From Cornus controversa (Eukaryota; Streptophyta; Magnoliopsida; Cornales; Cornaceae), in the NCBI GenBank assembly GCA_026545225.1, contig CM048845.1, positions 54,970,033 through 55,034,032 on the forward strand: DNA of 64,000 nt. The letters are read 5' to 3'. Positions 1 to 64,000 of the stretch are shown piece after piece; within the stretch, counting starts at the first letter, position 1; every line of letters starts with the position of its first letter. Position numbers and translations under genes: made by a program. Under the pieces are notes generated by a model, which was not told the origin of the DNA, ran no database searches, and was given only the letters and a program-made list of their open reading frames with translations.

Positions 1-705
1 GAAACACTAGAAAAATGCAATTAAGGAAACTTGACATAGGCTTTTCCCTGAGATAAGGGCACGAAATATTCAACAATCACTGGGCCAACTAGTCTTTTTG
101 ACATTTGCAGATATCTTTATTTTATACACATATAGACATCCTCACTCACTCAAGAAACAAACACACATGGAAATACTGTGTGTGTTGAATGCCAGTGTAT
201 GAGCTGTTCCTCTCGAAAACCTACTCCTTTGCGTTCTCACCCAATACTCTGGTTACTGGAAGGGAACATATTTGATCAGCAAAATGCTATATCTGTCGTG
301 TGTGTGTCTAGATGCCTCATCCAAGAATCCTTGGTCTCACACCATTAAATCCTATATCTAAATTGCATGACTTGACTCAACTCAACTCAACCAAGCCTTT
401 TCCAATACTATTTTGGGGTCAACTATATGAATCATGTTTCACTAATGCACTCGATCGAACATCATAAACTCAGTCATACCACATTCAAACATATCTTTCC
501 CTACATCTAAATTACAAGTTACTTGTAATTTATAGCATGCTTATGAAAATTGCACACAACCCAAAATATTGCTCTGCTTTATACGATAACCACATCAATT
601 CAAATAACTCGGAAACATAATGATCTTAGCAGAAAGAAAACACAAAATAAAATCAACATACATATATATATACATAAATACATATATATGTGTGATTGAG
701 ATTAC
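1..705 (-). other. Probable intron 1 of the kinase gene
   Basis: No open frame resembling kinase subdomains II-XI is visible here on the minus strand. The stretch is AT-rich with TA-rich simple sequence near 655-690. It begins right after the splice donor of the first coding exon, so it is interpreted as intron that runs off the left edge. Confidence 0.5.
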
Positions 706-864
706 CAGATCACAGTTGTCCCGTTCAAAATCAAAAATTTTGATGGCAACAATCTCGTTGAGCGGAATGCATAGGGCACGATGAACCGCCGCGCTAACAC
801 CCTGCCCTACCTCTTCATACAGAGTATAAAACTCAGCTCCTATTGGAAACTTCTTCTTCTCCAT
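706..864 (-). CDS. Ste20/SPS1-type Ser/Thr kinase (BLUS1-like), first coding exon
   Basis: The 53 codons from the ATG at 864 read as the start of a plant Ste20/GCK-like kinase. They contain the glycine-rich ATP loop (GQGVSAAV, residues about 21-28) and the beta-3 lysine motif VAIKIFDFER. The exon ends at the last base of the codon for L in DNCDL, followed by a GT donor (GTAATC at 705-700), so the open frame that continues past 706 is intron. Plant homologues have several hundred residues; the remaining exons must lie to the left. I could not place another exon within 1-705, so that stretch is read as intron 1. The family acts as cytosolic or membrane-associated signalling kinases; BLUS1 acts in guard-cell blue-light signalling. 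Family assignment is good. Orthology to BLUS1 itself is only an inference from the N-terminus. Confidence 0.85.
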
Positions 865-1440
865 TTTTCAGAGCCTCGTCTTCTTCTTCGTTTCGCTACA
901 AATTTGCCGCTACTGAACGTCAAACGACATACAAATGCAGCTCGCAGACGATCTACGGATCCAAATTTTCTGCACGTAAAAGCACGCAAAGACAATCGAT
1001 CAGATTCGAAAGCAAGCAAAATCCGAGAAATCGCTCAGGTGAAAATTATCAGGAGAATAGAAAACATACAGGAATCGAGTTTTTATCCATTGTTTGATAG
1101 ATTAATAGGTGCACAATATCGTAACGAAAGCAATCAAATTCAGGTTTTCAACATATGGATATTTTATTATATGAAATACATATATAGAGAGAGAGAAGTT
1201 TAGAAAGAGAAACAGAGAAGTGAAAAGAAAGAAAAGCTTAGAGCGGCATTGATGATGATGACGATGACGATGACGACAAGAGTTTGTTCTCCTCTTTCTC
1301 GTGAGAAAAAAGAGAAGCTAGAGAGAGAAAGAGAGAGTGTAGAGAGAGAAAGCGCGCCTCTCGGATCGCCGCTCGAACGGGAAACGTTTGTATGCAGGAA
1401 TCCCGCCACTTGTTATGTGAAATTTCTTCCCATATACTAA
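865..1440 (-). promoter_or_regulatory. Probable 5' leader of the kinase gene
   Basis: On the minus strand this region is pyrimidine-rich: the plus strand shows GA runs around 1188-1345, so the transcript would carry CT runs, as is common in plant 5' UTRs. A TGCAG acceptor-like site at about 971-980 could mark a leader intron. Small plus-strand open frames (781-1203 and others) show no protein similarity that I recognise. Confidence 0.4.
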
Positions 1441-1475
1441 TATATATGTGTATATATATATATTTGTGAGTTTAT

Positions 1476-1557
1476 GTATATAAAGGTCTCTTATACTCTT
1501 TACCATCCTTTTAAGAGTCCAATTTCCCCAACCGACTGACATGTGATATGCACGTGT
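1476..1557 (-). promoter_or_regulatory. Putative promoter: TATA-like element and ABRE/G-box
   Basis: Read on the minus strand, a TTTATATAC element lies at about 1484-1476, and a G-box CACGTG lies at 1551-1556 about 70 bp upstream. The plus-strand context GCACGTGTCGG contains ACGTGTC, the abscisic-acid response element consensus. An ABRE would fit a stress or guard-cell kinase, but function is inferred from motif only. Confidence 0.35.
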
Positions 1558-1564
1558 CGGCACT

Positions 1565-2407
1565 TTTGGGCAAAAAGGTCCTAGACTCCTAGCCCTATGG
1601 GGGATAAAGGTCTTTCCAGTGACAGTGCGGTGATGAGTTATTTGGAAACAGCCAATCGTGAGGTATGAAACAATGATATTTTTTTTTAGTAGAAAGTCTT
1701 AGTGATTACGTGGCGAATTTTTATTGGGTTTGGTGATCTCTGCTTATCTGCCAGCGACTGATACATAAAAAAGGTAGGGGCAGAAAGGCCTGAACTGTTT
1801 CTATTTTTAAGGTTGTGACTTCGTAAAATACCCGAAAAAGCGAAACGCCTACTTCGAATTCTATTCCACGCGCATATTACTGCACGCGCGTTTATATCTT
1901 CTTTGAAAGCCAAAGTGTTACTCTGAAATAAATGATGAGCAAAAATAGGAGAAATTATCAGATAAGTTAGTTCAATTCAATCCAAATTTATTTTCAGGTT
2001 TCAATATAATATTTTATTAAATATTTATAGATCCAATTTTCTTAATTGTAAAGTCCCAATTAGGAGAGATTATTAAGTAATTTTAAGATTGTGGTCTAGG
2101 TCAATAACACCACATGCACATATATGTTCTCATTTATCCCAACATTTATTGTGATGACTCGAACAAGTGGGCCCGGAACTATATAATAATTTTTTTTAAT
2201 TAAACTAGACTCCACATAATATGGACGGCCTAATAATTTCTTCAAAAATGGGAGTGAGATTAACAAAGATTAGGAGTGGGATCCCAAGACTTGGACCATT
2301 ATTTTATGGTTTCATTAATAGGATGGAATTCACTAATACATATAAGCTTCTCATAATTAGAGTGATTAGAGAAAAATTATACAATACTCCAAATATTCCA
2401 AGAGTAT
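1565..2407. other. Intergenic, no gene recognised
   Basis: AT-rich sequence without a convincing coding frame. The short open frames at 1686-1913 (minus) and 2221-2418 (plus) have no recognisable domain. Confidence 0.5.
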
Positions 2408-2486
2408 TGATGATGTGACATTCCAGACAAGTGTAAGTCTTCCGACAAGTGTAAGTCCTACACTTGTCGGGAATGTCACATCATCA
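2408..2486. repeat. 79-bp perfect-armed foldback (hairpin)
   Basis: The outer arms TGATGATGTGACATTCC (2408-2424) and its exact reverse complement (2470-2486) enclose a second perfect 12-bp stem (CCGACAAGTGTA at 2442-2453 against 2459-2470) with a 5-base loop. The motif GACAAGTGTAAGTC is also directly repeated at 2426-2439 and 2444-2457. It could be a small foldback/MITE remnant or a hairpin-forming RNA locus. Confidence 0.7.
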
Positions 2487-2489
2487 TCC

Positions 2490-3353
2490 GTATCTCTGGG
2501 GCTCTGGGCTTACACTAGGATGATTATGATGTGCAAATGAGATAATGAAAAGAAATATCAATAAGAAGGAGATAAAGATATAAAAAAACTAAAAAAATCC
2601 GAAAAGGTAAAAATTAATGTTAAATCTTTTTTTGATAAAGATGAGGAGTTGCTAATCCTAATCTTCTGCCCAAAAATCAAAGAATTTAAAGGGTTTGGGA
2701 ATCTAGGAATCCTCACTAGTGAAATTTGATATTAATATCCAAAGTTAAATTTATATATTTATTTGAATGAAATTTATTGTTATATATATATATATATATC
2801 AGTGCTTAAAATTAACTAAGACTGCGCTTAAAATGAAAAGTGGTTTAAGAAAAAGGAAGACATTGTTCAATAAAGTATATATGAAACAGAGATGGTACTG
2901 AATATTGTTCGTTTCTTGGTTGTTTGGAGTGTAACAAACCTAGCTGTCCAATCATTTAAAATTAAGATAAATCCAGTTCCAGTATGTACTGAGAATGAAA
3001 ACTGAACTACTTCACAACAGAATAAGAATTTCCAAATGAATCTAAATCATATTATCTGTAACCCATCCCAAGAATCTCTGTATAACCGATCTAATCGGAT
3101 TGCTTTACCATTTCCTAACTGAATACTGTTTTAAGCCCCAAAGTAAGTAAGAGGCTTGCTTGAAAAGATAATCCTTGCTGTTCACAACTTGCTAATCCTT
3201 GCTGTTCTCAATCCCATAAAACAAAACAACTATGGAAATAACAAGTTTGTTTTTATTTGGAAATGGAGTGGGAAAACAGTGCTTCCACACATATTACAGC
3301 ATTTACCTAAATCCACTTGCAAAAGGACACACGTTTCAGTTGCTAACTGGCGC

Positions 3354-3385
<32 letters not shown>

Positions 3386-3469
3386 AGCAAGTCAGAAATT
3401 TCAACACATAACAAGCATATTACCATATACATAGACATACTATAGTGTCCAGACTGGGACTTGGGACAT
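2490..3469. other. SERINC 3' flank, probably including its 3' UTR
   Basis: No coding region is recognised. The part just left of the SERINC stop (3470) should hold its 3' UTR. A TA-type microsatellite lies near 2780-2800. Confidence 0.45.
3352..3387. repeat. (AT)n palindrome
   Basis: A self-complementary AT run bounded by GCTATAT and ATATAGC. It can fold into a cruciform and lies about 85 bp downstream of the SERINC stop codon. Confidence 0.75.
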
Positions 3470-3756
3470 TCAGAACTCCCTTTCTGGGAATAGATGGGGG
3501 GCAACAAGTGACCAGAGGAACAAAGCTGCAGTTGCCCATCCGGTTGCGATTCGGACCCACACAGATGGCCATCCCACGTCCACTAAATTCCCACTCTCCC
3601 CAACTGAGGTAGACCACCCTGTAAGAAGCATTGCCGAGTACATGCTAGCAAGGGAGAAGATGAGGTGGAAGAAGGAATATGAATATGTAACTGGCTTAGC
3701 TTTTTCTCTCTCTTCCTGCTCCTCTGCCTTGTCCACCGGAAGCAAAGGCTTCCCAC
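3470..3756 (-). CDS. SERINC exon 6 with stop codon
   Basis: 287 nt encoding GKPLLPVDKAEEQEE, a charged linker, then KPVTYSYSFFHLIFSL, STSVGESGNLVDVGW and the C-terminal LFPEREF. The acceptor is GAAG at 3760-3757, chosen because it joins SPRAG to GKPLLP as in homologues. Confidence 0.92.
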
Positions 3757-6700
3757 CTTCATCAGGAAAATCAGGATGTCAGAATGATCAGATTTATACC
3801 ATCCATACTAGATAGGACACAATGTTGAATAGCCAAAATGCAAATGTTAAAATGGAAACAATTCTAAGATTGCTGAAGTAATACCCATTAAAAATAATAT
3901 GAGAAAATCAATTAAGATAGTTTAACCATGTACAGCAAATATTAATAATTACATCAATGAAAAAAAATGACGCGGTTGAAGGTAGTATCTAATTTAATTG
4001 AAGGTATGACCTCAAGTGTGGAATGGCAAAACAAGATTCAAGTTGCCAGCTCCAAGTAATTGGAACAAAGCTTTGATGAATTGAGTTGAGTTGAATTGCA
4101 AGATGGAGTATAACAAATATATTTTATGATTTTAATCCACTTTTGCCAGAAACACCCACTTTACTGTATGTATCTTCCAAAAACTAAATATCAAAAATGC
4201 CCAAGGATATTGCCAAAAGAGATGAAAAAAGTGAGAAATCTCACAGAATAAGTTCTGAAAACTAATAGTTCCTTGCACAATAAATTCCAACAGCGATTTT
4301 CGGGTATTGAAATACCAAAAAATTTCTCTCAACATAGAACAATTTATCTCGAAACATACATTCTCGAGAAAATACATTCTTAACATATTTCTAGACATTT
4401 TCTTTGAGTAACATGACAAGAATATCATAACCAAACATCCCTCATCAGTTAAGGTGAACACTGACCTGCACGAGGTGAGTCAGGTGGGGAGAGCAAAGTT
4501 GTAGAAGAACCAGCACGGACTGCAGAATAGACAACCGATAGAATAGTTGTAAGCAGCCCCACGGTAAGCGTCCCAGTCGAAACAGCTTTAGAATGCTTGT
4601 GAAGTCCATTGCACTCGAATTCCCTTGGTTCACTGGCAAGTCCACTATAGCAGAGGTATGTGCAGTACAAAGATATAACTGAAGCTGGCAAAATGCTGCC
4701 ACCAACCTGTTTTACATCAATAAAAAAGCAGAGTGACGTGCACATTATTTACCATCTATAAGGTTCAATCAACAGAGTAATTACCCAATCAAAAAGAACT
4801 ACAAGTAATAAGCATAAACAAATGAAGAAATGCAGCTAAATGGAAAGAATCGTGTCGATACATGACAAAACTGGACTTCTTCTTTATTTGGCTAGCAACC
4901 ACCAAGTCCAGGGGGGACATACATAGATCAAAACAATTTTGATGGAATTCCTCACAAACCAGGTTGTCTTAGTACTGGAGACTCTTGAAGGAAACAATAC
5001 AAATGAGTTGCATTACCCAGTAAATATTAACAGGATCCAATGGCCAAAATCCAACTGTGGAACAGATAAAAGACCATAGATGCATGGAATAGTTATATAG
5101 GATGAGCGTCTGAACATTCAAGGTACATAATTCCTTGTATATACAAATCAATTCAAACTACATGTTCAAGCTTGGCTCATTAGCAACATGCTTAAGCATA
5201 TTATTTAGGTTAGTCAATCGAAGCTTGACCTAACTTCTGGAAAAATAAAATAAAATAATAATAATCGAAGCTAGACCTTAAATCCAGGCTCATCAATTCA
5301 AATGAGGCCAGCTTGAATAGTTTGTTTTGAGCTGGCTCAATAAGGTTCATTATTTAGTAATGTTAGGACTGATCTGTCGATTGATCGAAGTGCCCTGTGC
5401 ACTTACTTAGTAAATTTTCATATTTAGCAAGTTACCGAGAACACTTTTATGCAATTCAATTAGATTTTTCCAAAATAAAAAACATGTAAACATGAACCCT
5501 AATGTATGTTGAAGCTTGAAATCAAACTTTGACCTTGACCAAGAGGTAACTAACTTGACACTACTAAAATTCTAGCTAGACAAAAACAAAACAAAATTTA
5601 CACACTAGTTTTGATCCACGAAATATCCCTACGCAAGTCCTATTGACCTAACACCCCTAATTATTTACTCAATTTTTTAGTGGATCCAAGTATCCAACCA
5701 TGACATAAACAGAAAGCATAACAGTACATACACCCAATCCTACTCTAAGGAAGGAATGACCTAATATCATCATCAGACTAGCTTTTGTCAAACCACAGCC
5801 ATAGGCCGATATCAATATCATTGTACATTTACAAGATTAAAATCAAAGCCTTGACTGACCAAAAGGACAGTTTAAAAATATAGTCACATCATCCATGCTT
5901 ATATCATGAATGATGGGGAAAAATAATTAATAAGCACTTTATTCTTCGCTAATGACCATTCATTGTCATCCAGTCCTAGCTGTTAAGAATTGGAATCATG
6001 GATTCACTTTTCTCAATCCATCCTGTGTAAATCTATTTCCTTCAATCAGATATTTTTGTCAATGAGTACAGTATGCATATGTGGGAAGATGAAATTGACC
6101 AAAAATGTTAGTGGTTGGCAACAATAAAAGGAATAAAAGAATAGAAACTTACAGCTGGATGCAGCGTCACTATAGTGAAAACGAACACAAAAATCAGTGT
6201 CATGACAATAAAGAAGGTATTGAGCCCACAGTCATGTCCAGATGGGGTAAACAAATAGAAGAGAAGTCCAGAGAATAAAAATGTTGCCAGATAGCACACA
6301 AGTGAAACAACTAGCAATGCAATGTACCTGCATAATTTAAGAATGTGAGAGAAACTAGATTAGGCATGCCAAGAATAACAACTATAGATTATCTGAAGCC
6401 GATTAAAAGAAATACTGAGTAACAATGGCTATAACTAACCAGAACTGCTCATCATATCTAACCCATTTGTCATTCCATCCATGAACAAAATCCAACAAAA
6501 GCACAACTTGAACAAGAAGAAACAATCCTGAGCCAAACTTTGATGTTGTCTCTGCATTTATAAAAGGAACTGTAAGCTTAGCTCTTCTTTTCTTTTTTCC
6601 TTCCATTTGTTTAGTACGTAAATGTAAACTTACTTGATCTAATAAAGAAAGAAACATTCAAAAAATGAATTTTAAGAAAAAGAAAAAAAAAATTTGGTGG

Positions 6701-9700
6701 GAATACAAATCTAAATCCAATCTTGCAGCGGGGGAAATCTTGCCAAGTTTACAGGAGATGCACAACTATTTATATGAAGCAGTGCACTGGAGGTTCAAGC
6801 TGATGTATTCTCTTAGCAAATGAAACCCCACAAAACATATTATCCTGTTACTAATCTTTAGGAGCCAATGCTCTTCTTCACTCCCAAGAGTTGCTGATAA
6901 AAGTCTCCTCCCAATTAAACCATGCTCAAGCTATTAGGTCAATAGCATTTAGGTTGACAAATTTTGTACAAAACAGAGCCAGTAATTTTTTTTTTCAGTT
7001 TGTTTATATCCTTTTAAAATTAGTTGAGTTAGTTGAGTTGCCTCAATCCAAGGTTATATTGGAGATTTCAAAGACTCAGCAAGTATGTAACGGTAAATTC
7101 AACTCTCAAACGTGCACTCAACAAATTAGGATTTCATGTTTATGCATTCTCATCATTATTCATGTTAAGGGTTCATCATATAAACATATTTTGATCAAAC
7201 AAGTATTGACTGCATATAAACCATGTTGAATTGAAAATTCCAGAAAACCCAAACTGCATGTACGATCGATCAAACTTGATCTTAGATTGATTGAACTGTG
7301 CGGATTGCAGTTTTCAAAACGGTTTTAAACTCTTAAACCCTAATTCTTTTCAGCCTCAAAGGTCAATATTAAGGCCTCTATGTTCTCAAAAAAAAAAAAA
7401 ATACACCAAGAAAGGAATTATTAGAGCATCTTGAGTGCATTCTAGCAATAAATTGCTAGAACTTTTGTTTCTTTCATTCGTCGTCAAGCATCCAGATGGT
7501 GATTTTCTAGTAAGTGTTGATCAACTTCAATAGAAGTGCATCAAGAAGTTCAATACACAACTACAGTGTTGAGAAACAAGTCCCCAATCACGAATCACCA
7601 AATATTACGATGTGATGATAACTAAACAAGCACGAATAAATTTGCAAGAACACACTAAGAATAATACGTGGTTCGGCTAAACAAGCCTACGTCCACGGAG
7701 AGCCTGATTTCACTATATAAATTGTAACAATACAAGTTGAAGAATTGTATCAAGAGTACACTCAACTCTCAACCCTTAACTCTTGTACACCTAATCTTAC
7801 TCAAAAGAAAATCACAAATTCTAAACAAGAATTCTCTCTCTAAGTGTCCTCAATAACAATGAGAGTATTACCTCCACGCAAGAGTTGCCAACTCAAAACA
7901 ATGAGAGTGACCTCTCAAATACAATGAGAGTATTGCCTTTTTTCTTCTCACTTACCTCAACCTATAACATAGATAACTATTTATAGAGCCCAAAACCCAA
8001 CTCCTTGGTGGACTAACAAATCTCCCCCTTGGCAAAAATTTTAACAAGTCTTCAATACACGAAAGTCCCCTCAGCAAATTCACAAACGATCCATCAGCCT
8101 TTCAAACTCTAGCTACATAACCCGAATCAAGTATGAAACAATACTCCCCTTGATCTACACGGCCAATGTATTCATGCAGCTGTATCAAGTCAACATTATC
8201 AAGTGACTTTGGAAGGGGGCTTCGATATAACCCTTCTCCAAGCTGGAACTTTCATCTCACCCACATCTGTCTGGAAACGTGCAACCCGTGTCTTCGATAA
8301 ATCAAACAAAACACGTCTCAAGATCTTGTTACCATGTGCACCCCGTTTCCTATCCGCAATGGAAGTCTGAGTACTATTGGCACTCCCCACCAAACAATAC
8401 AAACCTCCACTTTGCTCTCCTCGCACTAATACCATGCAGCCCTTGGTGATCTTCATAACTCCCCCTGCAATGGAGCACTTGCAACCCATAAAGTCCAACC
8501 GGCTCAAGGAAATTAAATTACACCACAACTTGGGTGAATTTAAAAATCACTCATGTTGAGTAAGAGCGTCACCTTTGTAAATTGTAAGAACATCCCCAAT
8601 ACAAAGTTGAATAATGCTGACACACCTTGACTCTATATGTTGCCAATCATCAACTAACATATTTTCCGGCTTTCATCCTTCGCCTTCAAAGCCCGTGGTA
8701 AGCCTTGTTGAACTAGGATGTCCTTCACCCTCTTTTGCCATAAGGTAAAGTTACCATTACTATCAAATCTCTCTACCTTGTATTGTGTATCAATATTACC
8801 GGCCATGATTGTCACAAGTGCCCAAGATGAACAACATCCGTATTATAAAGAAAAAATATAGACAAGATTTTTATCAAGCACCTTATGTGCACCTTGAAGC
8901 TCTGATACCAATTTGTTGAGAAACAAGTCCCCAATCACGAACCACCAAATATTACGACGTGATGATAAGTAAACAAGCACGAAGAAATTTGTAAGAATTA
9001 TACGTGGTTCGGCTAAACAAGCCTACATCCACGGAGAGCCCGATTTTACTATATAGATTGTAACAGTACAAGTTGAAGAATTGTATCAAGAGTCAATCAA
9101 CTCTCAACCCTTAACCCTTGTACACCCAATCTCACTCAAAAGAAAATCACAAATTCTAAACAAGAATTCTCTCTCTAAGTGTCCTCTCAATAACAATGAG
9201 AGTATTACCTCTACGCAAGAGTTACCCTCTCAAAAAAATGAGAGTGACCTCTCAAATATAATGAAAGTATTTTCTCTTTTCTTCTCACTTATCTCAACCT
9301 ATAACATAGGTAACTATTTATAGAGCCCAAAACCCAATTCCTTGGTGGACAAGGATTACAATTCCTTAGCGCCCAAGACTTGCCTAAGAAATACTTTCCT
9401 TCCTTGAAACCAAGACTTGTCTACGAAGAAATTACCTAATAAGATACAATTCTATAATGGAAACCTAATCACAATAGGAATTTGAGCCAACCTAACATAC
9501 AACATACAAGCTTAGACAACTAACACAGGAGATCAATCACGAGCTCCAAAGAAAATTGTGTGAAGCGGACTCGTAGATCGACAACAACAGAGTTTGAGGA
9601 GGAACATTAAGCGCGAGTCCAGATCTGAGGTAATTTAGGTGATTCTAGGGTTTAGAATCTATTAGCAGGCTTTTTATATGACTAAACTAGGTCTCTTGGT

Positions 9701-10051
9701 CTTTTCCCTTGGTTTTCCATGTAAAATTTGGTGTCCTTGTGCAGGATGCTTTTTATATTTCCGCACTATGATGATTTTTACATGCTTATTTGGTTAAATT
9801 TAAATTTCAATTTATTCAAGTAAGTCGTGGGGTGTTGAGTACTCTGACGTATTAGGCTAAAATGTGAGTCCTATCCCTCATAGCCAACCAGGAGATGAAT
9901 TCTGTCCACAAACTTGATGTCCAACAAACATTAACAAGCCCACCAACATACGACGGGTCAATAAGATTCCTTATCAATATCAACTCAATTCATGTCTCCT
10001 TTTTTATTGGTTGTTCTAACAAGCCTCTTTTCAGTAAATACTCGAACACCA

Positions 10052-10096
<45 letters not shown>

Positions 10097-12682
10097 TTGC
10101 ATTTAGCTCTTATCATATAAAAATAACTCGGGAAGTCGTCGTTAAGAGGCTTACAAGAACCTTGATACCAAGTAAGCTGAACACACTTAATTATATGAAA
10201 AAGTAAGAAAACCACATTAATGATTATACGTGACAATATCATCAAATTAAACTTAATAACAAGTTGTAAAAACAGATATAATAATAGTATTATATTGACA
10301 AGAAATGAGGGAACAAGCTAGATAAAAGGATTTTGACATTAACTTTAGTAGGAATCTGTGGCAAATTGATGTTTATAGAAAGTAACTGAAGAGCAACAAA
10401 AAGGCAACCATATATGTATTAGTTATTGTTGTGAATGAATCCCCTTGGTTCGGCATAGCGGAAGTAAATCACAAACAAACACTCACACAAACAAGACGAG
10501 ATTTACGTGGTTCAAAAAATCACTTAATCCACATGCGGAGAACAGCTGTCGTTATTTCAATATAAAGATTACACACTCTCTTTCTTTCTCTCACACAAAT
10601 TCAACTCAACTCTCTTACAATTCTCTCTCTCTCTCTCTCCACGACACTCACCAACCCCTTACATCTTTCCTCTCTCTACCCTTTCCCTTTAACCCTACCT
10701 CTATTTATAATGTCTCCAAACCAATTCCTTCTTGAACAAAGATTCTCATACCTTGTTTAACAAGAAATTACCAAATCAATCACAACTCTAAAATAAATGT
10801 CTACAACTTCCTCAGACTTCCAAAACGGAAAAGGAAACTGCTTCTGCAACTGAATATGAGCCACAAACCCAATAGTTGACGCCGCCTCTACCGCCTCCTC
10901 TATGTCTTAAAATTTTGTCTTTTCCACTCTGTCCAAATGGTTAATTTCTAGACACATTTGCATCCAAGATCCAAGTTTGACATTCTCAACATGACCTAAA
11001 GGACCTTGGTATCACCCGCTAAATATCAATGAGGCCAAAAACATTTGTTGATGGAGGGGAGTGATAGAAGTGTATTTTAGATAGGTAAAATTATTTTTTT
11101 CTCATTATATTAATATCATAAATAGCCCAAGCAAGCTTCCTTTTTCAATTATCCTTCCTTTCTCTGATAGTAGACAAGCCCTAACTACTACGACCATTAA
11201 CCACCATCGGAAGATTCAATAATGATCCTTATTTAAAAGGATACAATTTCAGATCTAAAATGCATACACTAAACCAGCATATATCTTGTCAAGCTTTTAT
11301 AACTGAATAAGAACTAGACCCCATTTAATCATTTATGACTTCAAAATACTCCTTTTTTTATAAGTTTCCAGTACACAATTTGACCATGCTCCTCTCAAAA
11401 TCCTTCAAATATCAAAATCTAAATTGCCATAAATGGTTGGCATTCTATTACAAATCATCATGCCATGTATGCATTGTGCTTGAAAGCTTATAATATATCA
11501 ATTAACAAAGTATGCTAGCTTATCTACATCACAACTTAGAATATTGTAGATTCAAAGAAGAGAAAGAATGATATAATAAGGAAAGGATTATCATGTGGAA
11601 ATCAAGAAGAAAAAAAAACTACGTAAAAAGAATTAGATTAGTACTTTGTGGACCCGTAATGGGGAAAAAACTGCTTACCATAAAAGCTGACAATTCCATT
11701 GGGAAGGAAAAACATAAAGATTACCAAAAGGCACCAGCAAATGATTTTCATCATCCAACCACCATGGTGTAAACTATCACGAGGATCCTTCTGATTTTTC
11801 ACACCCATCATTAGAACAGCTAGAATGGTGAAAAATAAGAAGTTTCCCAAGCTAACCCGCAGCACGGCATCTGTTTCAAACCACTCCCTATCTGGTGTTT
11901 GGTGAAAATGATTAATCCCTGCATGGATGATTTATAAGAAATCAGCTTTAACATTAATTGCATATGAATGGGCTAAGACCTCATTAGCTATCCACAACTT
12001 CGATAGGGTCTCAAAAAATGTTCATTTGGATCAAAGATAAATAGATAACCAAAAATAATCAATAAACTACTAATCACACAGACAGGCCAGTAACCAAGTT
12101 CTCACACCCGAAAAGAGCAACAATACAAGGACATCATTGAGGGAAAAAAAAAAATTCAAACCACAATCTACTTCCAACTTTTTCAACCATAGACCTATGA
12201 AGATTAAAACATAAAATTGCAGAGACAAACTCCAGAAACATGCACTTGGGTCCTTTCTAAATTTGTGAGCAAAGAGTCCAAGATTTTATCAGCAAACCTA
12301 AATGTATGTCTAACATGAAACAACATCGAACATGGTCAGTACTACCCATGCACCACATTTTATAATTGTTGTGTATAATCTAGGTGGTGTTAATAGCCAA
12401 TTACAATTAAAGATAACATTTAACAATATAAAACCATTCAGTTCTGTATATCATCATTAAAATGGTAAAGAAAAGGCAAGAAATTCAAAGCCTCTTACAA
12501 GGGATCTTTTCCATGAGAGGTGCAGCAACCTCTCTGAGAATCCCTGACACGATCAGCGACAGGGCGAAGAGGCCACAATACGCAATCCGAGCAGATCGTC
12601 GGCTAATCCCAGACACCACCGTGCGGCATGCGTCGCATGCGCATGCGGCGCAGCATGACGCAAGGCAAGAAGCTGCCCACAT
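3470..12682 (-). CDS. SERINC/TDE1-family multi-pass membrane protein, six exons
   Basis: The product is a plant serine-incorporator-domain (TMS/TDE1) protein, an endomembrane or plasma-membrane protein with about ten transmembrane segments. Coding exons on the minus strand are 12499-12682, 11679-11918, 6440-6551, 6153-6327, 4466-4706 and 3470-3756. Every joint is GT-AG and restores a family residue: W at exon 1/2, E at 2/3, W at 3/4, G at 5/6. The total is 1239 nt, or 412 residues plus stop, close to the usual length of about 410. The start is taken at MWAASCLASCC (12682), the conserved family start; an in-frame Met seven codons upstream (12703) is less likely. Family signatures visible include the N-terminal Cys cluster CCAACACDAC, LFTPSGHDCGLN and the C-terminal STSVGESGNLVDVGWPSVW. 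Intron 2 is 5.1 kb and holds a copia insertion. The family is associated with serine-lipid metabolism and restriction in animals; the plant role is not established here. Confidence 0.92.
4466..4706 (-). CDS. SERINC exon 5
   Basis: 241 nt encoding VGGSILPASVISLYC through TTLLSPPDSPRAG, including the conserved EFECNG and SVVYSAVRAGS segments. The donor is CAG|GTCAGT at 4465. The open frame beyond it (QCSP) is intron. Confidence 0.92.
6153..6327 (-). CDS. SERINC exon 4
   Basis: 175 nt encoding YIALLVVSLVCYLATF, LFTPSGHDCGLN and VTLHPA, with two membrane segments. The acceptor is ATGCAG and the donor GTAAGT. Intron 3 is only 112 bp. Confidence 0.92.
6440..6551 (-). CDS. SERINC exon 3
   Basis: 112 nt encoding TTSKFGSGLFLLVQVV through WVRYDEQFW. 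The acceptor is TGCAG and the donor GTTAGT. It is separated from exon 2 by the long intron carrying the copia insertion. Confidence 0.9.
7567..8018 (-). repeat. 3' LTR of the copia element (shortened)
   Basis: 452 bp with TG...CA ends on the minus strand. Compared with the other LTR it lacks a block of about 135-160 bp near the U3 start. A TATAAATAG-type box is present on the minus strand near 7975-7985. Confidence 0.8.
8199..8528 (-). pseudogene. Copia GAG-pre-integrase fragment
   Basis: The minus-strand frame contains CNLISLSRLD and GGVMKITKGCMVLVRGE, typical of the copia pre-integrase domain that follows the protease. The rest of gag, protease, integrase, RT and RNase H is missing from this element. 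Confidence 0.7.
8655..8806 (-). pseudogene. Copia gag N-terminal fragment
   Basis: From the ATG at 8806 the minus strand reads about 50 codons of typical copia gag start (MAGNIDTQYKVERFD, then LWQKRVKDILVQQGL) before a stop. Downstream remnants such as CVSIIQLCIGD belong to the same gag. Broken. Confidence 0.75.
8914..9525 (-). repeat. 5' LTR of the copia element (full)
   Basis: 584 bp if it ends at 9497, or 612 bp if it ends at 9525. It shares the arrangement of the left LTR with scattered substitutions, and includes the extra block missing there. Confidence 0.75.
9526..10426. other. SERINC intron 2 sequence, no gene seen
   Basis: Intron sequence of unknown origin. The open frames at 9895-10245 are created by the AT microsatellite and are not genes. 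Confidence 0.5.
10055..10094. repeat. (AT)n microsatellite
   Basis: About 20 uninterrupted AT units inside SERINC intron 2. Confidence 0.9.
10427..10870 (-). repeat. Copia-type LTR remnant in SERINC intron 2
   Basis: The layout parallels the copia LTRs at 7567 and 8914 (ACGTGGTTC block, CT-rich tract, TATAAATAG on the minus strand at about 10710-10702) but the sequence is diverged. No partner LTR is seen, so it is a solo or fragmentary LTR. The boundaries are approximate. Confidence 0.45.
10871..11678. other. SERINC intron 2 sequence, no feature recognised
   Basis: AT-rich intron sequence up to the donor of exon 2. No coding or repeat structure is recognised. Confidence 0.5.
11679..11918 (-). 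CDS. SERINC exon 2
   Basis: 240 nt encoding INHFHQTPDREWFETDAV through IVSFYG/E, including LRVSLGNFLFFTILAV and two to three membrane segments. It is bounded by a TGCAG acceptor and a GTAAGC donor. Phases match exons 1 and 3. Confidence 0.92.
12499..12682 (-). CDS. SERINC exon 1 (coding part)
   Basis: Encodes MWAASCLASCC through EKIP, with the Cys-rich start and the first membrane segment, and ends after the first base of the Trp codon at a GTAAGAG donor. The motif reads VSGILREVAAP where I expect VSWILREVAAP in homologues, a possible W-to-G change. The downstream motif LMEKIPW is intact across the splice. Confidence 0.9.
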
Positions 12683-13100
12683 TCCTTCTCTCCTTTTCAA
12701 CAATCCTCAACCCACCAACAGCAGTTCCGAACCCTATGAATCACGGAACGAAATCTCATCATTCATCATCAATCAACCTCATCATCACATGATAAGTCAC
12801 AGAAATTGAGCAATTCTTTTTTAAACAACAGGAAAAAATTTCAAAAATCCCAATTATGCTTGTTAAATCGATAGCATATGGCGATGATAATAAACCCTAA
12901 TTGTAAATGAAGGAAACCCTATCTTAAAAATAAAAGTTCAAAATTTTGATGAATTCGTATATATAAATAGATATAACATATACATGTATACAGAGAGAGA
13001 TTTTTGATTGCCTACCTTTCACGATTGGACGACGAAGAAAGGAAGCACGCGATGATGATAAACGTAGTGAGAGAGAAGACTAGATAATGGCTTTACAAAA
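12683..13100 (-). promoter_or_regulatory. SERINC 5' leader with probable leader intron, and promoter-proximal region
   Basis: On the minus strand a donor AAAG|GTAGGC lies at 13016/13015 and an acceptor CATAG|GGTT at 12735-12734. This suggests a noncoding first exon at about 13016-13090 and a 280-bp leader intron. Transcript data would be needed to confirm it. Confidence 0.4.
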
Positions 13101-14936
13101 CAGTACGTGGAATAACAATAGCGTGTTTTCTGGGGTCAACTGGTTCTTATTATTTGACTTAGGAAAAAATAAAACAAGGTTAAATTCGCAAAACTTCCCT
13201 CTACTTTCATTTTTTACAATTTAACCCCTTTTACTTTTAAAGTGATAAAATCACCCCTTCCTGTAACTATTTGTTAAAATAAACGTTAATGTTAAGTATA
13301 TCCAGCACCAACGGCTATAAATGAACCCGAGTTATTCATAAATCGAACATGGCTCATTTAAGGTTTGACTCAGACTTGTCTGTTAAACAAATAAACTGAG
13401 TCCGAACAAACTCAAACTTGACTCGACTCGATTCATTTACAATTTTACTAGCACATGTTTTCCGTCATAATTTAAAATAACAAAAATACCCTTTATTCCA
13501 TTTTTTCAATATAAACAACCAAAAATACCCATTCATAACACATAATATGATATTTGAGATTTTAATTAAATATTATAAGAATTTTAATAATATATTATAC
13601 AATAAATATATAATATAACTAAATAATATGAAATAATAGTTTAATATTTGTGTATAGTATGTATTATATATCGTATTTTTCTTTTATTACATAATATAAT
13701 TTATATTTATGAATCCATTTATATAATATAGAGGTAAAGATAATGACAATTAAAATATAATGTATATATAATTAACTTTGTTACTATTAGCTAATATGTA
13801 TAATATAATTTTATAAAAAATATATAACACTGCAAGCTAGTGATATCTTTTATGACAAACGAATATCAAATAAGTTAAAAGAAAATTTTTCTAGAATGGT
13901 TATTAGGCCGATTGTCGGCCTTATATGGAGCGGGTATTGGGTGTTGGAAAAGACACAATACAATGCGTTCATGTAACAAAAATAAGGATATTATGTTGGA
14001 CGATAAGAATCACTAGAAGAAATAAGATAAATAATGAATGTGTGGGAAAAAGTAAGTATGTCCTATAAATGATAAAAGTGGAAAAAATAGGTGATATGAT
14101 CATAATAGAGGAAGAGTTGTTTGTTTAGAAAATAAGTGACAAAGCGGCTCACCAAAGTTTACGTTGGATGAAGTAGTAAAAAATACTTAAAAATCTTAAA
14201 TTTAAGAGAAGACATGGAATGTAGTAGGAAAAATGAAAAAAGAGAATTCATGTAGGGATCTCATCCATATGGGATAAAGGCAAGGATGATGATGATCTAA
14301 CATTCCAAACTAGATAATCTATTATATTAAAAATAAACAATAATTTATGATAATTAATAAACTATGTAAATACAAAATTATATTTGTGTATAGTACATGG
14401 GTGGTTTGATAGTATAGGGGGTAAAGTGCCAAAAAAAGAAAGTATAAGTGGTTTTGTGAATTTAACTCTTAAATTTATTTAAATAAAGGAAGGTCATTTT
14501 GATAATTTTATCTATCTCAGTAGAATTTGTCCTTGTATAAAAAAAATTTATAGGACATGGGTGGTTTGACAGTAAGGGGGTAAAGTGTCAAAAAAAAAAA
14601 ATACCCTCTTACTATACCAAAATACTTGGCCCATTTAAAAAATAAAATAAAATAAAATAAATCCAATCTTTCTGTAATTACTCTTTTAACTTTTAAAAAT
14701 CTCTCAACTTGACAATATACATAATTATACTTGAAAGGACAACTTGTAATTTTACAGGGCAAGAACACATTAACTACATCCCCTCTTAGAAAGTTCTAAT
14801 GCCCAAAATGGACAACTAATATATGACAAAGGAAGTGTGAAAGTACACAAGTTTTTTGTAAATTTAACCCTACTATTTGTTATTAGTGTATCTATGATAT
14901 TGACTGGGTTCATTCATCACATCACTATTATTACTA
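13101..14936. other. Intergenic AT-rich DNA with MULE-like terminal sequences
   Basis: No gene. A block starting GTTAAATTCGCAAAAC (13179) and a block ending in its inverted form (about 14452-14466, with GTTTTGTGAATTTAAC) resemble Mutator-type termini. A further end-like copy lies near 14848-14866. I found no matching target duplication for these, so the element boundaries are not assigned. Confidence 0.4.
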
Positions 14937-15576
14937 GTGTTAAATTCAAAAAAAAAAAAAAATCCCTCTACTATCAAAATCTTTCGTAAAACTTTCTGAA
15001 TTTTCAAAAAATCTCATTACTATGAATTTATTTTGTACAAGGACAAATTTAAATGGCTCCGTCAGTTTGAATATGAAAGTACCAAAATGTCATTTTATTT
15101 TATAAAATAAATTCATAAAAAAAGCTATTTGTAAATGACGGATGTAACCTTTATAGGGGTGAAGGGGCAATTTGAGAAAATTATAAAGTAGAGGGGGTTT
15201 CTTAATTTTTGCCCAAAGTGGATCGTCTTCTTCCTCAACTCATGTCATGCTACTGTAAATTTCAAATTCCACCATTTTATTTTCTTGAAGCTTTCTCTTT
15301 CCAAATTAAACCTATATAAAGCCACAAAACCCAAATTAAATTTAGGATTTTTATTAATCTACAAATAATCCTAATATTCAATATTTACTAAAATATTCAC
15401 AATAAGAAAACAATTGAATTCTTAGTTAGGTTCTTGTATATATACACACACACCTCATATTTCTCCATTAATTTCAACTGAAAAATAATGGGAGGGGGCA
15501 ATTTGATTATTTTTTTTAGTATAGGAGGGTTTTATGAAAAAATTTTATAGTAAAGGGAGGTTTTATGAATTTAACC
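14937..15576. mobile_element. Non-autonomous Mutator-like element (640 bp) with perfect 10-bp TSD
   Basis: The inverted ends are GTGTTAAATTC at the left and the complement of GGTTAAATTCATAAAACC at the right. They are flanked by ATTATTACTA at 14927-14936 and again at 15577-15586, a perfect 10-bp target duplication, as expected for MULEs (9-11 bp). There is no coding capacity. Confidence 0.8.
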
Positions 15577-15589
15577 ATTATTACTATCA

Positions 15590-16140
15590 TCGTGGTTTAT
15601 TATTACCAGCCAAAGTGCATACACACGAGTAAACAAAGCATAATATATGTCACTAAATAAAAATTTAGCCATGTGATTTTTTTTCTCGAAACTGTAATAT
15701 TAATCTAAAACAATCATGCAACAAAACATATAATACACCATAATAAATTATAGATCTATAGATAAATGGAGAAAAGAAATAAGAAAATTTTAATTTGGAA
15801 ATGCAAAACTTCACAACTTAACCTAATTCCCCGAACATGAAAAAGAACAACCTATTGATCAATAATTTAAAGAGATTCTCGATCATGAAGTTGCAGAGAA
15901 AAGAGAACTTACAAGGACACTAACTGAAATAGGAATTCTTCATCTCAAGGAGTTTTTTTTAGTCTCAATTCTTTCAAAGATATAGCTCCTTCAATTTTCA
16001 ATGGAATGTTTCCATTGTTTTCTTAAGATGGTGGAGGTATAATATTATTCTTGATAATTTAAAAAATCCAAAAAGCATAAAAGTGTAACCAATCAACTAT
16101 CCAACTTCTTCTCTATTAAACCATAATGAAGAGAGAATGA

Positions 16141-16172
<32 letters not shown>

Positions 16173-16360
16173 GATATATAAATGCACATATAATATAGAT
16201 GTGTGTGAACACAATTTAAAGAGAGAGAAAGAAAAGCTTAGAGAGATTTTTAATTTTTTTGAGGAAAAGGAAAAGTTTATTAACAATTGTATATATGTGT
16301 GTCTATATAAATTAGTTTTTTTTTTCACATGCATATATATAAATTAGAGTTTAATTACAT
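15590..16360. other. Intergenic DNA with AT microsatellite at 16142-16174
   Basis: No gene seen. The stretch 16200-16340 is a diverged relative of the 118-bp tandem repeat that follows. Confidence 0.5.
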
Positions 16361-16363
16361 AAA

Positions 16364-16597
16364 TTGGTAGTATAGATGTGTGTATAATTGGCAGATGTAA
16401 TGAGCATTTACAAATAAAGCTTAAAGAGATTTTTAGTTTTTCAAAGCAAGATGCATGTATATGTGTGTATATTAATACAAATTGGTAGTATAGATGTGTG
16501 TATAATTGCCGAATATAATGAGCATTTAGAAATAAAGCTTAAAGAGATTTTCAATTTTTCAAAGGAAGTTGCATGTATATGTGTGTATATTAATGAA
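16364..16597. repeat. 118-bp tandem duplication
   Basis: Two copies beginning TTGGTAGTATAGATGTGTG at 16364 and 16482. A further related copy lies at about 21765-22020, on the other side of the Tat-1 insertion, so the array predates Tat-1. Confidence 0.8.
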
Positions 16598-16659
16598 AGA
16601 AAAAAATCTTATTTTTCTATTTTAAAAAATATGAAATTTGCATATAAAAAAACAAAAAT

Positions 16660-17023
16660 TGATAATGCAAAAATTGACACACGATCTGGGTCAATGCTAA
16701 CCTGAAAAAGACAAGAAAATGGTAACTGAAAGGACACCGGCGTGGTGTCGGACGACTACGCTCTGATGCTCAAGTCAAAAATTCGAAGGGTTTAAGAAGT
16801 TGTAAAGGCACTCAAAGGATATTCATTACCTACCTGGAATATGGATCGCCCTTGTATTTATAGTAGTCAAATGAGACTGTATCCGAGTAGGAGACTAACC
16901 CTTCAGTTCCTAAGTCTATCTAGAGATAGGAGAGTCGTGGTCAATGTTCACCTGTCATTCATTACATGTGAATCATGATCGCCCATGTCACATGAAATGC
17001 AATTGGAGTCAAATACCCCATCA
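16660..17023 (-). repeat. Tat-1 3' LTR
   Basis: 364 bp, starting TGATAATGC and ending CCATCA on the plus strand. It has scattered substitutions relative to the other LTR. Confidence 0.9.
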
Positions 17024-17179
17024 GATGTCCCATGATCATGAGGGTTGCTTGTCGAACCTTAGGAACACCTTGATCAACCCGTTAGGTTATAACCCATACT
17101 CCTTGTAAAAGAAAACGAATCTTTGATCTACGCCCAGTTAGAACCCGTCGGGTTTCCAAGTCAGACTTACCCTAAGGAA

Positions 17180-17440
17180 TCCCTAGGACCCAACTCTTGG
17201 TTGGCCGGCCCTAGATGTCCGGCCTTGGCTGGCCCTGAATACCTATCTTTGGCCAGTCCTAGGTGGCCAGGTTTTGCCGGCCCTGGATACCTGGCTTTAG
17301 CTAGTCTTGGGTGGCCGACCTGGGGCAATTGGCCAGCCCAATCTCCTTGGCCGGCCCAATCTCTTTTGGCCAATCCAGTCTCATTGGTCGGTCCAGTCTT
17401 CTTAGCTGGTCCAGTCTCATTTTGCCAACTTAGCTAAGGT
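17180..17440. repeat. GGCC-rich minisatellite in Tat-1
   Basis: Irregular units of GGCCGGCCC/TTGGCTGGCCC type. It makes open frames on both strands that are rich in GP and LA, but these look like repeat artefacts. A related GC-rich stretch lies in Tat-2 at about 57600-57800. Confidence 0.75.
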
Positions 17441-17579
17441 TAGCCCCTTCTCAACCTTCTATAGCCCTTATTTTGTACTCTTGGTTACATTTTTATACCT
17501 CGTGGTGTACTGGCAGGGTATCACTTTTGCACAATGTGTGTCCAATCGTCTCTTGTGGATAGAAAATGCCCTTTTTAGA

Positions 17580-17920
17580 AAGAATGCTTCATTTAGCGCT
17601 GAGAGGTCAAATTTCAATACGGAGAGCAGAAACTTGAACTTCGAGATATAATCCCTATGCTCCTCTCATGCAGGCGAGATAAATAACTCAGTTTCTATCT
17701 TTGCCATGAACAAGATGAAGTGGCCAGGCTTAATGCTGACATGCCCGGGGTGATGGCGGGAGCCATCGAGCAGTTCAAGGATTTGCCTGAATTGAACAAA
17801 ATCTGCGACCAATCTTATGCTGAGGGATTCAAATATTTTTCAGATTTGGCATAGGGCGTATACCTAGGAATGGACTTCTCTTGCCTTCAACTGGACAATA
17901 CTGAGGGGCAACGCCCTTGA
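17580..17920 (+). pseudogene. Tat-1 antisense ORF remnant
   Basis: The plus strand reads ASFSAERSNFNTES, then DMPG...IEQFKDLPELNK and KICDQSYAEGFKYF, then FSCLQLDN before a stop. The intact relative lies in Tat-2 at 62224-62424. It runs opposite to gag-pol. The N-terminal domain found in Tat-2 is missing here, and frameshifts and a stop are present. Confidence 0.75.
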
Positions 17921-18059
17921 TTTTGATGATTTTTGTAGTATTATTACTTCATGGTGTAGCAAACGTGTTACTTCCATATTTCCCTATCATGCTGTAACTT
18001 AGCAGTACTAAATTTTTATATTTTTATAACTTATTGGAATTAAAAAAACTTCTATAAAA

Positions 18060-18375
18060 GCCTTTGCGGGATTTGTCCCATCATTTGTCAAAACCCCTCT
18101 AAATGAGTTATGCCCCATTGGGGTCGGTTGACAATGTTCTCAGAATTAATTCATCCCACTTTTTTCATTAAAGGCCTTTGAACGAGGTGTGCCCCAATGG
18201 GGTTGATTGATAATGTTCACAAATTAATTCATCCCACCCTTTTTTATTAAAGGCCCGCTAAACAAGGTGTGCCCCAATGGGGTCGATTGACAATGTTCTC
18301 ATAATAAATTCATTTTTCCTTTTTCATTAAAGGCCCTCTAAATGAGGTGTGCCCCAATAGGGTCGATTGTTTATT
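18060..18375. repeat. 61-bp satellite in Tat-1 (about 4-5 units)
   Basis: Units of about 61 bp built around GAGGTGTGCCCCAATGGGGT, CAATGTTCTC, TTAATTCATCCCA and TTTTTCATTAAAGGCC. The homologous array in Tat-2 has about nine units. Confidence 0.9.
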
Positions 18376-18539
18376 TTTTGTTTTGATTATACCCAAAAAC
18401 TTTTAAAAAAAGAGCTTTTATTGATGTTCAAGTAGCAATAAAGGGTATTTGAAAACACCTCCGAGCTATCATTTTAAGGCATGACACTAAACTAAGTTTC
18501 AACTGAAACTAATAAATTAAATGCAACTATAAAAAATCT

Positions 18540-18850
18540 TACTAATAGTATTTCCTTAGATGCTCAGTATTCCAAGGATGGGCCAACTGTTTCCCTTCCA
18601 ATGTTTCTAACCAATATACCCCCTATCGTTGAGTTCGGATAACTCTGTAAGGGCCCTCCTAGTTACGAGCCAGTTTCCCAATGCCTAGGGGTTTGGTCAC
18701 CTGAGTTATTTCACGGAGGATTAGGTCTCCAGGTTGAAAACTCAGTCTCTAAGTTGAAAACTACTCTACTTGACTCGAGCGTTATAGTACCGAGACATGA
18801 CTTGCTGATACGCCGCCGCCTGTACTCGGGCCTATTTTCTTCTTTATTTT
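18540..18850 (-). pseudogene. Tat-1 integrase C-terminal remnant joined to protease
   Basis: Right after the protease linker the minus strand reads AYQQVMSRYYNARVK, which is the integrase C-terminal region, then degraded GPY-type sequence (KLARN, RALTELS). RT, RNase H and the integrase core are missing, so the junction near 18835-18850 marks one internal deletion of several kilobases. The same segment appears in Tat-2 at about 63400-63660 with integrase core still attached. Confidence 0.8.
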
Positions 18851-18920
18851 TGACTTCTAGGCCATCTATACTCAATGTCTCTAACATCTTTTTCTCTTTC
18901 AGGAAAGTGGTGTAACATTC

Positions 18921-19457
18921 CTAGGCAGTAGCTTGATCTCCTCTTAACTCTCCAATGCCATAATCAGTGGAGAACCGCATAAGGAGATAGTAAGTGGATG
19001 TAACTGCCCTTATGACACTCAATGTAGTTCTTCCCACAATAACGTTGTAAGTAGACGGACAATCCACCACAGAGAAGTTCATCATCTTTGTGACTTGTCT
19101 TGGATTTGCACAAACGGTGATTGGAAGAATAATGACACCAAGAGGAAAGAACTTCTCCCTATAGAATCCGATAAGTGGGGATTTAGTAGGCTTGAGTCTT
19201 TCCCTATCGATATTCAACTGGTCAAAGGTTTCTACAAACAGGATGTCAGCAGAACTACCATTATCGATCAGTACCCGCCTGATTATGAAGTTGGCGATAA
19301 TCAATGTGACTACTAGAGTATTGTCATGGGGTTGCTCAATTCCCTTCACATCTTCCTCTGAAAAAGTTATGGTCTGATCTTCTATTCGAGGGTGCTTGAC
19401 TTGAGGGGGCGATTCATTCTCTTCACCCACTTCGTAGAAATTTTTGACTTTTCTCAT
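18921..19457 (-). pseudogene. Tat-1 aspartic protease
   Basis: 178 open codons on the minus strand. The retropepsin active site reads VLIDNGSSADILF (D-N-G-S in place of the usual D-T/S-G). It is followed by GFYREKFFPLGVIILP and TYNVIVGRTTLS, as in plant Tat protease domains. The frame ends at a TAG inside the conserved continuation and reads on as ECYTTFLKEKK. It is part of a deleted element and unlikely to act on its own. Confidence 0.85.
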
Positions 19458-19541
19458 ATGCGTTTTACGAGCCGTCTTGGATTCTCTGCCACATGCAAAC
19501 CTACCTGAGATAATTGTGATCTCTCCCAGTGGAGGGTTTCT

Positions 19542-21339
19542 TCAAGTATTATCATCTTTGCCTTCACGTGGGTGGTTATGTGCCCCCCTCTCATCTTCAA
19601 CCACAAATCTACATAATTGTCCCTTGCGAATCAGACTTTCAATTTGCCTCTTTAAGTCGATGCCCTCGTCTGTATCATGTCCATGATCATAGTGAAACCT
19701 ATAAAACTTGTCACGAGATCTCTTCGCGGGATCAGTTCTTAGTTTTGAGGGCCATATCACCACCGGATCATCTTGAATGTAGAGGAGAATTTGGCTTATT
19801 GGTGAGTTTAATAGGGTAAAATTGAGTCCCTTATCTTGCCGTGATGGCCTATCATCCTGATCTCATGTCGTCTTGCTATATTTGGGGTCCATTTCTTCCT
19901 TAATGGAATGTCCTCCCCTTTTTCTGTCCGTCTTTCTACCATCATCTCCCTTTTTTTTCCCGTGTGTCTAAAGCATCCTCAGCATTCATATATTTTTGGG
20001 CCATCATGAGTAGCTCTAACATACTTTCTGGTGGGTGTTTAGATATTGAATATAAGAACTTTGAGGGCTGAAGGCCTCCCATGAACTCGGTAACTGCTAC
20101 CTTGTCTTCTAAAGCATCGACATACAACATCTCTCTGTTGAACTGGTTGATATAATCTCAAAGCAATTCTCCCTTGCTATATCTTACGTTTAGGAGATAG
20201 GTTGCAGGTGCCCTATGTCTATGGGCTATAATGAAATTGCTCACAAACTATCGGCTTAATTCTTTGAAAGAATGCACTAAAGCAAGTTTTAGGCTATTGA
20301 ACCATGCTCGGGTAGAAGCTTTCAAAGTTGTGGGAAAAGCTCTGCAAAAGATCTCATCTGGTACTCCTTAGAGTTACATCAGAGCCTTGTAGGTTTCAAG
20401 ATGGTCTTGTGGGCCCTTGGTCCTGTCAAAGTTTTCAAGGGTTGACATCTTGAACTTGTTGGGCAAAGGATAACTCATTACTCCGGAGGTAAAAAGGTGG
20501 TTTGTTGGACAAGATCCTCTACTGTAGCAGGGCCCTTCCCTTTCATAGCATGGGCCATACTTTTAACCTTAGCATTTCCATGTCATAATAAGTAGTTTCC
20601 CCTACCTGCCCCGAATCTCTATGAGTACAAGCTCTTTTAGACAGAATCAGGTGAATGGGATTAGCCCCAACTCCTTCACTTCTCTTATGACTTTGGGTAA
20701 CGTCGTCTGTCAAAATCCCATTATCTCGCACAACATAGTTCCCTTCTGGATTGACTGGGTTGAGGTGACTCTGTGATGGCACCGGTGCTACGGGGGGAAG
20801 GCGTTGCAGGATTGTCGCATTTTGTTGGAGCACCTAGTGTTCTAACACTGAGACACGTTCCTGGTCATTTGGGGCTCTGGGACGTACTCCAGGTAAGTCT
20901 CCATGACCAGGGGGCTACATGCCTCCTTCTCCCGCTCAAGGATTCTGACACTCCCAAACCCTTGGGACACCATCTTCGCAAACTGGAAGGTTGTGGTTAG
21001 CAGGGCCTGCCCGATTGGGGGATCATAACCCACATGGGGATCTAGACTGACAAGTAGGTTGTGACCGGCAAGAGGATCCTAGCCGGCTGACGGCTTGTGA
21101 CTGGCTAGAGGATTGTGATCTGCAGGAGGATCCTGGCTAACTAGAGGGTTGTGGCCAAAAAGAGGATCTTGTCCAGCTAGCAACTTGTTGTGGTCGGTAG
21201 GAGGATCTTGACCAGCTGGAGGATTGTGACCGGCTAGAAGGTTGTGGCCAGTAGGAGGATCCTGTCCGGCTAGCGAGTTATAACCTGTAGGAGGGTCCTG
21301 ACCGGCTCTAGACTTTAGCCCAGATCGTAGGTGCATCAT
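19542..21339 (-). pseudogene. Tat-1 gag (broken)
   Basis: The gag frame is cut into pieces on the minus strand at 21339-21079, 20833-20543, 20130-19942 and 19763-19542. The N-terminal part is made of repeated short peptides (AGQDPPTGHN-like). Downstream come retrotransposon-gag motifs (PLPNKFKMSTLENFD, RAFPTTLKASTRAWF, ALEDKVAVTEFMGGL) and then the Tat-typical FYRFHYDHGHDTDEG near the gag end. Stops and frameshifts make it non-functional. Confidence 0.85.
21062..21320 (-). repeat. Minisatellite inside Tat-1 gag
   Basis: Alternating units of the type GTGACCGGCTAGAGGATT and CCAGTAGGAGGATCCTG, about 18 bp each. They encode repeated DPPTGHN/LAGQ peptides on the minus strand. Confidence 0.75.
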
Positions 21340-21371
21340 GTTTTATGTAGAACAATCAAATTCGTGATCGC

Positions 21372-21388
21372 TCCCACAAACGGTGCCA
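21372..21388 (-). other. Tat-1 primer-binding site
   Basis: Minus-strand TGGCACCGTTTGTGGGA two bases inside the 5' LTR. It resembles the usual Tat-lineage PBS (TGGCGCCGTCTGTGGGA) with a few changes. It starts minus-strand DNA synthesis from a tRNA. Confidence 0.8.
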
Positions 21389-21390
21389 AC

Positions 21391-21754
21391 TGATGATGCT
21401 GAAATTAACACATGATCCTGGTCAGCACTAACCTGAAAAAGACAGGAAAAGGGTAACCGGAAGGGCACCGGCGTGGTGCCGACCGACTACGCTCTGACGC
21501 TCAAGTCAAAAATCATAAGGGTTTAAGAAGCTGTAAAGGCACTCAAAGAGTATTCATTGCCTACTTGGAATATAGATCACCCCTGTATTTATAAAAGTTA
21601 GATGAGACTGTATCCGAGTAGGAGACTAACCCTTCAGTTACCAAGCCTATCTGGAGATAGGAGAGTAGTGGTCAATGTTCACCTCTCATCCATGTCATGC
21701 GAATCATGATCACCCACGTCACATGAAATATAATCGGAGTCAAATACCTCATCA
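21391..21754 (-). repeat. Tat-1 5' LTR
   Basis: 364 bp, starting TGATGATGC and ending CTCATCA on the plus strand. The same-length partner lies at 16660-17023. Confidence 0.9.
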
Positions 21755-21759
21755 AAAAT

Positions 21760-22119
21760 GTTATTCAATTTTTCTAAGCAAGAGGAAAAGTTTCACAATA
21801 ATTGTATATACATGTATATATGTGTATATTAATGAAAGAAAAAAAAATCTTACTTTTCTATTTTAGAAAATATGAAATTTGTATATAAAAATAAAAAAGT
21901 TTACACTTTTATTATAAGTGGCTATAGTTATAGAAATGAAAAGAGAGGGAGCTTTATAGTGTGTATGTGTGTGTGTATATATATACATCTATATAAATGC
22001 ACATATAATATAGACGTGTATAACAATGGAATACTCTTCTCATCACCCATTGTGTGGCTTCTTCACCCTTTGATGCTGGAAAGTATGTGGCACCCAAGTA
22101 GAGTTTGGATTAAAAAAGA
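21760..22119. repeat. Diverged third copy of the 118-bp-type repeat, then unique DNA
   Basis: Contains AATTTTTCTAAGCAAGAGG, GTGTATATTAATGAAAG and TTTTCTATTTTAGAAAATATG blocks matching 16240-16650. The stretch 22020-22109 is not recognised; 22110-22119 is the MULE target-site flank. Confidence 0.6.
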
Positions 22120-22200
22120 GGGTAAATTACCATGACCTCCCCTGAGGTTTCTTTTTATTACCCTCAGATTAAACCTTGTGCATTATCTCTCTGACACCCC
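22120..22200 (+). repeat. MULE left terminal inverted repeat
   Basis: GACCTCCCCTGAGGTTTC and TTACCCTCAGATTAAACCT match the inverse of the right end. Similarity extends at least 70-80 bp. Confidence 0.85.
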
Positions 22201-22399
22201 TGTTAGTCATAAAGTTTCATTAAATAGAGAAACGGATGTAGTATTTTTACTATTATACCCCCACTTAAAGTCGGTTATCTCTTGCAAGATTCTAAGTCAT
22301 TAAATTTTATCAAAATATCCAAAATGTCCTGATTAAACCTAATGAGATCCATCTGACACAACCTTATCACTTTGCTGGTTTCCTTACACAAAACCACCA

Positions 22400-22640
22400 T
22401 TTCATATTGGCTCTTGCACATTTTTTTCTCTTTTCTCCTATGTATTCTCTCTCTGTATTCATAAACCCAACTCTCTCTTCTATGTTCTCCTTCATTCCAT
22501 TACACATTCAAACATTTAAAAAAATACAGAAGCTACGTGACTGTGAAATAGGCATCTAATCGTGAAGGTGGAAGTAAGCGAGAATGAGGTGGTAAGGGTT
22601 AAGGTTGAGTGAAGGGTGCTTGCGAAGCAGGTAAGTCATG
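22400..22640 (+). promoter_or_regulatory. MULE promoter side and 5' leader exon
   Basis: A CT-rich stretch at 22420-22500 is followed by a leader ending GAAGCAG|GTAAGT at 22630/22631, a strong splice donor. The first exon of the transposase transcript probably ends here. The exon it spliced to is lost or lies next to the Athila junction. Confidence 0.45.
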
Positions 22641-22992
22641 TTCTCTCTCTTTCTACACTCAGCATGCATCTTCTCAGCTCATTCATCTAGGATTTTTTTT
22701 CATTGATTCATATTAGGGTTTCTTTTCATCTCTCTACACCATATATGCATCTACGGTTTATTTTCTTCTTTTGATCTACTCTTGTTTCTGCAATATCAGT
22801 AAATTAGTCTTTCAAAAATGGAGATTTTATTAAATAAAAAAATTTGGCTAGGAAATTTGGGGATTTATCAAAATTAGGGATTTTTAGCAGAAATGGGGAT
22901 TTTTTGAAATTAAAAATTTTGGTTAGGAAATTTGAAAATTTGTTAGAATTAGGGATTTTTAAATAAAATTGTATTTGTTTAATGCAATCAAG

Positions 22993-24016
22993 CATTAATT
23001 GAGAGGATACATGGTTCCAATTTAAGAAATTGATGAACTAGGGTTAGCACAAAATTGTGAATTTTTTAAAATCGAACAAATTAACTTCAATAATTTGGGG
23101 CTTTTTGTATGATTGAGCTCTGTTAGGTAAAGTTGTGTTTGGTTTAATACAATTATGCATGATTTGAACTTATTGCATATAATTGGTAAGTGTATTTCGT
23201 TTGTATTCGAGTTAATTTTGTCTATAATTGCTAAGTGTACTCTGTTTGCATTTGAGTTGATGTTTCCTATAATTTGTACTATGTCACTCACATTGATACT
23301 CCTGATGGTAACACTAACACTAACCCAGTAACACCATACCCTTTAGAAGGTTTGATATAAAAGAAAAAGAAGGGATAATTACCTCAAACATAGGTCATGT
23401 AATTTTTATAAAAAATGAAGTGGATTTGTAATATGAGGTGTTAAGATTGTCATTCCATTGTTTGATGCCACTGTTACTTTTAGCATGTCCTTAATCACGA
23501 ACCCATGTTACAAATACACATAAGTTTTTAAATGTAATTAATTTATTATGTTCTACTTCACATTTTTGCTTATCTTGTATATGTAAACATAAAAAAAAGT
23601 AAATATCTAATGACAAACAAATTCTTAGAAAATTAATACTCCAAAGTATTAATATACAATAAACTAAGATTTAAATAATTGGTTAAACTAAATGAAGTTG
23701 AAAAAGAAAAAGGTGATCATTAATTGAGAGGATTCATAGTTCCAATTTAAGAAATTGATGAACTAGGACAAAATTGGGAATTTTTTAAAATCAAACAAAT
23801 TAACTTCAATAATTTGGGGCTTTTGTATGATTGAGGTCTGTTAGGTAAAGTTATGTTTGGTTTAATGCAATTATGCATGATTTGAACTTGTTGCATATAA
23901 TTGGTAAGTGTACTTTGTTTGTATTCAAGTTAATTTTGTCTATAATTGTAAGTGTACTCTATTTGTATTTAAGTTGAAGTTTCATATAATTTGTACTGTG
24001 TCACTCACATTGATAA
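22993..24016. repeat. 300-bp direct repeat inside the MULE (22993-23304 and 23718-24016)
   Basis: Both copies begin CATTAATTGAGAGGAT and end CACTCACATTGATA, with about 90% similarity by eye and a few small indels. They lie in the 5' noncoding part of the MULE. Confidence 0.85.
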
Positions 24017-24103
24017 TTTGTAATACATGAACTTATTGTGGCTTTATTATCTCTCTGTCAATCACATTATTTTGCCATTGCAAAGTGTTGTTTTTATTTA
24101 GTT

Positions 24104-27100
24104 GACACAACGACGGATTATTTGGTCTGGACAGTATTTGAACAATTCAGGATCATCCCAGAAATACCTCCTTATTTGGGAAAAGAATCGATCTTTTTCT
24201 TGTTTGGTCCAATTCAAAGGAATTTTACCTATTGCTAAGTAATTCACAATGTCAGCAAACCAAGGTACTTTCTCATCAGTAATTATCAATAGCTGCTCAT
24301 CAGGAAAGGAATCATGAACTGGGATGGAATCAGAGGATTTAATAATAATACGAGAAAGATGATCGGCTACTACATTCTCAGAACCTTTCTTGTCTCGTAT
24401 TTCAAAATCAAACTCTTGAAGCAAGAGTATCCATCTAATCAAACGGGGCTTGGTTTCTTTCTTGGCTAGCAAATGCTTTAAAGCAGCATGATCAGAATAC
24501 ACAACTACCTTGGATCCTAACAGATATGATCGAAATTTATCCAAGGCAAACACGACGGCCAGTAATTCCTTCTCAGTTGTGGTATAATTCAACTGAGCAT
24601 CTGAGAGGGTTTTACTAGCGTAGTAGATAACATGAGGAAGTTTATCTACACGTTGTCCTAGGACAGCTCCCATAGCATATTCGGATGCATCACACATGAT
24701 CTCAAATGGTAAAGACCAATCAGGAGGTTTCATAATCGGGGTAGAGGCTAGAAGAGAACGGAGCTTTTCAAAAGCTTCAAGACATGTTTTATCAAAGTTG
24801 AAAGGAGTATCTTTGGCAAGTAAATTGCACAATGGTTTAGCTATCTTGCTAAAGTCTTTGATAAATCGACGATAAAATCCTGCATGTCCAAGGAATGATC
24901 TAATTTGCCTCACTGATGTAGGTGGTGGAAGATTAGAAATGAGTTCAACCTTGGCTCTATCTACTTCAATTCCTCTTTTTGACACAATGTGTCCTAATAC
25001 AATTCCTTCTTTTACCATGAAATGACTCTTCTCCCAACTCAAGATCAAATTTGTCTCTTTACAACGCTGAAGAACAATTGACAAATTTTGGAGACATTTT
25101 TCAAAAGAAGCTCCAAAGACTGAAAAGTCATCCATAAAAACTTCAAGAAATTTTTCCACCATGTCCGAAAAAATAGACATCATACACCTTTGAAATGTTG
25201 CAGGTGCATTACATAACCCAAAGGGCATGCGTCTATAAGCAAATGTTCCAAATGGACATGTGAAGGTTGTCTTCTCTTGATCCTTTGGATCGACAGCTAC
25301 TTGATTATAGCCAGAATATCCATCTAGAAAACAAAAGTAACTCTGACCAGCGAGACGTTCTAGGATTTGATCAATAAATGGTAAGGGAAAATGATCCTTC
25401 CTAGTTGTAGAGTTGAGTTTTCTGTAATCAATGCACACACGCCAACCAGTTGTTGTACGTTGCGGAATTAATTCTCCAGTCGAATTCTCAACTACGGTGA
25501 TTCCAGACTTCTTAGGTACCACTTGAATGGGGCTCACCCATTTGCTATCAGAGATGGGATAGATGATTCCTGCATCTAACAACTTGACTACTTCCTTCAT
25601 AACAACTTCTTTCATATTTGGATTCAATCTTCTTTGTACCTCACGAGATGGTTTAGCATTATCCTCCAGATGAATGCGATGCATACAAATAGAAGGATCA
25701 ATTCCTTTTAAATCAGCTACAGTCCATCCAATCGCCTCTTTGTGCAGTCGAAGTACAGTCAACAAACTACTTTCTTGGTCCTTTGTCAGGTCCGAAGCAA
25801 TGATAACTGGAAGAGTTTCATTAGAACCTAAGAAAACGTACTTTAGCTTATCCGGAAGTGGTTTGAGCTCTAATTTGGGTGGGGATTCAAGGGATGGAAT
25901 TGAAGGAGTACTAGACAATAACGGAAGTGGCTCCTTTGACATTTTCCATGGTGAAAAGTCCATGATAGTATCAATCTCAAATGCAGAATTGACTTCACTA
26001 TTTTCGATGTCATATCCTTCAAAATCATAGTGAGTCAAGAATGCCTCTAAAGGGTCTTTCGATAAAAAGGATGAAAGTGAATCTTCAACCATTTCATCAA
26101 TGATGTCAAGGGAGAAGCATTCTTTTGCATCTGACGGATGTTGTGAAGCATTGAAGACATTCAATCTTACATTCATGTTCCCAAAAGATATATCCATAAC
26201 CCCTGTTCTGCAATTTATGCATGCATTAGCCGTGGCTAAGAAAGGTCGACCAAGGATTATAGGTACATATTTTTTTGGATTTTGGACGGGTTCGGTGTCA
26301 AGGACAATGAAATCGACTGGAAAGTAGAACTTGTCTACTTTGATGAGAACATCCTCAATGATTCCTCGAGGTTGCTTAACCGATCTATCTGCAAGTTGTA
26401 GGACAATTGGAGTTGGTTTAAGCTCTCCTAAGCCTAACTGCGAGTATACTGAGTAAGGAAGTAGATTAACACTAGCACCTAAATCAAGTAGGGCTTTTCC
26501 AATTTCATAGTTTCCAATGACACACGAGATTGTAGGAGCACCAGGGTCCTTGAATTTTGGAGGTGTGTTATACAGCAGTATGGAACTAACTTGCTCAGTG
26601 AGAAGAATTTTCTTTGGAACATGACTCCTTGATTTTCTCTTCTGTGTACACAAGTCCTTGAGAAATTTAGAATATGAAGGAATTTGTTTGATTGCATCAA
26701 GAAGAGGAAGATTAATCTTAACTTGCTTGAAAACTTCCATCATGTCCTGGATCTTTTCTCCTTGCTTTCCATAACAGTATGGTTCTTTGAGACGTTCAGG
26801 ATATGGAGCTTTGAGCTCATATCTCGTCTCAAGAATGGGAATAGGTGAAGAAAGAACTTCATTCCTGACTTCTTTGTCCTTTGACAATTGTTTCACCAAA
26901 TCTTTTGGATTTTGGGGCAAATTATTTGGATTTTTAGGGATTTCTTTTGAAACTTTTGGAATCTCATTTTTCTTCTCTTCCTTTTTCTCAATCTTGTTAT
27001 CTATCTCCTTCCCACTCCTAAGGGTCATGATGGCTTGGACATGCTCATCATGAGAGGAACTAGATGCATTCTCATCAATCATGTATTGTCCTTTTGGTTT

Positions 27101-27886
27101 AGGATTGACCACTGGCTGACTTGGAAGTTTTCCCTCCTCTCTTCTATTCAAAGAATTAGCTATTTGCCCGATTTGGGATTCTAACTTAGAAATGGATTGA
27201 GAATGGGAATGTAGCAATTGAGTATTTGACTCAAGATTGCTCAATGCAGCCAACACCTTGTCTTCAAAAGCTGAATGCCTAGGAAGTGGAGTTGTTTGGT
27301 TCTGGTGTTGTTGAGAAGGTTGGTAATTGGATGAGGGATTGAAAGGATGACTATTGGACGCAAAATTGGACTGTATGGGTTGTCCAATAGGTTGAGGATT
27401 TGAATTTCCCGTGGCTTGGGGTCTCCATGAAAAATTAGGATGATTTCTCCATCCCGGGTTATAGGTATTGGAATATGGATTATTCCCTGGTCTAGAGAAA
27501 GTAGCATTCACTTGTTCTTGCCCAAGTTCAGAAAATTGGCCAATGATTTGACAATCTTTGGCATGATGTGATGGACTAGAACAAAATGAACACAACTCAG
27601 GTGGCACAGATGACTGAGTAGGAGGTGCTTGATTTGCTGCCATCAATTGATCCAGCTTCTTTGACAATGCATCCACTTTAATAGACACATCTACTGAATT
27701 GCCTACTTCAAAGAGACCTTTGACCTTAGAACGACTAGATGAAGCATGATGCATCGAATTTTCACTAAGATTCTCAAAAAGTTTCCAAGCTTCACTTTCA
27801 CTCTTTAGCATGAATGTTCCACCACAAGAGGCATCAACCATTTGTCTATGTGGTTCAGTTAATCCATCATAGAAACATTGCACCAA
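24104..27886 (-). pseudogene. Athila gag-pol, open to the truncation (truncated copy)
   Basis: About 1260 codons, open from just after the shared TAA. Domains in order: gag C-part with CCHC knuckle (residues about 99-112), protease DLGASVNLLP (468-477), RT with FMDD (917-920), RNase H (D1066, E1107, D1132), then the start of the integrase HHCC region, where it is cut. Unlike the other copy, it keeps the reading frame between RNase H and integrase. Confidence 0.88.
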
Positions 27887-28561
27887 TTACCATTTTGGGA
27901 CAGCATGATGAGGACACTTCCTAAGAAGATCTTTCAATCTCTCCCAAGTTTCATAGAAATGTTCTCCTTCACTTTGTGCAAATCCAGTGATAGATTTTCT
28001 AATTTGATTGGTTTTTCCTATAGGAAAGTACTTCTGGAGGAACTCTTGTTGTAATTGTGTCCAAGAAGTAATCGTGTTATTTTCTAAGGATTTCAACCAA
28101 TGCTTAGCTTTGTCTTTCAAAGAGAATGGAAAAAGTTGCATCCTTAAGGCATCTTCAGTAAAACCTTGCATCCTTAGGGTAGAGCAAATTTCAAGAAATT
28201 CATCAAGGTGCCTATATGGATCTTCATTATTAAGTCCATAAAAAGATGGTAACATTTGGATAACACTGGACTTAATTTCATAATAGGTGGCTGTTACATT
28301 TGGTAATTGAATTCCTGAAGGAAAGTTGTATGTGGTAGGAATGTAATGATCCCGAAGGAGCATTGGTCTTTCCTCAACCATTATGGGTGGTACAACTTCT
28401 TCTACAATTACTGGTCTTACACCATCTTCTGCCATGTTTTCAATTGAAGATTCTCTAGGTAAATTAAAGTCCCTTACAGTTCCTTTAAGATGCCTAAGAG
28501 TTCTTTCAAGATTAGGATCTAATGGAAGTAATGGTAGTGATAACGAACGGCGACCAAACAT
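27887..28561 (-). pseudogene. Athila gag, N-terminal part (truncated copy)
   Basis: 224 codons from the ATG at 28561 to an in-frame TAA, identical in content to 40129-40803. It holds the retrotransposon-gag region (YRHLDEFLEIC, LRMQLFPFSLKDKAKHWL). The TAA falls where related Athila gags read W-Q-L-V-Q, so it interrupts gag itself, and both copies share it. Confidence 0.85.
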
Positions 28562-29207
28562 AAACTAACAAACAAAATAAGAAATTAATCACACAAAAAC
28601 AACCAGAAAAAAAAAAATTTTATTTATTTATTTATTAAAAACTACTTCTCTTTGGATTTTACAATTAATAGATTACCGATTAAGAGCCTTTAAAACGAGA
28701 ACAAAGTAGTACATATGAAAGGAGGAGAAGCACTAGGCTTGCTTAATGACGGAACATCCAAGCTTTCATATTAACTATCCTTCGCCACTCAAATTAAAGG
28801 GTACTCACCGGAGTGACTAAAAATTGAGTCCTTCGGAGAAGAAAATCTTTTTTTTTTTTTTTAAAAAAAATGAAAATAGTAGTAATACTCAAACAAACAC
28901 ACTAAATATAACGGCAAGAAAACAAGTAAACAATGTAAATTGCAAAACTTACCCGATGTCCTTGAAAGATCAACTCTCAAGGGTGCCGACGTTGAACATG
29001 AGATTTGACAATTCACAAAAACAAACAAAACAAATATATACTAAAAAAAAATTTAAAATAATGTAAAATACAAGACTTACCCACTTTCTTTTGAAAGATC
29101 AACTCTCAAAGCTTGTAGCAACTCTTGTACCTTCACACTTAACAAACAAATTATATACCAAAATATTTACAAATCCTAACTATAATCAAACAAGATTTAA
29201 TCAGCAT
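28562..29207 (-). promoter_or_regulatory. Athila 5' untranslated leader (truncated copy)
   Basis: Contains two repeats of the minus-strand motif TTGAGAGTTGATCTTTC, each followed by a GGGTAAGT donor-like site (around 28950 and 29078). Short plus-strand open frames here are not genes. Confidence 0.6.
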
Positions 29208-29225
29208 TCCCCGGCAACGGCGCCA
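29208..29225 (-). other. Primer-binding site next to the middle LTR
   Basis: Minus-strand TGGCGCCGTTGCCGGGGA, the Athila-type PBS (tRNA-Asp complement), five bases from the LTR end. Confidence 0.9.
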
Positions 29226-29230
29226 AAAAT

Positions 29231-30683
29231 TGTTGTGCTTGGAAAGGGTATTTTGTTTTACCAAAATAATTCTTGTCCAATTCTTAATAAACCACTCGCA
29301 ATAGCACGAATCTTTGTAAGATAGGGCTCTTGTGAAGGTGTCGATCCCACAGAGAATGTGATTAAATTAGTCTCATTTGATTCATTGAAGAGAGGTTGAT
29401 ATTTTTGGTATTTGTTTAACATAAAATAAAGGGCACTAGTTAAAGTTTGAATTGATAAATATAAGAGGGACTAGGGTATTGATTTCACCACTAGCCTCAC
29501 ATCAATGGAAGAATGTATTTCAACTTGGGAAAGTTACATATGTATAATCATGATTCATGGGATTTGTCACATACCACCATGATATCTTCAAGAAAATACA
29601 TAAATCAAAAGATAAGAATAATTCATCTCTAGTTAGTATGAATCGTCTACCTAACTACTTAAATAAAAGACATAACATGAAATTAAAAGTGTAGAACGAT
29701 TCATCTTCCTTAAGCATGAATTATCAAATCTAATGAATTTATGTTCTAATAAAATTATTGTATAACTTTCATACTTTATAAGATAAGAGAAGAATGAAGT
29801 CAAGATTAAACATAACTTTATACTTCAATTACAAATGTAATCCTCAAAGTTATACAACTTATTATACACATATAACAATCCCAAATAAAAATATTATTAT
29901 CATACCATTGATGCTTGGCTAGGGCTACATCAATGCCCTAGGAAGAGTTTTAGCTCCTCATGGCTAACTTACAAGTCTTCATAGTTGAAGAACACTTCAT
30001 ATTTCTATATGTGTGCAGAATATTTCCACTCACTTCTCCTCCTCTACACTACTCAATTCCCCTCCATTTATAGCCAAAGTTAGTGCAATATGAGTGGGGT
30101 GGTTGCTTGTCATCTCATTGGTCACTTGTCACAAAATTTTCAAAGCAACCAAAGAAAAATCTGCCCAGAATATTTATCCTACTGTTTTGTCCACTTTCAA
30201 CCACCAAGACGTCAGAATTAGAGATTTCTCAAAACTAAACATATTTAGAACTCTCTTTTATCTTTCCATAGCCACAAAAATCGCCTTAATTGGAGTTTGG
30301 AGCATGAAGTTATGGTCAAAATACAAACAGTGCGCAGATCAGAATGTTGAACGAATTTTGGGCTTGAGATTAGTCTTGCACTTGTACTTGACCCAATGAA
30401 TGAACCAATTCAGATTTTTGGCCCCTTTTGCATTAAATCTTCAATATAGCTTGGCCCAATCCATGGACTCATCATTGGAATTTGGCCCAAACTAATGGCA
30501 ATTTCTTCTTCTTATGGAAGCCTCATTGAAAGCCCAAGAACCATGGAATTAACCACTATTTCATCTAAGGATCTGAAAATGACAAAAACAAAATAAAACT
30601 ATAAAAATACTAATATAAACATAATTAAAGGATTAACATATGTAAATTAGAAGGACCGAATGCACAACATTCTGTGCTTATCA
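29231..30683 (-). repeat. Athila middle LTR (3' LTR of the full copy, 5' LTR of the truncated copy)
   Basis: 1453 bp, TGTTGTGCTTGG...GCTTATCA on the plus strand, so TG...CA on both strands. On the minus strand a TATA element CTATAAATGG lies at 30073-30064. Confidence 0.93.
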
Positions 30684-30696
30684 CACCCCCAAACTT
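30684..30696 (-). other. Polypurine tract of the full Athila element
   Basis: Minus-strand AAGTTTGGGGGTG directly abuts the TGATAAGC start of the 3' LTR. It primes plus-strand DNA synthesis. Confidence 0.8.
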
Positions 30697-32358
30697 ACAT
30701 GTTGCTAGTCCCTTAGCAATACACAACAAGAAAAATAAAACAACTTTCCTCTTTCGTGGGAAATACGATTGCATTTAGCAAATGCAACAAGCCTTTTAAA
30801 CCCCTAGGCATCCCTAGTGGACGAGTGAAGTCTCGTGAGGGTTTAACAGATATGTTACCCACAAACATCAAGTGATAATAATTACACTCAATAAAATTTT
30901 CTCCATTTAATGTGCAACTGGCAAGAATACTTTAATCAATCCACTTCAGTGTGTAATAAAGATCGAAAGATTCAATACTATCCAAAAATCAGAAAATTTC
31001 ATTACTATTATTAACTCAGAGTGTGTGTGTGAATATAGCCTGATAATATAATTCTCAAATTAAAAGCGACTGCAGTCCAGATTTCTTTAGAAAATTAGCT
31101 TTGATCTCAAATCTCACATATGATATTTCACTCAAAATAAAGTTCTCAGAAATTGGCTAATTTTTCACTCAAGTATATATGAGAAGAATAATGTAAACAA
31201 GTGCAAATTATCTCACATATGATTCATCTGAAGGACCGCAAATACATGAAGGAATATGTAGTCTCATGAAAGGGATATCAAACATTAAGAATTTATACCA
31301 CAACACTATAGCTCAGTCATGACTGTTTTAGAACCATACCATCCTTGAGATCAAATAGGGCTTTTACTAGGATGTAATGTTAGGTAAAAAGAGGATAAAG
31401 AGGTGATGGTGAAATTGAAATGTGTATTCGAGAATGCTTGGGAAAAGTCAATTCCTTAGAGCACATTGCATTCAACTTCTTCTTACTTTTGTCAATTAAT
31501 TCTTTTTGTATACACTTCTTCAACAAATCCATACCTTCTTTTCTTCACTTTTCTTTTTCTATTTTTCTTCTTTTTCTTTTTTTTTTCTTTTTTTTTTCTT
31601 TTTTTTTTTATCTATTGATCAAATCGATTCCGAAACACTTTGATAAAAGGGTTATGAAATGAAGGTTAGCTAAAGCTCAACGGGTTCACTAGTGGTATTG
31701 CATTACCAAGAAAAGAAATTTAAAGGCTAAAAAAAAAAGAATATCACAAAAGCTCACTGGGTTAAATCTCCACTTTTATTCTTCGGATTTCTAACATGCA
31801 GTCACTCATCAATTTCAAATTATATCGAAGGGCTATCGTGATAATATTGTTCTGAGTTTTAAAATTCATGAAATTTATTCTAATTAAAAGATAGGATAAA
31901 ATCTATAAAATATACTGAAGCTTCAAGATTTTCAAAAATTATTTGCACATTGAAAATAGAAAAATCAAATCATAGTGTAAAAATTACCAATATATTATTA
32001 TTATTATTATTTTTAAATTTTTTTTTTTTTTTCAAATAAAACATAACAAAACAAAATTGTTCTTCCTTACCCCCAAACTTAAATCACACATTGTCCTCAA
32101 TGTGTAACAAAAACATAAAGTATATGGTAAGTGATAGAACAATATTACCGTGGTGGTAGAAATATCAAAATCTAGTTAAGCATCCATAAGGGTTAGCCAT
32201 CCCCCCAAACTTGGATACAAGAACCTGTCATGCAGAACACAATACATACCAACCAAGGCAACAAAATTAATCGGAACATCCAAAATAAGTTAAACACAAA
32301 TTAAGAACAAAAAATCAAGATTTCATCATTCATCTAAAGTAAGAACATGTTGCTTAAT
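30684..32358 (-). other. Athila 3' untranslated region
   Basis: No gene. It contains PPT-like motifs CCCCCAAACTT at 32070-32080 and 32202-32212, and a long polypyrimidine run at about 31545-31609 (polypurine on the element strand). The plus-strand open frame at 31420-31662 is a by-product of that run. Confidence 0.7.
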
Positions 32359-32952
32359 TTATGAATGACGTAGATAGGAAGAAACAATTGATTGGAACTC
32401 ATCACCATCATCTTGTACGATGTTTGGATCCATAAACTGATTTTGACAATAAGACATGGTGTCAAAATTGTTGCATAAGTCCTGGTTCAGTAGTGGTGCC
32501 ATGTCCACATTTTCAGATGGAACCCAGCTTTGAACATGATTATCTGGTGGATGTGATGAAAAGTTCCCTTCAAAAATATCATTAGGGTTTACACTGGAGG
32601 AGCTAGAAGCAAAGTTTTGAGCTGCCAGGTGACTGAGAGAAACCAGTTGTGCTTGTAGATTGAGAAGTTGCCATTCAAGAGAAAGAATATATGAAACGCA
32701 ACCAAAAATGGGATCGTGAAGCCTAGCTTGAGCTTCATATGCCATAGATAGAACAGCTGTACCACGATGTTCTTCAGGGAGATGAGCAAGGATGTTTGAG
32801 AAGTTGCGATACCCAAAAATTTTATGGATGGCAGCAAAAGTGTCTATACTATCTTCATGGCAAAAATAAGGAGCACAAATGCAATACTTATCACATTTGT
32901 TTCTCAAGAATTTGCAAACACCACAAGGAGTTTTAGACATGTTGGAAAACAC
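32359..32952 (-). CDS. ORF-C: LOB-domain (LBD/AS2) protein carried by Athila
   Basis: 197 codons, ATG at 32952, same strand as gag-pol. The LOB zinc-finger C-block is complete: C10-x2-C13-x6-C20-x3-C24 (PCGVCKFLRNKCDKYC), followed by the APYF motif. The GAS block includes FAAIHKIFGYRNFSNIL, SMAYEAQARLHDP (invariant D80-P81) and FGCV. A leucine-rich helix follows (L92, L96, L99, L103, L106). The C-terminal half is Ser/Asn/Asp-rich and typical of an activation-type tail. LBD proteins are plant-specific nuclear DNA-binding factors. Host LBD genes commonly have an intron in the LOB region; this ORF has none, which fits capture of a spliced transcript. It lies between integrase and PPT, where some Athila elements carry an env-like ORF. 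Domain call sure; function in the element unknown. Confidence 0.88.
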   Translation of the reverse strand: MFSNMSKTPCGVCKFLRNKCDKYCICAPYFCHEDSIDTFAAIHKIFGYRNFSNILAHLPEEHRGTAVLSMAYEAQARLHDPIFGCVSYILSLEWQLLNLQAQLVSLSHLAAQNFASSSSSVNPNDIFEGNFSSHPPDNHVQSWVPSENVDMAPLLNQDLCNNFDTMSYCQNQFMDPNIVQDDGDEFQSIVSSYLRHS

Positions 32953-33310
32953 GAAGAAGAAACACAGATTGCTAATACTTACTCTTTCAAAAAATTTTTT
33001 TTTTTTTGTTTGTTTTTAATCAAACAAATTCTTTTCACTTTTGGGGTAAAAGAGTGTCTCACACATGCATTGTACCTATATTGCACATATTCCAAACATG
33101 CCGCCACACACTTAATGATGTCATTGACAAACAAGCCATCTATGTTTGACAAAATGACCTAACCTAGCTCTAAAAGCGTTGATTGGACAAATTTCGTAAT
33201 TCGAGATGCATAATTGGTGGGCAAATTTTTTATGCATTTGAAGAGCAGATTTTTTTTAATATTGGAACATTGTTGTATCTATCTATCTTCTTCACCACAA
33301 GCTCTCAAAA
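32953..33310. other. Intergenic stretch between ORF-C and ORF-B (head to head)
   Basis: The starts of ORF-C (32952, minus) and ORF-B (33311, plus) face away from each other across 358 bp, so this could hold a bidirectional promoter. The T-rich run at 32991-33017 is followed by AT-rich sequence. Confidence 0.4.
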
Positions 33311-33856
33311 ATGGCTTCCTCTTTTGTTTCCAAAAGTCACTTCGATTTAAATGTGTTGCCGGAGGTGCCATCAACCGATGTTGGGCAGGCAACATTCCTA
33401 TCCTCTATTGATCCTCACCCAGTGGAGGAATCCGTGATGCTGAATGATACAACTGCTACGAGAGCAGCTAAAAATTTGCTAACTCCTCGAGATAAAAGAG
33501 TTTTAGCAAATAGGTCTGACATTATGGCCATTGACGACTCTTTGACTCTCAGCATTCGATCGGCTGCGTCGATTTCAAACATAGGCCAACGTTTGTTAGC
33601 AAGAACAACTGAAGTTCAGATGCTAACAACTAACGTTAAAGTTCTTCAGAAAAGAATTAAGGAGTCTCAGAAAAAAAATAGAGAACTGAAAGCAGAGAAT
33701 AAACAGTTGCGAAAGCTTGTAACTGAGTATTCTAATGAAATGAAGATGAAGCTGGATGAGCTACAGAGTTCCGGTGAGCAGATTCAGGAGAATCATGGGA
33801 GACTCATAGCTATTGTCGAGAAAAATCCTTCTTTTTCTTATTCAAAACAAAATTAA
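33311..33856 (+). CDS. ORF-B: antisense coiled-coil protein with DLNxxP motif, carried by Athila
   Basis: 181 codons on the plus strand, opposite to gag-pol, ATG at 33311. The N-terminus reads SHFDLNVLPEVP; DLNVLP (residues 12-17) fits the DLNxxP form of the plant EAR repression motif. Residues about 95-165 are a charged heptad-rich helix (VLQKRIKESQKKNRELKAEN, KQLRKLVTE), a probable coiled coil for self-association. No catalytic motif, signal peptide or membrane segment is seen. The ATG lies about 75 bp past a CT/T-rich stretch. I do not recognise the family. A role as a repressor or adaptor is only an inference from motif. Antisense extra ORFs are known in Tat-lineage elements but this is an Athila-type element. 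Confidence 0.6.
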   Translation: MASSFVSKSHFDLNVLPEVPSTDVGQATFLSSIDPHPVEESVMLNDTTATRAAKNLLTPRDKRVLANRSDIMAIDDSLTLSIRSAASISNIGQRLLARTTEVQMLTTNVKVLQKRIKESQKKNRELKAENKQLRKLVTEYSNEMKMKLDELQSSGEQIQENHGRLIAIVEKNPSFSYSKQN

Positions 33857-34416
33857 TGTCAGCCTATTGAAAGTCAGTGTTAAAATCAATGGCACATGTA
33901 TTGCTGGCTTTTGAAATATTTATGAAAAATGTCATGCTCAATTCTTTTCTTTTTTTTTTTATTTTTTATTTTTATTTTAAAAAATTAATCTTCACCGGTA
34001 CTACTTTTCTCTCATTCTCTGAACTGGTGGTTCCCAATTTTTCAAGATGTGTATGTGATAAGATATTGATTATCCAGACACGCTAACGTATAGAGTACAA
34101 AGGGGTTGCCTTTCTTTATTAAAGTCATACTGTGTTGAAGCAATCTCGACAGTACTGGGTATCGAAACCAGACTTTAATAAACGGAAATCATCAACTTTA
34201 TCAATCATATCACAAATTATAGAATTGGTACTACATACATAGTCAGAGAATGGGTGGCTATGCTAGACTGTTATGAATTCTATGTTTTTTTTTTTTTTTT
34301 TTATCAGAATGAAAAAAAAAAATTTAGAACAGACATTAACACAAAATTAAAATTTTCAAAATAAAAGAAAGATACATAAGAAAAGGTGGACAAGAATGAC
34401 AAAAGTAAATGAGTTA
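33857..34416. other. Athila spacer between ORF-A and ORF-B
   Basis: Noncoding by inspection, with homopolymer T tracts near 33945-33975 and 34285-34302. Confidence 0.5.
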
Positions 34417-34427
34417 CCCCCAAACTT
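34417..34427 (-). other. PPT-like motif 1 (after ORF-A)
   Basis: Plus-strand CCCCCAAACTT; minus-strand AAGTTTGGGGG. The same core forms the true PPT beside the 3' LTR at 30686-30696. Confidence 0.55.
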
Positions 34428-34475
34428 GATCCTAAGTAACGACAAGAATACATATCATCCCAAGTTAGGGTCTTC

Positions 34476-34793
34476 CTATCGAGGTGGATCTTTTCCATAC
34501 AACCGAGCACGATCTTGGTAAGAACGAGGAGTACAGTAATAAACCATGAATGGTCGGCCATAATCGCTCAATGGTTGCAATCCGGGGCAGGTTTCAGAGA
34601 GACAACTCTTACACCATCCCAAACGCTTGGCTTTACGTCTACGAGCAAATGATGACTTTCCATTAAATGCACTCGTCCTTGCAAGGATGTCTTCTTGAAG
34701 GTGCAATGGAAGTTTATCCCATAAAGAAGTCACTTTGATTTTTGGACGCCAAACCAAATTGACTTTTCTATCATTGGTGGACGATGGATCCAT
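34476..34793 (-). CDS. ORF-A: unknown basic Cys-containing protein carried by Athila
   Basis: 105 codons, ATG at 34793, on the element's coding strand, about 0.4 kb after pol. Visible features: an acidic/amphipathic segment LPLHLQEDILART, a basic NLS-like cluster ARRRKAKR (residues about 51-58), and a possible metal site GWCKSCLSETCPG (Cys at about 61, 64 and 69). The C-terminus is basic (RSYQDRARLYGKDPPR). There is no signal peptide or membrane segment. I do not recognise a family and assign no function. The frame is intact in a young element. It could be a captured host fragment or a diverged remnant of the Athila 3' ORF. Confidence 0.55.
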   Translation of the reverse strand: MDPSSTNDRKVNLVWRPKIKVTSLWDKLPLHLQEDILARTSAFNGKSSFARRRKAKRLGWCKSCLSETCPGLQPLSDYGRPFMVYYCTPRSYQDRARLYGKDPPR

Positions 34794-34799
34794 GAAAAA

Positions 34800-35206
34800 T
34801 CTGTAAATAAAAAAATTTGGGGCTAAAGCAATCTGTTGCCTATAGTAATAATACTACTATTGTATCTTATCACCAAAAGAAAAGAAAATGCAAAATTTAT
34901 AAAAATGACTCTTTTAACGTCAGATTGTCAAGACGTGTTGAATACACCATTTCTGGTCAAGCTTCCTTCAACAATGGATAGCTGCTGGTTATGCCGTTCC
35001 AGCTCGTCGATTGCTATTTGCTACCACTCGTGCAAAAGGGAAACATATAAAGCTAGGTAGGCCATTTCCTAATGCTAAGTTGGGTTCAGGTCCCTAATGG
35101 CTCGCATATACAACCAATTCCTGGAATCTCATCTTTATACTCCTCGCCAAGCAAAAGGAGTGAATGACCCAAGTTTAACGTCTAGGGTAGACATGATGAT
35201 GCATCT
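34800..35206 (-). other. Spacer between integrase and ORF-A
   Basis: No coding region recognised. It lies downstream of the pol stop in element order. Confidence 0.5.
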
Positions 35207-36546
35207 CTAGTCAAAATAAATAGGATCTGTCAAGTTAACGGATTCAACATCTTCTGCTTGTACAGTATCTTCTACATAAAGCTTCAATCTTTGACCATTG
35301 ACCTTGAAAAGATTATCATTCTTAGGATCTTGAAGTTCCACAGCTCCATAGGGAAAAACAGATGAAATTATGAAAGGACCATCCCAACGTGAACGAAGCT
35401 TTCCAGGAAAGAGGTTTAATCTAGAATTGAACAACCAAACTTTCTGTCCTGGAACAAAGGTTTTATTCACAATATTTTTATCATGAAATGCCTTCATTTT
35501 AGCTTTATAAATTTTGGCACTTTCATAAGCATCATTTCTCATCTCTTCAAGTTCATTCAATTGGAGTTTTCGGGTTGAGCCAGCCATTTTCATGTCAAAA
35601 TTGAATTTCTTAATGGCCCAAAGAGCTTTGTGTTCTAATTCAACTGGGAGATGGCAAGCTTTCCCGTAAACAAGACGGTAAGGGGTCATTCCAATGGGAG
35701 TTTTAAAGGCAGTTCAATAGGCCCAAAGTGCATCATTTAGTCTTAAAGACCAATCTTTTCTGTCCGGCCTAACCGTTTTTTCAAGAATATGCTTTATTTC
35801 CCTATTAGATACTTCAACTTGTCCACTTGTCTGAGGATGGTAAGGTGTAGCTATTTTATGAGTAACAGAGTATTTGATGAGCAAGGTTTGAAGAAACCTA
35901 TTACAAAAATGTTTACCTCCATCACTTATTATTGCTCTCGGTGTACCAAAATGAGTAAAAATGTTAGTTTGAATAAACTTAATCACAACTTTGTGATCAT
36001 TCGATTTGGTGGCAACCGCTTCAATCCATTTAGATACATAATCTACGGCCAACAATATGTACTCACATCCAAATGATGGTGGAAATGGTCCCATGAAATC
36101 TATACCCCATACATCAAAGATTTCAACAATTAAAATGGGATTTAAAGGCATCATGTCTTTCCTAGACATTGATCCTAATTTCTGACATCGCTCACAAGCT
36201 CGACAAAAATTATAAGAATCCCGAAATAATGATGGCCAAAATAATCCACTTTGTAAAACCTTTTGAGAGGTCTTTTTAGCACTGAAATGTCCTCCACATG
36301 CTAAGGTGTGACAAAAAGTAAGAATACTTTGCAACTCACTTTCAGGGACACAACGACGGATTATTTGGTCTGGACAGTATTTGAACAATTCAGGATCATC
36401 CCAGAAATACCTCCTTATTTGGGAAAAGAATCGATCTTTTTCTTGTTTGGTCCAATTCAAAGGAATTTTACCTATTGCTAAGTAATTCACAATGTCAGCA
36501 AACCAAGGTACTTTCTCATCAGTAATTATCAATAGCTGCTCATCAG
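35207..36546 (-). pseudogene. Athila integrase (full copy, frameshift plus stop)
   Basis: The zinc-binding HHCC region reads [14 protein letters not shown] then [11 protein letters not shown]. The DDE core residues are in [21 protein letters not shown] and [15 protein letters not shown] at 35714-35716 follows LWAY where relatives read an Arg codon; the rest ([15 protein letters not shown] to LTDPIYFD) is open to 35207 and includes the C-terminal domain ([20 protein letters not shown]). It follows RNase H in a shifted frame. Confidence 0.9.
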
Positions 36547-39500
36547 GAAGGAATCATGAACTGGGATGGAATCAGAGGATTTAATAATAATACAAGAAAG
36601 ATGATCGGCTACTACATTCTCAGAACCTTTCTTGTCTCGTATTTCAAAATCAAACTCTTGAAGCAAGAGTATCCATCTAATCAAACGGGGCTTGGTTTCT
36701 TTCTTGGCTAGCAAATGCTTTAAAGCAGCATGATCAGAATACACAACTACCTTGGATCCTAACAGATATGATCGAAATTTATCCAAGGCAAACACGACGG
36801 CCAGTAATTCCTTCTCAGTTGTGGTATAATTCAACTGAGCATCTGAGAGGGTTTTACTAGCGTAGTAGATAACATGAGGAAGTTTATCTACACGTTGTCC
36901 TAGGACAGCTCCCATAGCATATTCGGATGCATCACACATGATCTCAAATGGTAAAGACCAATCAGGAGGTTTCATAATCGGGGTAGAGGCTAGAAGAGAA
37001 CGGAGCTTTTCAAAAGCTTCAAGACATGTTTTATCAAAGTTGAAAGGAGTATCTTTGGCAAGTAAATTGCACAATGGTTTAGCTATCTTGCTAAAGTCTT
37101 TGATAAATCGACGATAAAATCCTGCATGTCCAAGGAATGATCTAATTTGCCTCACTGATGTAGGTGGTGGAAGATTAGAAATGAGTTCAACCTTGGCTCT
37201 ATCTACTTCAATTCCTCTTTTTGACACAATGTGTCCTAATACAATTCCTTCTTTTACCATGAAATGACTCTTCTCCCAACTCAAGATCAAATTTGTCTCT
37301 TTACAACGCTGAAGAACAATTGACAAATTTTGGAGACATTTTTCAAAAGAAGCTCCAAAGACTGAAAAGTCATCCATAAAAACTTCAAGAAATTTTTCCA
37401 CCATGTCCGAAAAAATAGACATCATACACCTTTGAAATGTTGCAGGTGCATTACATAACCCAAAGGGCATGCGTCTATAAGCAAATGTTCCAAATGGACA
37501 TGTGAAGGTTGTCTTCTCTTGATCCTTTGGATCGACAGCTACTTGATTATAGCCAGAATATCCATCTAGAAAACAAAAGTAACTCTGACCAGCGAGACGT
37601 TCTAGGATTTGATCAATAAATGGTAAGGGAAAATGATCCTTCCTAGTTGTAGAGTTGAGTTTTCTGTAATCAATGCACACACGCCAACCAGTTGTTGTAC
37701 GTTGCGGAATTAATTCTCCAGTCGAATTCTCAACTACGGTGATTCCAGACTTCTTAGGTACCACTTGAATGGGGCTCACCCATTTGCTATCAGAGATGGG
37801 ATAGATGATTCCTGCATCTAACAACTTGACTACTTCCTTCATAACAACTTCTTTCATATTTGGATTCAATCTTCTTTGTACCTCACGAGATGGTTTAGCA
37901 TTATCCTCCAGATGAATGCGATGCATACAAATAGAAGGATCAATTCCTTTTAAATCAGCTACAGTCCATCCAATCGCCTCTTTGTGCAGTCGAAGTACAG
38001 TCAACAAACTACTTTCTTGGTCCTTTGTCAGGTCCGAAGCAATGATAACTGGAAGAGTTTCATTAGAACCTAAGAAAACGTACTTTAGCTTATCCGGAAG
38101 TGGTTTGAGCTCTAATTTGGGTGGGGATTCAAGGGATGGAATTGAAGGAGTACTAGACAATAACGGAAGTGGCTCCTTTGACATTTTCCATGGTGAAAAG
38201 TCCATGATAGTATCAATCTCAAATGCAGAATTGACTTCACTATTTTCGATGTCATATCCTTCAAAATCATAGTGAGTCAAGAATGCCTCTAAAGGGTCTT
38301 TCGATAAAAAGGATGAAAGTGAATCTTCAACCATTTCATCAATGATGTCAAGGGAGAAGCATTCTTTTGCATCTGACGGATGTTGTGAAGCATTGAAGAC
38401 ATTCAATCTTACATTCATGTTCCCAAAAGATATATCCATAACCCCTGTTCTGCAATTTATGCATGCATTAGCCGTGGCTAAGAAAGGTCGACCAAGGATT
38501 ATAGGTACATATTTTTTTGGATTTTGGACGGGTTCGGTGTCAAGGACAATGAAATCGACTGGAAAGTAGAACTTGTCTACTTTGATGAGAACATCCTCAA
38601 TGATTCCTCGAGGTTGCTTAACCGATCTATCTGCAAGTTGTAGGACAATTGGAGTTGGTTTAAGCTCTCCTAAGCCTAACTGCGAGTATACTGAGTAAGG
38701 AAGTAGATTAACACTAGCACCTAAATCAAGTAGGGCTTTTCCAATTTCATAGTTTCCAATGACACACGAGATTGTAGGAGCACCAGGGTCCTTGAATTTT
38801 GGAGGTGTGTTATACAGCAGTATGGAACTAACTTGCTCAGTGAGAAGAATTTTCTTTGGAACATGACTCCTTGATTTTCTCTTCTGTGTACACAAGTCCT
38901 TGAGAAATTTAGAATATGAAGGAATTTGTTTGATTGCATCAAGAAGAGGAAGATTAATCTTAACTTGCTTGAAAACTTCCATCATGTCCTGGATCTTTTC
39001 TCCTTGCTTTCCATAACAGTATGGTTCTTTGAGACGTTCAGGATATGGAGCTTTGAGCTCATATCTCGTCTCAAGAATGGGAATAGGTGAAGAAAGAACT
39101 TCATTCCTGACTTCTTTGTCCTTTGACAATTGTTTCACCAAATCTTTTGGATTTTGGGGCAAATTATTTGGATTTTTAGGGATTTCTTTTGAAACTTTTG
39201 GAATCTCATTTTTCTTCTCTTCCTTTTTCTCAATCTTGTTATCTATCTCCTTCCCACTCCTAAGGGTCATGATGGCTTGGACATGCTCATCATGAGAGGA
39301 ACTAGATGCATTCTCATCAATCATGTATTGTCCTTTTGGTTTAGGATTGACCACTGGCTGACTTGGAAGTTTTCCCTCCTCTCTTCTATTCAAAGAATTA
39401 GCTATTTGCCCGATTTGGGATTCTAACTTAGAAATGGATTGAGAATGGGAATGTAGCAATTGAGTATTTGACTCAAGATTGCTCAATGCAGCCAACACCT

Positions 39501-40128
39501 TGTCTTCAAAAGCTGAATGCCTAGGAAGTGGAGTTGTTTGGTTCTGGTGTTGTTGAGAAGGTTGGTAATTGGATGAGGGATTGAAAGGATGACTATTGGA
39601 CGCAAAATTGGACTGTATGGGTTGTCCAATAGGTTGAGGATTTGAATTTCCCGTGGCTTGGGGTCTCCATGAAAAATTAGGATGATTTCTCCATCCCGGG
39701 TTATAGGTATTGGAATATGGATTATTCCCTGGTCTAGAGAAAGTAGCATTCACTTGTTCTTGCCCAAGTTCAGAAAATTGGCCAATGATTTGACAATCTT
39801 TGGCATGATGTGATGGACTAGAACAAAATGAACACAACTCAGGTGGCACAGATGACTGAGTAGGAGGTGCTTGATTTGCTGCCATCAATTGATCCAGCTT
39901 CTTTGACAATGCATCCACTTTAATAGACACATCTACTGAATTGCCTACTTCAAAGAGACCTTTGACCTTAGAACGACTAGATGAAGCATGATGCATCGAA
40001 TTTTCACTAAGATTCTCAAAAAGTTTCCAAGCTTCACTTTCACTCTTTAGCATGAATGTTCCACCACAAGAGGCATCAACCATTTGTCTATGTGGTTCAG
40101 TTAATCCATCATAGAAACATTGCACCAA
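36529..40128 (-). pseudogene. Athila gag C-part, protease, RT and RNase H (full copy)
   Basis: 1199 codons, in the same frame as the upstream gag after the TAA. The CCHC knuckle is at residues 99-112 (CSFC...H....C), the protease active site DLGA at 468-471, RT from about 740 with FLDGYSG (D855) and FMDD (917-920), and RNase H with D1066, E1107 and D1132. The frame ends early at [10 protein letters not shown], because one base is missing at about 36546 compared with the other copy. The integrase continues in the next frame. Confidence 0.9.
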
Positions 40129-40803
40129 TTACCATTTTGGGACAGCATGATGAGGACACTTCCTAAGAAGATCTTTCAATCTCTCCCAAGTTTCATAGAA
40201 ATGTTCTCCTTCACTTTGTGCAAATCCAGTGATAGATTTTCTAATTTGATTGGTTTTTCCTATAGGAAAGTACTTCTGGAGGAACTCTTGTTGTAATTGT
40301 GTCCAAGAAGTAATCGTGTTATTTTCTAAGGATTTCAACCAATGCTTAGCTTTGTCTTTCAAAGAGAATGGAAAAAGTTGCATCCTTAAGGCATCTTCAG
40401 TAAAACCTTGCATCCTTAGGGTAGAGCAAATTTCAAGAAATTCATCAAGGTGCCTATATGGATCTTCATTATTAAGTCCATAAAAAGATGGTAACATTTG
40501 GATAACACTGGACTTAATTTCATAATAGGTGGCTGTTACATTTGGTAATTGAATTCCTGAAGGAAAGTTGTATGTGGTAGGAATGTAATGATCCCGAAGG
40601 AGCATTGGTCTTTCCTCAACCATTATGGGTGGTACAACTTCTTCTACAATTACTGGTCTTACACCATCTTCTGCCATGTTTTCAATTGAAGATTCTCTAG
40701 GTAAATTAAAGTCCCTTACAGTTCCTTTAAGATGCCTAAGAGTTCTTTCAAGATTAGGATCTAATGGAAGTAATGGTAGTGATAACGAACGGCGACCAAA
40801 CAT
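40129..40803 (-). pseudogene. Athila gag, N-terminal part (full copy)
   Basis: 224 codons ending in the shared in-frame TAA (KW-stop-LVQ). The gag capsid region carries YYEIKSSVIQMLPSFYG, YRHLDEFLEIC and KHWLKSLENN. The product would be a capsid-like protein for virus-like particles in the cytoplasm, but it lacks the zinc knuckle unless the stop is read through. Confidence 0.85.
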
Positions 40804-41450
40804 AAACTAACAAACAAAATAAGAAATTAATCACACAAAAACAACCAGAAAAAAAAAAAATTTTATTTATTTATTTATTAAAAACTACTTCTCTTTGGAT
40901 TTTACAATTAATAGATTACCGATTAAGAGCCTTTAAAACGAGAACAAAGTAGTACATATGAAAGGAGGAGAAGCACTAGGCTTGCTTAATGACGGAACAT
41001 CCAAGCTTTCATATTAACTATCCTTCGCCACTCAAATTAAAGGGTACTCACCGGAGTGACTAAAAATTGAGTCCTTCGGAGAAGAAAATCTTTTTTTTTT
41101 TTTTAAAAAAAAATGAAAATAGTAGTAATACTCAAACAAACACACTAAATATAACGGCAAGAAAACAAGTAAACAATGTAAATTGCAAAACTTACCCGAT
41201 GTCCTTGAAAGATCAACTCTCAAGGGTGCCGACGTTGAACATGAGATTTGACAATTCACAAAAACAAACAAAACAAATATATACTAAAAAAAAATTTAAA
41301 ATAATGTAAAATACAAGACTTACCCACTTTCTTTTGAAAGATCAACTCTCAAAGCTTGTAGCAACTCTTGTACCTTCACACTTAACAAACAAATTATATA
41401 CCAAAATATTTACAAATCCTAACTATAATCAAACAAGATTTAATCAGCAT
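40804..41450 (-). promoter_or_regulatory. Athila 5' leader (full copy)
   Basis: The same repeated donor-like motif as the other copy: TTGAGAGTTGATCTTTC followed by GGGTAAGT, near 41190-41225 and 41320-41350. It differs from the other copy only in A/T homopolymer lengths. Confidence 0.6.
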
Positions 41451-41468
41451 TCCCCGGCAACGGCGCCA
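41451..41468 (-). other. Athila primer-binding site (full copy)
   Basis: Minus-strand TGGCGCCGTTGCCGGGGA, five bases inside the 5' LTR. Confidence 0.92.
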
Positions 41469-41473
41469 AAAAT

Positions 41474-42926
41474 TGTTGTGCTTGGAAAGGGTATTTTGTT
41501 TTACCAAAATAATTCTTGTCCAATTCTTAATAAACCACTCGCAATAGCACGAATCTTTGTAAGATAGGGCTCTTGTGAAGGTGTCGATCCCACAGAGAAT
41601 GTGATTAAATTAGTCTCATTTGATTCATTGAAGAGAGGTTGATATTTTTGGTATTTGTTTAACATAAAATAAAGGGCACTAGTTAAAGTTTGAATTGATA
41701 AATATAAGAGGGACTAGGGTATTGATTTCACCACTAGCCTCACATCAATGGAAGAATGTATTTCAACTTGGGAAAGTTACATATGTATAATCATGATTCA
41801 TGGGATTTGTCACATACCACCATGATATCTTCAAGAAAATACATAAATCAAAAGATAAGAATAATTCATCTCTAGTTAGTATGAATCGTCTACCTAACTA
41901 CTTAAATAAAAGACATAACATGAAATTAAAAGTGTAGAACGATTCATCTTCCTTAAGCATGAATTATCAAATCTAATGAATTTATGTTCTAATAAAATTA
42001 TTGTATAACTTTCATACTTTATAAGATAAGAGAAGAATGAAGTCAAGATTAAACATAACTTTATACTTCAATTACAAATGTAATCCTCAAAGTTATACAA
42101 CTTATTATACACATATAACAATCCCAAATAAAAATATTATTATCATACCATTGATGCTTGGCTAGGGCTACATCAATGCCCTAGGAAGAGTTTTAGCTCC
42201 TCATGGCTAACTTACAAGTCTTCATAGTTGAAGAACACTTCATATTTCTATATGTGTGCAGAATATTTCCACTCACTTCTCCTCCTCTACACTACTCAAT
42301 TCCCCTCCATTTATAGCCAAAGTTAGTGCAATATGAGTGGGGTGGTTGCTTGTCATCTCATTGGTCACTTGTCACAAAATTTTCAAAGCAACCAAAGAAA
42401 AATCTGCCCAGAATATTTATCCTACTGTTTTGTCCACTTTCAACCACCAAGACGTCAGAATTAGAGATTTCTCAAAACTAAACATATTTAGAACTCTCTT
42501 TTATCTTTCCATAGCCACAAAAATCGCCTTAATTGGAGTTTGGAGCATGAAGTTATGGTCAAAATACAAACAGTGCGCAGATCAGAATGTTGAACGAATT
42601 TTGGGCTTGAGATTAGTCTTGCACTTGTACTTGACCCAATGAATGAACCAATTCAGATTTTTGGCCCCTTTTGCATTAAATCTTCAATATAGCTTGGCCC
42701 AATCCATGGACTCATCATTGGAATTTGGCCCAAACTAATGGCAATTTCTTCTTCTTATGGAAGCCTCATTGAAAGCCCAAGAACCATGGAATTAACCACT
42801 ATTTCATCTAAGGATCTGAAAATGACAAAAACAAAATAAAACTATAAAAATACTAATATAAACATAATTAAAGGATTAACATATGTAAATTAGAAGGACC
42901 GAATGCACAACATTCTGTGCTTATCA
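41474..42926 (-). repeat. Athila right-hand 5' LTR
   Basis: 1453 bp, the same length and apparently the same sequence as 29231-30683. It abuts MULE coding sequence at 42927. Confidence 0.93.
42307..42316 (-). promoter_or_regulatory. TATA element of the Athila 5' LTR
   Basis: Minus-strand CTATAAATGG in the U3/R part of the LTR, followed by GAGG and CT/GA-rich sequence. It is the likely start region for element transcription. Confidence 0.6.
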
Positions 42927-45327
42927 ATACCATTGGGAATATTGATCCAAACAAATATCGTTACCTTGAGTTCATATCTAATGCAAATGAGTTTTCATTG
43001 GCAAATGATCCTACACAAGTGAGTATGTCCATAAACATATATTGTTCTATTCCTGGGTCAAATGAGAGAATGTTAGTGGCAAATGATACAGATGTCTTAA
43101 TAATTTTTCAGTTACATAGTCAAAGTAAGACATTTGATGTTTTTTTGGAAGTTAATGAGTTTAAAACTCTAATTAGTAACTTAGGTAGCTCTAGTGGTAT
43201 TAGTACTGCTAGAGGTATGCCAACTGGTTCAAGTATTGGTAAGAGTACTAACAGTGAGAGTGAGAGAATGTCTCAAATTATGAGTGCCAGTGAAGTGATG
43301 GAAAAAGATAATGAAGAAGACAGTGATGTTGATTGGAGTGAGGATGAGTGTTTCACTTTTATTGATACTGATAAGGATGTTCCATTAGGGCATGGTAAAG
43401 GTAAAGACATAACTTCAGATTCTGACATTGAACTGGATGAGGAAATATTTTGTGATGTAAATGATGATGGCCTATCAGATTACAAGTCTGATGACAGTGA
43501 GGGATTTGTAGGACCTAGTGATGATGATGCAGTAGATGAGGAAAATAATGGCATAAACATTAGGGGTAAGGTCTTTGAATATGTTTCTGGGGAAAAAATT
43601 AAACTGGTGAGAGGGCTTCTGTTTAATGATGTGCACCATTTTAGAGGGGTTCTTAAAGAATTCTCCATTCAAGAAGGTTTTAAGTTAGTCAAGGACAATA
43701 ATGAAAAGGCTAGGGTCACAGCACATTGTGCTGTTGAGGGCTGTAACTGGAGGGTCCATGCTTCACCCTTATAAGATGGGATGACATATGCCATAAAGAA
43801 AGTTGATCCTGACCATACTTCTATCAGATTAAGGAAAAATCGTGATGCTGGTTGTGGTTGGGTTTGTAAGAAGATGAAAGAACAATTAAAAACTAATCCT
43901 AACATGAGAATAGAGGCAATGCATGCTGAGGTATTGAAAAATTAGGGAGTTGATGTTGGTAATATGACCCTTTACAGGGCTCAGAAGAAAGCATTGCTAG
44001 AAGATAGTGGTAGTCATGCAAAGTCCTATGCCAAAATACCTCAGTTTGGCGAAGAGTTGAAGCTAACAAATCCAGGAAGTGTGCTGAAGCTTAAAAGACA
44101 TTTGGTTCCACCCCATGTGGGTTATTTTAGAGAGTGTTTGTTGCAATTGCAGCAATGCATTCTAGCTTTAAGTTGGGATGCAGACCTTTCATTGGTTTGG
44201 ATGGATGCCATTTGAAGGGTCCATTTGGGAGTGTGTTTGTCTCAGCTGTTGGTATTGATGGGAACATTGGTTTGTTCCCTATTGCTTTTGGTGTTGTTGA
44301 AAGTGAAACAAAGGATAGTTGGGATTTCTTCTTAAAAAGTTTACACATTGTCATAGGTTCTGGAAATGCTGATGGAAAGGTGTGGACCTTCATAACTGAT
44401 GGTCAGAAGGTATGCATTATTTTATTCAAATAAACAGTGAATTTAACTGCATACAATTTCTATTTTTGTATTTATTTATTTATTTATTTTTATTTTAGGG
44501 AATAGAGCATGCCTTCATGCAAAATTTTAATGGGTTAATTCATAGAAGATGCAGCAGGCACATATTTAACAATTACAAGTGTAGGTTTCCTAGGTTGACA
44601 TTTAGGAGACAGTTTTAGGCTGCAACAAGGGCTTATACAGATAGGGATTTTAAGAGTGCAATGTCTAAAATTCAAGAAGTGTCTAAGGAAGCACATGATT
44701 GGCTATTGAGACACCCTGTAGAGCTTTGGGCTAGGCACAAGTTTTATAGTTATTGTAAAGCTGAACATGTTACATCTAACTTTGTTGAATCCTTCAATAG
44801 TTGGTTGGGAAATTTCAGGGAACAACCCATACTTTCACTGATTGACACAATTAGATCCAAGTTGGCGGGTAAATTACATAAGAGGTATCAGACATCAACT
44901 GCATGGGAGTCTAGGTTTACTCCACAAACAGTGAAGAAGAGTAATGGGGCTGTACTTGATTCTAGGCAATGTACATTAATTTTTGCAAGGGGAGATTGGT
45001 ATGAGGTCATGGATTGTTTTAGGACATTTGTGGTTAATCTGATGCAAAAAAGTGTTGCTGTAATGTTTGGAATTTCACTAGAGTGCCTTGCAAACATGCT
45101 GCTGCATGTATAACTTACAAAATGCTAGAAATTGAAGATTTTGTTGACAACTACTTTTCAACTGATATGTATTTGAAGGCATATAACCATATCATTCATC
45201 CTCTCTATGATCAAAGCATGTGGCCACATGTGGATTGTAACCCAGTTTTCCCACCACCACTTAGAAGGCTGCCAGGAAGGGCAAGAAAAAATAGGAGAAG
45301 AATGTTTGATAAGGGGCCAGCTCTATA
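42927..45327 (+). pseudogene. MURA-type transposase (broken, N-terminus lost)
   Basis: Plus-strand pieces: an N-terminal acidic region (42927-43771), a DNA-binding MuDR-like region to about 44130, and the DDE catalytic core and SWIM finger to 45327. The DDE residues are visible as FIGLDGCHLKG (D), FITDGQK (D) and NFVESFNSW (E). The SWIM zinc finger reads CCCNVWNFTRVPCKH. A phase-0 intron lies at 44410-44498. Disruptions are stops at 43772-43774, 43943-43945 and 44616-44618, and frameshifts near 44130 and 45040. Athila cut the reading frame at 42926; the codons upstream of that point are not found on the far side. Transposition function is therefore lost. Confidence 0.88.
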
Positions 45328-45660
45328 AAGATCATCCACTTTGAGGTATGTCAATTGCAAGGGATTTGGCCACAATAAAAGAACTTACCAAAGAGCAGCT
45401 GTGGGAAGTAATGCAAGAGCTGCAGGTGGTATTAGCAGTAGAGGTGGCAGCAATGGTATTGGCAAGAGTGGTGGTAGCAGTGGTATTGGTATTAGGGGTG
45501 GCAGCAGTGGTATTAGCATTAGGGGTGGCAGCAGTGGTATTGGTAGCAGTGGTCATGTCAGCTTGGCATCAGAGGTATTGGCAGCAGTGGTCATGTCAGC
45601 TTGGCATCAAAGGTATTGCCAGCAGTGGTCCTGGCAGCAGGGTGGCAACAGAGTTTAGAG
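45328..45660 (+). repeat. Gly/Ser-rich tail repeats of the MULE protein
   Basis: A degraded CCHC knuckle (NCKGFGHNKRTY, two Cys changed to Tyr) is followed by tandem units encoding GGSSGIGIR. DNA units are of the type GGTGGCAGCAGTGGTATTGG (about 27 bp). Such tails are common in plant MURA proteins. Confidence 0.7.
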
Positions 45661-46092
45661 TGGTGGAAGAAATATAATAAGAAATTATGTAAGTTCTCTC
45701 ATATAAATTTTCTTTTTGATAAAATAAGCAACACTTGCATGCACATATTAAATCCAATTTTTTTTCAGCATGCAGGAAGTGATACAGGTGAAACAAGTGT
45801 GTAAGTTGAGTAAGGGCTTGTCCTGACCTTTCCTACTATTGGCAGTAAGACTTGATATGCGAGTAGTAGTTTTGAACAGAAATCAATTTATCACCAAGTA
45901 ATTGTTTTGGGGCAATTTTATTGATTGTTGCATTCTTGATCCTATCAACAGGTCATGCACATTTTGGTTTTTTTTTGCATAATTGAAGCTGGAATTTTTT
46001 AGGAATTTTGCACAGACTTACAACACAGTTTTTACAACTTTGGACAGTTGACTGCATTTTGCAATGTTGAAGAACTTAGAAGCTAACTTTTG

Positions 46093-46250
46093 TATAGTAG
46101 GTATAGTGCTGAAAATGGCCACTGTTTTTTTTTGTAGTGTTGGTGAATTGTGGTAGTGACAGTTGACTTCTGTATAGTGGATATAGTGCTGGAAAAAAAG
46201 CCCACTGTTTTCTTGTAATATGGGTGAATTGTGGTAGTGACATGTTAACT
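46093..46250. repeat. 80-bp tandem duplication in the MULE 3' part
   Basis: Two copies share TGTATAGT, ATATAGTGCTG, CCACTGTTTT and GGTGAATTGTGGTAGTGACA. Confidence 0.75.
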
Positions 46251-46659
46251 TGTTTGTAATGTGGGTGAATATTTGATGTTATTTAGTGCTCTAAACAATT
46301 ATGTTTGAGTTATTTGTAATGCAAATTATGACTTTAGTCCTATGTAATGTGGGTGAATTGTAATGCTTTATTCAGGTTTTCTAGAATATTATTGTTAGAG
46401 TTTGAAGAGTCTATCTACATTATTCAACAAAAAATTGAAACTTGGGAACAAAAAACTGAAACGAGAGAGAGCTTAATGAACAAATTTAGTAGATACAAGA
46501 GAGAGAGAGAGAGAGGTAGAGAGAGAAATCACTTTTTTAAAGTGTTGAGCTAGGGGTACTTTGGTCCATTACAAATGACACAAATGGTAATTTTATTTGA
46601 TTGAAAAGGTTATTTTTGTAAAATTGCTACATTGAGGGTAGTTTGGACAATAATTTTTT

Positions 46660-46809
46660 TTTGTTTGACTGGGTTTAACAGTGACTTCACGGTAGGGGAG
46701 GTGAGGGTTAATTCAATTAAACCTCAGGGGAGGTTGCCAATGATATTTTAAAAGGTTTAATCTGAAGGTAATAAGAGAAAACCTCAGGAGAGATCAGGAT
46801 AATTTATCC
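46660..46809 (-). repeat. MULE right terminal inverted repeat
   Basis: The inverse complement reads CCTGAGGTTTTCTCTTATTACC and CAGATTAAACCTTT, matching the left end. A second CCTCCCCTGAGG copy lies at about 46720-46735, so the terminus carries an internal duplication. Confidence 0.85.
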
Positions 46810-46836
46810 TTAAAAAAATCAGAAATTGAATGTTTA

Positions 46837-47846
46837 GGCCCTCTTTAGTAACACTTTCGATTCCAGATTTTAGCTTTCATTTTCATTTTTTTGGAAGTTA
46901 CAACAAAAATCGCGTTTAGTAACACAATTTTCATTTCTGAAAAACTGAAAGTGATGTCAAAATTTTGACAATCCTTAGGCATAATTTGAAAGCTTCGTAA
47001 CAAAGCTTTCAGTTTCAGTTTTGATTTTTCACTTCAAGTTTTTATTTCTGATTTTTTTCTAAAATACAATAAATAAAAATTTTGGTTGCTCAAAAAAATA
47101 ATATAATATAATACAATAAATTAAAATTTTATAAAAAACAAGAATAAAAAATTAGAAAATACAACAAATAAAAAATTGGTTACCCAAAAAATATAAATAT
47201 AACAAAATAAAATACAATAAATAAAAAATAAAAATAAAAATAATATAATATAAATAAAATACAATAAATACAAAATTATAACTTAATAAGAATAAAAATC
47301 TCTTATAAAATAAAAATATATATATAAATATGGAGATATATATAATATACATAAGAAGAAAATACAATAAAAAAGAGTTATATATATAAATACAATTATA
47401 TATAATATAAAAAAATAAAACGAGTATATATAATAATATATGACAATTACCAAAACATGTAAATAGTTAGAATTTATGACAATTACAAAAAACATGCAAC
47501 TGCATAAAAATGAATTTTTAATAAAAATAAACTAAAATAAAGCCCTCACAAATATAATTTCGAAGGAAAGAATATACATAAAATATGTATTATCACATTT
47601 ATGTTGGTTAAAATGAGTTGGAACCTATTACTCAAACACAATTTTTCGTCAAAGATACTATTTTTTTTTTTAAAATTAATTTTGGATTTACGAACATATT
47701 TTCAGATTTGTGCTTTCAAAATATTAACAACATATAACGTTACCAAACGTATTATGATTTTCACATAAATGGCAGCACAACAAGTTTTTAAATTTCATTT
47801 TTCAGAAATCAGAAAATGAAATCTGATAGCTTTACCAAACAACCCC
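46837..47846. mobile_element. TIR element of about 1.0 kb (MITE-like)
   Basis: The ends read GGCCCTCTTTAGTAACAC and, inverted, GGGGTTGTTTGGTAAAGC, with further inverted similarity around the CATTTTCATTTTT / AAAATGAAATC blocks. Flanking TA at 46835-46836 and 47847-47848 could be the target duplication. The interior is extremely AT-rich and non-coding. Superfamily is not certain (Harbinger- or mariner-like). Confidence 0.55.
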
Positions 47847-47998
47847 TAGTAATTCATATGGAACTTAAAGCTAGTGGTTCTAAATATTTATTTTTGATAA
47901 GGTGTAGAACCATTGCTATTCTCGGTGTTTTTGAATTAGAACATATTTGTTATGTAGAAGGACTAAAAGCTAATTTAGTGAGTGTAAGTCAATTATAG
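47847..47998 (+). pseudogene. Copia GAG-pre-integrase fragment
   Basis: The plus strand reads LELKASGSKYLF-like sequence and then HICYVEGLKANLVSVSQL, the copia motif normally written YVEGLKANLLSISQL. Only about 50 codons remain, starting right at the border of the TIR element. Confidence 0.6.
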
Positions 47999-48722
47999 AG
48001 TAATGATAGAGAGTCAAAATTGACTAGGTCGAGAATAGTTTTATGTGAGTGGAGTGGTGGGTCCTACCACATGACCCACATAAAAATAAAATCAGACTAG
48101 TCCGACTGGCTTCCAAATCATTATTCTTCTTTTATTTTGTTTAAAATTCTTCTTTTTCACTCTCCATTCCTTCCTTAATTAGTTGTATTATTTTCATTTT
48201 TTGTCAATTCCGTAACAAAAAAAGGGGAGAAAGGGCATATTGAGGTTATCTTAGGTTGAGGGGGAAAAATACAGCAAAGGTGGTGAATTAATGATACATG
48301 ATACATGATGAGTTATTTAAAAGTTATACTTGTTACTTATACTTCATATGTTGTTTATTTTTGAGCTTATTTCTCTAGTTGGATAGATTTATGCTTTGAT
48401 ATGTTTTTGTCTGTGATTTTACAAATTATCTTCTAAGAAAAAGTCTGAAGACCAAGAAAAAGTGATTATAGAGACATTAAGACTTTTATTTATTTCTTTA
48501 TTTGTACAATGTAAGAGTGAGTGAGTTTGTTTGATTGACAACCATTCTTAGATAGGTACTTTATTTTGGTTTTGTTTCGGAATTGTCAAAAAGAACTTGA
48601 CATCACATGTTATTCAATTACTTGGATAGGTGAATAAATGGTAGATACAACATGTAAGAAAGATGGTTAGTCAATCACTTGGATATGTTACAAGTAAATG
48701 AACTTACATTGACCTTAGGTCA
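47999..48722. other. No gene recognised
   Basis: AT-rich, unassigned sequence between the copia fragment and the candidate long LTR. Confidence 0.5.
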
Positions 48723-51007
48723 TGTCATGCCCCAAATTTGGACGGCCGGGACTCCCCTGGTCCGAGTCCTAACTTTAGGGTAATGAGGTGTCACGATCAC
48801 TCGATCGTCATTCCATGACCCGGACAACCATGTCAAACTACCTTAAGAAATTCACTCCAAATCTCCTATATGGAACACTTAGGTTTTACTCTCAATCATC
48901 ATTATCATAACACATCGGAAGCTTAACAATCTCACCATGAGTCCTTAAGTAGGACACATGAACTCTCAATGCTCAAGAATACATAATAAGCCCACATTCA
49001 AGTTTTGGTCGGCTGATAGATGTGCCATCAGTTGGCTGAAACCTGGAAATCCATCGACTGGCTACCCTTCAGCTTTGGTTGGCTGAATGAGATGTTTCGG
49101 TCGGTTAGCGAATAGTCTCGGTTGACCGAAATAGGTACTTGCAGATCCTATAATTACAAACTCTCGGTATCTCACCATTTCGATCAATAAAAGGATCTTT
49201 CAGCAGGCTGAAACTCTCTAGAACTTGTTTCTCCCCATCTTTAAGTCTCAAATTGCCCTCTACAATGTCCACATCCCAAAGGAATTACTTTATACATCAG
49301 TTCATCAATTAAAACATTCCTATAATGGTCTCATATGCCAAAATGAATCATAATTGGAACTTAGAATCATCAATTAAAAAGTTTAACATCTATCCGTTTC
49401 CTCAATATCGTGCATAAAAAAAAAGTAAAAGCATAAAGCATAACCATAGGCATGTTTCTGAAATACTAAAGCACATATACATGATGAAAATTGTGCATAT
49501 AGTCCACACGACGGACACACATTTCAAATGTAAAACACAAAGTGTTCTCAAAAGAAAGCTAACTATAGCCTATGCCAATTCAAGGTTAGGGAGGCTCTGC
49601 ATAGTTAATACTCATGGGATGAGCTCCAACATGTTTAGTAGAAATGTCTAAAATACAATTCCACAAGTCTTGTGAGTACCACATAACACATAATCATATT
49701 ATTATGTTAAGCACAATTTCATATATAAATATTCATGTCATGTATCATGTATTGGTATGCATGTCACGATCTTCCAAGTGTCCTATACATACACACACGA
49801 CCTAGACTATGAGCTCCAGTGACGACCCACTCGATATTTGTTTCCTTTTTTCTTTTTAAACATTCGAACTCCTTTGTCAACCCACTTGATGATATTGCTA
49901 TCGGGCTCCTTTGTCAACCCTTCCGGTGTTACTCTCTTTCTCCACATACACCCTCATTCCAATGTATGTGCAATACATGAACAATTTACATGCTTATGTC
50001 CACATCGTCCCATGTCAAAGCAATTATTTTAATGCTAAAAACATGTTTTACATGTACTCATGTTCTTTAAGAAAATTTATCAAACACATAAGTGTCACAT
50101 TCACATATACATATGAAACATATACAATTCTCTCACACTGTTCATTCAACATACCATATAATCACATGTAGCATTCATAACACATAATTATATCACCTCA
50201 CATTAAGAATTCCTTCAATTGTATAATCTGGCATGCCTTAACTTTAATAAAAACATCTAATTATACCCACATAATCAATTGGTTGCCATAGACAACCAAT
50301 ATACTCACACAAATCTTGGATTTCATAGGTTAAACATCTCTACCTTAGTTTAGAAGAGCTTCTAAACGAAATTTCACAAATTTTCAAATCTCACCGAAAT
50401 CAGCATTGTTCGAATTTAACTTTGAATGGATCAAACTCAATCCCTCGTTGCGTAAATCAACTCTTTTTTCTTCGGTGTTGTCCAACTCAAGTTCCAAGCT
50501 CCTTAATTTTAGTGGAGAAGGAGGAAGAAGAATATAGGGATATATAACTCTCTCAATCGGCTGTTACAATGAGAGAATGAATATGCTAAATTGTTTTCTA
50601 TTTTATTTATTGACCTAGCCTCTCTTATTTACAAAAATGTCACTAGTCACTTATCGTACCTTCTCAGGCTCCGTTTTCAATTTTGAAAACTCCTACAGAC
50701 TCAAAATTGATTCCATAATTCATTAATTATTTTAATGAACCTAATCTCAAAATTTGGTGTCATTCTAATACTTTCAAATTTTTTAGGCCCACCGAACCTG
50801 CATCCACCCGAAAATCTCAAATTTCACCAAATGCTCCCAAAACTTTTTTGGACATATATAATGGACCCCAAACATATATTTCACATTTAGAACACATATA
50901 TAATCATTTAAAGCATGTATATAACAATAAATGAAAATAAAAAAAAATTGGCCAAAATTGGTCACGATTTAGGTCAAAACTAGAATTGAAACCTCATAAT
51001 AGTAACA
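48723..51007 (-). repeat. Candidate long solo LTR (Ty3/gypsy type)
   Basis: It starts TGTCATGCCCCAAATTTGG, resembling the inverse end of the well-bounded solo LTR at 58840-61340 (TGTCACACCCCGAATTTTC). A possible other end is AGTAACA at 51007, giving about 2.3 kb. No target duplication was found, so the right boundary is tentative. Confidence 0.4.
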
Positions 51008-51126
51008 ACTCGATTAATCAAGGTTTTGGTCGATCAATTGACATAATTCCAATAAGTTTTGATCAATCGATCAAGTTTTGACAGTAAGGTTTGATCGATA
51101 GCGTTGACCCAAAGGTTTTAACCAAA
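51008..51126 (+). repeat. Left part of an older copia-type LTR
   Basis: Carries GATCAATCGATCAAG-like motifs that recur at 52582-52592 beyond the next insertion. Inferred to be one LTR interrupted by the inner LTR. Confidence 0.35.
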
Positions 51127-52575
51127 TGGCAATCTTGTAATTTTGATGATAACAAACCATTAATGGTGTTAAGCACTAACATTTACTTTGAGTGATTGCT
51201 TAGAACAATGATCTATTCAAGATAGCATTCACAATGAGGATAAATCATTGAAGAAGATATGAGCAAAAGAATTCATCCTATGGAAATGAAATTGGCACAA
51301 CAAGCTTGAAGAATCATGCCAATCAAAGAAGATTTGGGGTAGTTAGGAAATGGTGAGAATTTAGGTAATCTTGTAAAGCTTATTTGAATATCTTGCTAGA
51401 AACTCAAATTCTCAAAAATAAGTTTTTAAGACCATGTGCATATCATTCTTACATTTCATATTGGTCTTTAGCCTCTTGAGAATAGGATTTGATCACATTG
51501 AATCACATCTTTTAAGTCCTTGTTCATTTAGGCTTTGTTTGGATGCCAAAACTCTATTTTTCAGTGTTCAGCATGTATTAATCGACTTATACAATCCTAT
51601 CAGTCGACTTATAGAGACTGTGAGTTGTTAACATTCCTATAGGGACAGACTAGTCGACTTATGAAAATACATCAGTCGACTTATGTCTTGAAATATTTTT
51701 TTCTCAGTCGACTAAGCATCGTCTAACGTTAACAGAACTTTTTAGTCATTTGTAGAGGGACAAATTAGTCGACTTATATTGGTTCAAAACTTTTTTTTGC
51801 CTTGAAAATCTCCTCAGTCAACTAATACTAAATGACCAGTCGACTAACCTTACGGGAACAGATCTGAAACGGCTAGTTGACTACATTTAATGTTGCCCAA
51901 CCACCTCCAACAGCCATATTTTTAAAATAGACATTATATATGAGTCTTGATCTGTATTTATGAGTAAGAGACACCAAGCATACACTTTTTGATCATCATT
52001 TACTCATCTCACCCACTTGAAACAAAGATTTGAGCTTCAAACTTGAGATTCATTTATTGCTATAGTTGTGAGCTGAAACTTGAGCATTTATTCTTGAGAG
52101 ACATTATTTATTGTACTCCAATCTTCCTCTCATTCATTGTAAAGGGTTGGTTTAAACCCTAGAAGACTAGGTGAAGGACTTCACTTAGCAAGAGAAGGAA
52201 GAAGCTTGTAAGCTTCATTGTAAATATTAGCTCTCCACCCGAAAGGAGAAGCCTTAGTGAATTTGGGAAAATCTCAAGAGGGATCTTGAGTCGTGGAGTA
52301 GGGGATTTAGAACCACGCTACATCTTGCGTCACTTGTGTTTGATTTTCTCTAACTCTCTCTCTTATCTTTGTGTATCAAGTTCATTTTAACCATTTCACT
52401 TTTGCTTTCATTTAGATTTGTTCTTGAAATATCTTTGTGTATCAAGTTCATTTTAACCATTTCACTTTTGCTTTCATTTAGATTTGTTCTTGAAATTGTT
52501 ATTAGTGAAAAATTGTGTTAGTTTGCCATTGACCTAATTCACCCCCTGCCCTCTAGGGTCAATTCTTGGGTAACA
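51127..52575 (+). repeat. Copia-type solo LTR with repeated CAGTCGACTTA motifs
   Basis: The start TGGCAATCTTGTAATTTTG, then ATGATAACAAA, and the end ACCTAATTCACCCC...GGGTAACA are typical of SIRE-like copia LTRs. Between 51570 and 51890 the motif AGTCGACTTA/AGTCGACTAA occurs about nine times. No target duplication is seen (CCAAA against GATAT). Confidence 0.5.
52365..52496. repeat. Perfect 66-bp tandem duplication
   Basis: Two identical 66-bp copies beginning ATCTTTGTGTATCAAG at 52365 and 52431, within the copia-type LTR. Confidence 0.95.
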
Positions 52576-53834
52576 GATATCTTGATCAATCGATGGGTAA
52601 AACCTATTATGAATGGGATTCTTGAAAATCAGTGTTTTAATTAGTTTTAATGATCCAAAACATGATAAACTCTCTTGTTGACTATAAATATGGATTTTTG
52701 TCTTATTGAGAGTGAGATTTTTCATGCTTTAACATATATAAACACTTTGAGAGATTGGTGAGAAGATATAGAGTGAGTTTTTGGGTTTTTACATATTTTT
52801 TCTCTCTTAGAGATATTTTCATATATTCAATTTAGGAACCATATAGTTTATTCTTGAGTGAATTGAATACACATTAGAAAAACTGAGAGATCAATTTCAC
52901 TATAATCAACCAGATCAATAGAGTATAGAGACGACGAGCAATCAATAAAGAGGTAGGTTCGTAGGAAGTGACTACTATAAACATATCAGAAGAATGACTT
53001 GGTGATGTTCGAGGGTATTGGAGATTTAGTGTTCTACTGTGTTTAGAGATCAGTTAGGAGTTCAGGTATACTGAAATGTGACTTGATTGTATATCTTTAT
53101 CTATAGTGGGTTGCGCCTGACTGAACAAGGTCCTATTATTTTTTTACACTTTTTAAAGAATTTTCCATATTAATTTGAATGTCTCTTCTAGTTTCTCTTT
53201 ACCTACTTTGTTCATTACTGCGTATTTTTGAATTGGAATTGAATTGAACTTATATTTTCATGAATATCAAGGTAATAATCAAGTGGTTAATTGAGATTAT
53301 TTAAAAAAGAAGAAAAATATTCCTGAGAATTCACAAGACTTATTCACCCCTCTATATCTATAAGATCAAAATGATCCTTACGTATTCGTTCCTGTTTAAT
53401 TGGTATGGTACTGTATCAATTAACCCCATCACATAAAAACATGGGCTTAAAAAGAGCAATGAAAAAGAATAATAAAGGTAAAAGATGAGATAGATGCATG
53501 AAAAAATGAAAAAGAAATTCAAAAGTTAAAAATCCTAGAGATGCATCTACACAAAGGGGAGTGAAAAGAAGAAGAGAGTTTTAGAAGTTCTACCTTGGGT
53601 CTTCTTAAATAATATTTGAAATTAGAAGTTTGACTTGATTGGACTTGGATCTTCAAATTGAATGCTCCTTCTTCAATCCAAAATACAACCTTCTTCTTCC
53701 TTTGTCTTTCATGGAGGAATGTTATCTGATCTTGAAAGAGGTGAGGGCTAGTTTTATGTTTTGGATGTCGAGTTAGGGAGGTTTGGAGATTGCTTGGAGG
53801 CTAAGGACTCTTTTAGATTGCATAAAAAAGTTAT
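52576..53834 (+). other. Probable remainder of the older copia LTR, then unassigned DNA
   Basis: A TATA-like GACTATAAATATGG lies at about 52680-52693. The stretch near 53336-53360 (GACTTATTCACCCCTCT) looks like a copia LTR end. No coding region is recognised to 53834. Confidence 0.35.
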
Positions 53835-54214
53835 GGAAAAATTAGATTTTGGTCACCAATATTGAGAAACATTTGCGTTTCAGTGACCTTAAACTCCAAA
53901 GAAGGTAAATAGTGACCGAACTTAAAAAAAATTACGAATGAGTGATCATTCAAGTTTAATGTCTAAAAGACCTATTTAGAGATTTCCAAATCCATTTTTT
54001 TCTTTTATCCTCCTTTCTAACGTCACTCCCAATTATCAAAAGTTTCAGCAGCAATGACCACATGTCTATCGAGAGGTGGTGTGAAACAGTTTGGGTTCGA
54101 CTCACTAATGATCATCAAATAGAGTGGAAGTATGGAAACCTCTCTATTATTGTCTAAGCACATTCACCACGAATTGATATCCAGTTGATATCCTTGGACA
54201 TGATGGTGACTCTA

Positions 54215-55716
54215 TGATTCGTGTGTGAGTGTGACTCAAAAAGTATATCAATTAAAAATTATCACACTTCGCAATAGAATGAATTCCTTGCAAAATAGGG
54301 CTATCGAAAGGGGTGTCGAACCTCAGGGATTATGGTCTGACGAGTTAGAATACAGAATTAATTCTAATTAAATTTAAGAGAAAAGAATTTTGATTTTTAA
54401 ACTAAACTAATTAAAAAGTAAAATAACATAAATAAATAAAAAATAGATAGTGAAGATAATATGAGAGAAATCTAGGGTATTTGACTTCACCACTAACTCC
54501 ACAATCAATGGTCAATTGATTCAACTATGGGGGATTACATCATGCATAAGTGGTGTCGGTGGCTACAAGCTCACCTTCATCCATCAAGAAGATAACATAA
54601 GATTAAGGCTAAGTCATGGACTATCTTTGATTGGCATGGGCCATCTGCCTAACTACTCTAATCTAGGGTGCAGTATGGTTCATCTTCTCTAGGTATAATC
54701 CATCAAGGCTTTTAATGATATATTCAGTGATTACTATTGTGTAATAATCGCTCTCATGATCACAGAAAATAAGAGAGATTGAGTTCAATAACAATAACTA
54801 AATATCTAAGACAAGATAAAAAATCATTGAAACTGAATTTACAAGACTTTTATTGCTCAATTCTATAATAAAAATCCTCTAAATTACACAATCTATGCAT
54901 GTATATAAAGGTCCCCAATAATTAAAACAATCAAACCATTGATGCTTTGTTAGGGCTACATCAAAACCCTAGTGGATGAACTAGCCGCTTATGGTAGAAG
55001 AAGAAGCTTCAATTGTTGAGGAAGAAGGCATCATCTTCATGAATTACGCGTATGACTTCATTCTCCAATGGCTCTGCAAAGTATGTCTTCTGTTCTATCC
55101 AAAGCTCTCTCCAATCTCTGCTATCACCTTCAACTCAGCCTCCAAGTCTTCACTTTATGCCCCACGAGAATACACCAAAGTCCTAATCCAATTAGGAATT
55201 AATTAGGTTTTCCTGTAACACTAATCAGGTGGGTTTTTTCTGCTAACGTTCGGCCCAACTTTTGACCCACTAGAAGTCCAATTCACGAAATTTTTGTGAA
55301 ATACAAAAGTGTGCAGAATCAAATTTCGTTCAACTTATGTACAAATTAAGTTGATTTGAGGCTTGAAAATAAGACTTCTGGTCCATTTTCTAAAACGAGA
55401 TTAAAACTGTATTATGCGCAGATTTGGGCTTCAGGCCCGAAACCTTCTTAAGCAGCTGTAATTCTCTTGGACCTCTTCCTTGGGCTGATTTGAGTTGAAA
55501 TAAATGGTTGAATGAATCTCCTTGATGTAGGCTTCCTCTAACCATCTTGAATGTTTTCTTTAAAAGCCCAAAATTATGGTTTTAACTGAAATAATCATTA
55601 AAACCCTACAATTACAGAAAATACTAAAACAAAGTAAATTAACAAAATAATCTACCACTAAGGGAATAAAATATATAAGTTAAGAGGCTAGAATGCGTAA
55701 CATTCAATGCCTATCA
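54215..55716 (-). repeat. Athila-type solo LTR with TSD CTCTA
   Basis: 1502 bp, TGATTCGTGTG...GCCTATCA, flanked by CTCTA at 54210-54214 and 55717-55721. Its layout follows the Athila LTR at 29231-30683 (GCAATAG...ATAGGGCT block, TTGATGCTTTG...AGGGCTACATCAA block, CATTCAATGCCTATCA end) but it is much diverged. The plus-strand open frame at 54991-55206 is not a gene. Confidence 0.88.
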
Positions 55717-55825
55717 CTCTAGGATGAATGGCACACAAGTTAGTGTCCTCAAAGAGACCCACAAGCTAGGTAGGCTTCAGATAATTTAGCAACAAGACTT
55801 GTATCTATTCCCTCACCACTCTCTC

Positions 55826-55880
55826 TCTCTCTCTCACACACTCATACACACACAAACACACACACACACACACATATATT
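55826..55880. repeat. (TC)n-(AC)n compound microsatellite
   Basis: CTCTCTCT followed by ACACACAC runs inside the non-autonomous MULE. Confidence 0.85.
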
Positions 55881-56462
55881 ATATGAATCAACCATCCAAA
55901 TTGTAATTAAATTACTAAAATATATTATTTTTCATTCCAACCACAACAATTAAATTCCAGAAATATGATAGAGAATGTAAATGGGTCATTTACAGGGTAA
56001 CTTGGTCATTTACAAAGTAACTTTCTTGAAAGGATATGCTATAATCAATGCACGTTAAATTGCAATTTGGACTGTTAGGAGGAACGAATAAGGGAATGGA
56101 CATATTTGAATAGAAAGAAGGGTATTTTAGACATTAAAAATAAATGGTCACTTATTGGCAATTATTTTCCAAGTTTGGTCACTATTTATCTTAAAGCAAA
56201 AATTATCAATTTTGGTCAGTAAAATCTAATTTTTCCAAAAGTCAATAATATGTAATAACTTTTTCTAGTAAAGGAATGAGGTATATATATAAGTCTAGGG
56301 TCAATTTTAATTCAAAAATTAAAACCATCAACTTATTAAAAAAAAATGGACCCCTATAGAACTCTGTTAATATTTATAGTGATCGGATAGTCTTTGATAA
56401 TCCAACCGCAAAAGTAACACAATCATTGAAGAATTTTGAGAGCTTTGGGATAAAATGCCCTA

Positions 56463-56828
56463 TGATGAATCAGAAATTCACCCCGAGCTAGTCAAACGCC
56501 AACCTGTAAAAAAGACAAGAGTAAGATAATCAAAAAGATACCGACATGGTGCCGGCCAACTGTACTCCAACGCTTAATTCAAATATCGAAAAGGCTTGCT
56601 GATGCTAGAAAGGCACTCAAAGGGTATTAATTGTGTACTTGGTACATGGACCGTCTCTGCATTTATAGCAGTCAAATGGGAACATGTCTTATTAGGAGAC
56701 TGACTCTTCAGTTCGCCAGACCTATCTGGAGATAGAAAAGTCCTGGTCAAAGTATACTTCTTATCCACATCACCTTAATCTCAACTTTCACGTTATACGT
56801 GTCACAACTAGAGCCAAATACTCTATCA
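56463..56828 (-). repeat. Tat-2 3' LTR
   Basis: 366 bp, TGATGAATC...CTCTATCA, similar to the 364-bp Tat-1 LTRs. The minus-strand polypurine tract ACAGGGGGTATC lies just inside (56840-56829), better preserved than in Tat-1. Confidence 0.88.
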
Positions 56829-56850
56829 GATACCCCCTGTTCATGAGGGT

Positions 56851-57501
56851 TAAGGGTGCACATGGTACAGTTCCTTACGATTTTTGGTGGAACCAGAATC
56901 AGAACCGTTCTCAATAGTTCCTTAATTTTGGAACCGAAACCGTTGAGTTCGGTTCGATTCGGTTCCGGTTATTTACGATTTTGGTTCTAGTTCCTCAACG
57001 GTTCTTTGTCAATTTTTTTTAAATATTGGCAAGATACATACTCATACTTGTGCCACCCTAGTTATAACAATAGATTAGAAGCTAGTATTTATTTATATAT
57101 CTTATATTATATAAATATATAGAACATTATAACTTAAAAGCTAAATGTATTTATCTATATATTATATATTTTATAATTTATATATAAATAGAACACTAGA
57201 ATTTTGAAGGTATTAGTATTTATTTATATATTATATATTTTATACTTTATATATTATATATTTATATAGAACACTAGAACTTAGAAGCTATTATTATTCA
57301 TTTATATATTATATTATATATATATATATTTATATATTTTTTTCTAACAGTTCCAGTTCAGGGACTTGGAACTGGAACCGTAATGAATGGTTCTTAAAAT
57401 TTGAAACCAAAACTGGAACCGTAGTGAATGGTTCGGTTTGGTTTGGTTCAGGTACGGTTTCGGTTCCGGTTCCGGTTCCACCGGTTCTTTGTGCACCCCT
57501 A
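56851..57501. mobile_element. hAT-like MITE, 651 bp, in Tat-2
   Basis: Inverted ends TAAGGGTGCACATGG and, inverted, TAGGGGTGCACAAAG. The flanks ATGAGGGT (56843-56850) and ATGAGAGT (57502-57509) fit an 8-bp hAT target duplication with one change. The uninterrupted form of the site is seen in Tat-1 near 17037-17050. The interior is rich in GGTTCCGGTTCC-type motifs and AT runs, with no coding region. Confidence 0.85.
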
Positions 57502-58839
57502 ATGAGAGTCGCTCGTCAAACCTTGGGAACACTTTGGCTGGCCCGTTGGGCTATAAAAATAGATCTTGGACTGAGAGAATTTTGTTGAATCTCTAGCTTG
57601 ACCCGCGGACTCAAACCTAAACCAGCCATTAGACTTTTAGGCTGACAGACCCTGGTGTCCGGACCTAGCAGACCCTTGGAGGCTGGCTGGACTAGGACTT
57701 AGGAATAGCTCTTTAGCATCAGTAGCCGGCCCTTGCCGACCTTCTTAGCCGGCCTCCCCTAGCTGGCCTTAAAGGGCTAGTCTTGGCCAGCCTTTAATAG
57801 CCTTCTTGGTTATCCTTCCTTGGGCAGTTTACCCCTTTTACACTTCATACTCCTGGTTTCATGACTGTTCACTTATAGACATTAGAATTTGACCGTTGCT
57901 GGGTGAACATTGCATTTCCAAACATTGGAATTGAGTCATTGCTACAATGGTTCACCTCTATAAAAGTTTCTTCACTCTTCATATTTCATACACCAAGACT
58001 ATTACTCAGTTCTATGCCATACTCCATTGTTTATTCCCTTTTCCGTTGCTTGTATTTCATCTGGCATAATTTTAAGAAGCCGAGCCCAGAGCTTTTTGCT
58101 CCTCTCTATGACGTTGTCCAGTTCCTTGATTTCTTCATGGCGGACTATGTCAAGTGCCGAGACATTGCTTCTTCGATGATTGACCTAGAGGTGGAGGAGT
58201 TAGTCATTTGCTACTCATTCCCAGATGGAGTTGTAGCCCAAGCCCCTTCTTCGGTAGAAATGGTCTATTCTATTCATCCAGTGGAGACGTGTTTTTATAA
58301 GGGTGCTTTCGTCAGTGGTCTTCGATTCTCGGTTCTGGTACTTGTACAGGAACTACTTCAAGTAGTGAACCTCTGTCCTTTCCAGTTTACGCCAACTTCT
58401 TGGCACAAAATTATGGCCTCTCTTGTGGTATGGAGGCTTTGTGGCAATGAAACTCCACTATTTGTAGCCAAGCTTCTGTCTTGATATGGATTTTTAGAAA
58501 TGACGACTGGCGGTGCCTTCATTGCCTGGCAAGCAGAAAACACCCGCCAAAAGGTTTAGTGCTCGTTGATAATAACAACCGTATTAAGTTATAGAAACAT
58601 CGATTCTTTTTCATTTTCGGGTGCTGGGAGCCCACACCCCACATTATTCCCCGCACTTGGACTATCGGGGCCGTCTTTAATAAGCTTACATTCCCTTTTT
58701 TTTTGTCTTTACTCTTTGTTTCCTTTTGCCTTATGCATACATTATTGCCTTTAAACTCAGCTTGGAGGGCAGAGTCGTCAATGAGCGAGTAAGAGGAGTG
58801 TAATTTGGAGAAAGCCTACCAGTATCCGATGAGGGATGC

Positions 58840-60265
58840 TGTAATGACCCATAATTTTTAAAAATTACATGTTGTTTTAAAAGAAATTCATAAACAAATG
58901 TCAAGGTAATATTCTCCATGTGAAGGTGAGTCAAATGAGTATAATGTTGCCTATGTTATGACTTAGTGGAATTCATATTTTTATTGTTATTTTTATTATT
59001 ATTAAAATATTTTTTTTTACAATTTATTTTATAAGATAATTCTATAAAGGTATAGATATATATAAAATTATACGTATTGCCATGTGCATAGAAACTCAAT
59101 AATTACACTTAATGAGAAAAATTAAACTCATGACTCTTGGGGTTCTCCAACAGATGTCACTAATGTTCTTTAGGTTACAATCCTTTCCTCTTACTAGAGT
59201 AATGATAAGGTCATATGTTACAACCTTTCATCTTACTTGAGTAATGATTAGAACTTAGGATACAACCTTTCATCTTACTTGAGTAATGATTAGCACTTAT
59301 GTTACAATCTCTTCATTGACTAAATTACTATATAGTTGATTTGTATTATTCTAACAAGTTTAACATTCTATATAAATGGGTGCTTGAGAAGACCCACATG
59401 ATCACATGATAGTTTGTGATGACTTGTAATTTGTTTTATTATTACGAAATTATTTTATTATTATTATTTTTTTTTTTTTTAAAAAAATATTGTTACAAAT
59501 TTGTTATAGGACAATGATATAAAAGTGTGTGTGTGTGTGTGTATATATAGGTGAGTGTGGAAAATAGTAATGTGGGGATGTGAAGGGGTCAGTAATGATG
59601 AGTTATTTATTGAAAGGGGTGTTACTTATTGTGTTATTAATGGGAGGTAAAGCATCAATTAATAGGAGACTTTACAGCTTCTCAACTGACACAAAATTTA
59701 TAGTTAATTATTACCTAAATTAAATGTCAGACCTTTCATTTCTCGTCAGTTACAAAAGGACTATGTATATATATACATAACAACAGATCTCTATTACTTT
59801 CGATATAACATTCGCTCATTTAGAAATTAAAGAGAGAAGATGGAATGAGAGAAAAGGTTGATCGACAGAGGAAAAGAGGTACAACAGGTAGGGGATTTAA
59901 GGGGTACTCTATTTTTATATATGCTAGTAGATGGAAGTTACAGAAGAAATATTTTTTATTTTATATTATATTTTGTTATATACGTTCTTATATATTTTCA
60001 TATTTATAGAAAATTTGATAATGGGTCTATATAATTAACGTTGTCAGTTTTGGAATAACTTGTTAGTATGGCAGTGGGTGGTATACATATTGTAAACGGT
60101 TTGTAAGTCATTGACTTTTTAGTTTATATATGTATTTTATTTGGTTCTTAATATATAATTAAAATGGTATATATATATTACATTGGTATTACTAGTTGTT
60201 TATATATATACACATGTGTATTGTTTGCATGGAATCAATGGACCCAAATTGTGGGCAAAGGTAAC

Positions 60266-60314
<49 letters not shown>

Positions 60315-61340
60315 TTCTTTAAGATTGTAAACTCACTTTTGTTATGTTTTAGTTTTATAATTTGAAGTTACTTGTTCTGAATTAAGTTTAGCTAAATTTA
60401 TAGTTATAAAAAATAAGCCCATTGTTGATTTTGGGTGTTTTATTTGTTGTTTAATTATTGATCAAGTAAAATTTTGTAAATGAATAGTATTTTGAAGAGA
60501 AAAGTTCTATCTTCTGAATTTGATGGTATATAAGTATTTGGTTTGAGAAATGGTACACGAATTGTGTTATGTTTATGACTATGAATGAAATTTGATTGTG
60601 TGTGCTCGTATATGTATAACCGGATGAAAATAGGCAGGGTTGTAATTCCTTCGGTTGAAAATTCGAGAACTATTCAAAACTATAGTTGGGTTCAGCAGCC
60701 CGCCGTGAGAATGATCGAAAATTCGCAGTGTGTGTGTGCGGTATACATGTCGATGAGTTATATTATGGTTAATGTATCAATAATGGATTTATACTTGCAC
60801 TAGTTATTTATTGAACGATTATTTGTACAATATATATGATGAGGTTATAATAGTTTATTGAATATGCTCGAACTTGACTTTATGCTAAAATCTTGAATGG
60901 TGGTTGCATTTTACAATAGTTGTTTTATCATTATTATTTTTATTTATGCGTAAATTTATGTATATTTAAGTTATATATTCTTTTGTATGTTGTTTCGTGT
61001 ATATATGAAAGTAGAGTTGTTTTTCCTACTGGGCGATTGTTGTGCTCACCCCAAAAATATTTCAGGTCCGGCTGAAGTATGGAGTAGCGAAGAATTTATC
61101 AGAGGTTACTTCAGAGCGTGTTTTGTCATAAAGAGTTAAATGGAGGTTATTTTATTATAATATCATTTGTAATCAGAAAAAAAGACTTCGGTTGTGGGTG
61201 TAAGATATTATTTTATTGAGATGAAATATTAAGTGAGAAAGTTTGTAGTTGAAATATCAAGTCTTTAAGGTTTTAATTAATTAATATGTCTATTTTATTT
61301 AATTTTATTTGATCACGTCTTGAAAATTCGGGGTGTGACA
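58840..61340. mobile_element. Solo LTR of 2501 bp with TSD GATGC
   Basis: TGTAATGACCCATAATTTT...GGGGTGTGACA, flanked by GATGC at 58835-58839 and 61341-61345. Length and ends suggest a Ty3/gypsy chromovirus-type LTR (Tekay-like, inference). No internal domain or second LTR is present. It contains an (AT)n run at about 60267-60310. Confidence 0.9.
60267..60310. repeat. (AT)n microsatellite
   Basis: About 22 AT units within the solo LTR. Confidence 0.9.
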
Positions 61341-62539
61341 GATGCCCAGGTCCTGACCCAAGATGAGAGACCAACCTTACTAGGCTATCCTCCCTTGGTT
61401 GATATAGAGAGAAGGGGTACAAGTCTTATTTTTATTTGGACTTCATCCTTTCCTCTCTTTTGAAAAAACATCCTTTACTTATTTTACCCGCAAAAAAATG
61501 TATAGGGCCTTCTCAGAGGAGAGTTGATAGGGATGTTATTACCCAGTCAAAGGGTAAAGGTGTTGCCTCTTTTGCCACGAAGGCCTACTTCCATTAGGCA
61601 CAGGGATTTGTCATCTCCCTCGTCTATTGGAAATTCTTTACCTAATGTTGCCCTTGCCCCTAGGAGCCTTCCGGATTCGAGCTCTTTTAGGGTGCTCGCT
61701 ACTCAAATTTTTGGAGGCAGCAGCATTCCGGACCTGAGCTCTTTCAGAGTGCCGATGACTTAGTTATTTGGGAGTGGCAGCCCCCAAGTGTCCTTCTCAT
61801 CTATTACGAGCAGTGCTAGGTCTATGCTATCTGACCCAGCGTTTACCGTTGCCAGATCTCGACAGTTCGTTATGCAGGATGATCTGAATTAGGTAGACGC
61901 ACTTGGGCCTTGCATTTATTAGTTATCTCCTAGCCAACATGGCCAAGGTTTGCTTTTATCATTTTTTCTCATTTAACTGGTGTCACACTTTATGCCACAT
62001 TCTTATGCATACTTTAATGTTCCTAACAGTGCATGACATTCATACTTCTATCTCCAATTGCCTCCTCTAGACGGAGGCTGAACTGTTGAAGCAGAAAGCC
62101 TCTTTCAACGCTAAGCGCGCCTCCTTCAACACCGAGCGCTCTATGCTAAGCTTGGAGATAGAGTCTCTATGCTCTTCTCATGTAAAAGTCCTTAACTCCC
62201 AACTTTGTCATGAATGAGAAGAGATGGCTAGATGGAACGCCGATCTACCAGGGATTGAAACGGCGGAGATCGAGCAATTCAAGGATTCGCCCGAGTTTGA
62301 CAAAAAATGTGACGAGTCTTATGTTGAGGACTTTGAATATTTTTGCACCACGGCACAGGGCGAGTGGCTAGAGGTTAACTTCTCTCGTTTGCAGTTGGAC
62401 GAGGATGCAACGCCTGACCCTTGATGCCTTTTTCTTTTTTGTTGTAATATTTCTTCTTCCGTAGTGTTTCTTTGCCTACAATTTTATAATTCTTTTCTTG
62501 ACTAAGGAAAATTTATTTGTTTTCTCTTTGAGGTGTCTT

Positions 62540-63225
62540 ATTGTTATTGGGTAAAATTTCCTTAGGTGGGCTGTACCCCATAGGGTCAATTGACCATGTT
62601 CTCAAAATTAACTTATTTGTCTTTTTCATTAAAGATTCCCTTTATAGGCGTCCCTCTATAGGATTCTTTGACAATGTTCTTGGAATTAATTCATCCCGCA
62701 TTTTTCATTAAAGACCCTCTACAGAGGTGTGCACCCGTGGGGTTATTTAACAATATTCTTGGAATTAATTCATCCCATCTTTTTCATTAAATGCCCTCTA
62801 CAGAGGTGTGCCCCCGTGGGGTTATTTAACAATATTATCAAAATTAATTCATCACGCCTTTTTCATTAAAAGCCCTCTATATAGGTGTGCCCCTGTGAGG
62901 TTGTTTAACAATGTTCTCGAAATTAATTTATCCCGTCTTTTTTCATTAAAGGCCCTCTACATAGGTGTGCCCCTTGGGGTTGTTTAACAATGTTCTCAAA
63001 ATTAATTCATCCCATATTTTTTATTAAAGGCCTTCTGCAAAGGTGTGCCCTTGTGGGGTTGTTTAACAATGTTCTCAGAATTAATTCATCTCACATTTTT
63101 CATTAAAGGCCTTTTGCAGAGGTGTGCCCCTGTGGGGTTGTTTGACAATGTTCTCCAAATTAATTTATCCTGTCTTTTTCATTAAAGGCCTTCTATAGAG
63201 GCATGCCCTTGTGGGGTTGTTTATT
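62540..63225. repeat. 61-bp satellite in Tat-2 (about nine or more units)
   Basis: Units carry GAGGTGTGCCCCTGTGGGGTT, AACAATGTTCTC, AATTAATTCATCCC and TTTTTCATTAAAGGCC. The same repeat occurs in Tat-1 at 18060-18375 with fewer units. Confidence 0.92.
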
Positions 63226-63399
63226 CATTTTTAGTTTTTAACTATGATAATGCATTTTGCAATGAACATAACTTTTATTATTATTCTAATAACAATAGAA
63301 TTTATTCAAAAAAAGACACGAAGCTCTCACTCTAAGGCTTGATAACAAACCAAGCTTTAACTGGAACTACCAAAAATAAATTTAAACTAAAGAAAAGTC

Positions 63400-64000
63400 T
63401 TATTGATGGTACTTCCTTAGATGATCAGCATTTCAAGGATAGGCCAACTGCCTTCCTTCCAACGTTTTCAACCAATACATCCCTTGTCGTTGAGTCTGGA
63501 CCACTCTATAAGGGCCTTCCCAGTTAGGAGCCAGTTTTCCGGTGCCTGGGGGTTTGGTAGCCTAAATGACCTCATGGAGGACTAGGTCTCCAGGTTAAAA
63601 AATCCTCTACTTGACCCGAGCGTTATAGTACTGAGATATGGCCTGCTAATACGCTGCTACCCGCAATCGACCTTGTTCTTTTTTTTTCAATGAAATCAGC
63701 ACTAGCCCTCAACTCATTTTCATTGTGACTGGGGTCATAATGCTTGGTTTGATGACTCGGTACCTGTCCTATTTCAACTGGAAGAACCGTTTCGCTTTCG
63801 AAGGCTAAAAAGTAGGGTGTCTCCCTAGTGGGGACTTTGGTAGTGGTCTTGTAAGCCTATATGATGCTAGGTAGTAGCTTTGGTCATACGCCTTTGGAAT
63901 CTTCCAAGTGCGTTTTGATCATCTTGAGTATAGTTCAGTTAGTAACTTTGGCTTACCCATTAGCCTGTGGGTGGCCTGGTGAGGAGTAGTGATTGTTTAT
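63400..64000 (-). pseudogene. Tat-2 integrase, core end and C-terminus (decayed)
   Basis: From the window edge inward the minus strand reads YSSPGHPQANG then a stop, AKVTN, stop, TILKMIKTHLEDSKG, then ETPYFLAFESETVLPVEIG, and after a diverged linker the same C-terminal end as in Tat-1. The HPQANGQAEV(T)N-type motif containing the catalytic Glu region is interrupted by stops, so the gene is dead. Confidence 0.8.

Follow-up and report, generated by a model that had tools for sequence, protein, structure and literature searches.

Oncogene-carrying retroviruses are retroelements that took up a host growth regulator in spliced form, after which the gene diverged. In plants, Steinbauerova reportedly described a LOGL4 gene in Athila in 2011. 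A survey of 121 angiosperm genomes found 15 domains that are uncommon in LTR retrotransposons, all of them in Gypsy-type elements, and the host-type ones include YgdH/LONELY GUY in Citrus (for which Steinbauerova 2011 is cited), B3 in Aegilops, and AlkB-type 2-ODD in Phalaenopsis (accessible text of PMC9289625). According to the same text, the extra genes of plant retrotransposons most often have no known domain, and because of this their purpose has stayed open. LBD (LOB-domain) proteins of class IB (LBD16, LBD17, LBD18, and LBD29) drive the development of lateral roots and callus downstream of auxin; the N-terminal LOB part of an LBD protein binds DNA and dimerizes, while the C-terminal part activates or represses (accessible text of PMC7178066). 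Cotton LBDs, when overexpressed, promote callus even if no auxin is added (accessible text of PMC8990305).

We analyzed a 64,000-nucleotide stretch of the Cornus controversa genome (C1:54970033-55034032, hereafter the window) together with the whole genome, which was surveyed as 771.7 Mb in 61 contigs. In the window, an Athila-type retrotransposon carries an LBD ORF that reads in gag-pol sense between integrase and the polypurine tract (PPT)/3' LTR. It shares position and orientation with aORF-3S, the env-like ORFs of Athila, Calypso, and Bagy2, but it encodes a recognizable transcription-factor domain, whereas theirs encode an env-like protein (accessible text of PMC7264820). A second ORF of the element (33311-33856) is coiled-coil-like and matches in layout the antisense ORFs of Grande (gene23), Retand, and RIRE2 in the same source. 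The antisense ORF of PvRetro13, with an SMC-type domain, has a like layout, and extra ORFs with such a domain are described in bean retrotransposons (accessible text of PMC4093653). The antisense ORF of our element differs from these in standing head-to-head with a sense LBD, and the one database relative found for it is P0033 (69%). As in the Citrus, Aegilops, and Phalaenopsis Gypsy cases in the accessible text of PMC9289625, the host-type domain is present in several members of the lineage. In the main text of that paper, as far as accessible, "lob" and "DUF260" have 0 occurrences; LOB is not mentioned in the accessible part of PMC11963269; and a literature search in which subscription journals were thinly covered turned up no retrotransposon reported to carry a LOB gene. 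Host genes captured and retained by Gypsy lineages are a known kind; what is new, to the extent of this search, is the LOB gene, its arrangement, and its remodeling.

Table 1. Features of the LBD-carrying element and its tandem neighbor in the window
Feature	Position	Strand	Evidence or remark
Complete LTR retrotransposon unit	42926 to 29231	-	LTRs, primer-binding site (PBS), Pfam domains, PPT
5' LTR of the complete unit (TG...CA)	41474-42926	-	Sequence comparison
Primer-binding site TGGCGCCGTTGCCGGGG	41452-41468	-	Sequence
gag and pol together	40803-35207	-	
gag, N-terminal part, closed by a stop	40129-40803	-	Pfam Retrotrans_gag, E 5e-16
Protease, reverse transcriptase, RNase H	36529-40128	-	RVT_1, E 3.6e-30; RT_RNaseH, E 6.2e-36
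Integrase core (rve, H2C2)	35714-36532	-	Pfam, E 7.5e-13 and 1.4e-11
Integrase, C-terminal part	35207-35689	-	ORF
Coiled-coil-like ORF of 181 aa in the aORF-3R layout (antisense to gag-pol), divergent from the LBD	33311-33856	+	ORF
Spacer between the head-to-head ORFs, 370 bp	32941-33310	.	
LBD ORF, 193 aa, intronless, LBD29-like class IB derivative	32359-32940	-	Pfam, 5ly0, family position, trees
3' region between LBD and PPT	30696-32358	-	Two extra PPT-like TTTGGGGG at 32070-32077 and 32202-32209
Polypurine tract adjoining the 3' LTR	30684-30695	-	TTTGGGGG at 30686-30693
3' LTR of the complete unit	29231-30683	-	Doubles as 5' LTR of the second, truncated unit
Truncated second unit of the tandem, with PBS, gag, and most of pol	24104-29230	-	Ends at 24104

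The element has the gag-PR-RT-RH-INT order of the Athila lineage of Ty3/Gypsy, with a protease match (Asp_protease_2, E 6.2e-05) slightly below the Pfam cutoff (24.1 versus 24.3 bits). Both Athila-lineage signals were found: the PBS TGGCGCCGTTGCCGGGG, which we take to be the form known for Athila (tRNA-Asp), and the PPT TTTGGGGG, presumably the form typical of Athila. There are three PPT-like tracts on the minus strand of the 3' region, and the last alone adjoins the LTR. The preliminary description had called the LTRs equal and the element young. The LTRs are indeed equal, with 0 mismatches across the 1457 bp compared, but the identity extends through a 6.58-kb tandem duplicate (24104-30683 versus 36347-42926; 99.94% identical) that spans LTR, gag, and most of pol, so it is no simple evidence of youth, and we dropped it as an age estimate. 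Pol had been described as broken, which is true of the window copy, where gag is interrupted by a stop and the pol frame breaks near 36530 and 35700, but not of the family as a whole, in which 18 of the 77 integrase places among the matches listed lie in an open 1865-1866-aa frame. The window thus has one unit plus a part of a head-to-tail tandem with a common LTR. On C6, three LBD copies (36349514, 36362106, and 36374699) follow one another at intervals of 12,592 and 12,593 bp, a spacing like that of a tandem array of this element. Directly beside the outer LTR of the window copy, a plus-strand region (42917-45113) contains part of a MuDR-type transposase (Pfam DBD_Tnp_Mut, E 1.9e-14) at 42917-43774, and the Athila-type element may sit inside a MULE.

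The LBD ORF had been placed at 32359 to 32952. The minus-strand ORF is real, but its 5' limit has moved: the codon there is a GTG, and the natural ATG lies at 32940, which gives a protein of 193 aa. Pfam LOB (PF03195) matches residues 9 to 106 of the 197-aa version with an E value of 1.6e-30 (106.1 bits, cutoff of 24.2), which excludes a chance ORF. The wheat Ramosa2 LOB domain (5ly0) is the sole PDB sequence match up to E 0.001 (E 1.5e-24), and it is also the sole fold match up to E 0.001 when the AlphaFold model of the protein is searched with Foldseek (two chains, E 7.6e-08). Block means of this model are 69 to 90 through residue 110 and below 50 from residue 124.

The complete LOB C-block seen earlier in the sequence, C6-x2-C9-x6-C16-x3-C20, is invariant in all 41 copies that we read base by base. 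A GAS block with D-P and FGCV had also been noted. FGCV and D76-P77 are there (P77 in 41 of 41 copies and D76 in 40 of 41), but the GAS tripeptide itself is replaced by GYR, with Y44 in 41 of 41 copies and R45 in 40 of 41; YR is also found in the database protein P0001. From the leucine-rich helix, L88, L95, and L99 are kept, but the strict LX6LX3LX6L coiled-coil pattern of class I LBDs is absent, the fourth position being A as in the host gene L031. The protein also keeps the C-terminal tail motif, and its frame is intron-free between integrase (35207-36532) and the PPT, as had been described.

We investigated the distribution of the gene over the whole genome. In a search with the LBD protein, 150 of 264 candidates were scored; the listed rows with at least 67% identity were taken as the element set, and the rows below that value are host LBD genes and a second LBD group. 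Among the matches listed, at least 74 are full-length at 67% identity or more, and 53 of the 74 are stop-free. A search with the end of integrase, chosen to avoid LBD ascertainment (150 of 6322 candidates scored), listed 77 matches at 83-100% identity, which make up the element family, and 73 at 75-78%, which make up a sister family. Among these matches, an LBD lies downstream on the same strand at 68 of the 77 family places, in 66 of the 68 at a distance of 1985-2282 bp, whereas no scored and listed LBD match lies within 15 kb of any of the 73 sister-family places, and this holds for the rows with at least 67% identity as well as for 71 rows of lower identity. Presence at the same position in other family members, which the preliminary description had proposed to check, is thus what we found. 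The sister Athila-like family, with an integrase 75-78% identical, is apparently abundant and has many 1878-aa open frames, without a listed LBD.

Among the matches listed, the 68 integrase-ascertained LBDs comprise 40 that are full-length and open, 19 that are full-length with a stop, and 9 that are partial. Of the 77 family integrase places, 17 fall within an open frame of 1866 aa and one within a frame of 1865 aa, as long as an intact gag-pol should be. An open LBD accompanies 15 of these 18 copies and 25 of the 59 others among the matches listed (p 0.003, confounded by age). No LBD is listed for 9 of the 77 listed family places, two of them among the 18 with full-length frames, so the gene may be dispensable. 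Base-by-base reading of 20 long copies showed LTR sequence after the LBD in every one (incomplete in L022) and integrase ahead of it in 18; the C-terminal part of integrase has 98.3-99.6% DNA identity in those 18 and is missing from two. In L014 and L015 (C5:13374884 and 17326711), LBD and LTR are kept while integrase and half of the antisense ORF are missing, possibly a nonautonomous derivative.

Named public relatives of the element protein are LOB-domain proteins, many of them LBD29-like, with identities of 33-61%. Among the host genes, L031 (C6:62.965 Mb) comes nearest; it encodes 240 aa and has a single intron of 110 bp. Its paralogue L030 (C3:45.730 Mb) has an intron of 109 bp. The element LBD is homologous along the whole protein to LBD29 and class IB LBDs (L031; 5ly0), with C-block, D-P, coiled-coil leucines, and tail in common, but unlike L031, it is intronless, lies in a retrotransposon, and has GYR for GAS and 193 instead of 240 residues, with about 60% identity. 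The 110-bp intron is absent from it exactly at its site. Outside the coding sequence, the comparison of element and L031 gave no convincing homology, and the untranslated parts may have diverged beyond detection.

Phylogenetic analysis with the host's own genes, as had been suggested, placed the element inside an LBD29-like host pair, next to L031 (99/97). The 46-row tree has the form L030,(L031,(second group, element)) with supports of 90/96, 99/97, and 99/97, and it joins the element rows and P0001 at 100/100; it leaves out 13 of 59 rows, namely, nine host fragments, two named proteins, and two rows of the second group. In the 59-row tree, the supports are 90/96, 90/94, and 99/97, and the fragment L037 joins L031 (90/71). 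An LBD from a distant plant was rejected on the same placement inside the host genes. Capture of a spliced host transcript had been proposed from the sequence, and the precise loss of the L031 intron together with the position in the tree argues for it: the LBD copy would have come from a spliced message, with a single retro-origin near the L031 lineage and later diversification. That the LBD is a family gene gained by host capture is, in our judgment, nearly certain.

P0001 is a 203-aa open protein on a 936-bp contig; since its identity to the full-length element copies of this genome is 58-67%, it represents another lineage. The second group consists of intronless LBD29-derived loci, listed at 30 or more places with at least 50% identity to L040, most of them with stops. 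Eight of its loci were read (L029, L034, L035, L038, L040, L041, L044, and L047). Their flanks are common to one another and differ from those of the Athila element, and in 2.6-3.9 kb of flanking sequence each, there was no match to gag, pol, integrase, or the antisense ORF. The simplest reading is that one retro-origin reached two mobile or repeated carriers, the Athila element and a putative carrier of the second group. In the host, the pairs L030/L032 (C3:45.73-45.74 Mb) and L031/L033 (C6:62.965-62.973 Mb) have the same opposite-strand layout about 8-10 kb apart, as after whole-genome or segmental duplication.

Recent copies have a pN/pS of 0.45 in the LBD (41 copies) and 0.40 in the integrase end (19 copies). 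We computed omega against the substitution spectrum of the neighboring spacer as a neutral reference. For the LBD, 66 nonsynonymous and 32 synonymous changes in the 41 recent, LBD-biased copies compare with an expected nonsynonymous share of 0.783, an omega of about 0.57 (p 0.008); for the integrase end, the counts are 20 and 12 (19 copies, p 0.036). A conserved frame with dN/dS below 1 had been another of the suggested checks, and it was borne out in part: 35 of the 41 copies read base by base have an open LBD (one of the 35 without ATG) and omega is below 1, but the shared changes alone (12 and 6) are not significant (p 0.18). Singletons, which are expected to be nearly neutral, resemble the shared changes (omega of 0.58 and 0.56), and stops in recent copies number 5 against 5.6 expected. 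Forty of the 41 copies are the best LBD matches, a biased sample, so the frame and the counts lean towards intactness, and we regard the case for selection on the LBD in recent copies as modest. By identity class, the stop-free fractions among the matches listed are 35 of 41 at 95-100%, 11 of 17 at 90-95%, 6 of 10 at 85-90%, and 1 of 6 below 85%, where each difference lies just partly on the copy's own branch.

Constraint on the long branch is firmer than that on recent copies. About 120-150 changes fall on it without a stop, for which neutral decay would give a P of 0.004-0.0003. Between element and L031, dS is 0.446 and dN is 0.253, with a dN/dS of 0.57 overall, 0.42 in the C-terminal part, and 0.75 in the LOB domain, which evolves far faster than the LOB domain between host paralogues (dN/dS of 0.06). 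The amino acid changes that could be placed lie overwhelmingly on the element side (LOB, 36 versus 2 on the L031 side; C-terminal part, 25 versus 2). The LOB domain has thus changed fast, as from GAS to GYR, with its four cysteines retained; its omega of 0.75 would also fit partial relaxation. Element and P0001 have the LOB replacements R14N, F22C, A44Y, S45R, C60G, E61T, A63V, Y79F, H84Y, F86L, and Q89E in common, and since so many are shared, the remodeled form largely predates the P0001 split and was kept afterwards. Taken together, protein-level constraint on the LBD after its capture is likely.

The best explanation, and in our view a likely one, is that a captured LBD29-like gene in an Athila-type family has been retained as an accessory nuclear regulator. 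The zinc finger cysteines, the D-P proline, the dimerization helix, and the tail are kept while the LOB domain is altered, which is what suggests such a regulator. The LBD protein would enter the nucleus and pair with itself or with host class IB LBDs of the LBD16/18/29 type, and this pairing would shift the target program of the host LBDs or the element's own promoters; a shift towards auxin-driven, dividing, pluripotent cells would favor expression and transposition of the element. Action through the host LBD network is a tentative part of this proposal, somewhat short of an even chance. The stronger version, in which a neofunctionalized LBD29 derivative pushes host cells to auxin-driven division or callus-like states that permit transposition, is improbable.

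Two readings would make the ORF a passenger of one kind or another. An unrelated later insertion into one copy, for instance of a processed pseudogene with its flanks, would fit the intronless state taken alone, but the surroundings agree among the 20 long copies (an LTR after the LBD in every one, integrase ahead of it in 18), and of the 77 integrase-ascertained copies among the matches listed, 68 have the LBD in that position; the probability of such an event is negligible, and a one-off insertion was rejected. The LBD might also have been captured once and then copied along with a successful element, its conservation reflecting the youth of the copies. The fetched copies are in fact young (mean pairwise differences of 1.6% in the LBD and 2.5% in the spacer), their shared changes reach no significance in the nonsynonymous/synonymous test, and 19 of the 68 integrase-ascertained LBDs among the matches listed have a stop while 9 are partial. 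Mere hitchhiking would, however, hardly leave the long branch from the host gene free of stops, nor many of the remodeled residues in P0001, a 68% relative that is likewise open. The LBD is also indel-free in 40 of 40 copies of the LBD-biased sample, where alignment to the window copy leaves 7-20 gap positions in the adjacent spacer. We consider a hitchhiking gene unlikely.

Other readings give the protein a different task. It might mainly control transcription of the element, at the LTR or at the spacer between LBD and antisense ORF, like the accessory regulators of retroviruses. The head-to-head arrangement across the 370-bp spacer is in keeping with this, and antisense genes published for this position can be driven by a promoter of their own and yield a nuclear product, as with Grande gene23 (accessible text of PMC7264820). 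The spacer is, however, less conserved than the sense LBD (2.5% versus 1.6% mean difference). GC-rich LOB-type binding motifs have the form GCGGCG; neither the LTR nor the 3' region has a site of this type, and the spacer has one GCGGC, so self-activation through the LTR is unsupported, and a regulator devoted chiefly to its own element seems doubtful to us. A remodeled LOB domain beside an intact dimerization helix could instead disable host LBDs rather than regulate targets. The LOB omega of 0.75 against 0.42 in the C-terminal part, and the loss of basic R14 and of GAS with retention of the coiled-coil residues L88, L95, and L99, would agree with such a dominant-negative protein; a pure inhibitor, however, needs no C-terminal part, the part that activates or represses (accessible text of PMC7178066), and it is this part that has the lower omega. 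We rate this possibility as low. The retained accessory nuclear regulator is the reading that we prefer.

Like oncogene-carrying retroviruses, the element has a captured, spliced, and diverged host growth regulator; unlike them, it has this gene in most of the family copies examined, some with full-length gag-pol frames. If the stronger version given above is true, the LBD element would be a plant counterpart of an oncogene-carrying retrovirus, yet one retained by most of the family and predating the divergence of the P0001 source. A captured growth-switch gene of the root and callus kind raises the question of its use to a genetic parasite. This accessory gene encodes a recognizable transcription factor that lends itself to biochemistry, the host parent and the intron position are known, dozens of the gene's copies are open, and a sister family without the LBD is available for contrast; because of this, its role is directly testable. 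LBD gene counts in such genomes may also include genes of elements.

The 370-bp spacer is a possible bidirectional promoter. It contains one TGTCTC (33055-33060), presumably AuxRE-like and conserved in 40 of 41 copies; since chance alone would place about 0.18 copies of such a 6-mer on the two strands of a 370-bp stretch, it is a weak hint. The antisense ORF on the far side of the spacer matched no Pfam family above its cutoff and had weak matches to coiled-coil-type families. Its shared changes (24 nonsynonymous and 24 synonymous, expected nonsynonymous share of 0.733, p 5e-4) indicate constraint, and for all changes, the counts are 73 and 44 (p 0.006), with a pN/pS of 0.46 in 41 copies. The alignments of 13 of the 40 fetched copies have a frameshifting gap in it against the window copy. 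Five relatives of this ORF that were checked (55-58%, e.g., C7:13974746) are without a listed LBD (at least 67% identity) within 6 kb, and for this reason the antisense ORF may be older in the element lineage than the LBD.
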